A stretch of DNA of 48,545 nt, taken from the NCBI GenBank assembly GCA_013140765.1, contig JABFSE010000013.1, forward strand, positions 1 through 48,545. Reading direction: 5' to 3'. Below are positions 1-48,545 of the stretch, one piece after another. The stretch's first letter is position 1. Each line of letters begins with the position of its first letter. Made by a program: the position numbers and the translations under genes. The notes under the pieces are model-generated. The model saw only the letters and a list, made by a program, of their open reading frames with translations. It had not been told where the DNA came from and searched no databases. The DNA comes from Sulfuriferula sp. (lineage in GTDB: Bacteria > Pseudomonadota > Gammaproteobacteria > Burkholderiales > Sulfuriferulaceae).

Positions 1-118
1 GGTTATCGGCGCGGCGATGCGTAAACTCGTCCACCTTATCTATGGCGTAGTGAAGTCTGGCAAGCCATTTGATGCTAATTTCGCTAATAAGGGGCTTGCT
101 ATTCAAGACGGTATCTGA
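1..118 (+). CDS. IS110-family transposase, C-terminal end (partial, cut by window edge)
   Basis: An open frame runs in from the left edge and stops at a TGA at 116-118. The last 38 residues contain AAMRKLVHLIYGVVKSGKPF, the conserved C-terminal tail of IS110-family DEDD/serine transposases, which recombine circular intermediates. The catalytic RuvC-like and serine domains lie outside the window. Right after the stop comes the short right end of the element, with a 16-bp sequence repeated at 115-130 and 145-160. The family assignment rests on this short tail only. Confidence 0.75.
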   Translation, partial: VIGAAMRKLVHLIYGVVKSGKPFDANFANKGLAIQDGI

Positions 119-160
119 CCCCGATGCCTCTTGGATTGCAAGACCTGACCCCGATGCCTC
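115..160. repeat. 16-bp direct repeat at the IS110 right end
   Basis: CTGACCCCGATGCCTC occurs at 115-130 and again at 145-160, a 30-bp period. The first copy overlaps the transposase stop codon. IS110 elements have short, non-inverted ends and recombine at a short core. The second copy may be the true element end, a target-derived core, or a remnant of an earlier insertion. Confidence 0.6.
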
Positions 161-181
161 AATTTTTGCAATTTTTGAAAC

Positions 182-1102
182 TCAGACTAATTTTGATCCT
201 TTTGAACGGTTACACTTCCAGCATAGTGTTTGTAAATTATCCGTTGATGTTATTCCTCCTTTGGAAAGTGGAATAATATGATCTATCTCTAATAACAGAT
301 TTTTTTCGTCGTTGATCGACAAGCCACAACATTGACAAGCAAAATTATCTCTACATTTTATTTTTTCTCTAAGACTTGATGTCATTAATGCTCTTTGTCC
401 TGCAATGCTTTTCTTAAATTTAACCAAATCATTTAGATACATAATAAATTTATCTAAATTACCGATGTCTAATTTTATATCGCATTTTAAAGAGCTGTTT
501 CCTCCAGCAGACACATATTGAAATGTGTAAACGGGAAAATATAAGTCACTTAGATCTATAGACTCAAAACCCAACTCCTCAATTAACTTCACTTTACTAA
601 AATTGAGTATCAGTGAAGGTATAGATTTGCTTACACTGTCTAATATTGAGTTTCTTTCATTTTGCAACAGTATCTTTCCTTGCTCAGCTGCTGCAAAATT
701 ATTTAATACAGCCTCAAGGCTCGATAATGTTTCTTCACTAATTTTGATATCGAAGTATTTGCATAGGTACTTAAAAGGGTGATCACTTGCATTTTTACAA
801 ACAGATGCAGAGCAGTTGTGAGTTTGATGGTGTTTTATGTTTTTATTCCATTCCTTTCTTTTGAATTGATAATTACTATTATCATATAAGTCACTTTCCC
901 CATATTCATAAGATTTTATATTTGAATGGGCGCATTTTAGTTCTTCTATGTGATTGTTCAATTCATTGCAGTTATTCGTGTAGTGCTGAATGCTATCTTT
1001 TATGACTTTAAACTTACGACCATTGAAATATAAGGAGATGTAAATTTGATATACGACGATTAGGAATATGATTAACAAAATAATAGGCATTACAATAGCC
1101 AT
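182..1102 (-). CDS. membrane-anchored HNH endonuclease
   Basis: A 306-residue protein. It opens with one hydrophobic helix (about residues 4-24), continues with a helical, Cys/His-bearing middle, and ends in an HNH domain. That domain has a CQCCGL zinc knuckle, then IDHIIPLSKGG, DNLQTLCWKCNRSKG. HNH domains cut DNA with one metal ion, and the Cys pairs bind structural zinc. I start at the ATG at 1102 because GAGG lies 8 nt upstream. A TTG at 1117 would add five residues. The gene is much more AT-rich than aspS and sits between an attachment-site-like palindrome and an IS110 end, so it was probably acquired. A defence role is possible but not shown. Confidence 0.8.
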   Translation of the reverse strand: MAIVMPIILLIIFLIVVYQIYISLYFNGRKFKVIKDSIQHYTNNCNELNNHIEELKCAHSNIKSYEYGESDLYDNSNYQFKRKEWNKNIKHHQTHNCSASVCKNASDHPFKYLCKYFDIKISEETLSSLEAVLNNFAAAEQGKILLQNERNSILDSVSKSIPSLILNFSKVKLIEELGFESIDLSDLYFPVYTFQYVSAGGNSSLKCDIKLDIGNLDKFIMYLNDLVKFKKSIAGQRALMTSSLREKIKCRDNFACQCCGLSINDEKNLLLEIDHIIPLSKGGITSTDNLQTLCWKCNRSKGSKLV

Positions 1103-1123
1103 TTTTTCCTCATGCAATCAGGT

Positions 1124-1182
1124 GTCTAACGTTTGAGATGAGGGGGGTCCCAGCTTTCTGGGGCACCCCCTCTCGATTAAAG
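1124..1182 (-). other. attC-like recombination site (integron cassette boundary)
   Basis: On the minus strand an imperfect palindrome with a strong GC stem (1140-1172) ends in CTCAAACGTTAGAC. This closely matches the right-hand end of classical attC sites (CTCAAGCGTTAGAY), including the core GTTRRRY at 1130-1124. The left-hand box CTTTAAT is degenerate against RYYYAAC. The site lies between two same-strand genes, downstream of the 73-aa gene and just before the HNH gene, as in a cassette array. Confidence 0.5.
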
Positions 1183-1244
1183 GGGCAGTAGAGCATGTAA
1201 TGATTAAAATCATGCGGACGAATCGAGATTTTTGGCTCATAAGA

Positions 1245-1466
1245 TTATAAGAGCAAAGCTATAAATTGGCATAAAAAACTAACCGCAATAAGTACCATGC
1301 CAAAATTTTTAAAAGAATCTCGTTTTTTGCCTTTGGCTTTAATTTCTGCAAGGATTGTTCCTTGAGAGTCTGCATAAAATGGAAGACCTGAACTTTCGGT
1401 TTTACCGACAGACCAGAAAATAGTAGCTCCAATAAATCCAAAGATTAGGCCAATTGCATTCAGCAA
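1245..1466 (-). CDS. small two-helix membrane protein, hypothetical
   Basis: A 73-residue protein with two hydrophobic segments (about residues 3-19 and 54-72) around a polar, Lys-rich linker. The only usable start is TTG at 1466, with no clear ribosome binding site, so the start is uncertain. I do not recognise a family. It sits between two palindromic, attC-like sites on the same strand as its neighbours, as expected for a gene cassette. A two-helix topology with a charged loop is common in cassette-borne small proteins. No function is proposed. Confidence 0.5.
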   Translation of the reverse strand: MLNAIGLIFGFIGATIFWSVGKTESSGLPFYADSQGTILAEIKAKGKKRDSFKNFGMVLIAVSFLCQFIALLL

Positions 1467-1474
1467 ACTTATAT

Positions 1475-1573
1475 CCCTAACATAAAATTAACCAGCGCTG
1501 CACCGTTTTATGGTGCAGCGTCCAGCGACCAAAGGGGGTGAGGTTGAGCGCCATATTAGGGTTAAGGTTAGAT
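1475..1573 (-). other. possible second attC-like site with strong internal hairpin
   Basis: On the minus strand ATCTAAC (RYYYAAC) overlaps the stop codon of the 77-aa gene, and GTTAGGG lies 99 bp further on, just before the 73-aa gene. Between them is a perfect 9-bp hairpin, CGCTGCACC/GGTGCAGCG (1496-1520). Position and end boxes fit an attC. The last base of the core is G rather than Y, and the outer arms pair poorly, so this is weaker than the neighbouring site. Confidence 0.35.
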
Positions 1574-1801
1574 TTTGGTACCATCGATAGTTACCTTTGC
1601 AATGGAATTTGCGTCGTTGGGAATAGAAATTTCCATTACCTTTCCAGATTCTGTTTTAACGGTAATTTTGACGCTTCGGGGCCGTGGTCTCAAATCATCA
1701 CCACAAACAAACAGAACGGTATCTTCACATGAATCGTTTTCACTGATGTATGGCATTAAGGAGCCGTCTACCAATGGTGCCGAAATAGTAATGTTTGCCA
1801 T
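1568..1801 (-). CDS. hypothetical protein, 77 aa
   Basis: A soluble, acidic 77-residue protein with alternating short beta-like stretches (RSVKITVKTESGKVMEISIP and IAKVTIDGTKI) and two Cys. No family recognised. The ATG at 1801 has a good ribosome binding site (AAGGTG, about 6 nt upstream). A TATAAT box at 1841-1836 on the same strand could serve as its -10, with a poor -35. It is the first gene of the cassette-like group after aspS. Its upstream side has no attachment-site core, so it may be the resident edge rather than a cassette. Confidence 0.6.
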   Translation of the reverse strand: MANITISAPLVDGSLMPYISENDSCEDTVLFVCGDDLRPRPRSVKITVKTESGKVMEISIPNDANSIAKVTIDGTKI

Positions 1802-1917
1802 GAAGCACCTTTTTTATTAATGAGCGATTTGCGAAATTATAACGTAAAATAGACAACCTAAAAAGCGCCAATAAAGCACCCTAATGCCGATAAAATAACG
1901 ACATTAGAGAGACATCA

Positions 1918-3702
1918 TCAAGCCTTATTCACTTCCAAATTCCGCAACCGTATATGCAATTCACGCAGTTGTTTTTCATCTACATTATTCGGCGCTTGTG
2001 TCATCAAGTCATTAGCACGCTGGGTTTTAGGGAAGGCGATTACATCGCGGATGGATTCTGCGCCTGCCATGAGGGCGACTAATCTATCTAAGCCGAACGC
2101 CAGACCGCCGTGTGGAGGGGCACCGAACTGGAGTGCGTCTAGCAGGAAGCCGAATTTTTCTTGGGCTTGTTCTGCGCTGATGCCTAGGGCGCGGAATACT
2201 ACGTCTTGCACGGCTTGCTGATGGATGCGGACTGAGCCGCCACCGACTTCCCAACCGTTGAGTACCATGTCGTAGGCGCGGGAAATGGCGGCTCCTGGGT
2301 TGCTGGTGAGTAGCTCTTCGTGGCCGATTTTTGGGGCGGTGAACGGGTGATGTAGCGCATCCCAGCGTTTTTCGTCTTCGTTGTATTCGAACATGGGGAA
2401 GTCAACCACCCACAATGGTCGCCATTCGTTGACTGCATGACCGTGAGCGTGACCGACTTTGAGACGTAGTGCGCCTAGTGCGTCGTTGACGACTTTGGCT
2501 TTGTCTGCGCCGAAGAAAATCAGGTCGCCATTTTTTGCGCCTGTGCGTTTGATGATTTCTGCTAATGCGGCTTCAGGTAGGAATTTAACGATAGGCGATT
2601 GCAAACCTGGCTCAGTAACTTGACTGGCATCATTAACTTTGATGTAGGCCAGACCTTTTGCACCGTAGATTTTGACGAAATCAGTGTAGTCGTCGATTTC
2701 TTTGCGTGACAGGCTTGCGCCATTGGGGATGTTCATCGCGGCAACGCGTCCGCCTTCCATGTCGGCGGCACCTCGGAATACTTTGAAATCCACTGTTTTC
2801 ATCAAGTCGGTGAGGTCGATGAGCTCTAGTGCGATGCGCATGTCTGGCTTGTCTGAGCCGTAGCGGTTCATGGCTTCGGCGTAGGGCATACGTGGGAATG
2901 GGGTAACCAGATCCACATCCATTACCAGTTTGAACATTTTGCGTATCATGTCTTCAACTAAATCCATGATTTCGTCTTCGTTCATGAACGAGGTTTCGAT
3001 GTCAACTTGGGTGAATTCAGGCTGGCGATCTGCGCGTAAATCTTCGTCGCGGAAGCATTTGGTGATTTGGAAATAGCGGTCGAAACCCGATACCATGAGC
3101 AATTGTTTGAATAGCTGTGGGGACTGCGGTAAGGCGTAAAATTGCCCTGCATGTACACGTGAAGGCACGAGGTAATCGCGTGCACCTTCGGGGGTGGAGC
3201 GGGTGAGCATCGGTGTTTCGATTTCCATGAAGCCGTTGGCATCCAGATGGTCACGCAGGGTCTTGGCAACGCGGTAACGCAGGCGCATATTGGCTTGCAT
3301 GGCGGGGCGGCGTAAATCGATGTAGCGGTGGGTTAAGCGCACGTTTTCTGACAGGTTTTCGTCGTCAAGCTGGAACGGCGGCGTGGCTGAGGCGTTGAGC
3401 ACTTCAATCGCGGTGGCGACGATTTCGATTTCGCCTGTGGCGAGGTTGGTATTCACTGTGCCTTCAGGGCGGGCGCGAACTAGCCCGGTGATTTTGAGGA
3501 CGTATTCGCTGCGGATTTCTTCGGCGATTTTGAAGGTGTCGGCTTGCTCGGGGTTGCACACCACTTGCACCATGCCTTCGCGGTCGCGTAGGTCGATAAA
3601 GATAACGCCGCCATGGTCACGGCGACGATGTGCCCAGCCAGCAATGGTAATAGTTTGGTCTAAATTTGCGCGGTTGACCGCGCCACAGTAATGAGTACGC
3701 AT
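1918..3702 (-). CDS. aspS: aspartate--tRNA(Asp/Asn) ligase
   Basis: A full-length bacterial-type AspRS of 594 residues, which charges tRNA-Asp with aspartate in the cytoplasm. The order is the N-terminal OB-fold anticodon-binding domain (about 1-110), the class II catalytic core with motif 2 ([19 protein letters not shown], near 215-235), the bacterial GAD insertion (about 290-420), and motif 3 (GLAFGLDRL, near 530-545). Many betaproteobacteria use a relaxed enzyme that also makes Asp-tRNA-Asn for GatCAB; the sequence alone does not settle this. It is the third gene of a tight fmdB-DUF502-aspS unit, 9 nt after the DUF502 gene. Confidence 0.97.
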
Positions 3703-3711
3703 AATAGTTTT

Positions 3712-4323
3712 TTAAGTATGTGAAGGGGGGATGAGTTTTTCGGATGCGCTGGCTACGCCCATCGAAACGATGTATTTCAATGCGGTATCTACGCTGATGT
3801 TCAGCTCTATGGTTTCGCTTTTTTTGACGAAAAAATAAAAGCCGTTGACAGGGCTAGGGGTGGTAGGGATGAATACGGCTACGTGTTCATCGGGCAAGTG
3901 TGGATTGAGCTCGCTGGGTAAATTGGTTTGAAAAGCCAATGACCAAGCCTGTGGATGTGGGTAGCGTACCAGCAAAACCTTGCGAAATGCTTCGCCATTG
4001 CCAGAAAACAGCGTGTCGGACACTTGTTTAACGCTGGCATATATGGACTTGACGATGGGTATGCGCGAGAGCAGTTTTTCCCAAAAAGCCAGCAGGCGTT
4101 GACCGACGATGTTAGTTGCTATCAAGCCGCTGATGCCGATGACCAGTAAGGTGAGTATCGCGCCTAAGCCTGGGATTTTTGCGCCTAACCAAGCGTCAGG
4201 TCGCCAGCTGAGTGGTAACAGTAACAGACTTTGATCGAGTGTGGAAATAATGAGGTTGAGTGCCCAGATGGTAATGCCTAAGGGTACCCAAATCAATAAA
4301 CCAGTGATGAAATAACGTTTCAT
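3712..4323 (-). CDS. DUF502 family membrane protein
   Basis: A 203-residue protein starting MKRYFITGLLIWVPLGITIW, with two transmembrane helices (about residues 5-30 and 50-75). The conserved block RIPIVKSIYASVKQV follows, then a soluble C-terminal domain with PTTPSPVNGFYFFV. These are hallmarks of DUF502, a widespread inner-membrane family of unknown biochemical role. Its place between fmdB and aspS is a conserved betaproteobacterial arrangement, and the three genes are probably co-transcribed. The gap to fmdB is 11 nt. Confidence 0.9.
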   Translation of the reverse strand: MKRYFITGLLIWVPLGITIWALNLIISTLDQSLLLLPLSWRPDAWLGAKIPGLGAILTLLVIGISGLIATNIVGQRLLAFWEKLLSRIPIVKSIYASVKQVSDTLFSGNGEAFRKVLLVRYPHPQAWSLAFQTNLPSELNPHLPDEHVAVFIPTTPSPVNGFYFFVKKSETIELNISVDTALKYIVSMGVASASEKLIPPSHT

Positions 4324-4334
4324 GGCGAGCTAAA

Positions 4335-4574
4335 TCAAACGCAAGCAGGGCACGCGCCTGTGCCACAAGCGGGCGCGGGTTCTGCTTTGCTCGGGGTTTT
4401 GAAATCAGTGGCGTAGTAGCCACCACCTTTGAGCTGAAAACCAGCGGCAGTGAGCTGTTTGCTAAAGCTGTCTTTGCCGCAGGTGGGGCAAATGCTGAGT
4501 TCGGCATCGGACATTTTTTGGATAATGTCTTGTTCAAAATTGCACGCGCTACATTTATAGGCATAGATCGCCAT
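4335..4574 (-). CDS. FmdB-family zinc ribbon protein
   Basis: A 79-residue protein. The start MAIYAYKCSACNFEQDIIQKM and a second knuckle CPTCGK form the FmdB/CxxC zinc ribbon (residues 1-45), which binds one zinc ion. The tail is Gly/Ala/Pro-rich and ends in ACGTGACPACV, with extra Cys pairs seen in many FmdB proteins. FmdB proteins are putative regulators with no firm function. I use the ATG at 4574 because GGAG lies 8-9 nt upstream; the longer reading frame has no such site. It is the first gene of the aspS operon. Confidence 0.9.
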   Translation of the reverse strand: MAIYAYKCSACNFEQDIIQKMSDAELSICPTCGKDSFSKQLTAAGFQLKGGGYYATDFKTPSKAEPAPACGTGACPACV

Positions 4575-4651
4575 AGTGCCAACTCCATAAAATAAGTAAT
4601 TAGCGATATTGTACATTAAGTGGCCTATATTTAAGGCAATTGGCATGAATT

Positions 4652-6607
4652 TCAACGTCGAAATAGCTGGCTTAGGAATCGCCAAGGCGCGGCTAATAAA
4701 TCGCCTACGACTTGTATTAACCAGTGTCGCGCATCGGTGGATGACATGCGTGATGCGCGTAACGCCAAGTAAAACGCGAGTGAAAAACTGACGGTGAGAT
4801 TGATAAACCCTATCGCTAATACACCCGTTGTGCCGAGTAAAATGTTGACCCAGCCAGCTTGCCAGCCGAGTATAAATAAGGCGTAAGCGAGATTGGCCGC
4901 GCCAAAGGCGATGTGCCGTATGTCTAATGGTAAGCCTGATAAATGACCGAATGCGGCAACCAGCCCCAAATATAAGCCAAAGAAAAAATTGCCTGCTAAT
5001 GCGCCTAAATGATGTTCAGCATAATGCGTCATGCCGCGCCATAAGCGTCCGCCTAATAGGCGTGTCGGCCAAGTGAGCAAGGCTAAACGCTGGGGGATTT
5101 TTTCGTACAAACTTTTGTTGTCGTAATAACCGCTGACTACGCCAGCTAAAAATAAGCCTACGGCGGCAATGGCGGCATAGAGCCAGTTCATAGGCTGGGC
5201 GAGTGAGACTTCGGCGAGTAGTGTGTGTGCTTTTTGTGCGTCTATCGGTTGCCAATGCCCAAAATAGCTAACGGTACTAATGATGCTGAATGCGGTGAGG
5301 AAGGCGAAAATCAGATTGCCTAAAATCGCCATTAGCTGGCTGGTGAATACTTGCCCGATAAATGATTGCAAGGCTTTGGCTTGGCTGGCTTCTGTGCGCA
5401 ATTGGCTTAGTGTTTGCGCCATCCAGCTGGCGGTCATGGCAGGCTGTTTGGTGGCGACGGTTAGACCTAGCATGTAAATTAACACAAAGCCGAGTGCGTA
5501 ATTGAGGCTGACTAATGCGGCTTCTTGTAAGGGTAAAAAATGCGCCTTGGCAATGGTGATTTTTAACAGTGCCATGGCGGCGATGATTACGCCCGCGCCT
5601 GCCGCCGAGCGGAACATTTTGAGCAACGCGTTACGGTTGTCGGCAATGTAGTGCTCACCCGTATGCCCCGCATGCTGGGTGATTTGATAGGAAAGCTGTT
5701 GCGTGGTGTCGCGTAATAATCGGGCTATGCTGTAACGTGCTCGCACGCTAGTGCTGATTTTGGTGAATAGCTTAATGATGAAATTTAATTTGTCCAAGCC
5801 TTGCGCATTGAGTAGGCGCAGTAGCAAATCTAGCCGCGTGAGTTGCTGGGTGAGGCGTACTCGTAAATGTGTGAGTTCTATGCTAGTGCCATGTTGCGCA
5901 CCATGTCGGGTGACGCGGGCGAGGGTGTCTAAGCATTGGGTAATGAGCACTTGGGCATGGCTGATGTCTGGGTTGGATTGCGTAATTTGTTGTGCGATTT
6001 CTTCGTGCAGGGCTAAGAAAGGTGAGCGATGCTGGCTGAGTTCTGGCAGTATCGCTAATAGTTCGGTCTCTAAACCCGCCGCCGCGATGCGGTGTGATAA
6101 GCCGTTAATGGCATCTAAATAATGCGCATGTAGCGTTGCTATGGCGGGGTGTGGTAGTTCGAGCTTTAGCGTGATTAAGACGCGTTGCCATAAATTATTG
6201 TCAACTGCATTGATCCAATTGCCGTCGCTGTCGTTGAGCGCATCATCGAGCCAGTCGCGTAAGGAGTCGGTTTGCGGGAGTGGCGGCAGTAATTTATATT
6301 GTATGCGGCGTGATAATTCGCTGGCGAAATTTTGCGTCGGTAATATGCCTGCCGACATCAGTAGTTCGCTGATACGTTTTTGATTGAGCAAGGCGAATAA
6401 ATGCGCTCGTAACGCCTCTGCGTAGTCGGGGTGGCGCTCAATCAAGCCTAATAAGTCTGCTAAATTGCGTGAGGCTGTTGTAACATCGTCGCTGTTTTTG
6501 GGTCTGAGTAGGTAGAATATGCGCCGAAGTAGGCTATGTTGCGCGTCAGCCTCTTCGCCGACCATGCGTTTTAGTGCGCGTTCTAGAAATTCAGGCGTGT
6601 AATCCAT
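4652..6607 (-). CDS. site-specific recombinase Gcr family membrane protein
   Basis: A 651-residue protein matching the betaproteobacterial Gcr family. It has a long soluble helical N-terminal half (about 1-330) and a C-terminal half with six or seven hydrophobic helices, such as AALVSLNYALGFVLIYMLGL and WLYAAIAAVGLFLAGVVSG. The family carries the historical name of site-specific recombinase after a Neisseria gene linked to pilin variation. No recombinase catalytic motif is evident, and the topology suggests a membrane protein. It lies 77 nt upstream of fmdB on the same strand. The start lacks a strong ribosome binding site. Confidence 0.75.
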   Translation of the reverse strand: MDYTPEFLERALKRMVGEEADAQHSLLRRIFYLLRPKNSDDVTTASRNLADLLGLIERHPDYAEALRAHLFALLNQKRISELLMSAGILPTQNFASELSRRIQYKLLPPLPQTDSLRDWLDDALNDSDGNWINAVDNNLWQRVLITLKLELPHPAIATLHAHYLDAINGLSHRIAAAGLETELLAILPELSQHRSPFLALHEEIAQQITQSNPDISHAQVLITQCLDTLARVTRHGAQHGTSIELTHLRVRLTQQLTRLDLLLRLLNAQGLDKLNFIIKLFTKISTSVRARYSIARLLRDTTQQLSYQITQHAGHTGEHYIADNRNALLKMFRSAAGAGVIIAAMALLKITIAKAHFLPLQEAALVSLNYALGFVLIYMLGLTVATKQPAMTASWMAQTLSQLRTEASQAKALQSFIGQVFTSQLMAILGNLIFAFLTAFSIISTVSYFGHWQPIDAQKAHTLLAEVSLAQPMNWLYAAIAAVGLFLAGVVSGYYDNKSLYEKIPQRLALLTWPTRLLGGRLWRGMTHYAEHHLGALAGNFFFGLYLGLVAAFGHLSGLPLDIRHIAFGAANLAYALFILGWQAGWVNILLGTTGVLAIGFINLTVSFSLAFYLALRASRMSSTDARHWLIQVVGDLLAAPWRFLSQLFRR

Positions 6608-6730
6608 GGTTGCAGTTGACGACAGTTAAGTAAGAAGCCTGAATTATATCGTATCGCAAGTTCAGTTTGATGTCAGTTGTGTGTGGCATGATGTTTTGAG
6701 TTGCCATTAGCCATTTGTTGAAGGAGTAGC

Positions 6731-7186
6731 ATGAAAGTTAATTTAGTGGTGTTGGGTTTGATGGGTTTGATGTTAAGCGCGTGTAGTAGCCATGAAGATA
6801 CGCATCCTGGGCAACCTGTGACGCATCGTAAAGCGATATTCAAGGAAATGTTGCGTTCATTTGAACCTATGGGTTTGGTGGCGCGTGGGCGTAATCCATA
6901 TAATCAGGCTGAGTTTTTGAAATATGCGCAAGAATTGCAACAGCTGGGTACGCAGCCTTGGCAGTATTTTACGCCTGATAGCAATTATGACCCTAGCCGC
7001 GCCAAGCCTGAAGTGTGGGATAAACCTGTGGAATTTAAGCAGGCGCAACAGCATTTTATGGATGCAACAACGCAATTAGTCAGCACGGCAAAAACGGGTG
7101 ATTTTAGCAAGGTGCAACATGATTTCGCGGCGGTTGAAGATAGCTGTAAGGCTTGCCATCAGCAGTTTCGGGGTGTGCCACGCTAG
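6731..7186 (+). CDS. cytochrome c'-type lipoprotein
   Basis: A 151-residue protein with a lipoprotein signal (MKVNLVVLGLMGLMLSAC, lipobox LSAC) and a single haem-binding CKACH close to the C-terminus (about residues 139-143), followed by QQFRG. One CXXCH in the last helix of a four-helix bundle is the cytochrome c' pattern, a family that binds NO or CO or acts in electron transfer. The lipobox predicts membrane anchoring facing the periplasm. The start has an excellent ribosome binding site (GAAGGAG). It converges on glnD with a single base between the stop codons, so no room is left for a separate terminator. Confidence 0.8.
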   Translation: MKVNLVVLGLMGLMLSACSSHEDTHPGQPVTHRKAIFKEMLRSFEPMGLVARGRNPYNQAEFLKYAQELQQLGTQPWQYFTPDSNYDPSRAKPEVWDKPVEFKQAQQHFMDATTQLVSTAKTGDFSKVQHDFAAVEDSCKACHQQFRGVPR

Positions 7187-7187
7187 T

Positions 7188-9746
7188 TTAGGTGTGTAGT
7201 ATGGTCATTAAGTCGGTTTCTAGCCGCAAGCGTTGGTGTACATCGTTGAGTATAGGGCTGTGCAGGGTGAAGGTGTCTTCGGCACGCTCGCCTAAGGTGC
7301 TGATTTTTGCGGTTTGAACGCTGATTTTGTGTGTGTGCAGTACGCTGGCGATGGCAAATAATAGCCCTGGTCGGTCGCCTGCGACGAGGTTGAGTAGGTA
7401 AAACTTATTATTTTCGTCAGCGCGTAAACTGATTTCAGGCGGAAAAGGGAAGTGCTTGAGGTGGCGGCTAATGCGCCCACGGGTCGGGGCTTTTAAGGGC
7501 GTGTGGGTGTTGAGTCGGTTGGCAAGTTCATGCTCTATGTAGCTGATAAAGTCACGGTAAGGCATGGCGCGTTGGTGCTTGTCGAGTATGACAAAGCTGT
7601 CTAAAGCGTAGCCATTGCGGGTGGTGTGTATCTTGGCATCGACGATGGTGTAATTGACTTCTTCAAAAAATCCACATATTTGCGCGAATAAATGCGATTC
7701 GTCCTGCGTGTATATCATCACTTGTATGCCTTCACCTACGGGGCTGAGGCGGGCACGCACGACGGCTACATCAGTCGTCACGCGATGCCAGAGGTGGCGT
7801 GTGTGCCAGGCGATTTCTTGGGCATCGTGACGTAAAAAATACGCATCGCTGAGTTGTTGCCAGAGTGCGTCTTCGACGTGTGTTTGCAAGCCGTATAGCC
7901 GTAAAATGTTGGCGGCTTGTTGTTGGGTGTGGGTGAAGTTTTGTGTCGGCGTATTGCCTAGCAATTGTTGTTGGCTGGCATAAAACAAATCCGCGAGTAG
8001 CTTGGCTTTCCATGCGTTCCATACTTTAGGGCTAGTGCCGCGTATGTCGCAGGTGGTGAGTATGTACAAGGCAATCAAATGGCGTTCGCTGGGGACGTGT
8101 GCGGTGAAGCGGGTGATGACTTCGGGGTCGGATAAGTCTTGTTTTTGTGCGGTCGCCGATAAATTAAGGTGCTCGCCGACTAACCACACGACGAGTTCCG
8201 CATCGGCTACAGGTAGCTGATGAGCACGGCAGAATGTACGTGCGTCTATCATGCCTAAGGTGGCGTGATCGCCGCCGCGACCTTTGGCGATATCATGAAA
8301 TAACGCGCCGAGATAGAGCACTTCTGGGCGTTCAAAATTGGCCATTAAGCGGCTGGCAAGCGGATGTTCATGCGCCAGCTCAGGCACGGTCAGACGGCGT
8401 AAATTGCGCAATACCGCCAGCGTGTGTTCGTCCACTGTGTATATATGGTACAAATCATGTTGCATTTGCCCGACGATGCGCCCAAACGCAGGGATGTATC
8501 GCCCTAAAATACCGTAGTGATTCATGCTCCTCAGGGTGTGGGTAATGCCAGCGGGCGCACGCAGTATTTGCATGAATTGCGCTTGGTGTATGGGGTTGCG
8601 CCGAAACGCGGCGTTAATGTGTTTGCTGGCACGCCACAGTCCACGCAAAGTGGGTGCGCTCATGCCTTGGAGTTCTGGATGGGCTTGCAGGAGTAAAAAA
8701 CTCTCAAAAATAGTGCTAGGGTCACGCTCAAACAGCGTTTCATCGACCACGCACAGTAGTTGATTATTGTTGCTGAAACGTTCATTGATAATGATGCGAT
8801 TGGGTATGCTGTCAAAGACGCGAGTGCGTAAATTGGGCAATAAAATATCACGTATCTGCGCGAGGGCTTTGATGTTGCGATAGTAGCGGTGCATGAGCAA
8901 CTCGCTGGCGCGGCGTGCGTGCGTGGCGTTGATTTGGTATTGCACCGCCAGACCGTGTTGGAAATCAAATAACAGACGATCTTCGCGCCGCCCTGCTAAG
9001 TAATGCAAGCGTAGTCTGAGATCGGATAAAAAGCGGGTAATTTGTTGGAGTCGGTGTAATTCGCTCTCGCTTAATAAGTTGGCGCGTACTAAATCACGTT
9101 GCGTATTGCCGATGCCAGCGGCGATGGCTAACCAGCGTAAATTATGCAAATCGCGTAAGCCGCCTGGGCTTTCTTTGATGTTAGGCTCTAGTTGATAAGT
9201 GCTGTCATTAAACCGTGCATGACGCTGGTCTTGCTCCAGTAGTTTGCCTTCAAAAAAACTGCGAGGGTTAAATAGCCGCTGATATTGTTGCTGAAAATCG
9301 GTAAAAGTAGCCTTGTTGCCAGCCAAGTAGCGTGATTCTAGTAGGTTGGTGAGTATGGTGATGTCGTCACGGGCAACGACGGTGCACTCGTCTATGGTGC
9401 GCACACTAGTGCCGACTTCTAGCCCTATATCCCAAAACACACCGATTAGCTGGCTGAGGTTTTGTTCCTCTGCTTCGTTAGCAGGGTGCGCTAATAAGAT
9501 GAGCAAATCTACATCTGAGTACGGAAATAGCTCCCCACGCCCGTAGCCACCCACCGCAACTAATGTGGCAGTTGTGGGTAAATCCAGCGTTTGCCAGATG
9601 TCGATAAGCAACGTGTCAACTAGCTGTTTATTAACGTTTAATATCGTGTGAGTAGCTTTTTTGGCGAGAAATAATTGCTTGATGTTGGCACGCCCAGCCG
9701 TGAGGTGTTCCCGCCATTTAGTGATCGATAGGGGCGTGGCGGGCAT
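7188..9746 (-). CDS. glnD: bifunctional [protein-PII] uridylyltransferase/uridylyl-removing enzyme
   Basis: At 852 residues it matches GlnD length. The nucleotidyltransferase domain carries VGGYGRGELFPYSDVDLLIL (near residues 64-84). An HD domain (LGALFHDIAKGRGGDH, near 475-490) removes UMP. Two C-terminal ACT domains (VMIYTQDESHLFAQICGFF, then VAGDRPGLLFAIASVLH) sense glutamine. GlnD is the cytoplasmic nitrogen sensor that uridylylates PII when glutamine is low. It follows map by 4 nt on the same strand, a conserved pairing, so both are probably translated from one message. Confidence 0.97.
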   Translation of the reverse strand: MPATPLSITKWREHLTAGRANIKQLFLAKKATHTILNVNKQLVDTLLIDIWQTLDLPTTATLVAVGGYGRGELFPYSDVDLLILLAHPANEAEEQNLSQLIGVFWDIGLEVGTSVRTIDECTVVARDDITILTNLLESRYLAGNKATFTDFQQQYQRLFNPRSFFEGKLLEQDQRHARFNDSTYQLEPNIKESPGGLRDLHNLRWLAIAAGIGNTQRDLVRANLLSESELHRLQQITRFLSDLRLRLHYLAGRREDRLLFDFQHGLAVQYQINATHARRASELLMHRYYRNIKALAQIRDILLPNLRTRVFDSIPNRIIINERFSNNNQLLCVVDETLFERDPSTIFESFLLLQAHPELQGMSAPTLRGLWRASKHINAAFRRNPIHQAQFMQILRAPAGITHTLRSMNHYGILGRYIPAFGRIVGQMQHDLYHIYTVDEHTLAVLRNLRRLTVPELAHEHPLASRLMANFERPEVLYLGALFHDIAKGRGGDHATLGMIDARTFCRAHQLPVADAELVVWLVGEHLNLSATAQKQDLSDPEVITRFTAHVPSERHLIALYILTTCDIRGTSPKVWNAWKAKLLADLFYASQQQLLGNTPTQNFTHTQQQAANILRLYGLQTHVEDALWQQLSDAYFLRHDAQEIAWHTRHLWHRVTTDVAVVRARLSPVGEGIQVMIYTQDESHLFAQICGFFEEVNYTIVDAKIHTTRNGYALDSFVILDKHQRAMPYRDFISYIEHELANRLNTHTPLKAPTRGRISRHLKHFPFPPEISLRADENNKFYLLNLVAGDRPGLLFAIASVLHTHKISVQTAKISTLGERAEDTFTLHSPILNDVHQRLRLETDLMTILHT

Positions 9747-9750
9747 GGGC

Positions 9751-10551
9751 TTATTTAACGAAATCAGGCGGCGGCGGTGTGCCTGCAGAGACGGTCAATA
9801 CTTCGTAGCCTGTTTCGGTGACTAATACGGTGTGCTCCCATTGGGCGGATAGACTGCGATCTTTGGTGACGATAGTCCAGCCATCGTTAAGCTGACGGAT
9901 GTCGCGTTTGCCCGCGTTTATCATCGGCTCAACCGTGAATATCATGCCTGCCGCTAATTTTAGTCCAGTGCCAGCGCGACCATAATGCAATACTTGCGGT
10001 TCTTCATGGAATTTTTGCCCTATGCCATGCCCACAAAATTCACGCACGACGCTATAGCCTTGCCCTTCGGCAAATTTTTGTATGGTATGCCCCATATCGC
10101 CTAAGGTGATGCCAGGCTTAATCATGGCAATGCCGTGCCACATGGCTTGATAAGTGATTTCGCATAAACGCTTAGCGTAGGCGACAGGCTGACCGACATA
10201 AAACATGCGGCTAGTATCGCCATGCCAGCCATCTTTAATGACGGTCACGTCTATATTGACAATATCACCATCTTTGAGCTGTTTATCACCAGGCACGCCG
10301 TGGCAAATTTGCTGGTTAATCGAGGTGCAGATGGATTTAGGATAAGGCGTATGCCCACCAGGCGCGTAGTTGAGCGGCGCGGGTATGGTGTGTTGCACAT
10401 CGACCATATAATCATGGCAGAGTTTGTCGAGCTGGTCGGTGGTGACACCAGGCACAACGTAAGGCGTGATGAAGTCCAGCACTTCAGCACCGAGGCGACC
10501 CGCGATGCGCATTTTTTCTATATCGGCTGGCGATTTAATACTGACTGACAT
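9751..10551 (-). CDS. map: methionine aminopeptidase, type I
   Basis: A 266-residue protein that removes the initiator Met from nascent proteins. It has the pita-bread fold markers: ICHGVPGDKQLKDGDIVNIDV with the first metal-binding Asp, HGDTSRMFYVG with the second, CGHGIGQKFHEEP with His and catalytic His, then the two Glu ligands in FTVEPMIN and QWEHTVLVT. There is no N-terminal zinc-finger extension, so it is bacterial type I. It is divergent from the ribosomal operon beginning with rpsP, as in many betaproteobacteria where rpsB lies elsewhere. Confidence 0.97.
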   Translation of the reverse strand: MSVSIKSPADIEKMRIAGRLGAEVLDFITPYVVPGVTTDQLDKLCHDYMVDVQHTIPAPLNYAPGGHTPYPKSICTSINQQICHGVPGDKQLKDGDIVNIDVTVIKDGWHGDTSRMFYVGQPVAYAKRLCEITYQAMWHGIAMIKPGITLGDMGHTIQKFAEGQGYSVVREFCGHGIGQKFHEEPQVLHYGRAGTGLKLAAGMIFTVEPMINAGKRDIRQLNDGWTIVTKDRSLSAQWEHTVLVTETGYEVLTVSAGTPPPPDFVK

Positions 10552-10655
10552 GATGTGTTAAGTGCAAATAGGTAAGATTGATAAGGATAAGGGGTAATGG
10601 CTATGGGGTCAAAAAAATTTATTATGCACAATAATCAGTAAGGGCAACAGCTACC

Positions 10656-10684
10656 TTGTCAATTGCACCGTTTCGTCATATAAT
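10656..10684 (+). promoter_or_regulatory. sigma-70 promoter of the rpsP operon
   Basis: A near-consensus promoter: -35 TTGTCA at 10656-10661, a 17-bp spacer, and -10 TATAAT at 10679-10684. It lies about 40 bp upstream of rpsP in the map/rpsP divergent region. Confidence 0.8.
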
Positions 10685-10721
10685 CGCGCTCTTTTATAAT
10701 TCAATTGGTTAGGTACTCATA

Positions 10722-10976
10722 ATGGTTGTTATTCGTCTTGCACGCGGTGGCGCGAAAAACCGCCCTTTCTACAATGTTGTTGTTGCTGATTCACGCAATC
10801 GTCGTGATGGTCGCTTCATTGAGCGCGTTGGTTTTTACAACCCGTTGGCTAAAGAAGGTGTTGAAGGTTTACGTTTGAGCTTGGATCGCGTGACACATTG
10901 GGTTTCTCAAGGCGCACAAGTGAGCGATGCAGTAGCTAAATTAGTTAAGACTGAAAGTGCAAAAGTCGCTGGATAA
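10722..10976 (+). CDS. rpsP: 30S ribosomal protein S16
   Basis: An 84-residue protein with the S16 N-terminus [20 protein letters not shown] and the block [17 protein letters not shown]16 helps assemble the 5' domain of the small subunit. It is first in the conserved rpsP-rimM-trmD-rplS operon, downstream of a strong promoter. Its last codons overlap the proposed GTG start of rimM by 20 nt, which suggests translational coupling. Confidence 0.98.
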
Positions 10977-11466
10977 TCTTGTGGTAATGGGTCGCGTTGC
11001 GATTCCATATGGTGTTAAGGGCTGGATGAAAATCCAGACTTTCACTGAAGCCGCTGATACGCTGGCTGATTATGCGCAGTGGTATGTAAAGCGCGGTAAT
11101 GATTGGCAACTTTATACGGTTGCTAACGCCAAGCTGCATACCAATTCGCTGGTCGCCGAATTAACAGGCGTTAGTGATAGAGATCAGGCTTTGGCATTAA
11201 AAGGTTGCGATATTGCGGTTCAGGCAGATAGTTTACCCGCGCCCGCTGACGGCGAATACTACTGGTCCGATTTAATCGGGCTGGCAGTGGTTAATGCGCG
11301 TGGCGATGCTTTCGGTGTGGTAGAAAAAATCCTTGAAGCAGGTGGACACGATGTGCTGGTAGTCAAAGGTGGGCGTGAGCATTTGATACCGTTTGTTGGT
11401 CATATCGTGCAAAAAGTTGATTTGCCAGCTAAAACCATCACCGTTGATTGGGAGTTGGATTACTGA
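10957..11466 (+). CDS. rimM: ribosome maturation factor RimM
   Basis: A 169-residue protein needed for 30S head maturation; it binds S19. The N-terminal RimM barrel ([20 protein letters not shown]) is followed by a PRC-barrel domain ([12 protein letters not shown], then [18 protein letters not shown]). I choose the GTG at 10957, inside the end of rpsP, because it leaves the usual eight or so residues before the first strand. GTG at 10981 or ATG at 10987 would cut into it. The stop overlaps the trmD start in TGATG. Confidence 0.95.
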
Positions 11467-12224
11467 TGCCGTTGCAAATAGATGTGGTGAGTTTATTCCC
11501 ACAAATGTTTGCGGCAATTAGCGAGTTAGGCATTAGTAGTCGGGCATTCACGCGTCAACTTGCGCATTTGCAAACGTGGAATCCACGTGATTTTACGCAT
11601 GATAATCACCGTACTGTTGACGATAGACCTTACGGTGGTGGTCCTGGTATGGTGATGTTGGCAGAGCCGTTAGACGCGGCACTGGATGCTGCGGTAGCGC
11701 GGCAACGTCAATGTGGTGTTGAGCCACACGTGATTTACATGTCGCCGCAGGGACGTACATTGGATCATGCTTTAGTCATGGAATTAGTGGCACGTCCAGG
11801 CTTGGTTTTTTTGGCGGGGCGTTATGAGGGAGTTGATCAGCGTTTGCTCGATAAGCGCGTTGATGAATTTATCTCTATTGGGGATTATGTATTATCAGGT
11901 GGCGAATTGGCGGCTATGGTGGTGATCGATGCCATCGTGCGCCATATTCCTGGTGTGTTGGGCGATGCGGATTCAGCGATACAGGATTCATTTGTGAATG
12001 GTTTGCTGGATTATCCTCATTACACACGCCCAGAAACGTATCAAGGTGAGACTGTGCCAGCGGTATTATTAGGCGGTAATCACGCCAAAATACAGCAATG
12101 GCGGTTACAGCAGTCTTTGTTAGCGACGAGTAAATATCGTCCAGATTTATTAGCGCGGCGCGGTATGAGCCAAGCAGAAATTGACTTGTTGGCAGTGTGC
12201 CAGCAGGAAAATAAACCAGACTAA
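11466..12224 (+). CDS. trmD: tRNA (guanine-N1)-methyltransferase
   Basis: A 252-residue protein that methylates G37 of tRNAs with S-adenosylmethionine and so prevents +1 frameshifting. It shows the SPOUT trefoil-knot signatures: [13 protein letters not shown], then [21 protein letters not shown] and [11 protein letters not shown]. The ATG at 11466 overlaps the rimM stop and has GGAG at a suitable distance. A longer TTG-start frame would run into rimM and is not favoured. Third gene of the operon. Confidence 0.98.
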
Positions 12225-12244
12225 TCATCTGGTAACAACAAACC

Positions 12245-12291
12245 CTGTACGTCAAGCGGCGGCTTGCTCCGTGCAGTAAGGTCTAAGACCT
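12245..12291 (+). promoter_or_regulatory. structured leader upstream of rplS (two hairpins)
   Basis: Between trmD and rplS the RNA can form a stem of CTGTACG/CGTGCAG (12245-12251 with 12270-12276) around an inner stem CAAGC/GCTTG with loop GGCG. A second palindrome AGGTCTAAGACCT follows at 12279-12291, some 23 nt before the rplS start. Neither is followed by a T-run, so they are not simple terminators. They could be a processing or L19 autoregulatory element. Confidence 0.45.
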
Positions 12292-12314
12292 CAATTTTAT
12301 TTTAGGAGTACGCG

Positions 12315-12692
12315 ATGAATTTGATACAACAATTAGAGCAGGAAGAAATTGCCCGTTTGGGTAAAGTATTACCTGCTTTTGCACCTGGCGACACTGTTGT
12401 CGTTAGCGTAAAAGTTAAAGAAGGTACACGTGAACGTTTGCAAGCCTACGAAGGCGTGGTTATCGCTAAACGTAACCGTGGCTTGAACTCAGCATTTACC
12501 GTGCGTAAAATTTCAGCAGGTGAAGGTGTGGAACGTACATTCCAAACTTATTCACCGTTAATCGCAACCGTAGAAGTAAAACGCCGTGGTGATGTACGCC
12601 GTGCGAAACTGTACTACTTGCGTGAGCGTTCAGGTAAATCTGCACGTATTAAAGAAAAATTGCCAGCACGTAAAGTTAAAGCGACTGCTTAA
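12315..12692 (+). CDS. rplS: 50S ribosomal protein L19
   Basis: A 125-residue protein with the L19 blocks [40 protein letters not shown] and [12 protein letters not shown]19 lies at the subunit interface. It ends the rpsP operon. TAGGAG precedes the ATG at a good distance. A strong terminator follows within 20 nt of the stop. Confidence 0.98.
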
Positions 12693-12710
12693 TTTTTGCT
12701 TGGTGGTGCT

Positions 12711-12742
12711 AAAAAAGCAGACTGTGATGGTCTGCTTTTTTT
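12711..12742. terminator. bidirectional rho-independent terminator after rplS
   Basis: AAAAAA, stem GCAGAC (12717-12722), loop of 7, GTCTGC (12730-12735), then seven T. Because the A-run mirrors the T-run, it can serve both rplS and the convergent hypothetical gene ending at 12741. Confidence 0.9.
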
Positions 12743-13034
12743 ACGCCTGCTGGTTACGCACATAATCATCATCAAAAATTGCGTCTATCGTTTCTATGAT
12801 TTGATTAAGTTTGTGGAAATCTGCCGCCGTGCCATTGCCTGCCATGAAGTCGCGGCGTAATGGTCCTAGGCTGTTGACGACGGCGGCGCGGGTGACTGTG
12901 GCGTGTGGGTTATTGAGCGCACACCAGTCGTATATCATTTGCGTGACGCTGGTTAAAAATACATCGTTTGTGCTGGATAATAATGGGTAGCCAGTGCGTG
13001 TTTGTAGTGCGTTTATTAAGTCTGTGTAAGTCAT
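12741..13034 (-). CDS. hypothetical protein, 97 aa
   Basis: A soluble, mostly helical 97-residue protein without a signal peptide (start MTYTDLINALQTRTGYPLLS, end DAIFDDDYVRNQQA). No family recognised. The stop overlaps the shared terminator of rplS. The start has no strong ribosome binding site. Codon use resembles its neighbours, and the gene ends exactly at a convergent terminator, which supports it being real. Confidence 0.6.
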   Translation of the reverse strand: MTYTDLINALQTRTGYPLLSSTNDVFLTSVTQMIYDWCALNNPHATVTRAAVVNSLGPLRRDFMAGNGTAADFHKLNQIIETIDAIFDDDYVRNQQA

Positions 13035-13098
13035 GGTGTATTAGTTCGTGTTAATCTCAGCGAGATGCTAGTTAAAAAACACTAAGGAGGCAAGAGCA

Positions 13099-14286
13099 AT
13101 GGGAAAAATGAAGCTGCCACGCGGCGTTATCGCTTTGGGTTTGGTGAGTTTGTTTATGGATATGTCGTCGGAGATGATACATAGCCTGTTGCCCGTTTAT
13201 TTAGTGGTGGTATTGGGCGCATCGGCGTTGTCGGTGGGGGTGATAGAGGGGATTGCTGAGGCGACGGCTTCGATTACTAAGGTGTTTTCAGGGGTGATTT
13301 CGGATTGGATAGGGCGACGTAAACCGCTGGTGTTGCTGGGTTACGGCATGGCGGCGTTGACTAAGCCGCTGTTTCCATTGGCAACAGGGATGACGGCGAT
13401 ATTGACGGCACGTTTTCTTGACCGTGTCGGCAAGGGCATACGTGGTGCGCCACGGGATGCGCTGATTGCCGATATTACGCTGCCTGAGCAACGTGGTGCG
13501 GCGTTTGGTTTGCGTCAGTCTATGGATACGGTGGGTGCATTTTCAGGGCCGTTAATCGCGATGTTGTTGATGGCGGTGAGCCATGATAATTATAAATTGG
13601 TGTTTTGGATTGCGGTTGTGCCTGCGTTTATTTGTGTACTGCTGATTGTGTTTGGCGTGGATGAACCCGATGTAGCACGACCTGTGACACAGCGGCGTTT
13701 GCCGTTGACTAAGGAGAATATGCGCCGTTTACCTATGTATTTTTGGGCGGTGATAGGGTTTACCGCCGTGCTGACTTTGGCGCGTTTTTCTGAGGCTTTC
13801 TTATTGTTGCGGGCGGAAAGTGTGGGTTTAGCGGTGACGTGGATACCGATGGTGCTAATTGTGATGAATGTGGTGTACGCCGCCAGCGCATACCCGTTTG
13901 GTAAATACTCTGATACGGGTAATCGGCGTAATTTATTAGTATTAGGCGTAGTGTTGCTGATTGCCGCAGATGGTGTGCTGGCAAATGCCAGTAATGTTTG
14001 GCTGGTGAGTTTGGGCGCGGTGCTGTGGGGTTTGCATATGGGCGCAACGCAAGGTCTGTTATCGGCTTTGGTAGCCGATGCAGCACCTGCTGATTTGCGC
14101 GGTACGGCGTTTGGCGTGTTTAATTTGGCGAGTGGGCTGGCGTTGTTGCTCGCCAGCGTGATTGCGGGCGGTTTGTGGACTTATTACGGTCCTGCGTTTA
14201 CTTTTTATGCGGGGATAGCTTTTGCGCTGATTGCGTTGGTGGGCTTGATGGGTGTGACTGGACGCTGGGTCTTAAGTAAAAATTAA
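13099..14286 (+). CDS. MFS transporter
   Basis: A 395-residue, twelve-helix major facilitator protein. The loop between helices 2 and 3 carries GVISDWIGRRKP, the family's motif A. LDRVGKGIRGAPRDALIAD follows helix 4, and a related loop YPFGKYSDTGNRRN lies in the second half. The first helix (VSLFMDMSSEMIHSLLPVYL) places it in a bacterial subgroup usually annotated only as MFS or drug efflux. The substrate cannot be read from the sequence. An ideal ribosome binding site (AAGGAGG) precedes the ATG by 8-9 nt. Confidence 0.88.
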   Translation: MGKMKLPRGVIALGLVSLFMDMSSEMIHSLLPVYLVVVLGASALSVGVIEGIAEATASITKVFSGVISDWIGRRKPLVLLGYGMAALTKPLFPLATGMTAILTARFLDRVGKGIRGAPRDALIADITLPEQRGAAFGLRQSMDTVGAFSGPLIAMLLMAVSHDNYKLVFWIAVVPAFICVLLIVFGVDEPDVARPVTQRRLPLTKENMRRLPMYFWAVIGFTAVLTLARFSEAFLLLRAESVGLAVTWIPMVLIVMNVVYAASAYPFGKYSDTGNRRNLLVLGVVLLIAADGVLANASNVWLVSLGAVLWGLHMGATQGLLSALVADAAPADLRGTAFGVFNLASGLALLLASVIAGGLWTYYGPAFTFYAGIAFALIALVGLMGVTGRWVLSKN

Positions 14287-14342
14287 GTATCGTCAGCATT
14301 TAGTCAGTTAAAATAAGTGCTTTTCAACGAGGAGTAAAAAAT

Positions 14343-14888
14343 ATGCGTGATGCAACATCTTACAATATACCCGCAATCGTAATGCACTGGTTAGTTGCTT
14401 TATTGATAGCAGCAACTTTTCCTATCGCTTGGATTATGGTTGATATGCAGGATGATAGTCCCGAGCAGTTATCATTGTTTTCTTTGCATATTACTATTGG
14501 TGTATCGGTGCTGATGTTGGCGATTGCGCGGTTGGTGAATCGCGCTTTGCGTGGCGTACCTGCCGCGCCTGCGGATACGCCTGCCATTGTGAACAAACTC
14601 ACCAGTTTGGTTCATTTTGCGTTATACGCGTTGCTGTTTATCGTGCCGATGTCAGGCTGGGTAATGAGTTCTGCGGGTGGGCATGATGTGAGCTGGTTAG
14701 GGCTATTTACTTTGCCTAGTATCGTCGTCGCCGATGACAGCCTGCATCACACGATGGAAGGCGTGCATGAAACCGTGGCCAATGTGTTGCTAGGGTTAAT
14801 CGCATTGCACACTGCCGCCGCGTTGAAACATCATTTTATCCAGCGTGATGGGGTGTTGGCGCGGATGTTGCCGTTTTTGCGTAAGTAG
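14343..14888 (+). CDS. cytochrome b561
   Basis: A 181-residue, four-helix membrane protein of the bacterial cytochrome b561 family. Candidate haem ligands are His15 in helix 1 (AIVMHWLVALLIA), His49 in helix 2 (LFSLHITIGV), His91 in helix 3 (LVHFALYALLFIVPMSGWVM) and the His in helix 4 (LIALHTAAALKHHF). Such proteins pass electrons between quinone and periplasmic acceptors such as superoxide. GAGGAG precedes the start. It may be co-transcribed with the MFS gene 56 nt upstream. Confidence 0.88.
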   Translation: MRDATSYNIPAIVMHWLVALLIAATFPIAWIMVDMQDDSPEQLSLFSLHITIGVSVLMLAIARLVNRALRGVPAAPADTPAIVNKLTSLVHFALYALLFIVPMSGWVMSSAGGHDVSWLGLFTLPSIVVADDSLHHTMEGVHETVANVLLGLIALHTAAALKHHFIQRDGVLARMLPFLRK

Positions 14889-14947
14889 TCATTAACAAGT
14901 AACCAACAAGTTGCCTGATAATAGCTATCGCGCAACTTGTTGCTGTG

Positions 14948-15415
14948 TCAATGTATGCGTTCCATGTCTATGACTAGTGAGGCATGGTATTGCCGCCACT
15001 TAATCATGATGACAAAAGGATGGATACGCGTACTGTTTTGCAACTCGGTGAAGGGTGCTGCAGTGCTGGTGGGGACGGAAATGTTCATGAATTCACCAAA
15101 ATGCTTACGGGCATTGCCTGCTAGTGTGTTGGCAATTTCACCTACTGCATCGAGGAAGTCTTGTTCAGTGCGGTTAGGTTCTTGCATCGCAATCAGTAAA
15201 TGACGTATCAATATGCGTGGGGCTGAGAAGTAAATGCTACCTTGGTAATCGCCAGATAAATTAATCGTGCCTAAGTAATCATATAGCGGTGGCGGCTCCG
15301 CATCTGAAGCGAGGTAGGCGGCTTTGACGATGGCGATTTCATTTGAGATTTGGTTGAAATAATGACCTATCGCATCAATAAAAACATGGATTTCAGTTTC
15401 GTTTATTTTGTGCAT
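14948..15415 (-). CDS. CheX-like chemotaxis phosphatase
   Basis: A 155-residue protein with the CheC/CheX/FliY active-site signature D-x3-E-x2-N: Asp89, Glu93 and Asn96 in DAVGEIANTLAGNA. CheX enzymes dephosphorylate CheY-type regulators. It lies directly downstream of a single-domain receiver gene (1 nt gap) and a PilJ/HPt/ATPase sensor, so the receiver is the likely substrate. The motif is single, as in CheX rather than CheC. Together the three genes make a short phosphorelay without flagellar neighbours. Confidence 0.8.
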   Translation of the reverse strand: MHKINETEIHVFIDAIGHYFNQISNEIAIVKAAYLASDAEPPPLYDYLGTINLSGDYQGSIYFSAPRILIRHLLIAMQEPNRTEQDFLDAVGEIANTLAGNARKHFGEFMNISVPTSTAAPFTELQNSTRIHPFVIMIKWRQYHASLVIDMERIH

Positions 15416-15416
15416 A

Positions 15417-15788
15417 TTAGTTCACCAAAGATTCTAGAGCAGAAATAAGTTGTTCGTCGTTAAATGGTTTATATAGAAAGCCGCTTGCGCCATTTTTTAA
15501 GGCTTTGAGTGCGGTAGATTTATCACTCAGTGCTGAGATAACCAGTATGCGCACGGCTGGGTTCATGTATGCCAAGGCTTTGGTGCATTCGACACCATCC
15601 ATTTCTGGCATGGTTAAATCCATAGTGACGATGTCTGGGTGTGCTTTGACAAATAAATCTACCGCTTCTTTGCCATTGCTCGCTTGCCCAACGATGTCAA
15701 TTTCCAACTTGGCTAAATCGACATGTCGGCTAATGCGGGCAATGCGGTTACGGATGATGCTGGAATCATCGACTATCATTAACTTCAT
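15417..15788 (-). CDS. CheY-like response regulator
   Basis: A single receiver domain of 123 residues with all key residues: Asp7 and Asp8 (metal), Asp57 (phosphoacceptor, in TMDLTMPEMDG), Ser85 and Lys107 (in FLYKPF). There is no output domain, so it acts by protein-protein contact or relay. Its start overlaps the stop of the sensor kinase by 4 nt (ATGA), and the CheX-like phosphatase follows. A CheY shuttle controlled by that kinase and phosphatase is the likely role. Confidence 0.93.
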   Translation of the reverse strand: MKLMIVDDSSIIRNRIARISRHVDLAKLEIDIVGQASNGKEAVDLFVKAHPDIVTMDLTMPEMDGVECTKALAYMNPAVRILVISALSDKSTALKALKNGASGFLYKPFNDEQLISALESLVN

Positions 15789-17881
15789 GATGATTGTGCC
15801 ACTGGGCTGCGACCGAGCGCAAAGTGAATAATAAACTCGGTACTGTGATTGACGCGCGTTTTTACATGCAGACGACCGCCAATTGCATTGATTTTATCCA
15901 AGATGAGGTCCAAGCCTATTCCATGTCCCGCATTGGCATGGGCGGTGGTCAGGGTGGAGAAACCTGGTTCAAATATTTTCATGACGATACTGCGTGTGTC
16001 CATGCTAGTTAAGGCTTCCTGATCATAATAATTGTTGCGCAATAGCGCGGATTTAATACGTTCTGGGTCTAAACCATGACCGTCATCCCGTATTACCCAC
16101 TCAAATTGGTCTTTTTGTATTTCTTTGCAAGACAGGTGTATTGAGCCTGTGGGCGATTTACCTAACAATATGCGCTCGTCAGGTGTTTCTATGCCGTGAC
16201 TGACCGCGTTGCGTAAGAGCTGTATGGTGATATTGCGCAGTTCTTTAGTGAGGCATTCTGGCAATTTGGGTAAGGCGGCTAAATCAGCGGTTAATTTAGC
16301 TTGTTTTTGCTGATCGCTGGCAATACTTAGGCAAAGTAACTGCATGTCATCCACCAAGTTGGATGCGTGGGCAACAGGGGTGAGGGTAGAGACGTTAGCG
16401 CCTGTGACGCTACTCATAATGGTACGTACCAGATGCAATCTTTCAAAGAAATCATCCAAACGTACTGTGAGCCCGACCATATCGTTGCCTTGAATATGTG
16501 GCAGGTTACGGATACGTATCATTTCTTGCTCAAATGAATGCGTGTTGCTAGTGCAACTCTCTAGTCCTAAGGTTGCGGCTTCGCCTTTAATGGTGTGGGT
16601 TTCACGCAGTATCTTATTGATAATGCTGTGGTAATCTGCGCCGCCGTGCTCTGATGCTTGTTGTAATGCGGCATTGATGTTAGTCAAGCTGGTTTCCATT
16701 AGCGCGAGAAAGTTGTGCATTTGCTCGTGATCTATGGCGAGGATTTTTTGCAGATAGCTTAATTCAACTTTGGATTGACCTTTTACATCCGCCAGCGCGG
16801 TGACTAAGTGCACACGTTCAGTGACATCCTGCACGGTGACCAGTAGGTGTGAAATTTTATCCGCAACTAATACACGGTTAAACTGAAAACTCAGGTAGCG
16901 TGTATCCGATTTGCCACGGCTATCGGTGAGTTGTACTTCGACTTCGCTCAACGGATTTAGGCTGATAATCAGATTTTCTTTAACGTGGTTACCAAATAGT
17001 AATTCGATGTAATCGCGGGCGGATACCAGTGTCTCTGAAGAAGACATACTGCCCAATATGGCGATAAAATCAGCTCCAGGTTTGATTTCCTGTAGCAAAA
17101 TAGTGCGTAATGAAGCTGAGTATTGATTACCAATTTTCAGATTTTCATCGAGTAAGAATAAGCCTTCTTTGACGGTTGCCAGTATTTCGTCTGTTTCTTG
17201 TTGCGCTTGTTCGACTAGCTCATCACTGCGACGCAAGCTACGGATAAATTTGAATAGAATAAAGCCGAAGTTGAGCAATGCCAAGCCTATCCCTATCGTC
17301 TGTACCAAGCGCAGACGCTCTGCTTTGGCTGATGCGATTTTTTCTAAATCGTTGGTAAGTCCATTCATTAAGCCTAGTAGCTTGATATTGTTGGCACGTG
17401 CGTAAGTGATGGCGGTGGTGAGCTGTTCGGGGGTGAATTCGGCTTGAGTAATAATGGGCTGAGTTGCCAATGTGTAGCCTTGCCAGATGGTGCTGGCTTC
17501 GCTCAAAATTTGCAGTCCTTTGGGCGAGGTGATGGCATTAAGTTCAACCATTTTGTCATTACCCCCCATGACGCTACCCCCTGTGTGGAATGCTTTGAGG
17601 GTGCTGTCAAATAAGCCGACAGTTTTCTTCAGTTCGGTTTTGCCTGCACCAATATCACGCCCAGCACTGGCATCGTTAGCAATAATCAGCAAGGATTTAG
17701 TCATGCGCTGAGAAAGCATACGTTGCCGACCTGCCAGATTGATAGAAATCGCATCTTGACCGATTTGGTAGGAGGTGAAGAAGTTAAGTATTAAGACACC
17801 TAAGTCAAATACAAGAAACAATGCAACCGCAATCACAATGACGCGATATTTCCCCAAGCCCTGCTTTTTTGAGACACTCAT
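15785..17881 (-). CDS. PilJ-type sensor with HPt and CheA-like ATPase domains
   Basis: A 698-residue membrane histidine kinase of unusual build. Helix 1 (13-35) is followed by a type IV pili methyl-accepting N-terminal domain with the signature INLAGRQRMLSQRM (47-60), and a second helix lies at about 195-213. Then come a PAS-like region (225-355), an HPt domain with phospho-His429 in ETHTIKGEAATLG, and a CheA-type ATPase with N-box LLRNAVSHGIE (555-565), DDGHGL (599-604) and GHGIGL (652-657). It has no CheW-like domain and no methylation helices, so it likely signals without a receptor array. The cognate receiver overlaps its stop. Confidence 0.87.
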   Translation of the reverse strand: MSVSKKQGLGKYRVIVIAVALFLVFDLGVLILNFFTSYQIGQDAISINLAGRQRMLSQRMTKSLLIIANDASAGRDIGAGKTELKKTVGLFDSTLKAFHTGGSVMGGNDKMVELNAITSPKGLQILSEASTIWQGYTLATQPIITQAEFTPEQLTTAITYARANNIKLLGLMNGLTNDLEKIASAKAERLRLVQTIGIGLALLNFGFILFKFIRSLRRSDELVEQAQQETDEILATVKEGLFLLDENLKIGNQYSASLRTILLQEIKPGADFIAILGSMSSSETLVSARDYIELLFGNHVKENLIISLNPLSEVEVQLTDSRGKSDTRYLSFQFNRVLVADKISHLLVTVQDVTERVHLVTALADVKGQSKVELSYLQKILAIDHEQMHNFLALMETSLTNINAALQQASEHGGADYHSIINKILRETHTIKGEAATLGLESCTSNTHSFEQEMIRIRNLPHIQGNDMVGLTVRLDDFFERLHLVRTIMSSVTGANVSTLTPVAHASNLVDDMQLLCLSIASDQQKQAKLTADLAALPKLPECLTKELRNITIQLLRNAVSHGIETPDERILLGKSPTGSIHLSCKEIQKDQFEWVIRDDGHGLDPERIKSALLRNNYYDQEALTSMDTRSIVMKIFEPGFSTLTTAHANAGHGIGLDLILDKINAIGGRLHVKTRVNHSTEFIIHFALGRSPVAQSS

Positions 17882-17949
17882 AATCGCTCCCCTTGAAATA
17901 ATCTAAATGAATTAGTATTAACTAAGTGAAGCAATGCAAACATCGTGCC

Positions 17950-18015
17950 GATATTTTTATTTCTTAATAAAAAATAAAAATATCATTACAAATCATAGTT
18001 ATATTTTTATTTTTT
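17950..18015. repeat. AT-only repeats that can form two mutually exclusive hairpins
   Basis: The 200-bp gap between the desaturase gene and the sensor kinase holds three related AT-only blocks: A (17950-17962), B (17969-17984) and C (18001-18015). A and C run the same way and B is their reverse complement. B can pair with A (13 bp, loop 9) or with C (15 bp, loop 17), but not both. The rest of the gap, 17882-18081, shows no gene. GGGGAG lies just before the kinase start. Confidence 0.6.
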
Positions 18016-18081
18016 ATGGAGACTTTATTGTTTTTAGCAATAATTTTAGCGTAATGGCACGGAGTTTGTGCGCGATGATAG

Positions 18082-18837
18082 CTATTGGTGCGTAGATATG
18101 GGTGCTGACGTTGTGTTTAATTTATGTGCGACGATGCGGGGATTGGCGTGATGGACATCGTGATGTTGGGTGGCGCGTAGTGCATCCAGACCAAATAATA
18201 ATTGGTAGAGGCTGGCGATTATGCCCGTGATATGAGCTTTATAAACACCGTATTCATGACCGCGTCGGTGTAATAGGTAAAAAAAGCTGAAATTCGATAC
18301 GCCGTAGCTGATTCTGGCGGGTAGCCAATAGTAGAGGAAATGCCAGCCAGCGAGGTAAATCATGCTGGTAAATAATAGTAGATGCAATACGAATTGCCAT
18401 GCTAGGGTAGGCGTGATGCGGTGAGTTTTTAGCCATAGATAGAGTGCTTGTTCGGGCGCGGTAACGGCGTTGCAGATACCTGATAAATAGCCACCTTTTA
18501 GCTGAAAGTATTCAGGATCATTCGGCGTACACATATAGTGGTGATGGCGAAAATGAATGTCGCGGTATTCGCGATAGCCTAAAAATAACGGCGTGAGTGC
18601 TAAGGGTAGTAAACGCGTTACCCAATCTAGTTGTTCAGTGGCGCAAATATGGAAAATCTCATGCACAGCCAGCATCCAGCGCACTATTAAAATAGGTGTG
18701 GTGAGCAATAATAACCAATAGGGCACGATGCCAGCCACTGCGAGTGCGAATAGCCCAAATAGCATGATGGTGAGTAGCAAGATGGTGCGTTGATAGCGGC
18801 GACCGTCGTTGGCTGTTGTGTAATGGGCTGTGGACAT
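18082..18837 (-). CDS. fatty acid desaturase family protein
   Basis: A 251-residue membrane protein with the three His boxes of di-iron desaturases/hydroxylases: HEIFH (59-63), HFRHHHY (95-101) and QHHDVHH (near residue 220). Hydrophobic helices lie at about 18-57, 75-88 and 150-185. Enzymes of this fold oxidise lipid acyl chains or carotenoids with O2; the substrate is not evident. It is the last of seven tightly packed minus-strand genes, 2 nt after yaeQ. The HX3H first box and the short length match small bacterial desaturase-like enzymes. Confidence 0.85.
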   Translation of the reverse strand: MSTAHYTTANDGRRYQRTILLLTIMLFGLFALAVAGIVPYWLLLLTTPILIVRWMLAVHEIFHICATEQLDWVTRLLPLALTPLFLGYREYRDIHFRHHHYMCTPNDPEYFQLKGGYLSGICNAVTAPEQALYLWLKTHRITPTLAWQFVLHLLLFTSMIYLAGWHFLYYWLPARISYGVSNFSFFYLLHRRGHEYGVYKAHITGIIASLYQLLFGLDALRATQHHDVHHANPRIVAHKLNTTSAPISTHQ

Positions 18838-18839
18838 AA

Positions 18840-19388
18840 TTACACGCTATTAGCCTTGACGGTAAGTAGCTCGACTTCTGCGGTGTCGCTGGCGTTGCTT
18901 AACCAGATTTGCCCTTCTTGCATAGTGAAATTCAGCGTCATGTTGCGTTCGGCTAATTTTGCTAATGCGCGGGTGGTGTCAGGGGGTAAATTATAAACGG
19001 CCAAATTGCGTAATTTAGCCAGTTTGTCGCTACTTTGTTCCCACCACATATCGGCTACGCGTCCGCCATAGTTATAAACGGCGACTTGATCGGCGCGACC
19101 ACAGGCGCGGCGTATGAGTTTTTCGTCGGGTAAGCCGACGTTAATCCAGTTGGCTATCGCACCTGTGTAGTCTTTTTGCCATAAATCAGGTTCATCTTCG
19201 ACACAAATGCCATTGGCAAAGCTCAATGCCTCGTCAGCGTGCAGGGCAAAAGCCAGCAAGCGCACCATCATGCGTTCGTCGGTTTCTGATGGGTGGCGTG
19301 CCAATGTCAGGTTGTAATCCTGATAATGGTGTTTATCCATATTGGCAATTTGCAATGTGGCTTTGAAAACGGTCGCTTTGAGTGCCAT
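18840..19388 (-). CDS. YaeQ family protein
   Basis: A 182-residue protein matching YaeQ throughout: MALKATVFKATLQIANMDKH, then LTLARHPSETDERMMVRLLA, NWINVGLPDEKLIRRACGRA and WWEQ. YaeQ has a PD-(D/E)XK nuclease-like fold and was once proposed as an RfaH-loss suppressor; its activity is unknown. The start overlaps the stop of the cytochrome b gene by one base (TAATG), so the two are probably coupled. Confidence 0.93.
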   Translation of the reverse strand: MALKATVFKATLQIANMDKHHYQDYNLTLARHPSETDERMMVRLLAFALHADEALSFANGICVEDEPDLWQKDYTGAIANWINVGLPDEKLIRRACGRADQVAVYNYGGRVADMWWEQSSDKLAKLRNLAVYNLPPDTTRALAKLAERNMTLNFTMQEGQIWLSNASDTAEVELLTVKANSV

Positions 19389-20062
19389 TAGTTATATATC
19401 ACCAACATGCTGACGGCGGCGATAGCGACCAGTAACAGCAATAGTGCGCGTAAATTAGATGCAAAATAAAGGTGGGTGCTATTGATGGTGTTTGGTAGCG
19501 TTTTATAGCCCGTTATCATGGCAGTGATTAAGTCGCTGTGTTTATAAAAACGATAAAAGAATATCGCGACGATGTGTATGGCAATAATAGCAATCAAGAA
19601 ATCAAACGCAGTGCTGTGTATGAGCGTGAAGGTATCGCTTAAATCTTTGCTGATAAAATGTGCTAATGGGCCACTATCAAGCAGGTCATTATTGGCAAAT
19701 AAACCCGTCGTCACTTGCAAAATAAGCAAAGCCAGCATGACGACAACCGCCCATGCGCCTAATGGATTATGTCCTAAAGCCTCGCTAGGTCGTGGTTTTA
19801 AGAGCGTTTTGGCGTAGCCTAAAGCAGGGCGTAAGCCTAGGTTGAATTGCTTAAAGCGTGTGGTACTGCTGCCAAATACGCCCCACAACAGGCGAAATGT
19901 CAGCAAGGTCAGCAAGGTGTAGCCAGCATAAAAGTGGGTTTTTATTGCGTTGTCAAACAGCTCTATGCTCCCCCATGAAACGGCAAAGCAGATGACTAGG
20001 CTCCAATGGAATAAACGCGTGGGTAAATCCCACACTTTAACGGTTAAATGCGTTGAGTTCAT
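19388..20062 (-). CDS. cytochrome b561/Ni-hydrogenase-type cytochrome b
   Basis: A 224-residue, four-to-five-helix membrane cytochrome. It begins VKVWDLPTRLFHWSLVICFAV, the typical first helix with haem-ligand His (FHW), followed by THFYAGYTLLTLLTFRLLWG with a second His, and a late helix with IIAIHIVAIFFYRF. This family supplies quinone-linked electron transfer to soluble c-type partners. No cytochrome c gene is adjacent, so the partner is unknown. A second, unrelated-looking b561 lies at 14343-14888. Confidence 0.88.
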   Translation of the reverse strand: MNSTHLTVKVWDLPTRLFHWSLVICFAVSWGSIELFDNAIKTHFYAGYTLLTLLTFRLLWGVFGSSTTRFKQFNLGLRPALGYAKTLLKPRPSEALGHNPLGAWAVVVMLALLILQVTTGLFANNDLLDSGPLAHFISKDLSDTFTLIHSTAFDFLIAIIAIHIVAIFFYRFYKHSDLITAMITGYKTLPNTINSTHLYFASNLRALLLLLVAIAAVSMLVIYN

Positions 20063-20069
20063 GATGGCT

Positions 20070-21542
20070 TTAATGTGCGTTTAAGGTGAATTTGTAGCCA
20101 ATTTGTTTCCATGCGCGGCTTTCGTCTTTTAGTGCGGCAGCGGTGAGTGGGTTGGCATTTAGCCAGTCTTGGCTAATGTCTAATTGCGCGGCATTATTGA
20201 GCAATGTTAAGGTCAACGCGCTCAAACTGATATGCGTGCGGCTACGGTAAAACAGCGTTGCTAACCGCAGTATGAGCACCAGCGGCTGTAACGCGGCTGG
20301 CAATGCGCCCAATTTATCTAGCCCACCTCGTTGGGCGCGTATCAGCAGAGCGATGCTGGTTTGATCTGGTTGTGAAAAACCTGGCATGTCCGCATTTGCC
20401 ACAATGTATGCGCCATGTTTATGGTAGCCCGTATGGGCAATGGAAATGCCGATTTCGTGTAATTGCGCTGCCCAGATTAAATAGGGTGAAAACGTCTGTG
20501 TGTCGAGCTGTGGTGCGATTTGTTGGTATAGCTGGCGGCTTAGCTCAGTGACGCGTTTAGCTTGTTTGTTGTCAACATGGTAACGGCGCATAAACTGCGT
20601 GACGGTCGCGGTACGCATGTCTTTGTGATGGAAGCGACCCAACAAATCGTACAGTACGCCTTCGCGCAATGCGCCATCTGCTATCGTCATTTGTTGGATA
20701 TTGAATTCAGCAAATATGCCACACAGCACTGCAACGCCCCCTGCAAATACGGGTTTGCGGTCAGCTTTCATGCCCGCTAATTCGATTTTATCCACGTCAC
20801 CTATGGTGATGAGTTGCGCGAGTAAGGTGTTTAATCCCGTCAGCGTAATGCCGCTTTCAGCCCAGCGGTTTTGCACTAGCACATCGCTGATAACACGCGC
20901 AGTGCCACTGGAGCCGACGGCTTCATGCCATTTGCCAGCGTAACTGGCGGCGATAGTTTGGGCCTCGGTACGCGCGGTTAGGATAGCTGCGCCCATGTTT
21001 TTTTGGTTAATTTTGCCATCAGCAAAAAAACGCTGAGTAAAATTCACGCAACCCAGATGCAGGCTTTCCATGAGCGTGGGCGACATGCCGTCACCAATCA
21101 CGCATTCGGTTGAGCCGCCGCCTATGTCTATGACTAAGCGCGGGTGTTCGACCGCAGGCAGGCTGTGCGCTACGCCGATATAGACTAAACGTGCTTCTTC
21201 ACGTCCTGCGATAATTTCTATTGGGTAGCCCAGTATGGCTTCAGCTTGCTGTAAAAAGGCGGCCGTGTTTTCGGCAACGCGCAATGCGCTCGTGCCTACA
21301 CAGCGTACTGCCCCCTGTGGCAAGCCGCGCAGGCGTTCACTAAATCTTGCCAGACACGCCAAAGCACGCGCTTGTGATGCGGCATCGAGTTGTTTGTCAG
21401 CACCTATCCCTGCGGTTAAACGGACAGGCTCTTTGAGCACGTCTAGCGGATAGATTTGGTCGTCAACAACACGGGCAACTTGGAGTTTGAAACTATTAGA
21501 GCCTAAATCAACAGCGGCGAGGGTGGTGTATTCGTTCATCAA
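20070..21542 (-). CDS. ppx: exopolyphosphatase, Ppx/GppA family
   Basis: A 490-residue protein in the ASKHA fold, with the phosphate-1 loop AAVDLGSNSFKLQVARV near the N-terminus and the phosphate-2 loop VIDIGGGSTECVIGD (near residue 140). A C-terminal HD-like domain (about 310-490) carries AQLHEIGISIAHTGYHKH. Ppx releases phosphate from polyphosphate, and some members also act on pppGpp. No ppk is nearby. Its start overlaps the end of the SpmA-SpmB-like gene by 4 nt. Confidence 0.93.
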   Translation of the reverse strand: MMNEYTTLAAVDLGSNSFKLQVARVVDDQIYPLDVLKEPVRLTAGIGADKQLDAASQARALACLARFSERLRGLPQGAVRCVGTSALRVAENTAAFLQQAEAILGYPIEIIAGREEARLVYIGVAHSLPAVEHPRLVIDIGGGSTECVIGDGMSPTLMESLHLGCVNFTQRFFADGKINQKNMGAAILTARTEAQTIAASYAGKWHEAVGSSGTARVISDVLVQNRWAESGITLTGLNTLLAQLITIGDVDKIELAGMKADRKPVFAGGVAVLCGIFAEFNIQQMTIADGALREGVLYDLLGRFHHKDMRTATVTQFMRRYHVDNKQAKRVTELSRQLYQQIAPQLDTQTFSPYLIWAAQLHEIGISIAHTGYHKHGAYIVANADMPGFSQPDQTSIALLIRAQRGGLDKLGALPAALQPLVLILRLATLFYRSRTHISLSALTLTLLNNAAQLDISQDWLNANPLTAAALKDESRAWKQIGYKFTLNAH

Positions 21543-22777
21543 TGCAATGCGCCAAAAAATAGATAAGTAACTGCTATGGCGGCGAGTAAACCGCCAAGGT
21601 CAGCGATTAAACCACAAGCAACGGCGTGACGCACGCGCTGTATGCCGACCGCGCCAAAATAAACCGCCAGCACGTAAAAAGTGGTTTCGGTACTGCCTTG
21701 AATAACAGACGCAAGCCTGCCCGCAAATGAATCTGCGCCGAAAGTGTGCATGGTGTCTATCATCATGGCGCGAGAGCCGCTGCCTGATAGCGGCTTCATC
21801 AATGCCGTGGGCAATGCGTCCACAAAACGCGTATCCCAGCCTAGCCAGATAACGGCATGGCGTAAGCCCTGCATAATCAAGTCAAGTACACCGCTGGCAC
21901 GAAACACGGCGATAGCGGCAAGCATGGCGACTAGGTAGGGAATAATAGTAATGGCAGTGTGAAAGCCTTCTTTTGCGCCTTCGACAAACGCCTCGTAAGC
22001 GTTAATGCGCTTAAACGCTGCGCCTGCGATGAAGCTGGTGATTAAACCAAATAATAAAAAATTACTGAGCAGGCTGGATTGATGCAGCATTTCTGCTGTG
22101 GGGAGCTGGGAAAAATAAGCCACCAAACCAAATACCAGTGCACTAATAACGCCTAAATACGCGAGCACGACTTTATCGAGCAAATTGATTTTTTGGAAAA
22201 AAGCCGTCGCCAGTAACCCCGCCATCGTCGAGCAATAAGTAGCGATAAGGATGGGGATAAAAACATCGGTAGGGTCATGTGCACCTGCCTGTGCGCGGTA
22301 GGTGAAAATAGTGACGGGCAATAGCGTGACTGATGAGGCGTTAATGACCAAAAATAAAATCTGCGCATCCGATGCGGTGTCTTGGCGTGGGTTGAGCGTT
22401 TGTAGTTCCTGCATGGCTTTGATGCCCATGGGCGTGGCGGCGTTGTCCAGCCCCAGCATATTCGCCGCCATGTTCATGGTAATCGCGCCTAGTGCGGGGT
22501 GGTTGGCGGGTACGTCGGGGAATAAACGTCGAAATAGCGGATTCATCAGCCAAGTTAAACCTTGTAAAAAGCCCGCTTTTTCGCCGATACGCATAATGCC
22601 TAACCATAGTGCCATGATGCCGATTAAGCCTAACGAGATTTCTACTGCATTTTTAGCTGAGGTAAATATCGCCTGCATAATGAGCGCGTAGCTGTCGGCT
22701 TGCCCGTAAACCAGCCAATTTACGCCTGCAAAGATAAACGCTAGTAAGAAAAATCCTATCCAGATAAAATTAAGCAT
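21539..22777 (-). CDS. nucleoside recognition domain protein (SpmA-SpmB fusion)
   Basis: A 412-residue polytopic membrane protein with two Gate/nucleoside-recognition domains. The first half matches SpmA (MRIGEKAGFLQGLTWLMNPLFRRLFPDVP, NMAANMLGLDNAATPMG) and the second half SpmB (GAKEGFHTAITIIPYLVAMLAAIAV, then GSTETTFYVLAVYFG). In spore formers the two are separate spore-maturation proteins. The fused form is common in Gram-negatives, where its function is unknown. It is 6 nt after the CobD-like gene. Confidence 0.9.
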   Translation of the reverse strand: MLNFIWIGFFLLAFIFAGVNWLVYGQADSYALIMQAIFTSAKNAVEISLGLIGIMALWLGIMRIGEKAGFLQGLTWLMNPLFRRLFPDVPANHPALGAITMNMAANMLGLDNAATPMGIKAMQELQTLNPRQDTASDAQILFLVINASSVTLLPVTIFTYRAQAGAHDPTDVFIPILIATYCSTMAGLLATAFFQKINLLDKVVLAYLGVISALVFGLVAYFSQLPTAEMLHQSSLLSNFLLFGLITSFIAGAAFKRINAYEAFVEGAKEGFHTAITIIPYLVAMLAAIAVFRASGVLDLIMQGLRHAVIWLGWDTRFVDALPTALMKPLSGSGSRAMMIDTMHTFGADSFAGRLASVIQGSTETTFYVLAVYFGAVGIQRVRHAVACGLIADLGGLLAAIAVTYLFFGALH

Positions 22778-22783
22778 AGACGT

Positions 22784-23692
22784 TTAGCCCGCGAGTTTGG
22801 CAAGCGCGGTAATGAGTAACAATAGCAACCAGATGCTTAACGCACGCCACATCAGGCTCACTGCGCTGTGTATGTCGGCAGGATCGGGTGAGTTGCCTAA
22901 GCCTAATTCAGGTCGCCAACATTCGCCGTGCGGATAAGTAATTGCCCCGCCTAATTTAATCCCCATTGCGCCTGCGGCACTGGAGAGCAATACGCCTGTA
23001 TTCAAATCGCCCCAGTCGGCGGCTTGGCTACGCCAGCAATAGACAGCATCTTCAAAATTACCCGCGATGGCAAAGCTTAAGGCGGTAATGCGGGCAGGGA
23101 AATAATCCAAAAATAGTGCCATGCGCTGGCTGAATTGCGCGAATAGACCTAGTTGTTCAGTTTGCCAAATGTCTGCTAAACACAGGCTAAGTCGATAAAG
23201 TAGTGCACCGACAGGTCCTAGTGGCATCAACACGATAAACCAGAATAATACGCCGAACAAATGGTGCAAGGTGTGCGTATAAGTGTGCTCTATCGTGGCG
23301 CGTATTAGTCCTTCGGCTTGGCTGGGTGTACCTGCGGGTGATAGTTGTTGCGCATAAATTTGTTGAGCGAGCGGGAGGTCGTTGTGAGCGAGGGCTTGTG
23401 CAATGTCAGCCGTTGCGTGTCTTGTGGTGCGAAATCGTAAGCTGGCATACAGCACGGCAATTTGCCACAGCCAGCTTAACCATGCGCTAATGTGTTGTAA
23501 GCTGAAAAAGATCAGGCTGACGATAGCCAATATAGGCACGCTGATAACGAGCCAGGCCAGTACACCGTGTTGATACGTGCCAGCATTGAGATGGTGTGCC
23601 AGCATCTGCGCGGGGCGCATTAGCCATTTTGTCCACGATAGTTGCAGTGGACGCAAGTGCTCAAGCAAAATCGCAGCAAGTATGGCGGTCAT
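22784..23692 (-). CDS. CobD/CbiB family membrane protein
   Basis: A 302-residue protein with four or more hydrophobic segments. It shows the family blocks LARNDLPLAQ-like AHNDLPLAQQIYAQ, then RATIEHTYTHTLHHLFGVLFWF, the loop PVGALLYRLSL, and ARITALSFAIAGNFEDAVYCWRSQA. True CbiB makes adenosylcobinamide phosphate. This betaproteobacterial subgroup also resembles AmpE, and no other cobalamin genes are present here. A B12 role is therefore unproven, and metE (B12-independent) is found at 37.7 kb. Eight bases separate it from the GyrI-like gene. Confidence 0.8.
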   Translation of the reverse strand: MTAILAAILLEHLRPLQLSWTKWLMRPAQMLAHHLNAGTYQHGVLAWLVISVPILAIVSLIFFSLQHISAWLSWLWQIAVLYASLRFRTTRHATADIAQALAHNDLPLAQQIYAQQLSPAGTPSQAEGLIRATIEHTYTHTLHHLFGVLFWFIVLMPLGPVGALLYRLSLCLADIWQTEQLGLFAQFSQRMALFLDYFPARITALSFAIAGNFEDAVYCWRSQAADWGDLNTGVLLSSAAGAMGIKLGGAITYPHGECWRPELGLGNSPDPADIHSAVSLMWRALSIWLLLLLITALAKLAG

Positions 23693-23700
23693 GGTGTGCT

Positions 23701-24240
23701 TTAGTCGGCAATATCTATTGTCAATGTGCCCATTTCATTGATGGACGTGCCCGCTGTGTAGATTTCTACGCTGGGCATGGTGATGTCTTTGCCTTGCGGT
23801 TTGAGGTAATCATGCAGCCCTTGGTAGGCAATACTCGGTGCTAACATTAAACTCCCTTGCGCTGTCGCACGTAGTACGCGACGGGCGGGCAGTGTGTCGG
23901 TAAGTATGGGCGGTTTGACGACGGTGTTGGCTGGCAGTAAGTAACCAACACGGGCATGTTGATCGTGCTTGGCCGTGGTACGTGGGTCAGCGTAGAGTAT
24001 GGTGATAAACTTGCCTGGGGTGATTTTTTGCGCGGTGAGTGCGGTGTAAACTTTTTGTTGCGCACTATCTAGATTACCATAGCTACCATAGTATTCGGTA
24101 TAAGCGTAATAGGTAGGTTGGGTTTCAATTTCGCTGATAGTTGCGCGATTAAAGCCACCCCACCACCAAAAAATAATAGCAATAGGGAGAACGAATGCCA
24201 GTAAAAAAGCCAGCCAGTTTTGCTTAATAAATTGCGTCAT
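23701..24240 (-). CDS. membrane-anchored GyrI-like effector-binding protein
   Basis: A 179-residue protein with one N-terminal helix (about 9-29, AFLLAFVLPIAIIFWWW). A GyrI-like/AraC effector-binding domain follows: YYAYTEYYGSYGNLDSAQQKVYTAL, ITILYADPRTT, RVGYLLPANT, and late PSVEIYTAG. These SHS2-type modules bind small hydrophobic or cationic molecules. The protein would face the periplasm. It begins the seven-gene operon that runs to the desaturase and is divergent from the exported metallo-beta-lactamase gene. Confidence 0.75.
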   Translation of the reverse strand: MTQFIKQNWLAFLLAFVLPIAIIFWWWGGFNRATISEIETQPTYYAYTEYYGSYGNLDSAQQKVYTALTAQKITPGKFITILYADPRTTAKHDQHARVGYLLPANTVVKPPILTDTLPARRVLRATAQGSLMLAPSIAYQGLHDYLKPQGKDITMPSVEIYTAGTSINEMGTLTIDIAD

Positions 24241-24340
24241 GCGGATTCAAAACCTGTGATGTAAACTGGTGTGAAGATACCATATTCAGACGCGCCTTGT
24301 CGCGGTTACAATGATAATAATATAGTGGATGGAGATGAAG

Positions 24341-25291
24341 ATGATTAAAATAATTTTGCTCGTATTTGGTTTGTTGACGAGTTGGGCGCACGCTGAAGAT
24401 TATGCGGCGGTGAGCGTGCCTGTTACGCCGATTAAAATTGGTAAGCATAGTTATTATGTACAGGGCATGTCGGGCGCGGCATCGTCAGCGAATCAGGGTT
24501 ATATGTCAAATGCAGGATTCGTGGTTACGCCTGCGGGTGTGGTGGTATTTGACACCTTAGGCACGCCGTCATTGGCGGCTGAGTTGCTCAAACAAATCCG
24601 CAAAATCACCCCATTGCCGATTAAATACGTCATTATCAGTCATTACCATGCCGATCATTATTACGGCTTGCAAGTATTCAAAGCCGCAGGTGCCGAAAGC
24701 TGGGCGCATCAGAATGGGCAAGGTGCGATAGATACCGAGGGCGCGGCGGAGCGACTGGCGCAACGTAAAGAAACGCTATTTCCTTGGGTAGATGAGCACA
24801 CGCAACTATTGCCTGCGGATAAATGGCTGGAGGGCGATAAAGATTTTGAGCTGGGCGGTGTGCATTTCAAATTGCGCTTTGTCGGTCCCGCGCATTCGGC
24901 CGAAGACATGGCGATGCTAGTGCAGGAAGATAAAGTGCTTTATACAGGCGATTTGGTGTTCCGTGGACGGATACCTTTTGTTGGTGATGCCGATAGCAAT
25001 CTGTGGTTAGCGGCGTTAAACAAGCTCATCGTGCTGAAGCCCAAAACGATGGTGGCAGGGCATGGTGCGGCTTCGGTCAAGCCTGAGCTGGATTTGAAGT
25101 TCACTCGCGATTATTTAACTTTCTTGCGTAAAAATATGGGGCAGGCGGTGGCGGATTTAGTGCCGTTTGACGAGGCTTACAGTAAAACGAATTGGGGCAA
25201 TTACGCTAAGATGCCCGCATTCAAAGAAGCTAATCGCCCTAACGCCTACAATACTTATTTGCTCATGGAAAAAGAGTCCATGACGCCATGA
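24341..25291 (+). CDS. exported metallo-beta-lactamase-fold hydrolase
   Basis: A 316-residue protein with a Sec signal (MIKIILLVFGLLTSWAHA) and the zinc motif HYHADH (His101, His103, Asp105, His106 in VIISHYHADHYYG). Later His and Asp ligands occur in FVGPAHSAED, LYTGDLVFRG and MVAGHGAAS. Members of this SoxH/glyoxalase-II-like branch are periplasmic hydrolases of unknown substrate. Three in-frame ATGs compete (24329, 24335, 24341). I take 24341 because GGAG lies 6 nt upstream of it. The stop overlaps the secretin-like gene by 4 nt. Confidence 0.85.
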   Translation: MIKIILLVFGLLTSWAHAEDYAAVSVPVTPIKIGKHSYYVQGMSGAASSANQGYMSNAGFVVTPAGVVVFDTLGTPSLAAELLKQIRKITPLPIKYVIISHYHADHYYGLQVFKAAGAESWAHQNGQGAIDTEGAAERLAQRKETLFPWVDEHTQLLPADKWLEGDKDFELGGVHFKLRFVGPAHSAEDMAMLVQEDKVLYTGDLVFRGRIPFVGDADSNLWLAALNKLIVLKPKTMVAGHGAASVKPELDLKFTRDYLTFLRKNMGQAVADLVPFDEAYSKTNWGNYAKMPAFKEANRPNAYNTYLLMEKESMTP

Positions 25292-26115
25292 TGCGCTACT
25301 GGTTAATCGCCTATTTGAGCATAAATTGCGCGTATGCCGACGGCATGGTCATGCTACCGTTGCAATACCGCACATTGGACGAAGTATTGCCCGTGTTGCA
25401 ACCGCTATTGAGCGCAGGCGAAACGCTGACAGGGATGAACGACCAGCTCATCGTGCGGGCATCCGCTAGTCATCTGGCAGACATCAAAGCCGTCCTAGCC
25501 CGTATTGACACCGCACCGCGCCAGCTGGTGATATATGTGCGCCAGAATATGAATCAGCAACAACAGCGTAACGACCTCAATATCAATGGTCGTGCCAGCG
25601 TCGGTGGCGTAGCGGTGAGTGTGCCCAATAATCAACGCCCTAATGCGCGTTTAAGTCATGACGGTATCAATCTGGATGTGCAAAACAGCCAGCGTGACAG
25701 CGTAGAGCAAGCCGATCAGATGGTGCGCGTGATGGACGGTGGCGTGGCGCATATTAACGCAGGTGTAAGCGTACCCGTGCCGATACGCCAAGTAGTCTAT
25801 GGCGCGAACGGGGCAGTGATTTCTACCAGCACCGTTTATCAGGATTTTGGATCGAGTTTTTACGTCACGCCACATCTCATCGGTGAACGCGTGAGCTTAG
25901 ACATTAGCCCGCAACAAACCAGCCTGCAAACTAGCCAATACGGTAGCCGCAACGTACAACGCCTATCGACCAGCGTGCAAACCAAACTGGGCGTCTGGAC
26001 ACAAATCGGCGGTACTGACACTAATAATACCCAAAATGCAGCACAATTATTAGGGCAATCAGCTGGCACTCAACAAAGTCAGCAGGGTGTTTGGCTGAAA
26101 GTGGTGGCGGAGTAG
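25288..26115 (+). CDS. short secretin-like protein
   Basis: A 275-residue exported protein (signal MMRYWLIAYLSINCAYA). It has a secretin N-type domain (about 20-95: LDEVLPVLQPLLSAGETLTG, HLADIKAVLARIDTAPRQLVI). A Gln/Asn-rich stretch follows, then a piece resembling the secretin C-domain (FYVTPHLIGERVSLDISPQ, STSVQTKLGVWTQIGG). Full secretins exceed 500 residues, so this is either a minimal periplasmic adaptor or a pore of reduced size. It is translationally coupled to the metallo-hydrolase. No other secretion genes are nearby. Confidence 0.7.
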   Translation: MMRYWLIAYLSINCAYADGMVMLPLQYRTLDEVLPVLQPLLSAGETLTGMNDQLIVRASASHLADIKAVLARIDTAPRQLVIYVRQNMNQQQQRNDLNINGRASVGGVAVSVPNNQRPNARLSHDGINLDVQNSQRDSVEQADQMVRVMDGGVAHINAGVSVPVPIRQVVYGANGAVISTSTVYQDFGSSFYVTPHLIGERVSLDISPQQTSLQTSQYGSRNVQRLSTSVQTKLGVWTQIGGTDTNNTQNAAQLLGQSAGTQQSQQGVWLKVVAE

Positions 26116-26121
26116 TCGCTG

Positions 26122-26982
26122 TTAATCAAACACTACCGTCTTGTTTGCATACAGTAAAACGCGGTTTTCGATGTGCCAGCGCACTGCACGCGACAGGACG
26201 ATTTTTTCTAGGTCGGCACCGCGACGGATTAGGTCTTCCAAATCATCTCGATGCGAGATGCGGGCAACGTCTTGTTCGATAATCGGACCGTCGTCGAGTA
26301 TTTCGGTCACATAATGGCTGGTCGCACCGATGAGCTTGACCCCGCGTTCAAAGGCGCGATGATAGGGTTTTGCACCGTGGAAAGCGGGCAGGAAAGAGTG
26401 ATGGATGTTAATGATGCGATTAGGATAATGGCGAATAAAGTCGGGTGATAACACCTGCATGTAGCGTGCTAATACGACAAAGTCCACGTGATTTTTACGC
26501 AAAATCGCAAGTTGCTCGGCTTCCGCTTCCGCTTTGTTGTCTTTATTGATAACGATGTGTTGGAACGGGATACGGTAAGCCTCCGCCAGCCATTGGGTAT
26601 CGGTATGATTGCTGATGATGATGGGAATTTCGCAATTAAGCTCACCTGCCTGATAGCGGTACAGTAAGTCAGCTAGGCAATGATCATAGCGCGATACAAA
26701 AATAGCCAAACGTGGGCGATGCGCTGATGTCGCTAATCGCCATTGCATTTGAAAACGCGTGGCAATGGGGCTAAATGCGTTATTAAAATCGCTGGTATCA
26801 ATATCAAATCCCGATAAATCCCATTCTACGCGCATTAAAAATAAGCCTAATTCCGCATCTTGATGTTGATCCGCGTGGAGGATGTTGGCATTGTGCTGAT
26901 ATAGAAAATCAGCAATCGCTGCCACCAGACCTTTTTGGTCGGGGCAACTAATAAGTAAAATAGCCGTGGCTTTGTTAGACAT
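26122..26982 (-). CDS. purU: formyltetrahydrofolate deformylase
   Basis: A 286-residue protein that hydrolyses 10-formyl-THF to formate and THF, balancing the one-carbon pool. The N-terminal ACT domain (LLISCPDQKGLVAAIADFLY, residues 5-85) precedes a formyltransferase domain with RLAIFVSRYDHCLADLLYR, the catalytic region NIHHSFLPAFHGAKPYHRAFERG, and LIGATSHYVTEILDDGPIIEQD. The start has a strong GGAGCGG site. It converges on the secretin-like gene with 6 nt between stops. Confidence 0.96.
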   Translation of the reverse strand: MSNKATAILLISCPDQKGLVAAIADFLYQHNANILHADQHQDAELGLFLMRVEWDLSGFDIDTSDFNNAFSPIATRFQMQWRLATSAHRPRLAIFVSRYDHCLADLLYRYQAGELNCEIPIIISNHTDTQWLAEAYRIPFQHIVINKDNKAEAEAEQLAILRKNHVDFVVLARYMQVLSPDFIRHYPNRIINIHHSFLPAFHGAKPYHRAFERGVKLIGATSHYVTEILDDGPIIEQDVARISHRDDLEDLIRRGADLEKIVLSRAVRWHIENRVLLYANKTVVFD

Positions 26983-27047
26983 AATCCGCTCCTGATGAGG
27001 AGTGCTATTATAAGCGAGATGCTGGCTTGCCGCTAATTTAGCGTAGT

Positions 27048-27755
27048 CTACTGTACCGACTCAGATGAGGATTTATGATGTTTAATCGCGAGTTGGTAAA
27101 TGCGCATTAAATCGTGCTCGTTGACATCGATATACGAGTCGATTTGCGCGAGCGCATAGACAAAGTCTGCGTGTGAAATTGCTGGGTAGGGGGTGATGAC
27201 TTCGCTGGGTTTTTCCATTTTGTCGATGGCAAAATAAACGGGGTAACGGCGGCTAGGGTTAAACCAGCTAAATGCGATAGCGGTCAGTAAAATAATGGTG
27301 ACATTGATGATGACGGGTTCTAGTATAAATAAATAGCCTAGCGCGTGTAGTTTTTCTCCCCCCATCACGGCGACTAATGCGGTTGCGCCACCAGGTGGAT
27401 GTATGCACCGTAAATAGTGCATTGCGCCCACGGCAACGGCGACAGCTAAAGGGGCTGCCAACCAGGTGATAGTCACTAATTTAGCGCAACTTACGCCTGC
27501 AATTGCTGATATGACATGACCGCCAAATACCGCCCATGGCTGCGACAACCCGCCATGTGGCACTGCAAATAAGAGCACTGCTGATGCGCCCATGGAGGCG
27601 ACCATGATAAGCGCAATGTGTGCCTGTAAAAAGTAATCGGATATTAAGAAAACGCTCAGTATTCCAAAAAATGCACCTGTAATGGCTATCCAGCGTTCAG
27701 TGTGGCTTACAGGGGTGAAATCTAGTCCAATAATGGCGAATAGCTTTTGACGCAT
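27048..27755 (-). CDS. HPP family membrane protein
   Basis: A 235-residue protein with four or five hydrophobic helices and the family's signature CIHPPGGATALVAVMGG. MASMGASAVLLFAVPHGGLSQP-like sequence lies before it. Plant HPP proteins have been linked to nitrite transport; bacterial ones are little studied. I start at the ATG at 27755 because the longer frame overlaps the end of a decayed upstream gene on the same strand (stop at 27776). That gene has an NsrR-like operator upstream, so this locus may answer to nitric oxide. Confidence 0.82.
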   Translation of the reverse strand: MRQKLFAIIGLDFTPVSHTERWIAITGAFFGILSVFLISDYFLQAHIALIMVASMGASAVLLFAVPHGGLSQPWAVFGGHVISAIAGVSCAKLVTITWLAAPLAVAVAVGAMHYLRCIHPPGGATALVAVMGGEKLHALGYLFILEPVIINVTIILLTAIAFSWFNPSRRYPVYFAIDKMEKPSEVITPYPAISHADFVYALAQIDSYIDVNEHDLMRIYQLAIKHHKSSSESVQ

Positions 27756-27775
27756 TGCATGATTCCAGATGTAAA

Positions 27776-28158
27776 TTAGCGTTCGATGGGCACTGTTAAA
27801 TCTTGCCAATCTTCGCGTCCAGCGCGAAAAATATCCCATAGCCCAAATGGAATAACGGTAATGGCAATAACGCACCAGATGGCGAACAATCTATACCAGC
27901 CATGAATAAACTACTAAAAGGCTGACCGAGCACCATCATAGCACCGACAGCACCTTAAAATCGATACCCTGAGATGCGCGTGTAATAGGCTGTACGTGTA
28001 TTTGGATGGTAGGCAACAGACGAATAAACGAATATAGAAGCGGCAATCCAGAGTAATAATAAGGGCGCAATGAGCGTAGCTGTAATGCTGGTGATGTTAA
28101 ATAATCGTGCAGAAAATAAAGATTGCGCCGCTGTTATTGATTTTATTTCCGTCATCAA
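27776..28158 (-). pseudogene. decayed small membrane protein gene (nonsense plus frameshift)
   Basis: The first frame runs from an ATG at 28158 through a hydrophobic helix to YYTRISGYRF and then meets TAA (27955-27957). Reading past that stop gives GAVGAMMVLGQPFSSLF, a plausible continuation. A change of frame near 27900 then gives WYRLFAIWCVIAITVIPFG and WDIFRAGREDWQDL, ending at TAA 27776-27778. The joined product would be about 127 residues with three hydrophobic segments. Two disabling changes suggest a recent loss. Family not named. It lies 20 nt upstream of the HPP gene. Confidence 0.6.
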
Positions 28159-28193
28159 TGCCCCCGTAGTTCAGAAGTGTGTGCGATATATTA

Positions 28194-28216
28194 AACAAGC
28201 AGTTAAAATGCATCTT
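28194..28216 (-). promoter_or_regulatory. NsrR-like operator upstream of the HPP locus
   Basis: On the minus strand AAGATGCATTT, one base, then AACTGCTTGTT. The first arm is a perfect NsrR half-site and the second matches 8 of 11 positions. A TTGACA (28235-28230) lies 13 bp upstream, so the site would fall over the promoter of the decayed gene and the HPP gene. Confidence 0.5.
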
Positions 28217-28260
28217 ATCAGCCCGTCACTGTCAAGTCGCTGACGATAGCCGCTGTGTGA

Positions 28261-29232
28261 TTATCGCTTATGGTTAATTAAGTAAGCATCTGCATAAATA
28301 TCATTCATTTTAGCGCCCGCTAGATAGGCTTTTTTGCGTGCGCTGGTGACCATGTTGGGATTGCCGCATAAAAATATACGCCAGCCAGCTAAGTGTGGAT
28401 GCGCTACGAATGCGACATCCATTGCGCGCCCTGCTTGGTATCGATTGTCTATGTTAGTGCTTGATACGCAAGGAACATAGTGAAAATTAGAATAATGCAC
28501 GGTCATTTCACATAGCTCATTAACCAGATACAGCCCCGTGACATCATGGCTGCCATGATACAAATAGATGTCGCCAAAATGCCTGTGATTAAGCGCGTCG
28601 CGGATGATACCCATGAGTGGCGCAAGCCCAGAACCAGTACCGATTAACAGCAACGGTTGTTGTGGTGTATCAGGCACATAAAAACAAGCGCCGACGGGCG
28701 CGCTAATTTGCACGCGGTCGCCTACTTTTAATTCATTATGAATCCAGTTGCTCACTCGTCCATCGGGCATGCGCCGCACATGCAAACGTAGATAAGGATC
28801 GGTTGGCACGCTTGCGAGTGAATAGCTACGAGTATTATCATTATCTTGATAGAGGTTGATAAATTGCCCCGCATGATAATTTTGCAAGCTCGGACAATCC
28901 AAGCCCACACATTTTATGTCGTCATTCAATTGTCGTACTGCGGTCACCGTTGCGGATAGTAATCTATCGGCGTTGTCAGGCAAGGTGATAGTCATATCCT
29001 CAGTCGGATAACAGACACATGCCATAAAATAATTTTGTGCTTGTAACGTAGGTTTTAATCCATTTTGCGCAGTGATGGGTACATTTGCGCTACTTGATTG
29101 CATGACACAGGTTTGGCATATTCCGTTACGGCAAGAATAAGGCACTGCTACACCTGAACGTGTTAAGGCATCCAATACCGTTTCGTCTGCATTGCATTGG
29201 TAGCGTACTTGGTTCACCGTTAATTGTGCCAT
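28261..29232 (-). CDS. 2Fe-2S ferredoxin-linked FAD/NAD(P)H oxidoreductase
   Basis: A 323-residue protein in three parts. A plant-type 2Fe-2S ferredoxin domain (1-90) has Cys34, Cys39 and Cys42 in SCRNGICQTC and the last ligand at Cys72 or Cys74. An FAD-binding barrel carries RSYSLASVP (near 135). An NAD(P)H domain carries LLIGTGSGLAPLMGI (near 198) and the late FLCGNPNMV. It would carry electrons from NAD(P)H through FAD to the iron-sulphur centre. It is 10 nt downstream of a truncated haemoglobin gene and is its probable reductase. AAGGAAA precedes the start. Confidence 0.9.
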   Translation of the reverse strand: MAQLTVNQVRYQCNADETVLDALTRSGVAVPYSCRNGICQTCVMQSSSANVPITAQNGLKPTLQAQNYFMACVCYPTEDMTITLPDNADRLLSATVTAVRQLNDDIKCVGLDCPSLQNYHAGQFINLYQDNDNTRSYSLASVPTDPYLRLHVRRMPDGRVSNWIHNELKVGDRVQISAPVGACFYVPDTPQQPLLLIGTGSGLAPLMGIIRDALNHRHFGDIYLYHGSHDVTGLYLVNELCEMTVHYSNFHYVPCVSSTNIDNRYQAGRAMDVAFVAHPHLAGWRIFLCGNPNMVTSARKKAYLAGAKMNDIYADAYLINHKR

Positions 29233-29242
29233 GCTGTTTCCT

Positions 29243-29611
29243 TTATTTACCTAGTACATCATTGCGCGTGGTTTCGCAGACTACACCCACTTCAGCAATC
29301 AGCTCGGCAGGTACGTTGAGCGCTTGTAATGATGCGACTAAGTTTTCAACTACGGCATCAAAATGGCTGTCGTTTAAGCCTCGCGTCACTAAGTGCGCAT
29401 GACCTTTACGCATATCAGCACCCGTGTAATGCACGGGACCGCCAAAAGCCATAGTCAAAAAAGCCTTTTGTTTCGCAGCTTGGTGTTCCATATCAACATC
29501 ATCAAAAAAATCACTAATACGTTCATCGCTCAATACCCGACGATAAAACACATCCACCGCCGCGTTCACTGCGGCATCACCGCCTATTTTTTCATACAGA
29601 TTTGCACTCAT
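29243..29611 (-). CDS. group 1 truncated haemoglobin
   Basis: A 122-residue protein beginning MSANLYEKIGGDAAVNAAVD, the GlbN pattern. B10 Tyr is Tyr23 (VFYRRVL), and the proximal His is His71 in MRKGHAHLV. Group 1 globins bind O2 and NO and can oxidise NO to nitrate if re-reduced. I start at 29611, where GGAG is well placed; a longer frame extends into the operator region and lacks support. The gene is under an NsrR-like operator and is followed by a ferredoxin reductase, so NO detoxification is the likely role. Confidence 0.93.
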   Translation of the reverse strand: MSANLYEKIGGDAAVNAAVDVFYRRVLSDERISDFFDDVDMEHQAAKQKAFLTMAFGGPVHYTGADMRKGHAHLVTRGLNDSHFDAVVENLVASLQALNVPAELIAEVGVVCETTRNDVLGK

Positions 29612-29719
29612 TATCAAGCTCCTGAAAATAGATGTATATAAAATACATGTTATTGGATATAAAAAATGGGGCACGCTACCCCGCTCCGATGTAAAATGAA
29701 ATGGAAGAATAAGTCATTT

Positions 29720-29742
29720 AAGATGCATCTTGAATGTATCTT
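29720..29742. promoter_or_regulatory. NsrR operator
   Basis: AAGATGCATCT, T, GAATGTATCTT: an 11-1-11 inverted repeat close to the NsrR consensus (AAGATGCATTT-N-AAATGCATCTT). It sits in the divergent region between the haemoglobin and nsrR genes and covers the -10 element of the haemoglobin promoter. Confidence 0.85.
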
Positions 29743-29767
29743 ATATAATACTTGCTATTTTTGTCAA
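29740..29767 (-). promoter_or_regulatory. promoter of the haemoglobin-reductase operon
   Basis: On the minus strand TTGACA (29767-29762), a 16-bp spacer, then TATAAG (29745-29740). The -10 overlaps the NsrR operator, so a bound repressor would block RNA polymerase. A TATAAT at 29744-29749 on the plus strand could be the nsrR -10, but its -35 is poor. Confidence 0.65.
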
Positions 29768-29785
29768 GCATAAGTAACCACTAAT

Positions 29786-30226
29786 ATGCAACTTACTCAA
29801 TATACAGATTACTCATTACGTGTGCTTGTTTATCTCGGCATGAAAAATGACGGCAGAGCAACGATTACTGAGCTGGCTGATTATTACCAAATTTCGCGTA
29901 ATCACTTAGTAAAAGTGGTGCATAACTTAGCGCAGCAGCAGCTCATTTTGACGCAGCGTGGTAAAAATGGAGGCATGTCTCTAGCGCGACCTGCTAATCA
30001 GATTAAAGTTGGCGATGTTGTCCGACTGACAGAGCCAAATTTCCATATCGCCGAATGTTTTAATAACGTAAGTAATAAATGCGTACTTACGCCGAATTGC
30101 CGCTTAAAATCAATACTATATCAAGCTAATGTTGCATTTTTGACTATCTTGGACAATTACACTATTGCCGATAGTATAGTCGGTTTAACCGTATTCAAGC
30201 CCGATAACAGCCATGCACAAGGCTAA
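29786..30226 (+). CDS. nsrR: Rrf2-family NO-sensing repressor, NsrR-like
   Basis: A 146-residue protein with a winged HTH (about 24-66, ELADYYQISRNHLVKVVHNLA and GKNGGMSLARP). It has three Cys for an iron-sulphur cluster at 91, 99 and 105 (AECF, KCVLTPNC), with Asp8 as possible fourth ligand. This matches NsrR rather than IscR. NsrR loses DNA binding when NO nitrosylates its cluster. The divergent haemoglobin operon with a matching operator supports the assignment. No ribosome binding site is obvious. Confidence 0.88.
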   Translation: MQLTQYTDYSLRVLVYLGMKNDGRATITELADYYQISRNHLVKVVHNLAQQQLILTQRGKNGGMSLARPANQIKVGDVVRLTEPNFHIAECFNNVSNKCVLTPNCRLKSILYQANVAFLTILDNYTIADSIVGLTVFKPDNSHAQG

Positions 30227-30245
30227 TCTAGCGCAGACCTTGTGC
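30215..30245. terminator. hairpin between convergent nsrR and ndh remnant
   Basis: GCACAAGG (30215-30222) pairs with CCTTGTGC (30238-30245) over a 15-nt loop that contains the end of the nsrR stop region. There is no T-run, so this may be a weak or factor-dependent end. Confidence 0.4.
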
Positions 30246-30252
30246 CTATGCG

Positions 30253-30885
30253 CTAATGGAGTTTAACCCGTGCGCGCGTGGGCGAGCTGATTAGGTGTGC
30301 GTAGGTACTGAGCAGCGTTTTTACCCAGCCATGTAGGGCAATTTGGTGCATTTTGTGCAGAGACCAATACATGAAACGCGCCAGCAAGCTTTCAATAATG
30401 ATGCCACCAGAGAAGCTACTCATAAGATTGCCGACAGTGGAGGATTGTCCCAGCGTAATAAGTATGCAGTGTTCGGCAACACCTGGGATACCAAAATCAT
30501 TAGCAATTGAGCCGACAGAAATGACTAAGGTATCGTAGTGAAAGTGGCGACGTGGGATGATTTCTATCCCACCTTCGTCTAAAGTAGGCGCAACGCTAAC
30601 TGTTTTTTGCGTGCGATCAAGCGCATCCATGCGTCCAAGACGAAAGCGGAAATGATTCCAGTGCCCTTGTGCGAGGTACTCCAGTCGTTCGGCATACGAG
30701 TCCAGACTGCCTGCGGCGACTTCATACAGCAATGGTTTCCATAGATGTGATGGCGAGGCATCTATCAGCGTGATATTGGCGCGTTTTTGCTTGCCCAATT
30801 GATTGCCTAGCTTAGTCGCCAGTTCCAATCCATCCGCACACACACCAACAATAATAATTTCGTGTATGGATTACTGTGTTTGCAT
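30253..30885 (-). pseudogene. ndh: type II NADH dehydrogenase remnant
   Basis: What remains is the N-terminal FAD region (GLELATKLG, then LIDASPSHLWKPLLYEVAAGSLD and FHYDTLVISVGSIANDFGIPG). It is joined directly to the membrane-binding C-terminus (SSTVGNLMSSFSGG, then LLARFMYWSLHKMHQIALHGW). Roughly 200 central residues with the NADH-binding domain are missing from a normal length near 430. The likely ATG at 30885, with GAGGTG upstream, is followed by a stop after four codons. The dinucleotide motif GxGxxG is changed to GVCADG. Three separate lesions make this a dead gene. Confidence 0.85.
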
Positions 30886-30985
30886 GACGACACCTCATCG
30901 TGTTCGGTTTTTTTAATGATACGATACAATGAGATAGTGGTGAAATGTATTTTGTAAAATTTTGCTATAACAATTAGCGCGTAAG

Positions 30986-31171
30986 CTATACCGCATCCTG
31001 CTTACGGATTTCTTCAGCTGTTATGCGAACCAGCCGATCGTTTTTCATGACGATAATTGCTGTGTTGGTAAACACAGCTTGCTGGCGTGCCATCATTGCT
31101 GCTCGGCGCATCGCGATGAGTGAATTAACCAGATCTTGGTCTTTCGCTGTGCTCAATTCGTTTTGTGTCAT
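30986..31171 (-). CDS. small protein paired with the zeta-like ATPase
   Basis: A 61-residue protein (MTQNELSTAKDQDLVNSLIAMRRAAMMARQQAV, end TAEEIRKQDAV), mostly helical and charged. I take the ATG at 31171 because it overlaps the stop of the zeta-like gene in ATGA; a longer start at 31186 lies inside that gene. The coupling suggests a partner, perhaps an antitoxin. Epsilon antitoxins normally precede zeta, however, and this gene follows it. No DNA-binding motif is evident. Confidence 0.65.
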   Translation of the reverse strand: MTQNELSTAKDQDLVNSLIAMRRAAMMARQQAVFTNTAIIVMKNDRLVRITAEEIRKQDAV

Positions 31172-31695
31172 GTACGCTCTCCCCATGCTATCAATAATGG
31201 TTCACTATCCTTGTTGTCAAATAATGCCCAAGCATCTACTGCAGTACGGTAGGTATGTTCAAAATTCTTTTTCCCTGCCTCAAATCTTCGCTGAATAACC
31301 GCTTCTGGTATGTCATGACCGCCTTGACGAACACGTTCTGCGACACGCGCAACCGCCATATCAGATGATGGTAGGCTTAGGAAGAATAGGCTGACATGGT
31401 AACCCAGATTACGCCAGTTCTGGATATGGTGTAAATATGCCAGTCCTGATAATGTGGTTTCAAATGCAAAGCTTTCTTTGTTCTCAACGCAAGAACGGAT
31501 TTCTTTTAACATCAATCGACCTGCTCTAAAAGCGGCTGATTCAGGTGCGAATGGTGATAACCCTGCCGCAATTAAATCTGCGTTAATAAACCGATTGCAG
31601 TGTGCTTCTGCGGGTAGAAATGCGCGGGCAAAAGTGGTTTTCCACGCGCCATTCGGTCCTGCAATAATAATTATTTTCTTGCTTATACTATCCAT
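31168..31695 (-). CDS. zeta-toxin-like ATPase with altered P-loop
   Basis: A 175-residue P-loop protein of the zeta toxin/UNG1 branch: IIIIAGPNG followed by AWKTTFARAFLP, INADLIAAGLSPFAPESAAFRAGR, FAFETTLSGLAYL, and RVRQGGHDIPEAVIQRRFEAG. The last block is the typical zeta region that binds the sugar substrate. In the Walker A motif the Gly before the Lys is Trp18 (GPNGAWKTT instead of GPNGAGKTT), which should hinder phosphate binding. Family members phosphorylate UDP-GlcNAc or act as kinases of unknown target. Confidence 0.82.
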   Translation of the reverse strand: MDSISKKIIIIAGPNGAWKTTFARAFLPAEAHCNRFINADLIAAGLSPFAPESAAFRAGRLMLKEIRSCVENKESFAFETTLSGLAYLHHIQNWRNLGYHVSLFFLSLPSSDMAVARVAERVRQGGHDIPEAVIQRRFEAGKKNFEHTYRTAVDAWALFDNKDSEPLLIAWGERT

Positions 31696-31730
31696 GGGTT
31701 GACGTTTAAGTCTTTATAAAGAGGCGTACT

Positions 31731-34124
<2,394 letters not shown>

Positions 34125-34149
<25 letters not shown>

Positions 34150-34556
34150 GGGTTTTTAGTGCAATCCACATATAAATGCAAAGAATGTTCATGAATAGTA
34201 AAGCCGCGTTCGGCAGCAATGTTTTTTTGGCGGCGTTCGATTTCTTCATCGAAAAACTCTTCTACCAGCCCGCATTGTAAACAGACTAAATGATCATGAT
34301 GCTCGTCGGTATTCAGTTCGTAAACGGCTTTGTCGCTATCAAAGTGATGGCGTAGCAATAAACCCGCTTGCTCAAATTGCGTGAGCACGCGGTAAACCGT
34401 CGCCAAGCCGATGTCAATTTCTTCTACCACTAACATACGGTAAATGTCTTCCGCAGTCAGGTGGCGTTTTTCGCTTTTTTCAAACAGCTCTAGTACTTTG
34501 AGTCTGGGTAGCGTGGCTTTGAGCCCGATATTTTTCAAATCTGCTGGTGTGCTCAT
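34125..34556 (-). CDS. fur: ferric uptake regulator
   Basis: A 143-residue iron-responsive repressor. The N-terminal winged helix (LKNIGLKATLPRLKVLELF, ATVYRVLTQFEQAGLL) is followed by the metal-binding and dimer domain with DEHHDHLVCLQCGLVEEF, then HEHSLHLYVDC and a last Cys. The long frame upstream of MSTPADL has no support, so I start at 34556. A palindrome resembling a Fur box lies 24-38 bp upstream. In relatives fur is divergent from bamE across a short gap; here the gap is split by about 1.1 kb. Confidence 0.95.
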
Positions 34557-34564
34557 ATAGTAGG

Positions 34565-34620
34565 CGTGTTGCTGGTAAATGATAGCCACTATCATAGAGA
34601 CTTTATCTGTTTTTGCAAAC
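34565..34620. repeat. left copy of fur-bamE intergenic repeat
   Basis: A 56-bp stretch that aligns with 35714-35769 at roughly three quarters of positions without gaps. It shares CGTGTTGCTGGTAA, CTATCATAG, CTTTAT and TTTGCAAA. The two copies are direct repeats that flank the unknown 34.6-35.7 kb segment and abut fur and bamE respectively. Confidence 0.75.
34579..34595. promoter_or_regulatory. possible Fur box (autoregulation)
   Basis: ATGATAG, CCA, CTATCAT is a perfect 7-3-7 palindrome. Read as 7-1-7 (TGATAGC-C-ACTATCA) it matches the Fur consensus TGATAAT-N-ATTATCA at five of seven positions in each arm. It lies 24 bp upstream of the fur start. The matching position in the right repeat copy has lost the symmetry. 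Confidence 0.5.
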
Positions 34621-34716
34621 ATTCCGCAAACATTCCTTACACGGCTGTGGCTGAATGCTTGTATGGCGGGGCTTACATTCTCGAGGATGGTACGGATAGC
34701 TGGGTGGATAAGACGA

Positions 34717-35676
34717 TTAGTTATAAAACAACACGCGGAACTGGTAGCAAACGGTAATCGCCGTTGCCCAGCCATTGCCCGTTTGCCCGAAAAAGCCTTG
34801 TTGTGCCGCAGACAGATTGCCGCCTGATAACAGGGCATAGCCCACAGCTGCGGCAAGAGCGGCGGCAGCTAGGTAAGTAGGCAGCAACACCGCCCCCACC
34901 CCAAAAGTCACCACAGCCAAAATCAGCGCAAAGAAAAACACATTCCAGCTCGATTGCGAATTCACCCACTGATACATCAAATCCTCATTAGCGGGCATAT
35001 TGCCGCCTTTCCACTTTTCAAACATCACCCCTGCTATGGCAATATGTTCGGGTGCGTCACACGCGGTCGTGGTTGCGCCTGCGACGGCACTTACACAGGT
35101 CTGCCCTGTCTCGCCACCGACCCAGCCCGCTTCCATCGGCATACCTACATACCAGATAGGCGAGGCAAACCCTTGTACGGTGGTGGTCTTGGTAGAAAAA
35201 GTGCTACTACTCGTGGTGGTAAACTGGTTCATGCGCGGGTTCTCCTGCATGACGTAGGAAAGGATGGCGTGGTGCTTGCGCATGGCGTGCCCTACCGCCA
35301 CTTTCATGGCTTCCCAGCTAATGTTGTGGAACAGCGGATCAGTCTGCGCACCTGCAAAAATTGCAAACGGATTGTAGCCTGGCAAGCGATTATCTATTTC
35401 ACCCTGGGTGCGATATTTGCCTGCTGATTTCCATTGTTCGCCACTCCACGGTGTAAAGTCTGCCTGATACACATTCACGCTGTTATCGGGCATACGCTCT
35501 ACCTTTTGCACGGTAATGCGCCCTATGGCGTTGGACGGCGAATATTGGGCAAAGATGTAGGCGGCGTTGTTGGTTTGCTTCTCGGCGCGGTTGGTGATTT
35601 GTGAATTCTTGCCGCCTAGTGTGCCGAGGTTTTCTTTACCTAGGGTGAACCATTTGTCACCTGCCAGCATTTGCAT
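34717..35676 (-). pseudogene. unrecognised membrane protein fragment inserted between fur and bamE
   Basis: A 319-residue open frame. The first 260 residues are soluble and Asn/Gln/Thr-rich (for example DIDNRLPGYNPFAIFAGA-like and VGHAMRKHHAILSY), with Cys in TCVSAVAGATTTACDAP. Two adjoining hydrophobic helices follow (about 262-305, FFFALILAVVTFGVGAVLLP). It has no signal peptide and no ribosome binding site, and a stop codon lies directly before the first ATG. It therefore looks like the 3' part of a longer surface or pilus-type gene brought in by an insertion. I cannot name the family. It could still be expressed as a short protein. Confidence 0.45.
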
Positions 35677-35713
35677 CTATATTACTCAAAATTGCAATGC
35701 GCTGATGCGGGGA

Positions 35714-35769
35714 CGTGTTGCTGGTAATTGATTTAGGCTATCATAGTGGCTTTATATAACTTTGCAAAT
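35714..35769. repeat. right copy of fur-bamE intergenic repeat
   Basis: Partner of 34565-34620, in the same orientation. This copy ends just upstream of the bamE start and so supplies, or once supplied, the bamE side of the divergent promoter region. Confidence 0.75.
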
Positions 35770-35775
35770 ACAGTT

Positions 35776-36210
35776 ATGCGCCTTCTTATTACTTGTGGTT
35801 TAATTCTTAGCAGTTTGGCGGGGTGTAGTTACTTGCCAAAAATCAATGCCAATACTTTTTCACCTTATAAAATCGACATCCAGCAAGGCAATTATGTGGA
35901 TGAAGTTGCGGTGGATAAGCTCAAATTGGGCATGACCCGAGCACAAGTCAAATTCGTCATGGGTACGCCTTTGATAACAGATGTGTTTCATGCTAATCGT
36001 TGGGATTATATTTACACTTTCCGTACAGCTGGCAAGCTCACTGAGCAACGCCGTGTGGTGTTGTATTTCAAAGATGATGCACTCGATTTCATCGGTAAAC
36101 ATTTAGGCGATACTAAGGCGGATAACGCAACCGAGGGCACTAAGCCTGTGGATGCGGCTGTGCAGGCGATTAAGCAAGAAGAAAAACAGCCTGTTGAGGT
36201 AAAGCCATGA
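35776..36210 (+). CDS. bamE: outer membrane assembly lipoprotein BamE
   Basis: A 144-residue lipoprotein ([17 protein letters not shown], lipobox LAGC) with the SmpA/OmlA core [31 protein letters not shown] and [19 protein letters not shown]. It is part of the BAM complex that inserts beta-barrel proteins. The start at 35776 gives the proper signal; the longer frame from 35746 runs through the promoter repeat. It overlaps dapB by 4 nt. Confidence 0.94.
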
Positions 36211-37007
36211 GCAATCCGATTAAAATTGTGATTGCAGGTAGTGCAGGGCGTATGGGGCAGGTGTTGATAGAGGCAGTTAATAGCGCGCCTGATTGTGTGC
36301 TGTACGGTGCGCTAGAGCGTGCGGGTAGTCCTAACATTGCCAAATCAGCGATATTTACCGATGGTATTTTGATTAGCGATGATGTCGCGGCAACTTTGCG
36401 CGGCGCGGATGCATTGATAGATTTTACTCGCCCTGAAGGCACAATGGCGCATTTGGCATTATGCTGTCAATTGGGTGTCAACATTATCATCGGTACAACA
36501 GGTTTCAGTGCTGAACAAAAACAGCAAATTGCCGATGCAGGTAAGGATATAGGCGTGGTGTTTGCGCCGAATATGAGCGTGGGCGTGAACCTCACGTTCA
36601 AGCTATTAGAAATCGCCGCTAAGGTGTTGAATGAAGGCTACGATATTGAAGTAGTCGAAGCGCATCACCGTCATAAAGTCGATGCGCCGTCAGGCACGGC
36701 GTTGCGTATGGGCGAAGTGGTTGCCGAGGCGTTGGGGCGTGATTTGAGCGAGTGTGCGGTGTATGGGCGCGAAGGTGTAACGGGCGAGCGCGATCCATCC
36801 ACTATAGGTTTTGCCACGGTGCGCGGTGGTGACATCGTCGGCGACCATACGGTGATGTTTGCGGGCATAGGCGAGCGTGTAGAGATTACACATAAGGCCT
36901 CTAGTCGTATGACTTTTGCCCAAGGCGCGTTGCGTGCGGCGCGGTATTTGTCCACCAGCGGTGCTGGGGCGTTTGATATGCAAGATGTGTTGGGCTTGCG
37001 TGCGTGA
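36207..37007 (+). CDS. dapB: 4-hydroxy-tetrahydrodipicolinate reductase
   Basis: A 266-residue enzyme of the diaminopimelate-lysine pathway. It has the dinucleotide loop [18 protein letters not shown], the DFTRPEGT and GTTGFS blocks, the substrate region [17 protein letters not shown] with catalytic His and Lys, and the C-terminal block [20 protein letters not shown]. It is translationally coupled to bamE, a common order in betaproteobacteria. Confidence 0.97.
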
Positions 37008-37125
37008 TTTGTCTGTAACAAGCTGTAACGTTTTGCTGATATTGTGAAATGTTATTGTTATCTGCGTGCGGCATAATAAGCTCGTCATTAGGACATTGCT
37101 TAACTTATTTATTTCGGAGAAAACC

Positions 37126-37539
37126 ATGAAAAAATCTAGCTTAGTATTGATGTTGTTAGCCACCATGAGTGCCTCAGCCAGCTTTGCTGATGAGCTGAAT
37201 CCTAGCATAGACAGTGCGCAGGCGCGTGCGCAAACATTCCAAAGTTTGACCCCAGAGCAACAGCAAGCGGCTATCAATTCGGCAAAGCAACAAGGCCAAG
37301 CGACAGCACAGCAAAAGCAAGATAACTGGAACAGCATGACACCAGAACAACAACAAGCGCAAAAGCAAACCATGCAATCGAATATGCAAACCAAGATGCA
37401 GGGTATGAATGGGCAAAATGGCGGACAAAATGGTGAAATGAAAGCCCGCATGGAAAGCAAAATGCAAAGCATGAATAATGGCGGCGGTGGTCAGATGGGC
37501 GGCATGATGCAAAAAATGCGTAGCCGTATGGGTCGGTAA
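37126..37539 (+). CDS. exported Gln/Met-rich protein, hypothetical
   Basis: A 137-residue protein with a clean Sec signal (MKKSSLVLMLLATMSASASFA). A low-complexity body follows, containing two copies of a unit around LTPEQQQAA and MTPEQQQAQ. The tail is very rich in Met, Gly, Asn and Gln (for example MQGMNGQNGG and MGGMMQKMRSRMGR). GGAG precedes the ATG. The Met clusters recall periplasmic copper-binding proteins, but no family is recognised and the composition alone does not prove it. A strong terminator follows. Confidence 0.75.
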   Translation: MKKSSLVLMLLATMSASASFADELNPSIDSAQARAQTFQSLTPEQQQAAINSAKQQGQATAQQKQDNWNSMTPEQQQAQKQTMQSNMQTKMQGMNGQNGGQNGEMKARMESKMQSMNNGGGGQMGGMMQKMRSRMGR

Positions 37540-37553
37540 CAATCAATTAGTAA

Positions 37554-37591
37554 CAAAAAAGCCCCAAGGATGACGACTTGGGGCTTTTTTT
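37554..37591 (+). terminator. rho-independent terminator
   Basis: A-run, stem GCCCCAAG (37561-37568), loop of 8, CTTGGGGC (37577-37584), then seven T. It ends the exported Gln/Met-rich gene. Confidence 0.93.
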
Positions 37592-37613
37592 GTGCACGTT
37601 AAGTTTGTAAACC

Positions 37614-37697
37614 TTATCCACGAACCACACTAAAAACACGAATAAAGCCAAATCAAAACCATGAAATTTTTGTGTGTTTTCGTGCCTTTCGTGGACA
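37614..37697. repeat. imperfect palindromic intergenic repeat
   Basis: Outer arms TCCACGAA (37617-37624) and TTCGTGGA (37688-37695) enclose inner CACGA-type motifs in both orientations. The sequence belongs to the CACGAA/TTCGTG class of intergenic repeats seen scattered in many proteobacterial genomes. It fills the gap between a terminator and the 3' end of metE. Confidence 0.55.
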
Positions 37698-37714
37698 ATT
37701 AGCTTTTAGACCTG

Positions 37715-40021
37715 TTAGCGCAATGCTTTAGCTGCTGTGACCATGTTGGCTAATGCGGCTTGGGTTTCTGCCCAGCCACGGGTTTTCAGCCCGCAATCGG
37801 GGTTGACCCATAGATGTTCAGCGGGGATGACTTCGGCGGCTTTTTTCAGCAGGCGCACCATTTCATCGACTGGTGGCACGCGTGGGCTGTGGATGTCATA
37901 CACGCCTGGACCAATCTCATTCGGGTAATTGAAATCACCGAAGCCGCGCAGTAATTCCATGTCCGAGCGCGAGGTTTCTATGGTGATGACATCTGCGTCC
38001 AGCGCGGCGATGGCGGGAAAAATGTCGTTAAATTCCGAATAGCACATATGCGTGTGGATTTGTGTGCTGTTATCCACGCCTGACGCGCTGATACGGAACG
38101 CACGTCCTGCCCAGTCCAGATACGCATCCCAGTCACCACGCCGTAGCGGCAAGCCTTCGCGGATGGCGGGTTCGTCTATCTGGATGATGCCTATGCCTGC
38201 GTGTTCTAAATCAACCACTTCGTCGCGGATAGCCAGCGCGATTTGCAGTGCGGTATCGCTGCGAGGCTGGTCGTCGCGAACGAATGACCATTGCAATATG
38301 GTGATAGGACCCGTCAACATGCCTTTCATCGGCAAGCTGGTGAGGCTTTGCGCGTATTGTGTCCATGTTACCGTCATGGCTTGTGGGCGCGATACGTCGC
38401 CGTAAATAATCGGCGGCTTGACGCAACGTGAGCCATAGCTTTGCACCCAGCCGTTTTGGCTGAATGCGAAGCCAGATAATTGTTCGCCGAAGTATTCCAC
38501 CATGTCGTTGCGTTCGGCTTCACCGTGTACCAGCACATCCAAGCCTAAATTGATTTGCTGTTCAACGGCGTATTTGATTTCTTGTTGCATCGCCAGCGTG
38601 TAGTCTGCCGCGTTGAGTTCGCCACGTTTATAACCTGCACGTGCGGCGCGGATTTCCTTGGTTTGTGGGAATGAACCTATGGTGGTGGTCGGGTAAGCGG
38701 GCAAATTAAAACGACTGCGCTGTGCGGCTTGGCGGGCTTTGAACGGCGCATGACGTTGGTCGGCATCAGCGGGTAAGCTGGCTAAACGTGCATTGACGGC
38801 GGGGTTGTGGATGCGTGGACTGGTGCGGCGCGAGGCGGCGGCAGCGCGTGATGCACTGAATGCGGTTTCAGCGGCGGCTACGCCAGTGTCGAGCGCGGTT
38901 TTAATCGTGCCGAGCTCATCGAGCTTTTGCGTGGCATAAGCCAGCCAGCTACGCAATTCGTCGTCAAAAGCCGTTTCCAACGCTAAATCTACGGGGACGT
39001 GTTGCAATGAGCATGACGGGGCTATCCATAAACGATCGCCAAGTTTTTCCTGCGCGGCGAGGGCTGTTGCCAATACTGCATCGAGATCAGCACGCCAGAT
39101 ATTGCGCCCGTCGATTAAGCCTATGGATAACACTTTGTAATGCGGCAAGCGGTCGATAACGCTAGTGATTTGCTGTGGCGCACGCACTGCGTCGATGTGC
39201 AAGCCCGCGACGGGCAGGTTGCAAGCCAGCACTAAATTATCATCCAATGCGCCAAAATACGTCGCTAATAGCAGCTTGATATTGGCACTGTTGAGGATGT
39301 TGTAAGTCGGTTCAAACGCGGATTTCCAGTTGGCAGGCAAGTCCAGGCACAAGATAGGTTCGTCTATTTGTACCCATTCCACACCTAGCTGTTTGAGCTG
39401 GCTGAGAATTTCGCCATAGACAGCACGCAATTGCGGCAACAGGCTGAGGCGGTCAAAGTCGGCAGATTTTTCTTTGCCCAAGTAAAGGAAAGTCACGGGC
39501 CCTATTAAGCTGACTTTAGGTGTGTGTCCCAGCGCCTGCGCTTCGCGTACTTCGTCAAACAAACGCGTGGAATTGAGTTTGAATTCGGTGTCAGCGTTAA
39601 ATTCAGGCACGAGGTAATGGTAATTGGTATCGAACCATTTAGTCATTTCCAGTGCCCAGGTACCGTGATTATCATGTTGATGCGTGCCGCAACAACTGGC
39701 AGGGGCTTCGTTGGCAACGCCACGGGCGAGGGTGAAATGGCGGTCTAGCTCGGATTCTGCACCTGTGAAGCCAAAACGACTCGGCTCGCAACCCAGTAGC
39801 TGTATGTGGTTGAGCATTTGATCGTAGTAAGCAAAATCACCCACCGCGACAAAATCCAGCCCAGCGTCGCGTTGCAATTGCCAATGGCGGGCACGCAATT
39901 CACTGGCGACGGAATTGAGCGCGGGCGCGTCGATTTCACCGCGCCAGAATTTTTCCAGCGCAAATTTCAGTTCGCGCTGTTTGCCGATACGGGGAAAGCC
40001 TAAAGTGTGGATGGTAGTCAT
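37715..40021 (-). CDS. metE: cobalamin-independent methionine synthase
   Basis: A 768-residue enzyme that moves a methyl group from methyl-THF-triglutamate to homocysteine. The N-terminal half ([20 protein letters not shown]) and the zinc-bearing C-terminal half ([51 protein letters not shown] and [11 protein letters not shown]) are intact. His and Cys ligands for zinc are in HMCYS and PDCGLKTR. I start at 40021; the longer frame crosses the metR control region. It is divergent from metR. Confidence 0.97.
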
Positions 40022-40103
40022 GTTATTTCTCATTGATTGAAGATAACGTGCATTTTGCGCCGACATGATTTATGATACAAACGAGTTATTTTTGTTAAAT
40101 TGA

Positions 40104-40116
40104 TGAATTAAATTCA
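40104..40116. promoter_or_regulatory. MetR binding site
   Basis: TGAA-TTAAA-TTCA matches the MetR consensus TGAA-N5-TTCA exactly. It ends 3 bp before the metR start codon in the metE/metR divergent region, a position suited to metR autorepression and metE activation. Confidence 0.8.
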
Positions 40117-40119
40117 TAT

Positions 40120-41049
40120 ATGCTTGCACTCAAACATTTGCGCTTAATCGAAGTCTTGAACGAAACGGGTAGCCTCACGCGTGCGGCGACGCGCTTGTTT
40201 TTGACGCAGTCGGCTCTTTCGCACCAGTTAGTCGCCCTCGAAGCGCATTACGGCTTGATGCTGTTTGTTCGTGCGCGCCCGTTGCGGTTGACCCCAGCAG
40301 GCGAGTATTTGCTGGCTTTGGCGCGTGAGATTCTGCCGCGTATCGACACGGCCAAGCGTGATTTGGCGCGGCTGGCAGAGGATAACCAGCCAGGAAAACT
40401 GCGTATTGCGGTGGAATGTCACACCTGTTACGACTGGCTGATGCCCGCAATGGACGCGTATCGCACTCACTGGCCAGAGGTGGAAATGGATTTGGTCGGC
40501 GGTTTTCATACTGATCCAATTGCACTGTTGGCTGAAGATAAAGCTGATTTGGTGATCGTTTCTGAGGCGCAACCGCAAAAAGGCGTGGTGTTCAACCCGC
40601 TGTTCCGATATGAAATGCTGGCATTGATGGCGACGGGGCATAAATTGGCAGATAAAGCCTATTTGACTGCCAAGGATTTCAGCCACGACCCGTTAATTAC
40701 CTATCCCGCGCCAGATAGATTGCTAGACTTGGTGCGGCGCGTGTTGAAGCCGTCAGGTATCAATCCTGAGCGTCGCCATGCCGAGCTGACTATCGCTATC
40801 GTGCAACTGGTTGCCAGTCGTAAAGGATTGGCGGCTTTACCTGCCTGGGCGGTGCAATCGTACCTGGAGCGCGGTTATGTGGTGGCGCGTCCGATTACCA
40901 AAAAAGGCTTGTGGAGTGGGCTATACACAGCGGCACGGGCGGATGATGCGCAACGTGCTTTTCATTTGGATTTTATCGCAACTTTGCAAGAGCAGGCATT
41001 TATGACTTTGCCTGGCATAGAACCGTTATTGGAGAATGAATATGAATGA
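40120..41049 (+). CDS. metR: LysR-family methionine regulator
   Basis: A 309-residue LysR protein with an N-terminal HTH (LTRAATRLFLTQSALSHQL, about 16-40) and a substrate domain containing AVECHTCYDWLMPAMDAYR, typical of MetR, which senses homocysteine. It is divergent from metE with a MetR box between. No ribosome binding site precedes the ATG, and the MetR box lies almost on it, so translation may be leaderless or weak. Its 3' end overlaps the VOC gene. Confidence 0.94.
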   Translation: MLALKHLRLIEVLNETGSLTRAATRLFLTQSALSHQLVALEAHYGLMLFVRARPLRLTPAGEYLLALAREILPRIDTAKRDLARLAEDNQPGKLRIAVECHTCYDWLMPAMDAYRTHWPEVEMDLVGGFHTDPIALLAEDKADLVIVSEAQPQKGVVFNPLFRYEMLALMATGHKLADKAYLTAKDFSHDPLITYPAPDRLLDLVRRVLKPSGINPERRHAELTIAIVQLVASRKGLAALPAWAVQSYLERGYVVARPITKKGLWSGLYTAARADDAQRAFHLDFIATLQEQAFMTLPGIEPLLENEYE

Positions 41050-41356
41050 TTTGGATGTAATCCATCATGCCGCCATGTCGGTGACTGACATTGCCGCCAG
41101 CGTGGCATGGTATCAGCAACATTTTCGTTGCCAAATTGCGTATCAGGATGCGACTTGGGCATTGCTGAAATTTGCCAATATGAGCATCGCGCTGGTGATA
41201 CCCGAGCAACACCCGCCGCATCTAGGTGTATTGCGTGAACACGCTGAGCAATTCGGCACGCTCACCACTCACCGCGACGGCACGCGCTCGATTTATTTGC
41301 CTGACCCTGACGGTAATCAAGTCGAAGTGATGGATAGCGCGAGTGTGAAATCATAA
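41042..41356 (+). CDS. VOC-family (glyoxalase-like) protein
   Basis: A 104-residue single-module VOC protein: VIHHAAMSVTDIAASVAWYQ, ALLKFANMSIALVIP and LPDPDGNQVEVM, with possible metal ligands at the early His, His/Glu and late Glu. The substrate is unknown. The ATG at 41042 has GGAG 7 nt upstream; the ATG at 41036 is too close to it. It overlaps the end of metR and the start of the MazG-like gene. Confidence 0.85.
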   Translation: MNDLDVIHHAAMSVTDIAASVAWYQQHFRCQIAYQDATWALLKFANMSIALVIPEQHPPHLGVLREHAEQFGTLTTHRDGTRSIYLPDPDGNQVEVMDSASVKS

Positions 41357-41721
41357 TGGATATGGTCGCATTGCAACAAAAGCTGGTCGAATTTGCCGAT
41401 GAGCGGGATTGGGATGTGTTTCATACGCCCAAAAATCTGGCGATGGCATTGGCGGGCGAAGCAGGCGAATTGCTGGCAGAATTTCAATGGCTCACCGCCG
41501 CGCAATCTAGCGCGTTATCAGTCGAGCAGCACACGGTTATTAAATATGAAATGGCTGACGTATTGCTGTATTTGTTGCGGCTGGCAGATAAATTGGACGT
41601 GGATTTAGAGCAGGCGGCGATTGAGAAAATCGCACTGAATGCACAAAAATACCCCGTCGATTTAGCCAAGGGTAATGCGCTGAAATACAATAAATTAGGG
41701 GGTGAAACTGGTGGGTGCTGA
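41356..41721 (+). CDS. MazG-like nucleotide pyrophosphohydrolase
   Basis: A 121-residue all-helical protein with the EExxE-type motif AGEAGELLAEFQWLT and the later EMADVLLYLLRLAD, which bind Mg. It matches the RS21-C6/iMazG group that hydrolyses dCTP and modified nucleotides. It is coupled to the VOC gene by TAATG. Its last four codons and stop overlap the 3' end of the oppositely oriented tRNA-Val, so the C-terminus GGETGGC is encoded over tRNA sequence. Confidence 0.9.
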   Translation: MDMVALQQKLVEFADERDWDVFHTPKNLAMALAGEAGELLAEFQWLTAAQSSALSVEQHTVIKYEMADVLLYLLRLADKLDVDLEQAAIEKIALNAQKYPVDLAKGNALKYNKLGGETGGC

Positions 41722-41784
41722 GGGGTTCGAACCCCCGACAATCGCCTTGTAAGGGCGGTGCTCTACCAACTGAGCTAAGCACCC
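41709..41784 (-). tRNA. tRNA-Val (anticodon UAC)
   Basis: On the minus strand a complete cloverleaf: acceptor GGGTGCT/AGCACCC, D-arm with AGCTCAGTTGGTAGAGC, anticodon loop CTTACAA (UAC, valine), T-arm with GGTTCGAACC, discriminator A and an encoded CCA at 41711-41709. It overlaps the end of the MazG-like gene. Confidence 0.97.
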
Positions 41785-41838
41785 ATGCGGTTTATTGCTT
41801 GGGTTGTTGCTGAAGTGCTACTGTGCAACGAGGGCGTA

Positions 41839-41867
41839 ATTTAACCATAATATGCCGCCCTCGTCAA
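41839..41867 (-). promoter_or_regulatory. promoter of tRNA-Val
   Basis: TTGACG (41867-41862), a 17-bp spacer, TTAAAT (41844-41839), followed by a GC-rich discriminator (TACGCCC), as at stringently controlled stable RNA promoters. Confidence 0.7.
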
Positions 41868-41890
41868 CTTTTTTGTTAAAGTCGCTACGA

Positions 41891-42640
41891 TTAGGCTTCG
41901 TGATGCAGTGCGACTAAATGTGCGATGAGCTTACGCACACGCACCATGCTGGCGGTGATGGTGGCTTGTACTTCATTGCCGTTAATGGCGATTTTGCTAT
42001 TGCCGCGCCCTGCCGCGTGATTAACGACGACACCAATCGCGGCGTAGCGTAAATCAAGTTCGCGGGCGAGGGCAGCTTCTGGCATCCCTGTCATACCGAC
42101 CATTGTTGCACCGTCGCGTTCTAGGCGGTTGATTTCAGCTGCGGTTTCCAAACGCGGACCTTGGGTGCAGGCATAAACACCTTGTTTGATGCAGTGCTCA
42201 TTCGCACTGGCACACGCTTCTATAATGCGCTGGCGCATTTCTTCACAATACGGCTCAGTAAAATCTATGTGGGTGACAGCCTGACCTGCCCCGTTAAAAT
42301 AGGTGTTTTTGCGTCCAGATGTATAGTCAATAATTTGGTCTGGTATCACTAATGTGCCAGGCGTGAGGTCGGCATGTATGCCGCCGACACTGGCGACTGA
42401 CACAATATGCGTGGCGTTGTGTTCGCGCAATGCCCAGATATTGGCAAGGTAATTGACTTGATGCGGCGGGATGGTGTGCCCATAGCCATGTCGCGCTAGA
42501 AATATCACTTCATGCCCGTTGATATGACCAAACGTCAATGCGCCTGAAGCCTCGCCGTAGGGCGTGCGTGCGACTTTGCGGTGGGTGATGGTGAGGTTGT
42601 CTAGTTGCGTAAGCCCAGTACCACCTATGATTGCGAGCAT
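41891..42640 (-). CDS. mtnP: S-methyl-5'-thioadenosine/thioinosine phosphorylase
   Basis: A 249-residue purine phosphorylase: MLAIIGGTGLTQL (phosphate loop), FLARHGYGHTIPPHQVNYLANIW, VASVGGIHADLTPGTLVIPDQ, TQGPRLETAAEI and GMTGMPEAALARELDL. The MTG-MPE sequence, where MTA phosphorylases have MT(S/T)-xPE, resembles the methylthioinosine-specific branch known from Pseudomonas. AGGAT precedes the ATG at 42640. It salvages the nucleoside left by polyamine synthesis. Confidence 0.88.
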   Translation of the reverse strand: MLAIIGGTGLTQLDNLTITHRKVARTPYGEASGALTFGHINGHEVIFLARHGYGHTIPPHQVNYLANIWALREHNATHIVSVASVGGIHADLTPGTLVIPDQIIDYTSGRKNTYFNGAGQAVTHIDFTEPYCEEMRQRIIEACASANEHCIKQGVYACTQGPRLETAAEINRLERDGATMVGMTGMPEAALARELDLRYAAIGVVVNHAAGRGNSKIAINGNEVQATITASMVRVRKLIAHLVALHHEA

Positions 42641-42671
42641 GTTGTTATCCTTTTGGTCAATAAAATGCAAA

Positions 42672-42698
42672 ACGCCATTACCCACTGAGTAATGGCGT
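42672..42698 (-). terminator. terminator after the Tim44-domain gene
   Basis: A perfect 10-bp stem (ACGCCATTAC/GTAATGGCGT, loop 7) followed on the minus strand by TTTGCATTTT. It lies between the Tim44-domain gene and mtnP. Confidence 0.75.
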
Positions 42699-42716
42699 TA
42701 GTGTTTAGCGATAAGT

Positions 42717-43562
42717 TTACTGCGCTTGCTGTATGCCCGCAATATGCCAAGGCGCACTACGATCGTTGGCAGGTTTTTGGATATGCCAAATTTCGTTGAA
42801 TGGTTCTGCAGGTGCATTCGCCACTTCACGAATCAAACCGTGGAAACGCACGCTGACAGTGATGAAATCGGCTTCGGTGACTACATCTATCACGTCGGCA
42901 TTGAGCAGGGTGACTTCTGTTTTTTGTGGTTCAGTACCGCGTTCTTGGATTTGCATACTGATTTCAGCAAAAATTTCAGGCGTGGTGTATTCGCGAATGT
43001 CGTTCAAATCAGCAGCATCGTAAGCGGCTTGCAAGCGGATAAAATGCGATTTTGCTTCGCGTACAAAAGCCGCATCATCAAACCAGTCTGGGCGTGTGCT
43101 GGTTGCTTGTGGCGCGGCGTTGTAACCACCACCGCTACCCATTGCAGGCACGGCAACAGGCTCACTGTAGCCTGTGTAGGCAGTGGCTGGCTGTTGTTGT
43201 GTGCCTGGTGCTGGGGTGCGGCGCAACATGCGGAATAAGAAAAATGCACCAGCGGCTAAGGCTATCATCATTAAAATATCCATGCCTTTAATGCCATCAA
43301 AGCCATGTCCCATGAACATAGAAGCGAGCAAGCCACCTGCCGCCAAGCCAGCTAAAGGACCTAACCATTTGCTCATACCGCTCTTAGCAGGGGCAGCAGC
43401 AGGCGGTGCGCTCATAGGAGCGCGAGTGGGTGCGGTTTGGCTGATGCTTTCACGCTGTTTGCCAAAGCTCTTGCCACCACCGAAACGTTTAGCATCAGCG
43501 ATGCCTGTCATGAGGCTCATGCTAATGAACATGACTAAAACAAGATTAAAAAATTTACGCAT
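42717..43562 (-). CDS. Tim44-domain membrane protein
   Basis: A 281-residue protein with a signal or anchor (MRKFFNLVLVMFISMSLMTGIADA). A basic Gly/Ser and Pro/Ala-rich linker follows. Two hydrophobic segments come next (about 65-85 and 93-112, LGPLAGLAAGGLLASMF and MDILMMIALAAGAFFLF). The C-terminal Tim44/MRPL45 domain (about 160-281) has FVREAKSHFIRLQAAYDAADLND and FNEIWHIQKP. Bacterial Tim44-like proteins are of unclear role, perhaps in membrane protein handling. A single-gene unit with its own terminator. Confidence 0.88.
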   Translation of the reverse strand: MRKFFNLVLVMFISMSLMTGIADAKRFGGGKSFGKQRESISQTAPTRAPMSAPPAAAPAKSGMSKWLGPLAGLAAGGLLASMFMGHGFDGIKGMDILMMIALAAGAFFLFRMLRRTPAPGTQQQPATAYTGYSEPVAVPAMGSGGGYNAAPQATSTRPDWFDDAAFVREAKSHFIRLQAAYDAADLNDIREYTTPEIFAEISMQIQERGTEPQKTEVTLLNADVIDVVTEADFITVSVRFHGLIREVANAPAEPFNEIWHIQKPANDRSAPWHIAGIQQAQ

Positions 43563-43651
43563 TAAATTACTCCAAATAAAGAAGGGTGCTCCATCAGCAT
43601 AACAGCTAATTATGACGATTTAGTCAGCAAATGAGGGTAATAAGTTCAATA

Positions 43652-44209
43652 TCAAGTTGCCGTATCCACAGGCATGGCATAAATAGCAGGTAAATTACGC
43701 CATGCACCTGCTACGTCCATACCACAGCCGAATACGTAGCGGTCGGGCAGGGTAAGTCCCACATAATCGGCGAGTATAGGTTTGGGCTTGGCGATGTGTT
43801 TATTGCTTAACACCGCGCAGGCAACGCTGGCGGCTCCCATGTCTAACAGCTTTTGTTTAATTGCGGCGAGGGTATGACCTTCGTCCAAAATGTCGTCTAA
43901 TAAAATAACATGCCTGTGTGCGACATCGGTTTTAGGCATCGCCATCCAATTGATTTCGCTACCATGTAATTCGCGCCCGTAACGAGATGCGTGGATGTAA
44001 TCGCATTCTAGTGGGAAATGTAATAACGGTAGTAACTGCCCTGCAAAAATAATCCCGCCATTCATAACCGTCAGTAACAACGGCATTTTGTCAGCGTAAT
44101 CTTGTTGGATAGCGGTGGCTACCGTGTTAATGGCGGCGGTAATCGCGTCTGCATCATAGATGCAGTCAGCGTTATTCAAAATTGCCCAAGCGTCGTTGTG
44201 ATTAGTCAT
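43652..44209 (-). CDS. hpt: hypoxanthine-guanine phosphoribosyltransferase
   Basis: A 185-residue purine salvage enzyme. The PRPP-binding motif [17 protein letters not shown] is diagnostic. [19 protein letters not shown] forms the early loop, and late [16 protein letters not shown] contacts the base. The ATG overlaps the end of rlmB by 8 nt. It may also be called hypoxanthine-guanine phosphoribosyltransferase Hpt-2 type; base preference cannot be read here. Confidence 0.92.
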
Positions 44210-44942
44210 TTTTATTTCTCTGGCGGCGAGTTTCGTACAAACATATCCCTGCGGAAACTGATACGTTCAGACTTTCTACTGTGCCGTACATAGGGATTTT
44301 GACCAAAGTGTCGCAGTGTTCGCGGGTCAGGCGGCGTATGCCTGAGCCTTCTGCGCCCAACACCCAAGCGACTGAGCCGCTGGCATTGGTTTGGGCGATT
44401 TCGGTTTCCGCTTCGCCGTCTGTGCCGATGATGAATACACCGTACTCTTTAATTTCGCGCATGGCACGGGCGAGGTTGGTGACGGTGAGGTAGGGCACAG
44501 TATCGGCCGCGCCACAGGCGACTTTTGCCACCGTCGGCGTTAAGCCAACAGCGCGGTCTTTAGGTGCGATAACCGCATTTGCACCCATGGCATCGGCCAC
44601 CCGTAAGCACGCGCCGAGGTTGTGCGGGTCTTGTACGCCATCTAATATCAATAGCAATAAATCGCCTTGTAAATCGCCTAATAGTTCGTCAACATGGCGC
44701 GGTTGTTGCGCCATCGTGACACGCGCGGCAACGCCTTGGTGGCGCGGACCACCTGCTATGCCGTCCAGTCGTTTGCCGTCAACTTGTAAAATACGCAAGC
44801 CTAGTTGTTTGGCAGATTCGACCAAATCACGTGCACGTGGGTCTTGTCTTGCCGCGTCAACAAAAATTTCTTCGACGCTGGCTGGGTTTTGACGTAAACG
44901 CGCAGTGACTGCGTGAAATCCATAAATTAAAATACTGGCCAT
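44202..44942 (-). CDS. rlmB: 23S rRNA (guanosine2251-2'-O)-methyltransferase
   Basis: A 246-residue SpoU/TrmH-type SPOUT enzyme. The L30e-like RNA-binding N-terminus ([23 protein letters not shown]) precedes the knotted domain with [21 protein letters not shown] (motif 1), [13 protein letters not shown] (motif 2) and [21 protein letters not shown] (motif 3). It methylates G2251 in the peptidyl-transferase P-loop. It lies 8 nt after rnr, the classic rnr-rlmB pair. Confidence 0.97.
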
Positions 44943-44950
44943 GTTGTTCT

Positions 44951-47290
44951 CTATTTATTGACTTTGCGACGACGCGGTTTTTTTGCTGGTGCGCCCGCAG
45001 GAGGCGTGGATTTTACGGCAGTCGATTTACTTTGCGTAGCTTTTTTTGCTGATTTCGTTTTAGGCGCAACGCCAGGGTTGGCAAGTTGACCGTCCGCAGT
45101 GATTAAGCTGAAATCGATGCGTGTGGTGTCCAAGCTGACGCGCACTATTTTAACGTGGACGCGGTCGCCTAAGCGGTAGCGCACACCTGTGCGTTCACCG
45201 ACAATTTGGTGGCGCGTTTTGTCAAAATGGAAATAGTCACTACCCAGCTCAGAAATATGCACTAAGCCTTCAACATAAATATCATCGAGCGCAACAAATA
45301 AGCCAAAGCCCGTGACGCTGGCTATCGTGCCGACGAATTCTTCACCGACGCGATCCTGCATGTAGTAGCACTTGAGCCACGCCTCGACATCACGTGTTGC
45401 ATCGTCAGCGCGGCGTTCGGTCATGGAGCAATGCCCGCCTGACTCTACCCAATTGCTCTTAGGCACGTATTTTTCACCTGCCAATGCGGCTTTGATAGCG
45501 CGATGTATGAGTAAATCAGGGTAACGGCGGATAGGCGAAGTAAAGTGCGCGTAAGCCTCGTAAGCCAAGCCAAAGTGCCCGACGTTATCAGGGCTGTAAA
45601 CCGCTTGCTGTAAGGAACGTAACATCACCGTTTGCAGTAATTGCGCATCTGGACGCGGTTTGATTTGCTTTAATAGCTGCGCATAATCTTTGGCTGTCGG
45701 TGTCTCACCACCGCCTAAACCCATGCCGAACTCTGATAAAAATTCACGCAAGGCGGTGAGCTTTTCAGGCGTAGGACCTTCGTGGATGCGGTATAAACAG
45801 GGATGCTTGCTCTTTTTCAAAAACGCGGCAGCGCAGACGTTGGCAGACAGCATGCACTCTTCAATAATCCTGTGCGCATCGTTGCGGGTGACGGCGATGA
45901 TGCGCTCTATTTTCTTCTCATCGTTGAATATCATCTGCGTTTCTGTTGTTTCAAAATCTATCGCACCGCGTTTTTCACGGGCTTTGAGCAAGACTTTGAA
46001 TAGGGTATTCAGATTGTTTAATTGCGGCAGTAAGTGGCTTTTTTCTTCTGCGTTTTCAGGGTGTTGCAACCAATCCCAGACTTGGTTGTAAGTTAGCCGT
46101 GCATGTGAATACATCACTGCTGGATAAAAACGATAGCTCTTAACCGCACCCGCCGCATTGATTTGCATATCGCACACCATACACAAGCGTTCGACTTCAG
46201 GATTAAGCGAACACAATCCATTAGACAACGCCTCGGGTAACATAGGAATCACGCGGCGGGGGAAATATACCGAATTACCACGGCTATACGCCTCTACGTC
46301 CAACGGGTCGCCTGGCTGTACATAATAGGACACGTCAGCAATCGCCACGATAAGGCGGAAATCCTTGCCCTGCGGCTCGCAATACACCGCATCATCAAAA
46401 TCACGCGCCGTTTCGCCGTCGATAGTCACTAGCGGCAGGTGACGTATATCTTCACGATTAGCATGATCTTTTTTCAGCACTTTTTTAGGTAGTTTTTTAG
46501 CAATCGCCTCCACCGTATCGGGGAAAATATATGGCAGTGAATGCTTACGCAAAGCGATTTCTATTTCCATGCCAGGGTCGGTGTAGCTACCCAGCACTTC
46601 AACAATACGCCCCATAGGTTTGCTGTGCTTATTGGTTTGCTCTATCAGCTCAACATGCACCACTTCGCCCGCTTTCGCCGTGCCCTCATTGCCCGCAGGA
46701 ATGAGAATATCTTGGGTGATGCGCTTGTTTTCAGGCGCAACCAGCATAATGCCGTGCTCTATCACTAAACGACCCACAATATGCGTATTAGCGCGTTCCA
46801 GCACTTCAACTATTTTACCCTCACGTCGTCCACGCCTATCCGCGCCGATCTCACGCCCCATGACGCGATCGCCGTGCATGGCTTTTTGCATTTCGCGCGG
46901 CGATAAAAATAAATCTTCAGAGCCGTCTTCAGGGTGCATGAAACCAAAGCCATCAGGATGCCCGATGATATGCCCCTTGATTAAATCCAGCTTATCAACC
47001 ACACACAAATCGCCACGACGATTTTGCATCAGCTCACCGTCACGCTCCATCGCGCGTAGGCGACGGGCGAATAAATCTGCTTCTTCAGGTGCCATACCGA
47101 GTAATTGCGCTAATTCCTCACCTAACAACGGCGTGCCGTGTTGTTGCAATACCGACATAATAAATTCGCGGCTAGGTAGCGGGTTTTCGTAACGCTCACG
47201 CTCGCGCTCTAGGTGCGGGTCTTGCCAGCGCAGTGCTGTTTTTTTAGGTTTTTTTGTGCTCGGTGCTTTGGGGGGTGTGGTTGTTTTCAT
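44951..47290 (-). CDS. rnr: ribonuclease R
   Basis: A 779-residue 3'-5' exoribonuclease. In order it has an N-terminal helix-turn-helix (about 40-110), cold-shock domains, the RNB catalytic domain with [20 protein letters not shown] (Asp cluster for Mg) and [22 protein letters not shown], an S1 domain ([29 protein letters not shown]), and a basic Lys/Ala tail. It degrades structured RNA and aids trans-translation. I start at 47290; the longer frame from 47323 crosses the tRNA-Leu promoter. Confidence 0.96.
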
Positions 47291-47317
47291 TGACAAGTAT
47301 CCATGTTCATTTATAAT
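47290..47317 (+). promoter_or_regulatory. consensus promoter of tRNA-Leu
   Basis: Perfect TTGACA (47290-47295), a 16-bp spacer, and perfect TATAAT (47312-47317), 12 bp before the tRNA. The -35 overlaps the first base of the divergent rnr start codon. Confidence 0.88.
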
Positions 47318-47329
47318 GCGCATCTCTCA

Positions 47330-47414
47330 GCCCAGATGGCGGAATTGGTAGACGCGCACGGTTCAGGTCCGTGTGCCGTAAGGTGTGGAGGTTCGAGTCC
47401 TCTTCTGGGCACCA
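47330..47414 (+). tRNA. tRNA-Leu (anticodon CAG)
   Basis: An 85-nt class II tRNA: acceptor GCCCAGA/TCTGGGC, anticodon stem CACGG/CCGTG with loop TTCAGGT (CAG, leucine), a long variable arm, T-arm GGTTCGAGTCC and an encoded ACCA end. The 47415-47533 gap after it shows no gene. Confidence 0.97.
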
Positions 47415-47533
47415 AATTTGTATTATTGCTTGAGTCGTACAGTGGTTAAGTTTTGACATTGGCGCGTATTCATAAAGCTATTCTAACAGCATTAAGCGCA
47501 CTCTTAGCTAAATCTGCGAACTAAAAAGCATGA

Positions 47534-47962
47534 TTAGCGTGTAGCTAGTGCACGTTTTTCAGCGGCGCGTGCCGCTATCTCAAAATGATTATCCCAATAC
47601 GGATGCCGTCCTCGTGCCCATTGCAACAAGCTGGATAATGGGTAAGCGATAAAAAATAAAATCCCCCAACATTCATATTGCCTTACATGCGCGTGCTCAT
47701 GAGTGCGTAAACGGGCGAGCTCGGCTGTGCTTTTGCCTATAATCACGTGCCCAAACGTAATCGCAATAAAAGGCGGGCGTTGATAGAGCTTACTGATGAT
47801 ATGGTCTGAGTTAGGTAAGCTAATTTCTAGCGCGCCGCTTACACCACGCGCTTTAGCACCCAGTAATAGCACTGGTAAAACCCATGTTATACCGACGATA
47901 GTGCAGGGCAGTGCCCAAAGGTAACGCGTTAGCGGTTTGATTTTGATGCGGTTAGTATGCAA
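47534..47962 (-). CDS. putative membrane metallopeptidase-like protein
   Basis: A protein of about 142 residues with an N-terminal helix (YLWALPCTIVGITWVLPVLLLG) and the motif LRTHEHAHVRQYECWG, which contains HExxH (HEHAH) as in gluzincin zinc peptidases. A second helix (ILFFIAYPLSSLLQWARG) and RHPYWDNHFEIAA follow. This matches a family of short uncharacterised proteins with DHE-x-VHVRQYERWG. The start is uncertain: the open frame extends into IS sequence, and I choose TTG at 47962 with AAGGTG upstream. The 5' end may have been altered by the neighbouring insertion. Confidence 0.6.
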   Translation of the reverse strand: MHTNRIKIKPLTRYLWALPCTIVGITWVLPVLLLGAKARGVSGALEISLPNSDHIISKLYQRPPFIAITFGHVIIGKSTAELARLRTHEHAHVRQYECWGILFFIAYPLSSLLQWARGRHPYWDNHFEIAARAAEKRALATR

Positions 47963-48022
47963 AATTGCAGCACCTTTATCTATTGTTTTTTGCCAAAATG
48001 GGCATCTAATTTTGTGTAATCT

Positions 48023-48040
48023 GGAATCGAACCCGTGTCC
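48023..48040 (-). other. T-arm-like fragment at the IS3 boundary
   Basis: On the minus strand GGACACGGGTTCGATTCC resembles the T-arm region at the 3' end of tRNA or tmRNA genes (GGACGCGGGTTCGATTCC is common in tmRNA). What follows does not pair or end in CCA, so only a fragment or a chance match is present. It directly abuts the left end of the IS3 element. Confidence 0.3.
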
Positions 48041-48109
48041 ATGGTAGTGGTCTAATAATACCAGACACCTCACTAGGTGGGATAATTCACCTAAAGAGAG
48101 GAAATTGCA

Positions 48110-48545
<436 letters not shown>

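What the first reader, a model, noticed from the sequence alone, without database searches (positions are those of the whole stretch)
29243..30226. NsrR-controlled split flavohaemoglobin (globin + separate ferredoxin reductase)
Seen: a truncated haemoglobin gene and a 2Fe-2S/FAD/NAD(P)H reductase gene are 10 nt apart, divergent from an Rrf2 protein with three cluster Cys. An 11-1-11 NsrR-type palindrome sits over the -10 of the haemoglobin promoter. Known: flavohaemoglobin Hmp fuses globin and reductase and is repressed by NsrR. Inference: these two proteins form a two-component NO dioxygenase in which the reductase carries an extra iron-sulphur domain.
Basis: partly seen in the sequence, partly recalled or inferred. 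Interest (0 to 1): 0.72.

Follow-up and report, generated by a model that had tools for sequence, protein, structure and literature searches.

The report
Two-protein nitric oxide detoxifying haemoglobin operon
A small bacterial haemoglobin gene and the gene for its probable electron-supplying partner form one unit that is very likely switched on by nitric oxide to destroy it, a pairing first predicted in 2005 that proves to be widespread, and for which I found no published test of the partner enzyme.

Summary
In a Sulfuriferula genome, a group I truncated haemoglobin gene (29243-29611, minus) is followed after 10 nt by a 2Fe-2S/FAD/NAD(P)H reductase gene (28261-29232), divergent from an NsrR-type regulator (29786-30226). 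Two NsrR boxes, not one, lie between, each one mismatch from the published motif. The pair is a conserved unit: 75 of the 80 best globin loci have the reductase directly downstream; 42 of 80 have the regulator divergent, and all 42 have a site with at least 11 of 14 motif positions (4% of shuffles). In a sample of the order, 26 of 300 genomes have the globin, 45 of 300 full-length Hmp, none both. Three natural fusions of this reductase type to another truncated globin independently suggest that it serves globins. Best reading: an NsrR-controlled two-component NO dioxygenase. It works like Hmp but is not a split Hmp: globin class and reductase type differ. Rodionov et al. 2005 proposed the same for Legionella glbN-lpg2536, so the idea is not new. 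Additions here, as far as my searches go: breadth, exclusion of Hmp, fusions, and a terminator-like hairpin between the boxes in 9 of 13 genomes. No biochemistry was found for this reductase.

The parts
29243..29611 (-). group I truncated haemoglobin (GlbN/trHbN type), 122 aa, ATG start
   Evidence: Pfam PF01152; cyanoglobin 2HZ2 150.8 bits with the family profile; H71, Y23, Q44, Q48 invariant in 75 of 75 (74 linked loci plus the window); that these are F8 His, B10 Tyr and E7/E11 Gln is recalled
28261..29232 (-). reductase: 2Fe-2S (Fer2) - FAD - NAD(P)H, 323 aa, starts 10 nt after the globin stop
   Evidence: cluster cysteines C34, C39, C42, C72 and flavin motif R135-x-Y137-S138 invariant in 75 of 75
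29786..30226 (+). Rrf2-family regulator, NsrR type, divergent
   Evidence: below the curated NsrR cut-off
29720..29742 (.). distal NsrR box, overlapping the -10 of the globin promoter
   Evidence: 1 mismatch to the published motif
29629..29651 (.). proximal NsrR box, 17 nt before the globin start codon
   Evidence: 1 mismatch to the published motif; tandem boxes recur in several relatives
29738..29767 (-). promoter-like site TTGACA-18-TAAGAT for the globin operon
   Evidence: consensus match only
29661..29682 (-). terminator-like hairpin (GGGGTA-GCG-TGCCCC) followed by a T run, between the two boxes
   Evidence: counterpart in 9 of the 13 genomes, shuffles 8 of 650; in the window alone such elements are at chance (5 found, 4.1 expected)
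28194..28216 (.). weak third NsrR-like box behind the reductase gene
   Evidence: one of 3 places in the genome by the longer recalled pattern, chance level by the published motif
27955..28155 (-). short membrane-protein-like ORF (66 aa) ending at an in-frame stop, with further open sequence behind; possibly a decayed gene
   Evidence: no homologue among the loci then held
27048..27875 (-). HPP-family membrane protein (true start probably further in than the GTG)
   Evidence: Pfam TM_HPP 163.8 bits; HPP lies downstream on the same strand in 10 of 80 homologous loci

Best explanation
The globin and reductase form a two-component NO dioxygenase under NsrR control. NsrR, with an NO-sensitive Fe-S cluster, sits on two boxes and represses the operon. 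NO damages the cluster and releases it. The truncated haemoglobin in its oxy-ferrous form turns NO and O2 into nitrate and is left ferric; the reductase passes electrons from NAD(P)H through FAD and its 2Fe-2S domain to re-reduce the haem. Shown here: the genes, the conserved pairing, the conserved boxes, the intact catalytic residues, no match for full-length Hmp, NnrS, Hcp or ScdA_N in this genome, and natural fusions of this reductase type with a truncated globin. Inferred: release of NsrR by NO, electron transfer to this globin, and the NO dioxygenase reaction.
For: Linkage: in a search of 100 genomes (own included), 12 genomes besides the window's have a close homologue and 12 of 12 have the reductase next to it on the same strand; 11 of 12 have nsrR divergent and the twelfth ends at a contig edge; none of 17 loci of more distant globins from the same search shows either gene in the up to 1.5 kb fetched on each side. 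75 of the 80 best loci of a wider scan are linked, median gap about 25 nt; of the 5 exceptions three are two-globin ORFs, one has an N-terminal extension, and one lies too near a contig end to read. In 369 genomes of the class, 50 of 67 genomes with the globin have the pair, and 50 of the 62 best reductase places (E up to 6.3e-77) lie directly behind the globin. Regulation: 42 of 42 upstream regions with divergent nsrR have a site with at least 11 of 14 published positions, against 90 of 2100 shuffles; at least 13 in 20 of 42 against 0 of 2100. Replacement: globin in 26 of 300, full Hmp in 45 of 300, both in 0, hypergeometric P 0.012 without correction for relatedness. Little else: no full-length Hmp, NnrS, Hcp or ScdA_N in the window's genome, and NsrR-like sites only at this locus by my pattern with up to 3 mismatches. 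Fusions: three proteins in three genomes join this reductase type to a C-terminal Bac_globin domain (34 to 37 bits, cut-off 21), and in a fourth genome a different truncated globin gene overlaps the reductase gene. Chosen catalytic residues invariant in 75 of 75.
Against: No NO, O2 or electron-transfer data exist for this pair. The regulator scores below the curated NsrR cut-off. 37 of the 79 loci whose upstream region was examined have no nsrR within 500 nt, and 24 of those 37 have no site at 11 of 14, so NsrR control is not universal. 17 of 67 genomes have only unlinked globins (judged against the 62 best reductase places, the reductase list being capped), and of the 12 unlinked reductases 7 show no globin neighbour and one lies at a contig edge. 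The globin domain in the fusions is of another truncated-globin subfamily, so the fusions show that such reductases serve globins, not that this one serves this globin. NnrS occurs in 5 of the 12 related genomes with the pair, so the pair is not always alone. Part of the NAD-domain motif varies (N291, P292). Peroxidase roles have also been proposed for group I globins (passages).
Confidence: 0.75

Rival explanations
1. The pair is NsrR-controlled but its main reaction is not NO dioxygenation: the reductase keeps the globin ferrous for another job, such as NO or nitrite reduction without O2, peroxide removal or O2 delivery.
For: Peroxidase activity of a class 1 globin has been proposed (passage of PMC3820574); a group I truncated haemoglobin is among the ten most transcribed protein genes of Methyloprofundus INp10, whose authors suggest only that this might be a response to NO (section 16 of PMC8788690); 24 of 37 loci without nearby nsrR have no site at 11 of 14.
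Against: NsrR sites in 42 of 42 nsrR-linked upstream regions; no overlap with Hmp in 300 genomes; intact distal-pocket residues.
Confidence: 0.15
2. The neighbours are co-regulated but not partners: the reductase serves another NO-stress protein or a housekeeping acceptor.
For: Closest solved relatives reduce a P450, benzoate dioxygenase and other oxygenases; 7 of 12 unlinked reductases have no globin neighbour; distances of globin and reductase correlate only moderately (r 0.55 over 74 loci).
Against: Pairing in 75 of 80 loci with a median gap of about 25 nt, fusions of such reductases to a globin, a second complete pair in L101.
Confidence: 0.07
3. The regulator is a different Rrf2 protein (IscR- or RirA-like) answering to iron or Fe-S status rather than NO.
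For: NsrR model score is below cut-off; RirA model 122 bits.
Against: NsrR is the best model; the operator fits the NsrR motif; Asp8 and the three cysteines align with Streptomyces NsrR.
Confidence: 0.05

Closest known systems
glbN-lpg2536 operon of Legionella pneumophila (predicted by Rodionov et al. 2005, PMC1274295)
   Same: [quoted passage not shown] Same gene make-up and regulator here, and the same genes missing as far as tested.
   Different: A different genus; the sequence relation of lpg2536 to this reductase was not tested. Tandem sites are mentioned in section 9 for Bacillus subtilis hmp, not for Legionella; no leader hairpin is mentioned in the passages read.
Flavohaemoglobin Hmp
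   Same: Expected function, NsrR control (passages), FAD/NAD(P)H reductase domain of the same superfamily (Hmp model 80 bits over its reductase part).
   Different: Hmp is one chain with a 3/3 globin and no 2Fe-2S domain; here a separate truncated globin and a three-domain reductase.
Cyanoglobin/GlbN and trHbN of group I
   Same: Same family: cyanoglobin 2HZ2 150.8 bits, HbN 1IDR 80.8 bits with the family profile.
   Different: In the passages read no native reductase is established for these; this one has a linked candidate.
Vitreoscilla haemoglobin with its NADH-dependent reductase
   Same: Single-domain bacterial globin served by a separate cognate reductase (passage of PMC2323109).
   Different: Sequence not compared here; from recall that globin belongs to the other, 3/3 class.
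Three-domain oxygenase reductases (P450 reductase 5OGX, benzoate dioxygenase reductase 1KRH)
   Same: Homologous over nearly the full length: 5OGX 209 bits, 1KRH 139 bits; model BenC 141.5 bits.
   Different: Below every cut-off shown by NCBIfam (25 of 28 families shown); the neighbour is a globin, not an oxygenase.

Membership tests
Group I truncated haemoglobin | Bac_globin domain and closest relation to group I proteins | tested here: met
   69.5 bits against cut-off 21; best solved matches are cyanoglobins and group 1 globins; no NCBIfam model matched
Group I truncated haemoglobin | proximal His F8, distal Tyr B10 and Gln E7/E11 (positions recalled) | tested here: met
   H71, Y23, Q44, Q48 invariant in 75 of 75
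Flavohaemoglobin Hmp | globin and reductase in one chain | tested here: not met
   separate ORFs, 10 nt apart
Flavohaemoglobin Hmp | Hmp model NF009805 above cut-off | tested here: not met
   80.4 bits against 432, reductase part only; no full-length match in the genome
NsrR | Rrf2 family with three cluster cysteines and Asp8 (ligand roles recalled) | tested here: met
   PF02082 119.7 bits; C91, C99, C105, D8, R12, aligned with 5N07
NsrR | curated model cut-off | tested here: not met
   137.5 bits against 182, though the best of the equivalog models
NsrR | operator gATGyAT-N5-ATrCATc at the target promoter | tested here: met
   two sites with 1 mismatch, 0.05 expected in the window; at least 11 of 14 positions in 42 of 42 nsrR-linked upstream regions
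NsrR | release from DNA by NO | not testable with these tools
   needs biochemistry
NO dioxygenase | O2-dependent NO consumption with a native electron donor | not testable with these tools
   needs biochemistry
Legionella-type glbN-reductase NsrR operon | globin-reductase operon as sole NsrR target without hmp, hcp, nnrS, dnrN | tested here: met
   dnrN tested only through its ScdA_N domain, sole target only by my recalled pattern with up to 3 mismatches
Legionella-type glbN-reductase NsrR operon | orthology of the reductase with lpg2536 | not tested
   no named Legionella sequence was fetched

The most novel reading that the evidence does not exclude
This is a separate, widespread class of NO dioxygenase, assembled independently of Hmp from a truncated globin and a 2Fe-2S/FAD reductase. 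It replaces Hmp, occurs both split and fused in the reverse domain order (reductase first, globin last), and in Sulfuriferula and some relatives is governed by two NsrR boxes with a transcription terminator between them, so that NsrR also controls a short leader or regulatory RNA.
Probability: 0.3. Interest if true: 0.65.

Novelty: new member of a known kind. Interest (0 to 1): 0.48.

Why it matters
Single-domain haemoglobins destroy NO in the test tube, but what re-reduces them in cells is the missing piece: Smagghe et al. 2008 ask for cognate reductases to be identified rather than more ligand-binding analysis (abstract passage of PMC2323109). Here is a named candidate, conserved beside one globin subfamily found in 51 of 272 genera sampled in the class, with fused relatives, which makes that question directly testable. 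It would also give Sulfuriferula species without Hmp an NO defence; the pair is present in methanotrophs too, though I did not test those for Hmp.

Tried and rejected
The RNA family search of 27900-30400 gave nothing of note. Folding of the window leader alone is no more stable than shuffles (z -0.22), terminator-like elements in 27000-31000 are at chance (5 found, 4.1 expected), and RNAalifold on 12 leaders gave only a weak consensus; the hairpin claim rests on recurrence at one place with different stems. A leader-peptide attenuator was considered by eye from the sequences and dropped, as no reading frame was kept. The third box was first taken as real and downgraded after using the published motif. 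A split-Hmp origin was rejected on family grounds. The correlation of globin and reductase distances (r 0.55) says little, since both are inherited together; its printed P value ignores relatedness. The in-print check rests on searches of one open-access library, in most cases seen only as listings; subscription papers are not covered.

Full report
What is there. The window lies in a 2.18 Mb genome whose genus-mates G008 and G015 have contigs of the same lengths as Sulfuriferula multivorans TTN (NZ_BGOW01000002.1) and Sulfuriferula sp. MAG_CA113, so the genus is Sulfuriferula; that its order is Burkholderiales is recalled. On the minus strand a 122-residue truncated haemoglobin gene (29243-29611) is followed after 10 nt by a 323-residue reductase gene (28261-29232); on the plus strand an Rrf2 regulator (29786-30226) diverges from them. 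The reductase has Fer2, FAD and NAD domains.

The operator. The published NsrR motif is gATGyAT-N5-ATrCATc (section 9 of PMC1274295). Two sites with one mismatch lie between regulator and globin, at 29720-29742 and 29629-29651 (cores 29722-29740 and 29631-29649); 0.05 such sites are expected in the window and 0 of 100 shuffles have two. The first overlaps the second hexamer of a TTGACA-18-TAAGAT promoter-like site; that scan as a whole is at chance. With a longer pattern typed from recall, the only places in the whole genome with up to 3 mismatches are these two and a weaker one at 28194-28216; the reversed control pattern gave 1 match. By the published motif the weaker one is at chance.

Conservation of the pair. 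Of 100 genomes searched, own included, 34 have some globin match; 12 besides the window's have a close one (70 to 90% identity), and 12 of 12 have the reductase next to it on the same strand, gaps 2 to 26 nt; 11 have nsrR divergent and the twelfth ends at a contig edge. A further genus-mate, G001, shows only a 37-residue piece of the globin (not followed up). None of the 17 loci of more distant globins read in the same way has either gene (tblastn E up to 1e-4) in the up to 1.5 kb fetched on each side. In a scan of genome contigs with the globin alignment at least 561 stretches encode relatives and the best 80 were kept, so this set leans to close relatives; several of its loci are genomes again. 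75 of 80 have the reductase directly downstream, median gap about 25 nt (4 to 276, measured from match ends), and 42 of 80 have nsrR divergent within 500 nt. Of the five exceptions, L050, L078 and L092 are two-globin ORFs, L100 is a globin with an N-terminal extension, and L114 lies too near a contig end to read; L092 too ends 301 nt behind the globin. Of the 37 unlinked globin places, 16 are halves of two-globin frames of 272 to 297 residues.

Conservation of control. For 42 upstream regions with divergent nsrR, the best site has at least 11 of 14 published positions in 42 of 42 (shuffles 90 of 2100), at least 12 in 36 of 42 (15 of 2100) and at least 13 in 20 of 42 (0 of 2100). For the 37 without nearby nsrR the numbers are 13, 7 and 4 of 37 (shuffles 75, 4 and 0 of 1850). 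One locus of the 80, L101, was left out because its best globin lies on the other strand. So control by NsrR is usual but not universal.

Residues. I checked 22 chosen positions in 74 linked loci plus the window. In the reductase the four cluster cysteines, R135, Y137, S138, G200 and G202 are invariant (75 of 75), T199 is kept in 73 of 75, C289 and G290 are kept in 74 with one row apparently gapped, while N291 and P292 vary. In the globin F22, Y23, F36, Q44, K47, Q48 and H71 are invariant and V75 is kept in 72 of 75. That H71, Y23, Q44 and Q48 are F8, B10, E7 and E11 is recalled, guided by the cyanoglobin alignment. These loci were picked by similarity, so invariance is partly built in. The regulator has Asp8, Arg12, Cys91, Cys99 and Cys105 in line with Streptomyces NsrR 5N07; their roles there are recalled.

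Relation to Hmp. The window's genome has no full-length Hmp, no NnrS, no Hcp, no ScdA_N domain and no NirK; other NO-making or NO-reducing enzymes were not searched. Of the 12 related genomes with the pair, 5 have NnrS. Among the 100 genomes (own included) have this globin and 12 a full-length Hmp, none both. In 300 genomes of the order, 26 have the globin (E up to 1e-30) and 45 full Hmp (E up to 1e-90), none both; 3.9 would be expected and the hypergeometric probability of none is 0.012. Relatedness is not corrected for; within the window's genus, and within family f20, some members have one and some the other.

Natural fusions. Of the 12 best reductase places not linked to this globin, three (L147, L148, L149) are single ORFs in which the reductase is followed by a Bac_globin domain (37, 34 and 34 bits, cut-off 21); in a fourth (L152) a different truncated globin gene overlaps the reductase gene. 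By eye, two of the fusions (L147, L148) share the same neighbours. Of the other eight, seven showed no globin neighbour with the profiles I used and one (L160) lies at a contig edge. Fusion of such a reductase with a globin, in the reverse domain order to Hmp, is independent evidence that these reductases serve globins.

A leader hairpin. In 9 of the 13 genomes (window and 12 relatives) a GC-rich hairpin followed by a T-rich run lies 71 to 91 nt before the globin, against 8 of 650 shuffles; it is in 7 of 7 members of the window's genus that have the pair and in 2 of 6 others of the order, one of which (G061) has only 159 nt of upstream sequence. The stems differ in sequence (GGGGTA/TGCCCC, AGGTC/GACCT, AGGGC/GCCCT, GGGCG/CGCCC and others), and the element lies between the proximal box and the distal box or, in L044 and L089 where no distal box passes my threshold, just before the proximal box. 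Over all 80 upstream regions (window included) 15 have such an element against 2.25% of shuffles; many are related. As the T run follows the hairpin in the globin's direction, it could end transcripts from the distal promoter: an attenuator or an NsrR-controlled short RNA. This is a suggestion; the window's own scan and folding energy do not single it out.

How it most likely works. NsrR holds both boxes; NO takes it off; the globin binds O2 and turns NO into nitrate; the reductase restores ferrous haem with NAD(P)H electrons through FAD and the 2Fe-2S centre. Gene anatomy, linkage, boxes, residues and fusions are shown; induction, electron transfer and catalysis are inferred.

What was known. 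Rodionov et al. [quoted passage not shown] Gardner 2012 cites this and argues for ferredoxin reductases as electron donors of truncated globins (passages). Smagghe et al. [quoted passage not shown] A search for lpg2536 found only the 2005 paper; searches showed me no test of such a pair, though most of the papers listed I saw only as titles and abstract beginnings. A methanotroph paper reports a group I globin among the ten most transcribed protein genes (section 16 of PMC8788690). So the kind was predicted; this is a new member. The breadth, the exclusion of Hmp, the fusions and the hairpin are, as far as those searches go, additions.

Noticed in passing
window 29661-29682; L006, L009, L014, L039, L040, L044, L062, L089 (upstream of the globin): Terminator-like hairpin before the proximal NsrR box with differing stems in 9 of 13 genomes; box-to-box spacing is 91 nt in the window, L006, L009, L038 and L039. 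In several of these an ATTTTACATCG-like stretch precedes the hairpin.
   Followed up: partly
L147, L148, L149: Single proteins joining the Fer2-FAD-NAD reductase to a C-terminal truncated globin and a cysteine-rich end.
   Followed up: partly
L050, L078, L092 and genomes G138, G360, G372, G379, G498, G548, G602, G612, G643: Two truncated globin domains in one frame of about 270 to 297 residues, not followed by the reductase where checked.
   Followed up: no
L150 1326-2456: Truncated globin at the C-terminus of a protein with a ZapG-like part.
   Followed up: no
L101 1657-5094: Two complete globin-reductase pairs facing each other in one Methylobacter contig, only one with nsrR beside it.
   Followed up: no
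window 27048-28155: HPP-family membrane gene and a 66-residue ORF ending at an in-frame stop lie behind the reductase; HPP genes follow the pair in 10 of 80 loci. That HPP proteins can transport nitrite is recalled; only a search listing was seen.
   Followed up: partly
window 30253-30843: ORF matching only positions 13-125 of the 291 of the Pyr_redox_2 model; looks like a shortened dehydrogenase gene.
   Followed up: no
G001:C1:1386430-1386540: In a genus-mate, only a 37-residue piece of the globin (70% identity) in a 62-residue frame; perhaps a remnant.
   Followed up: no
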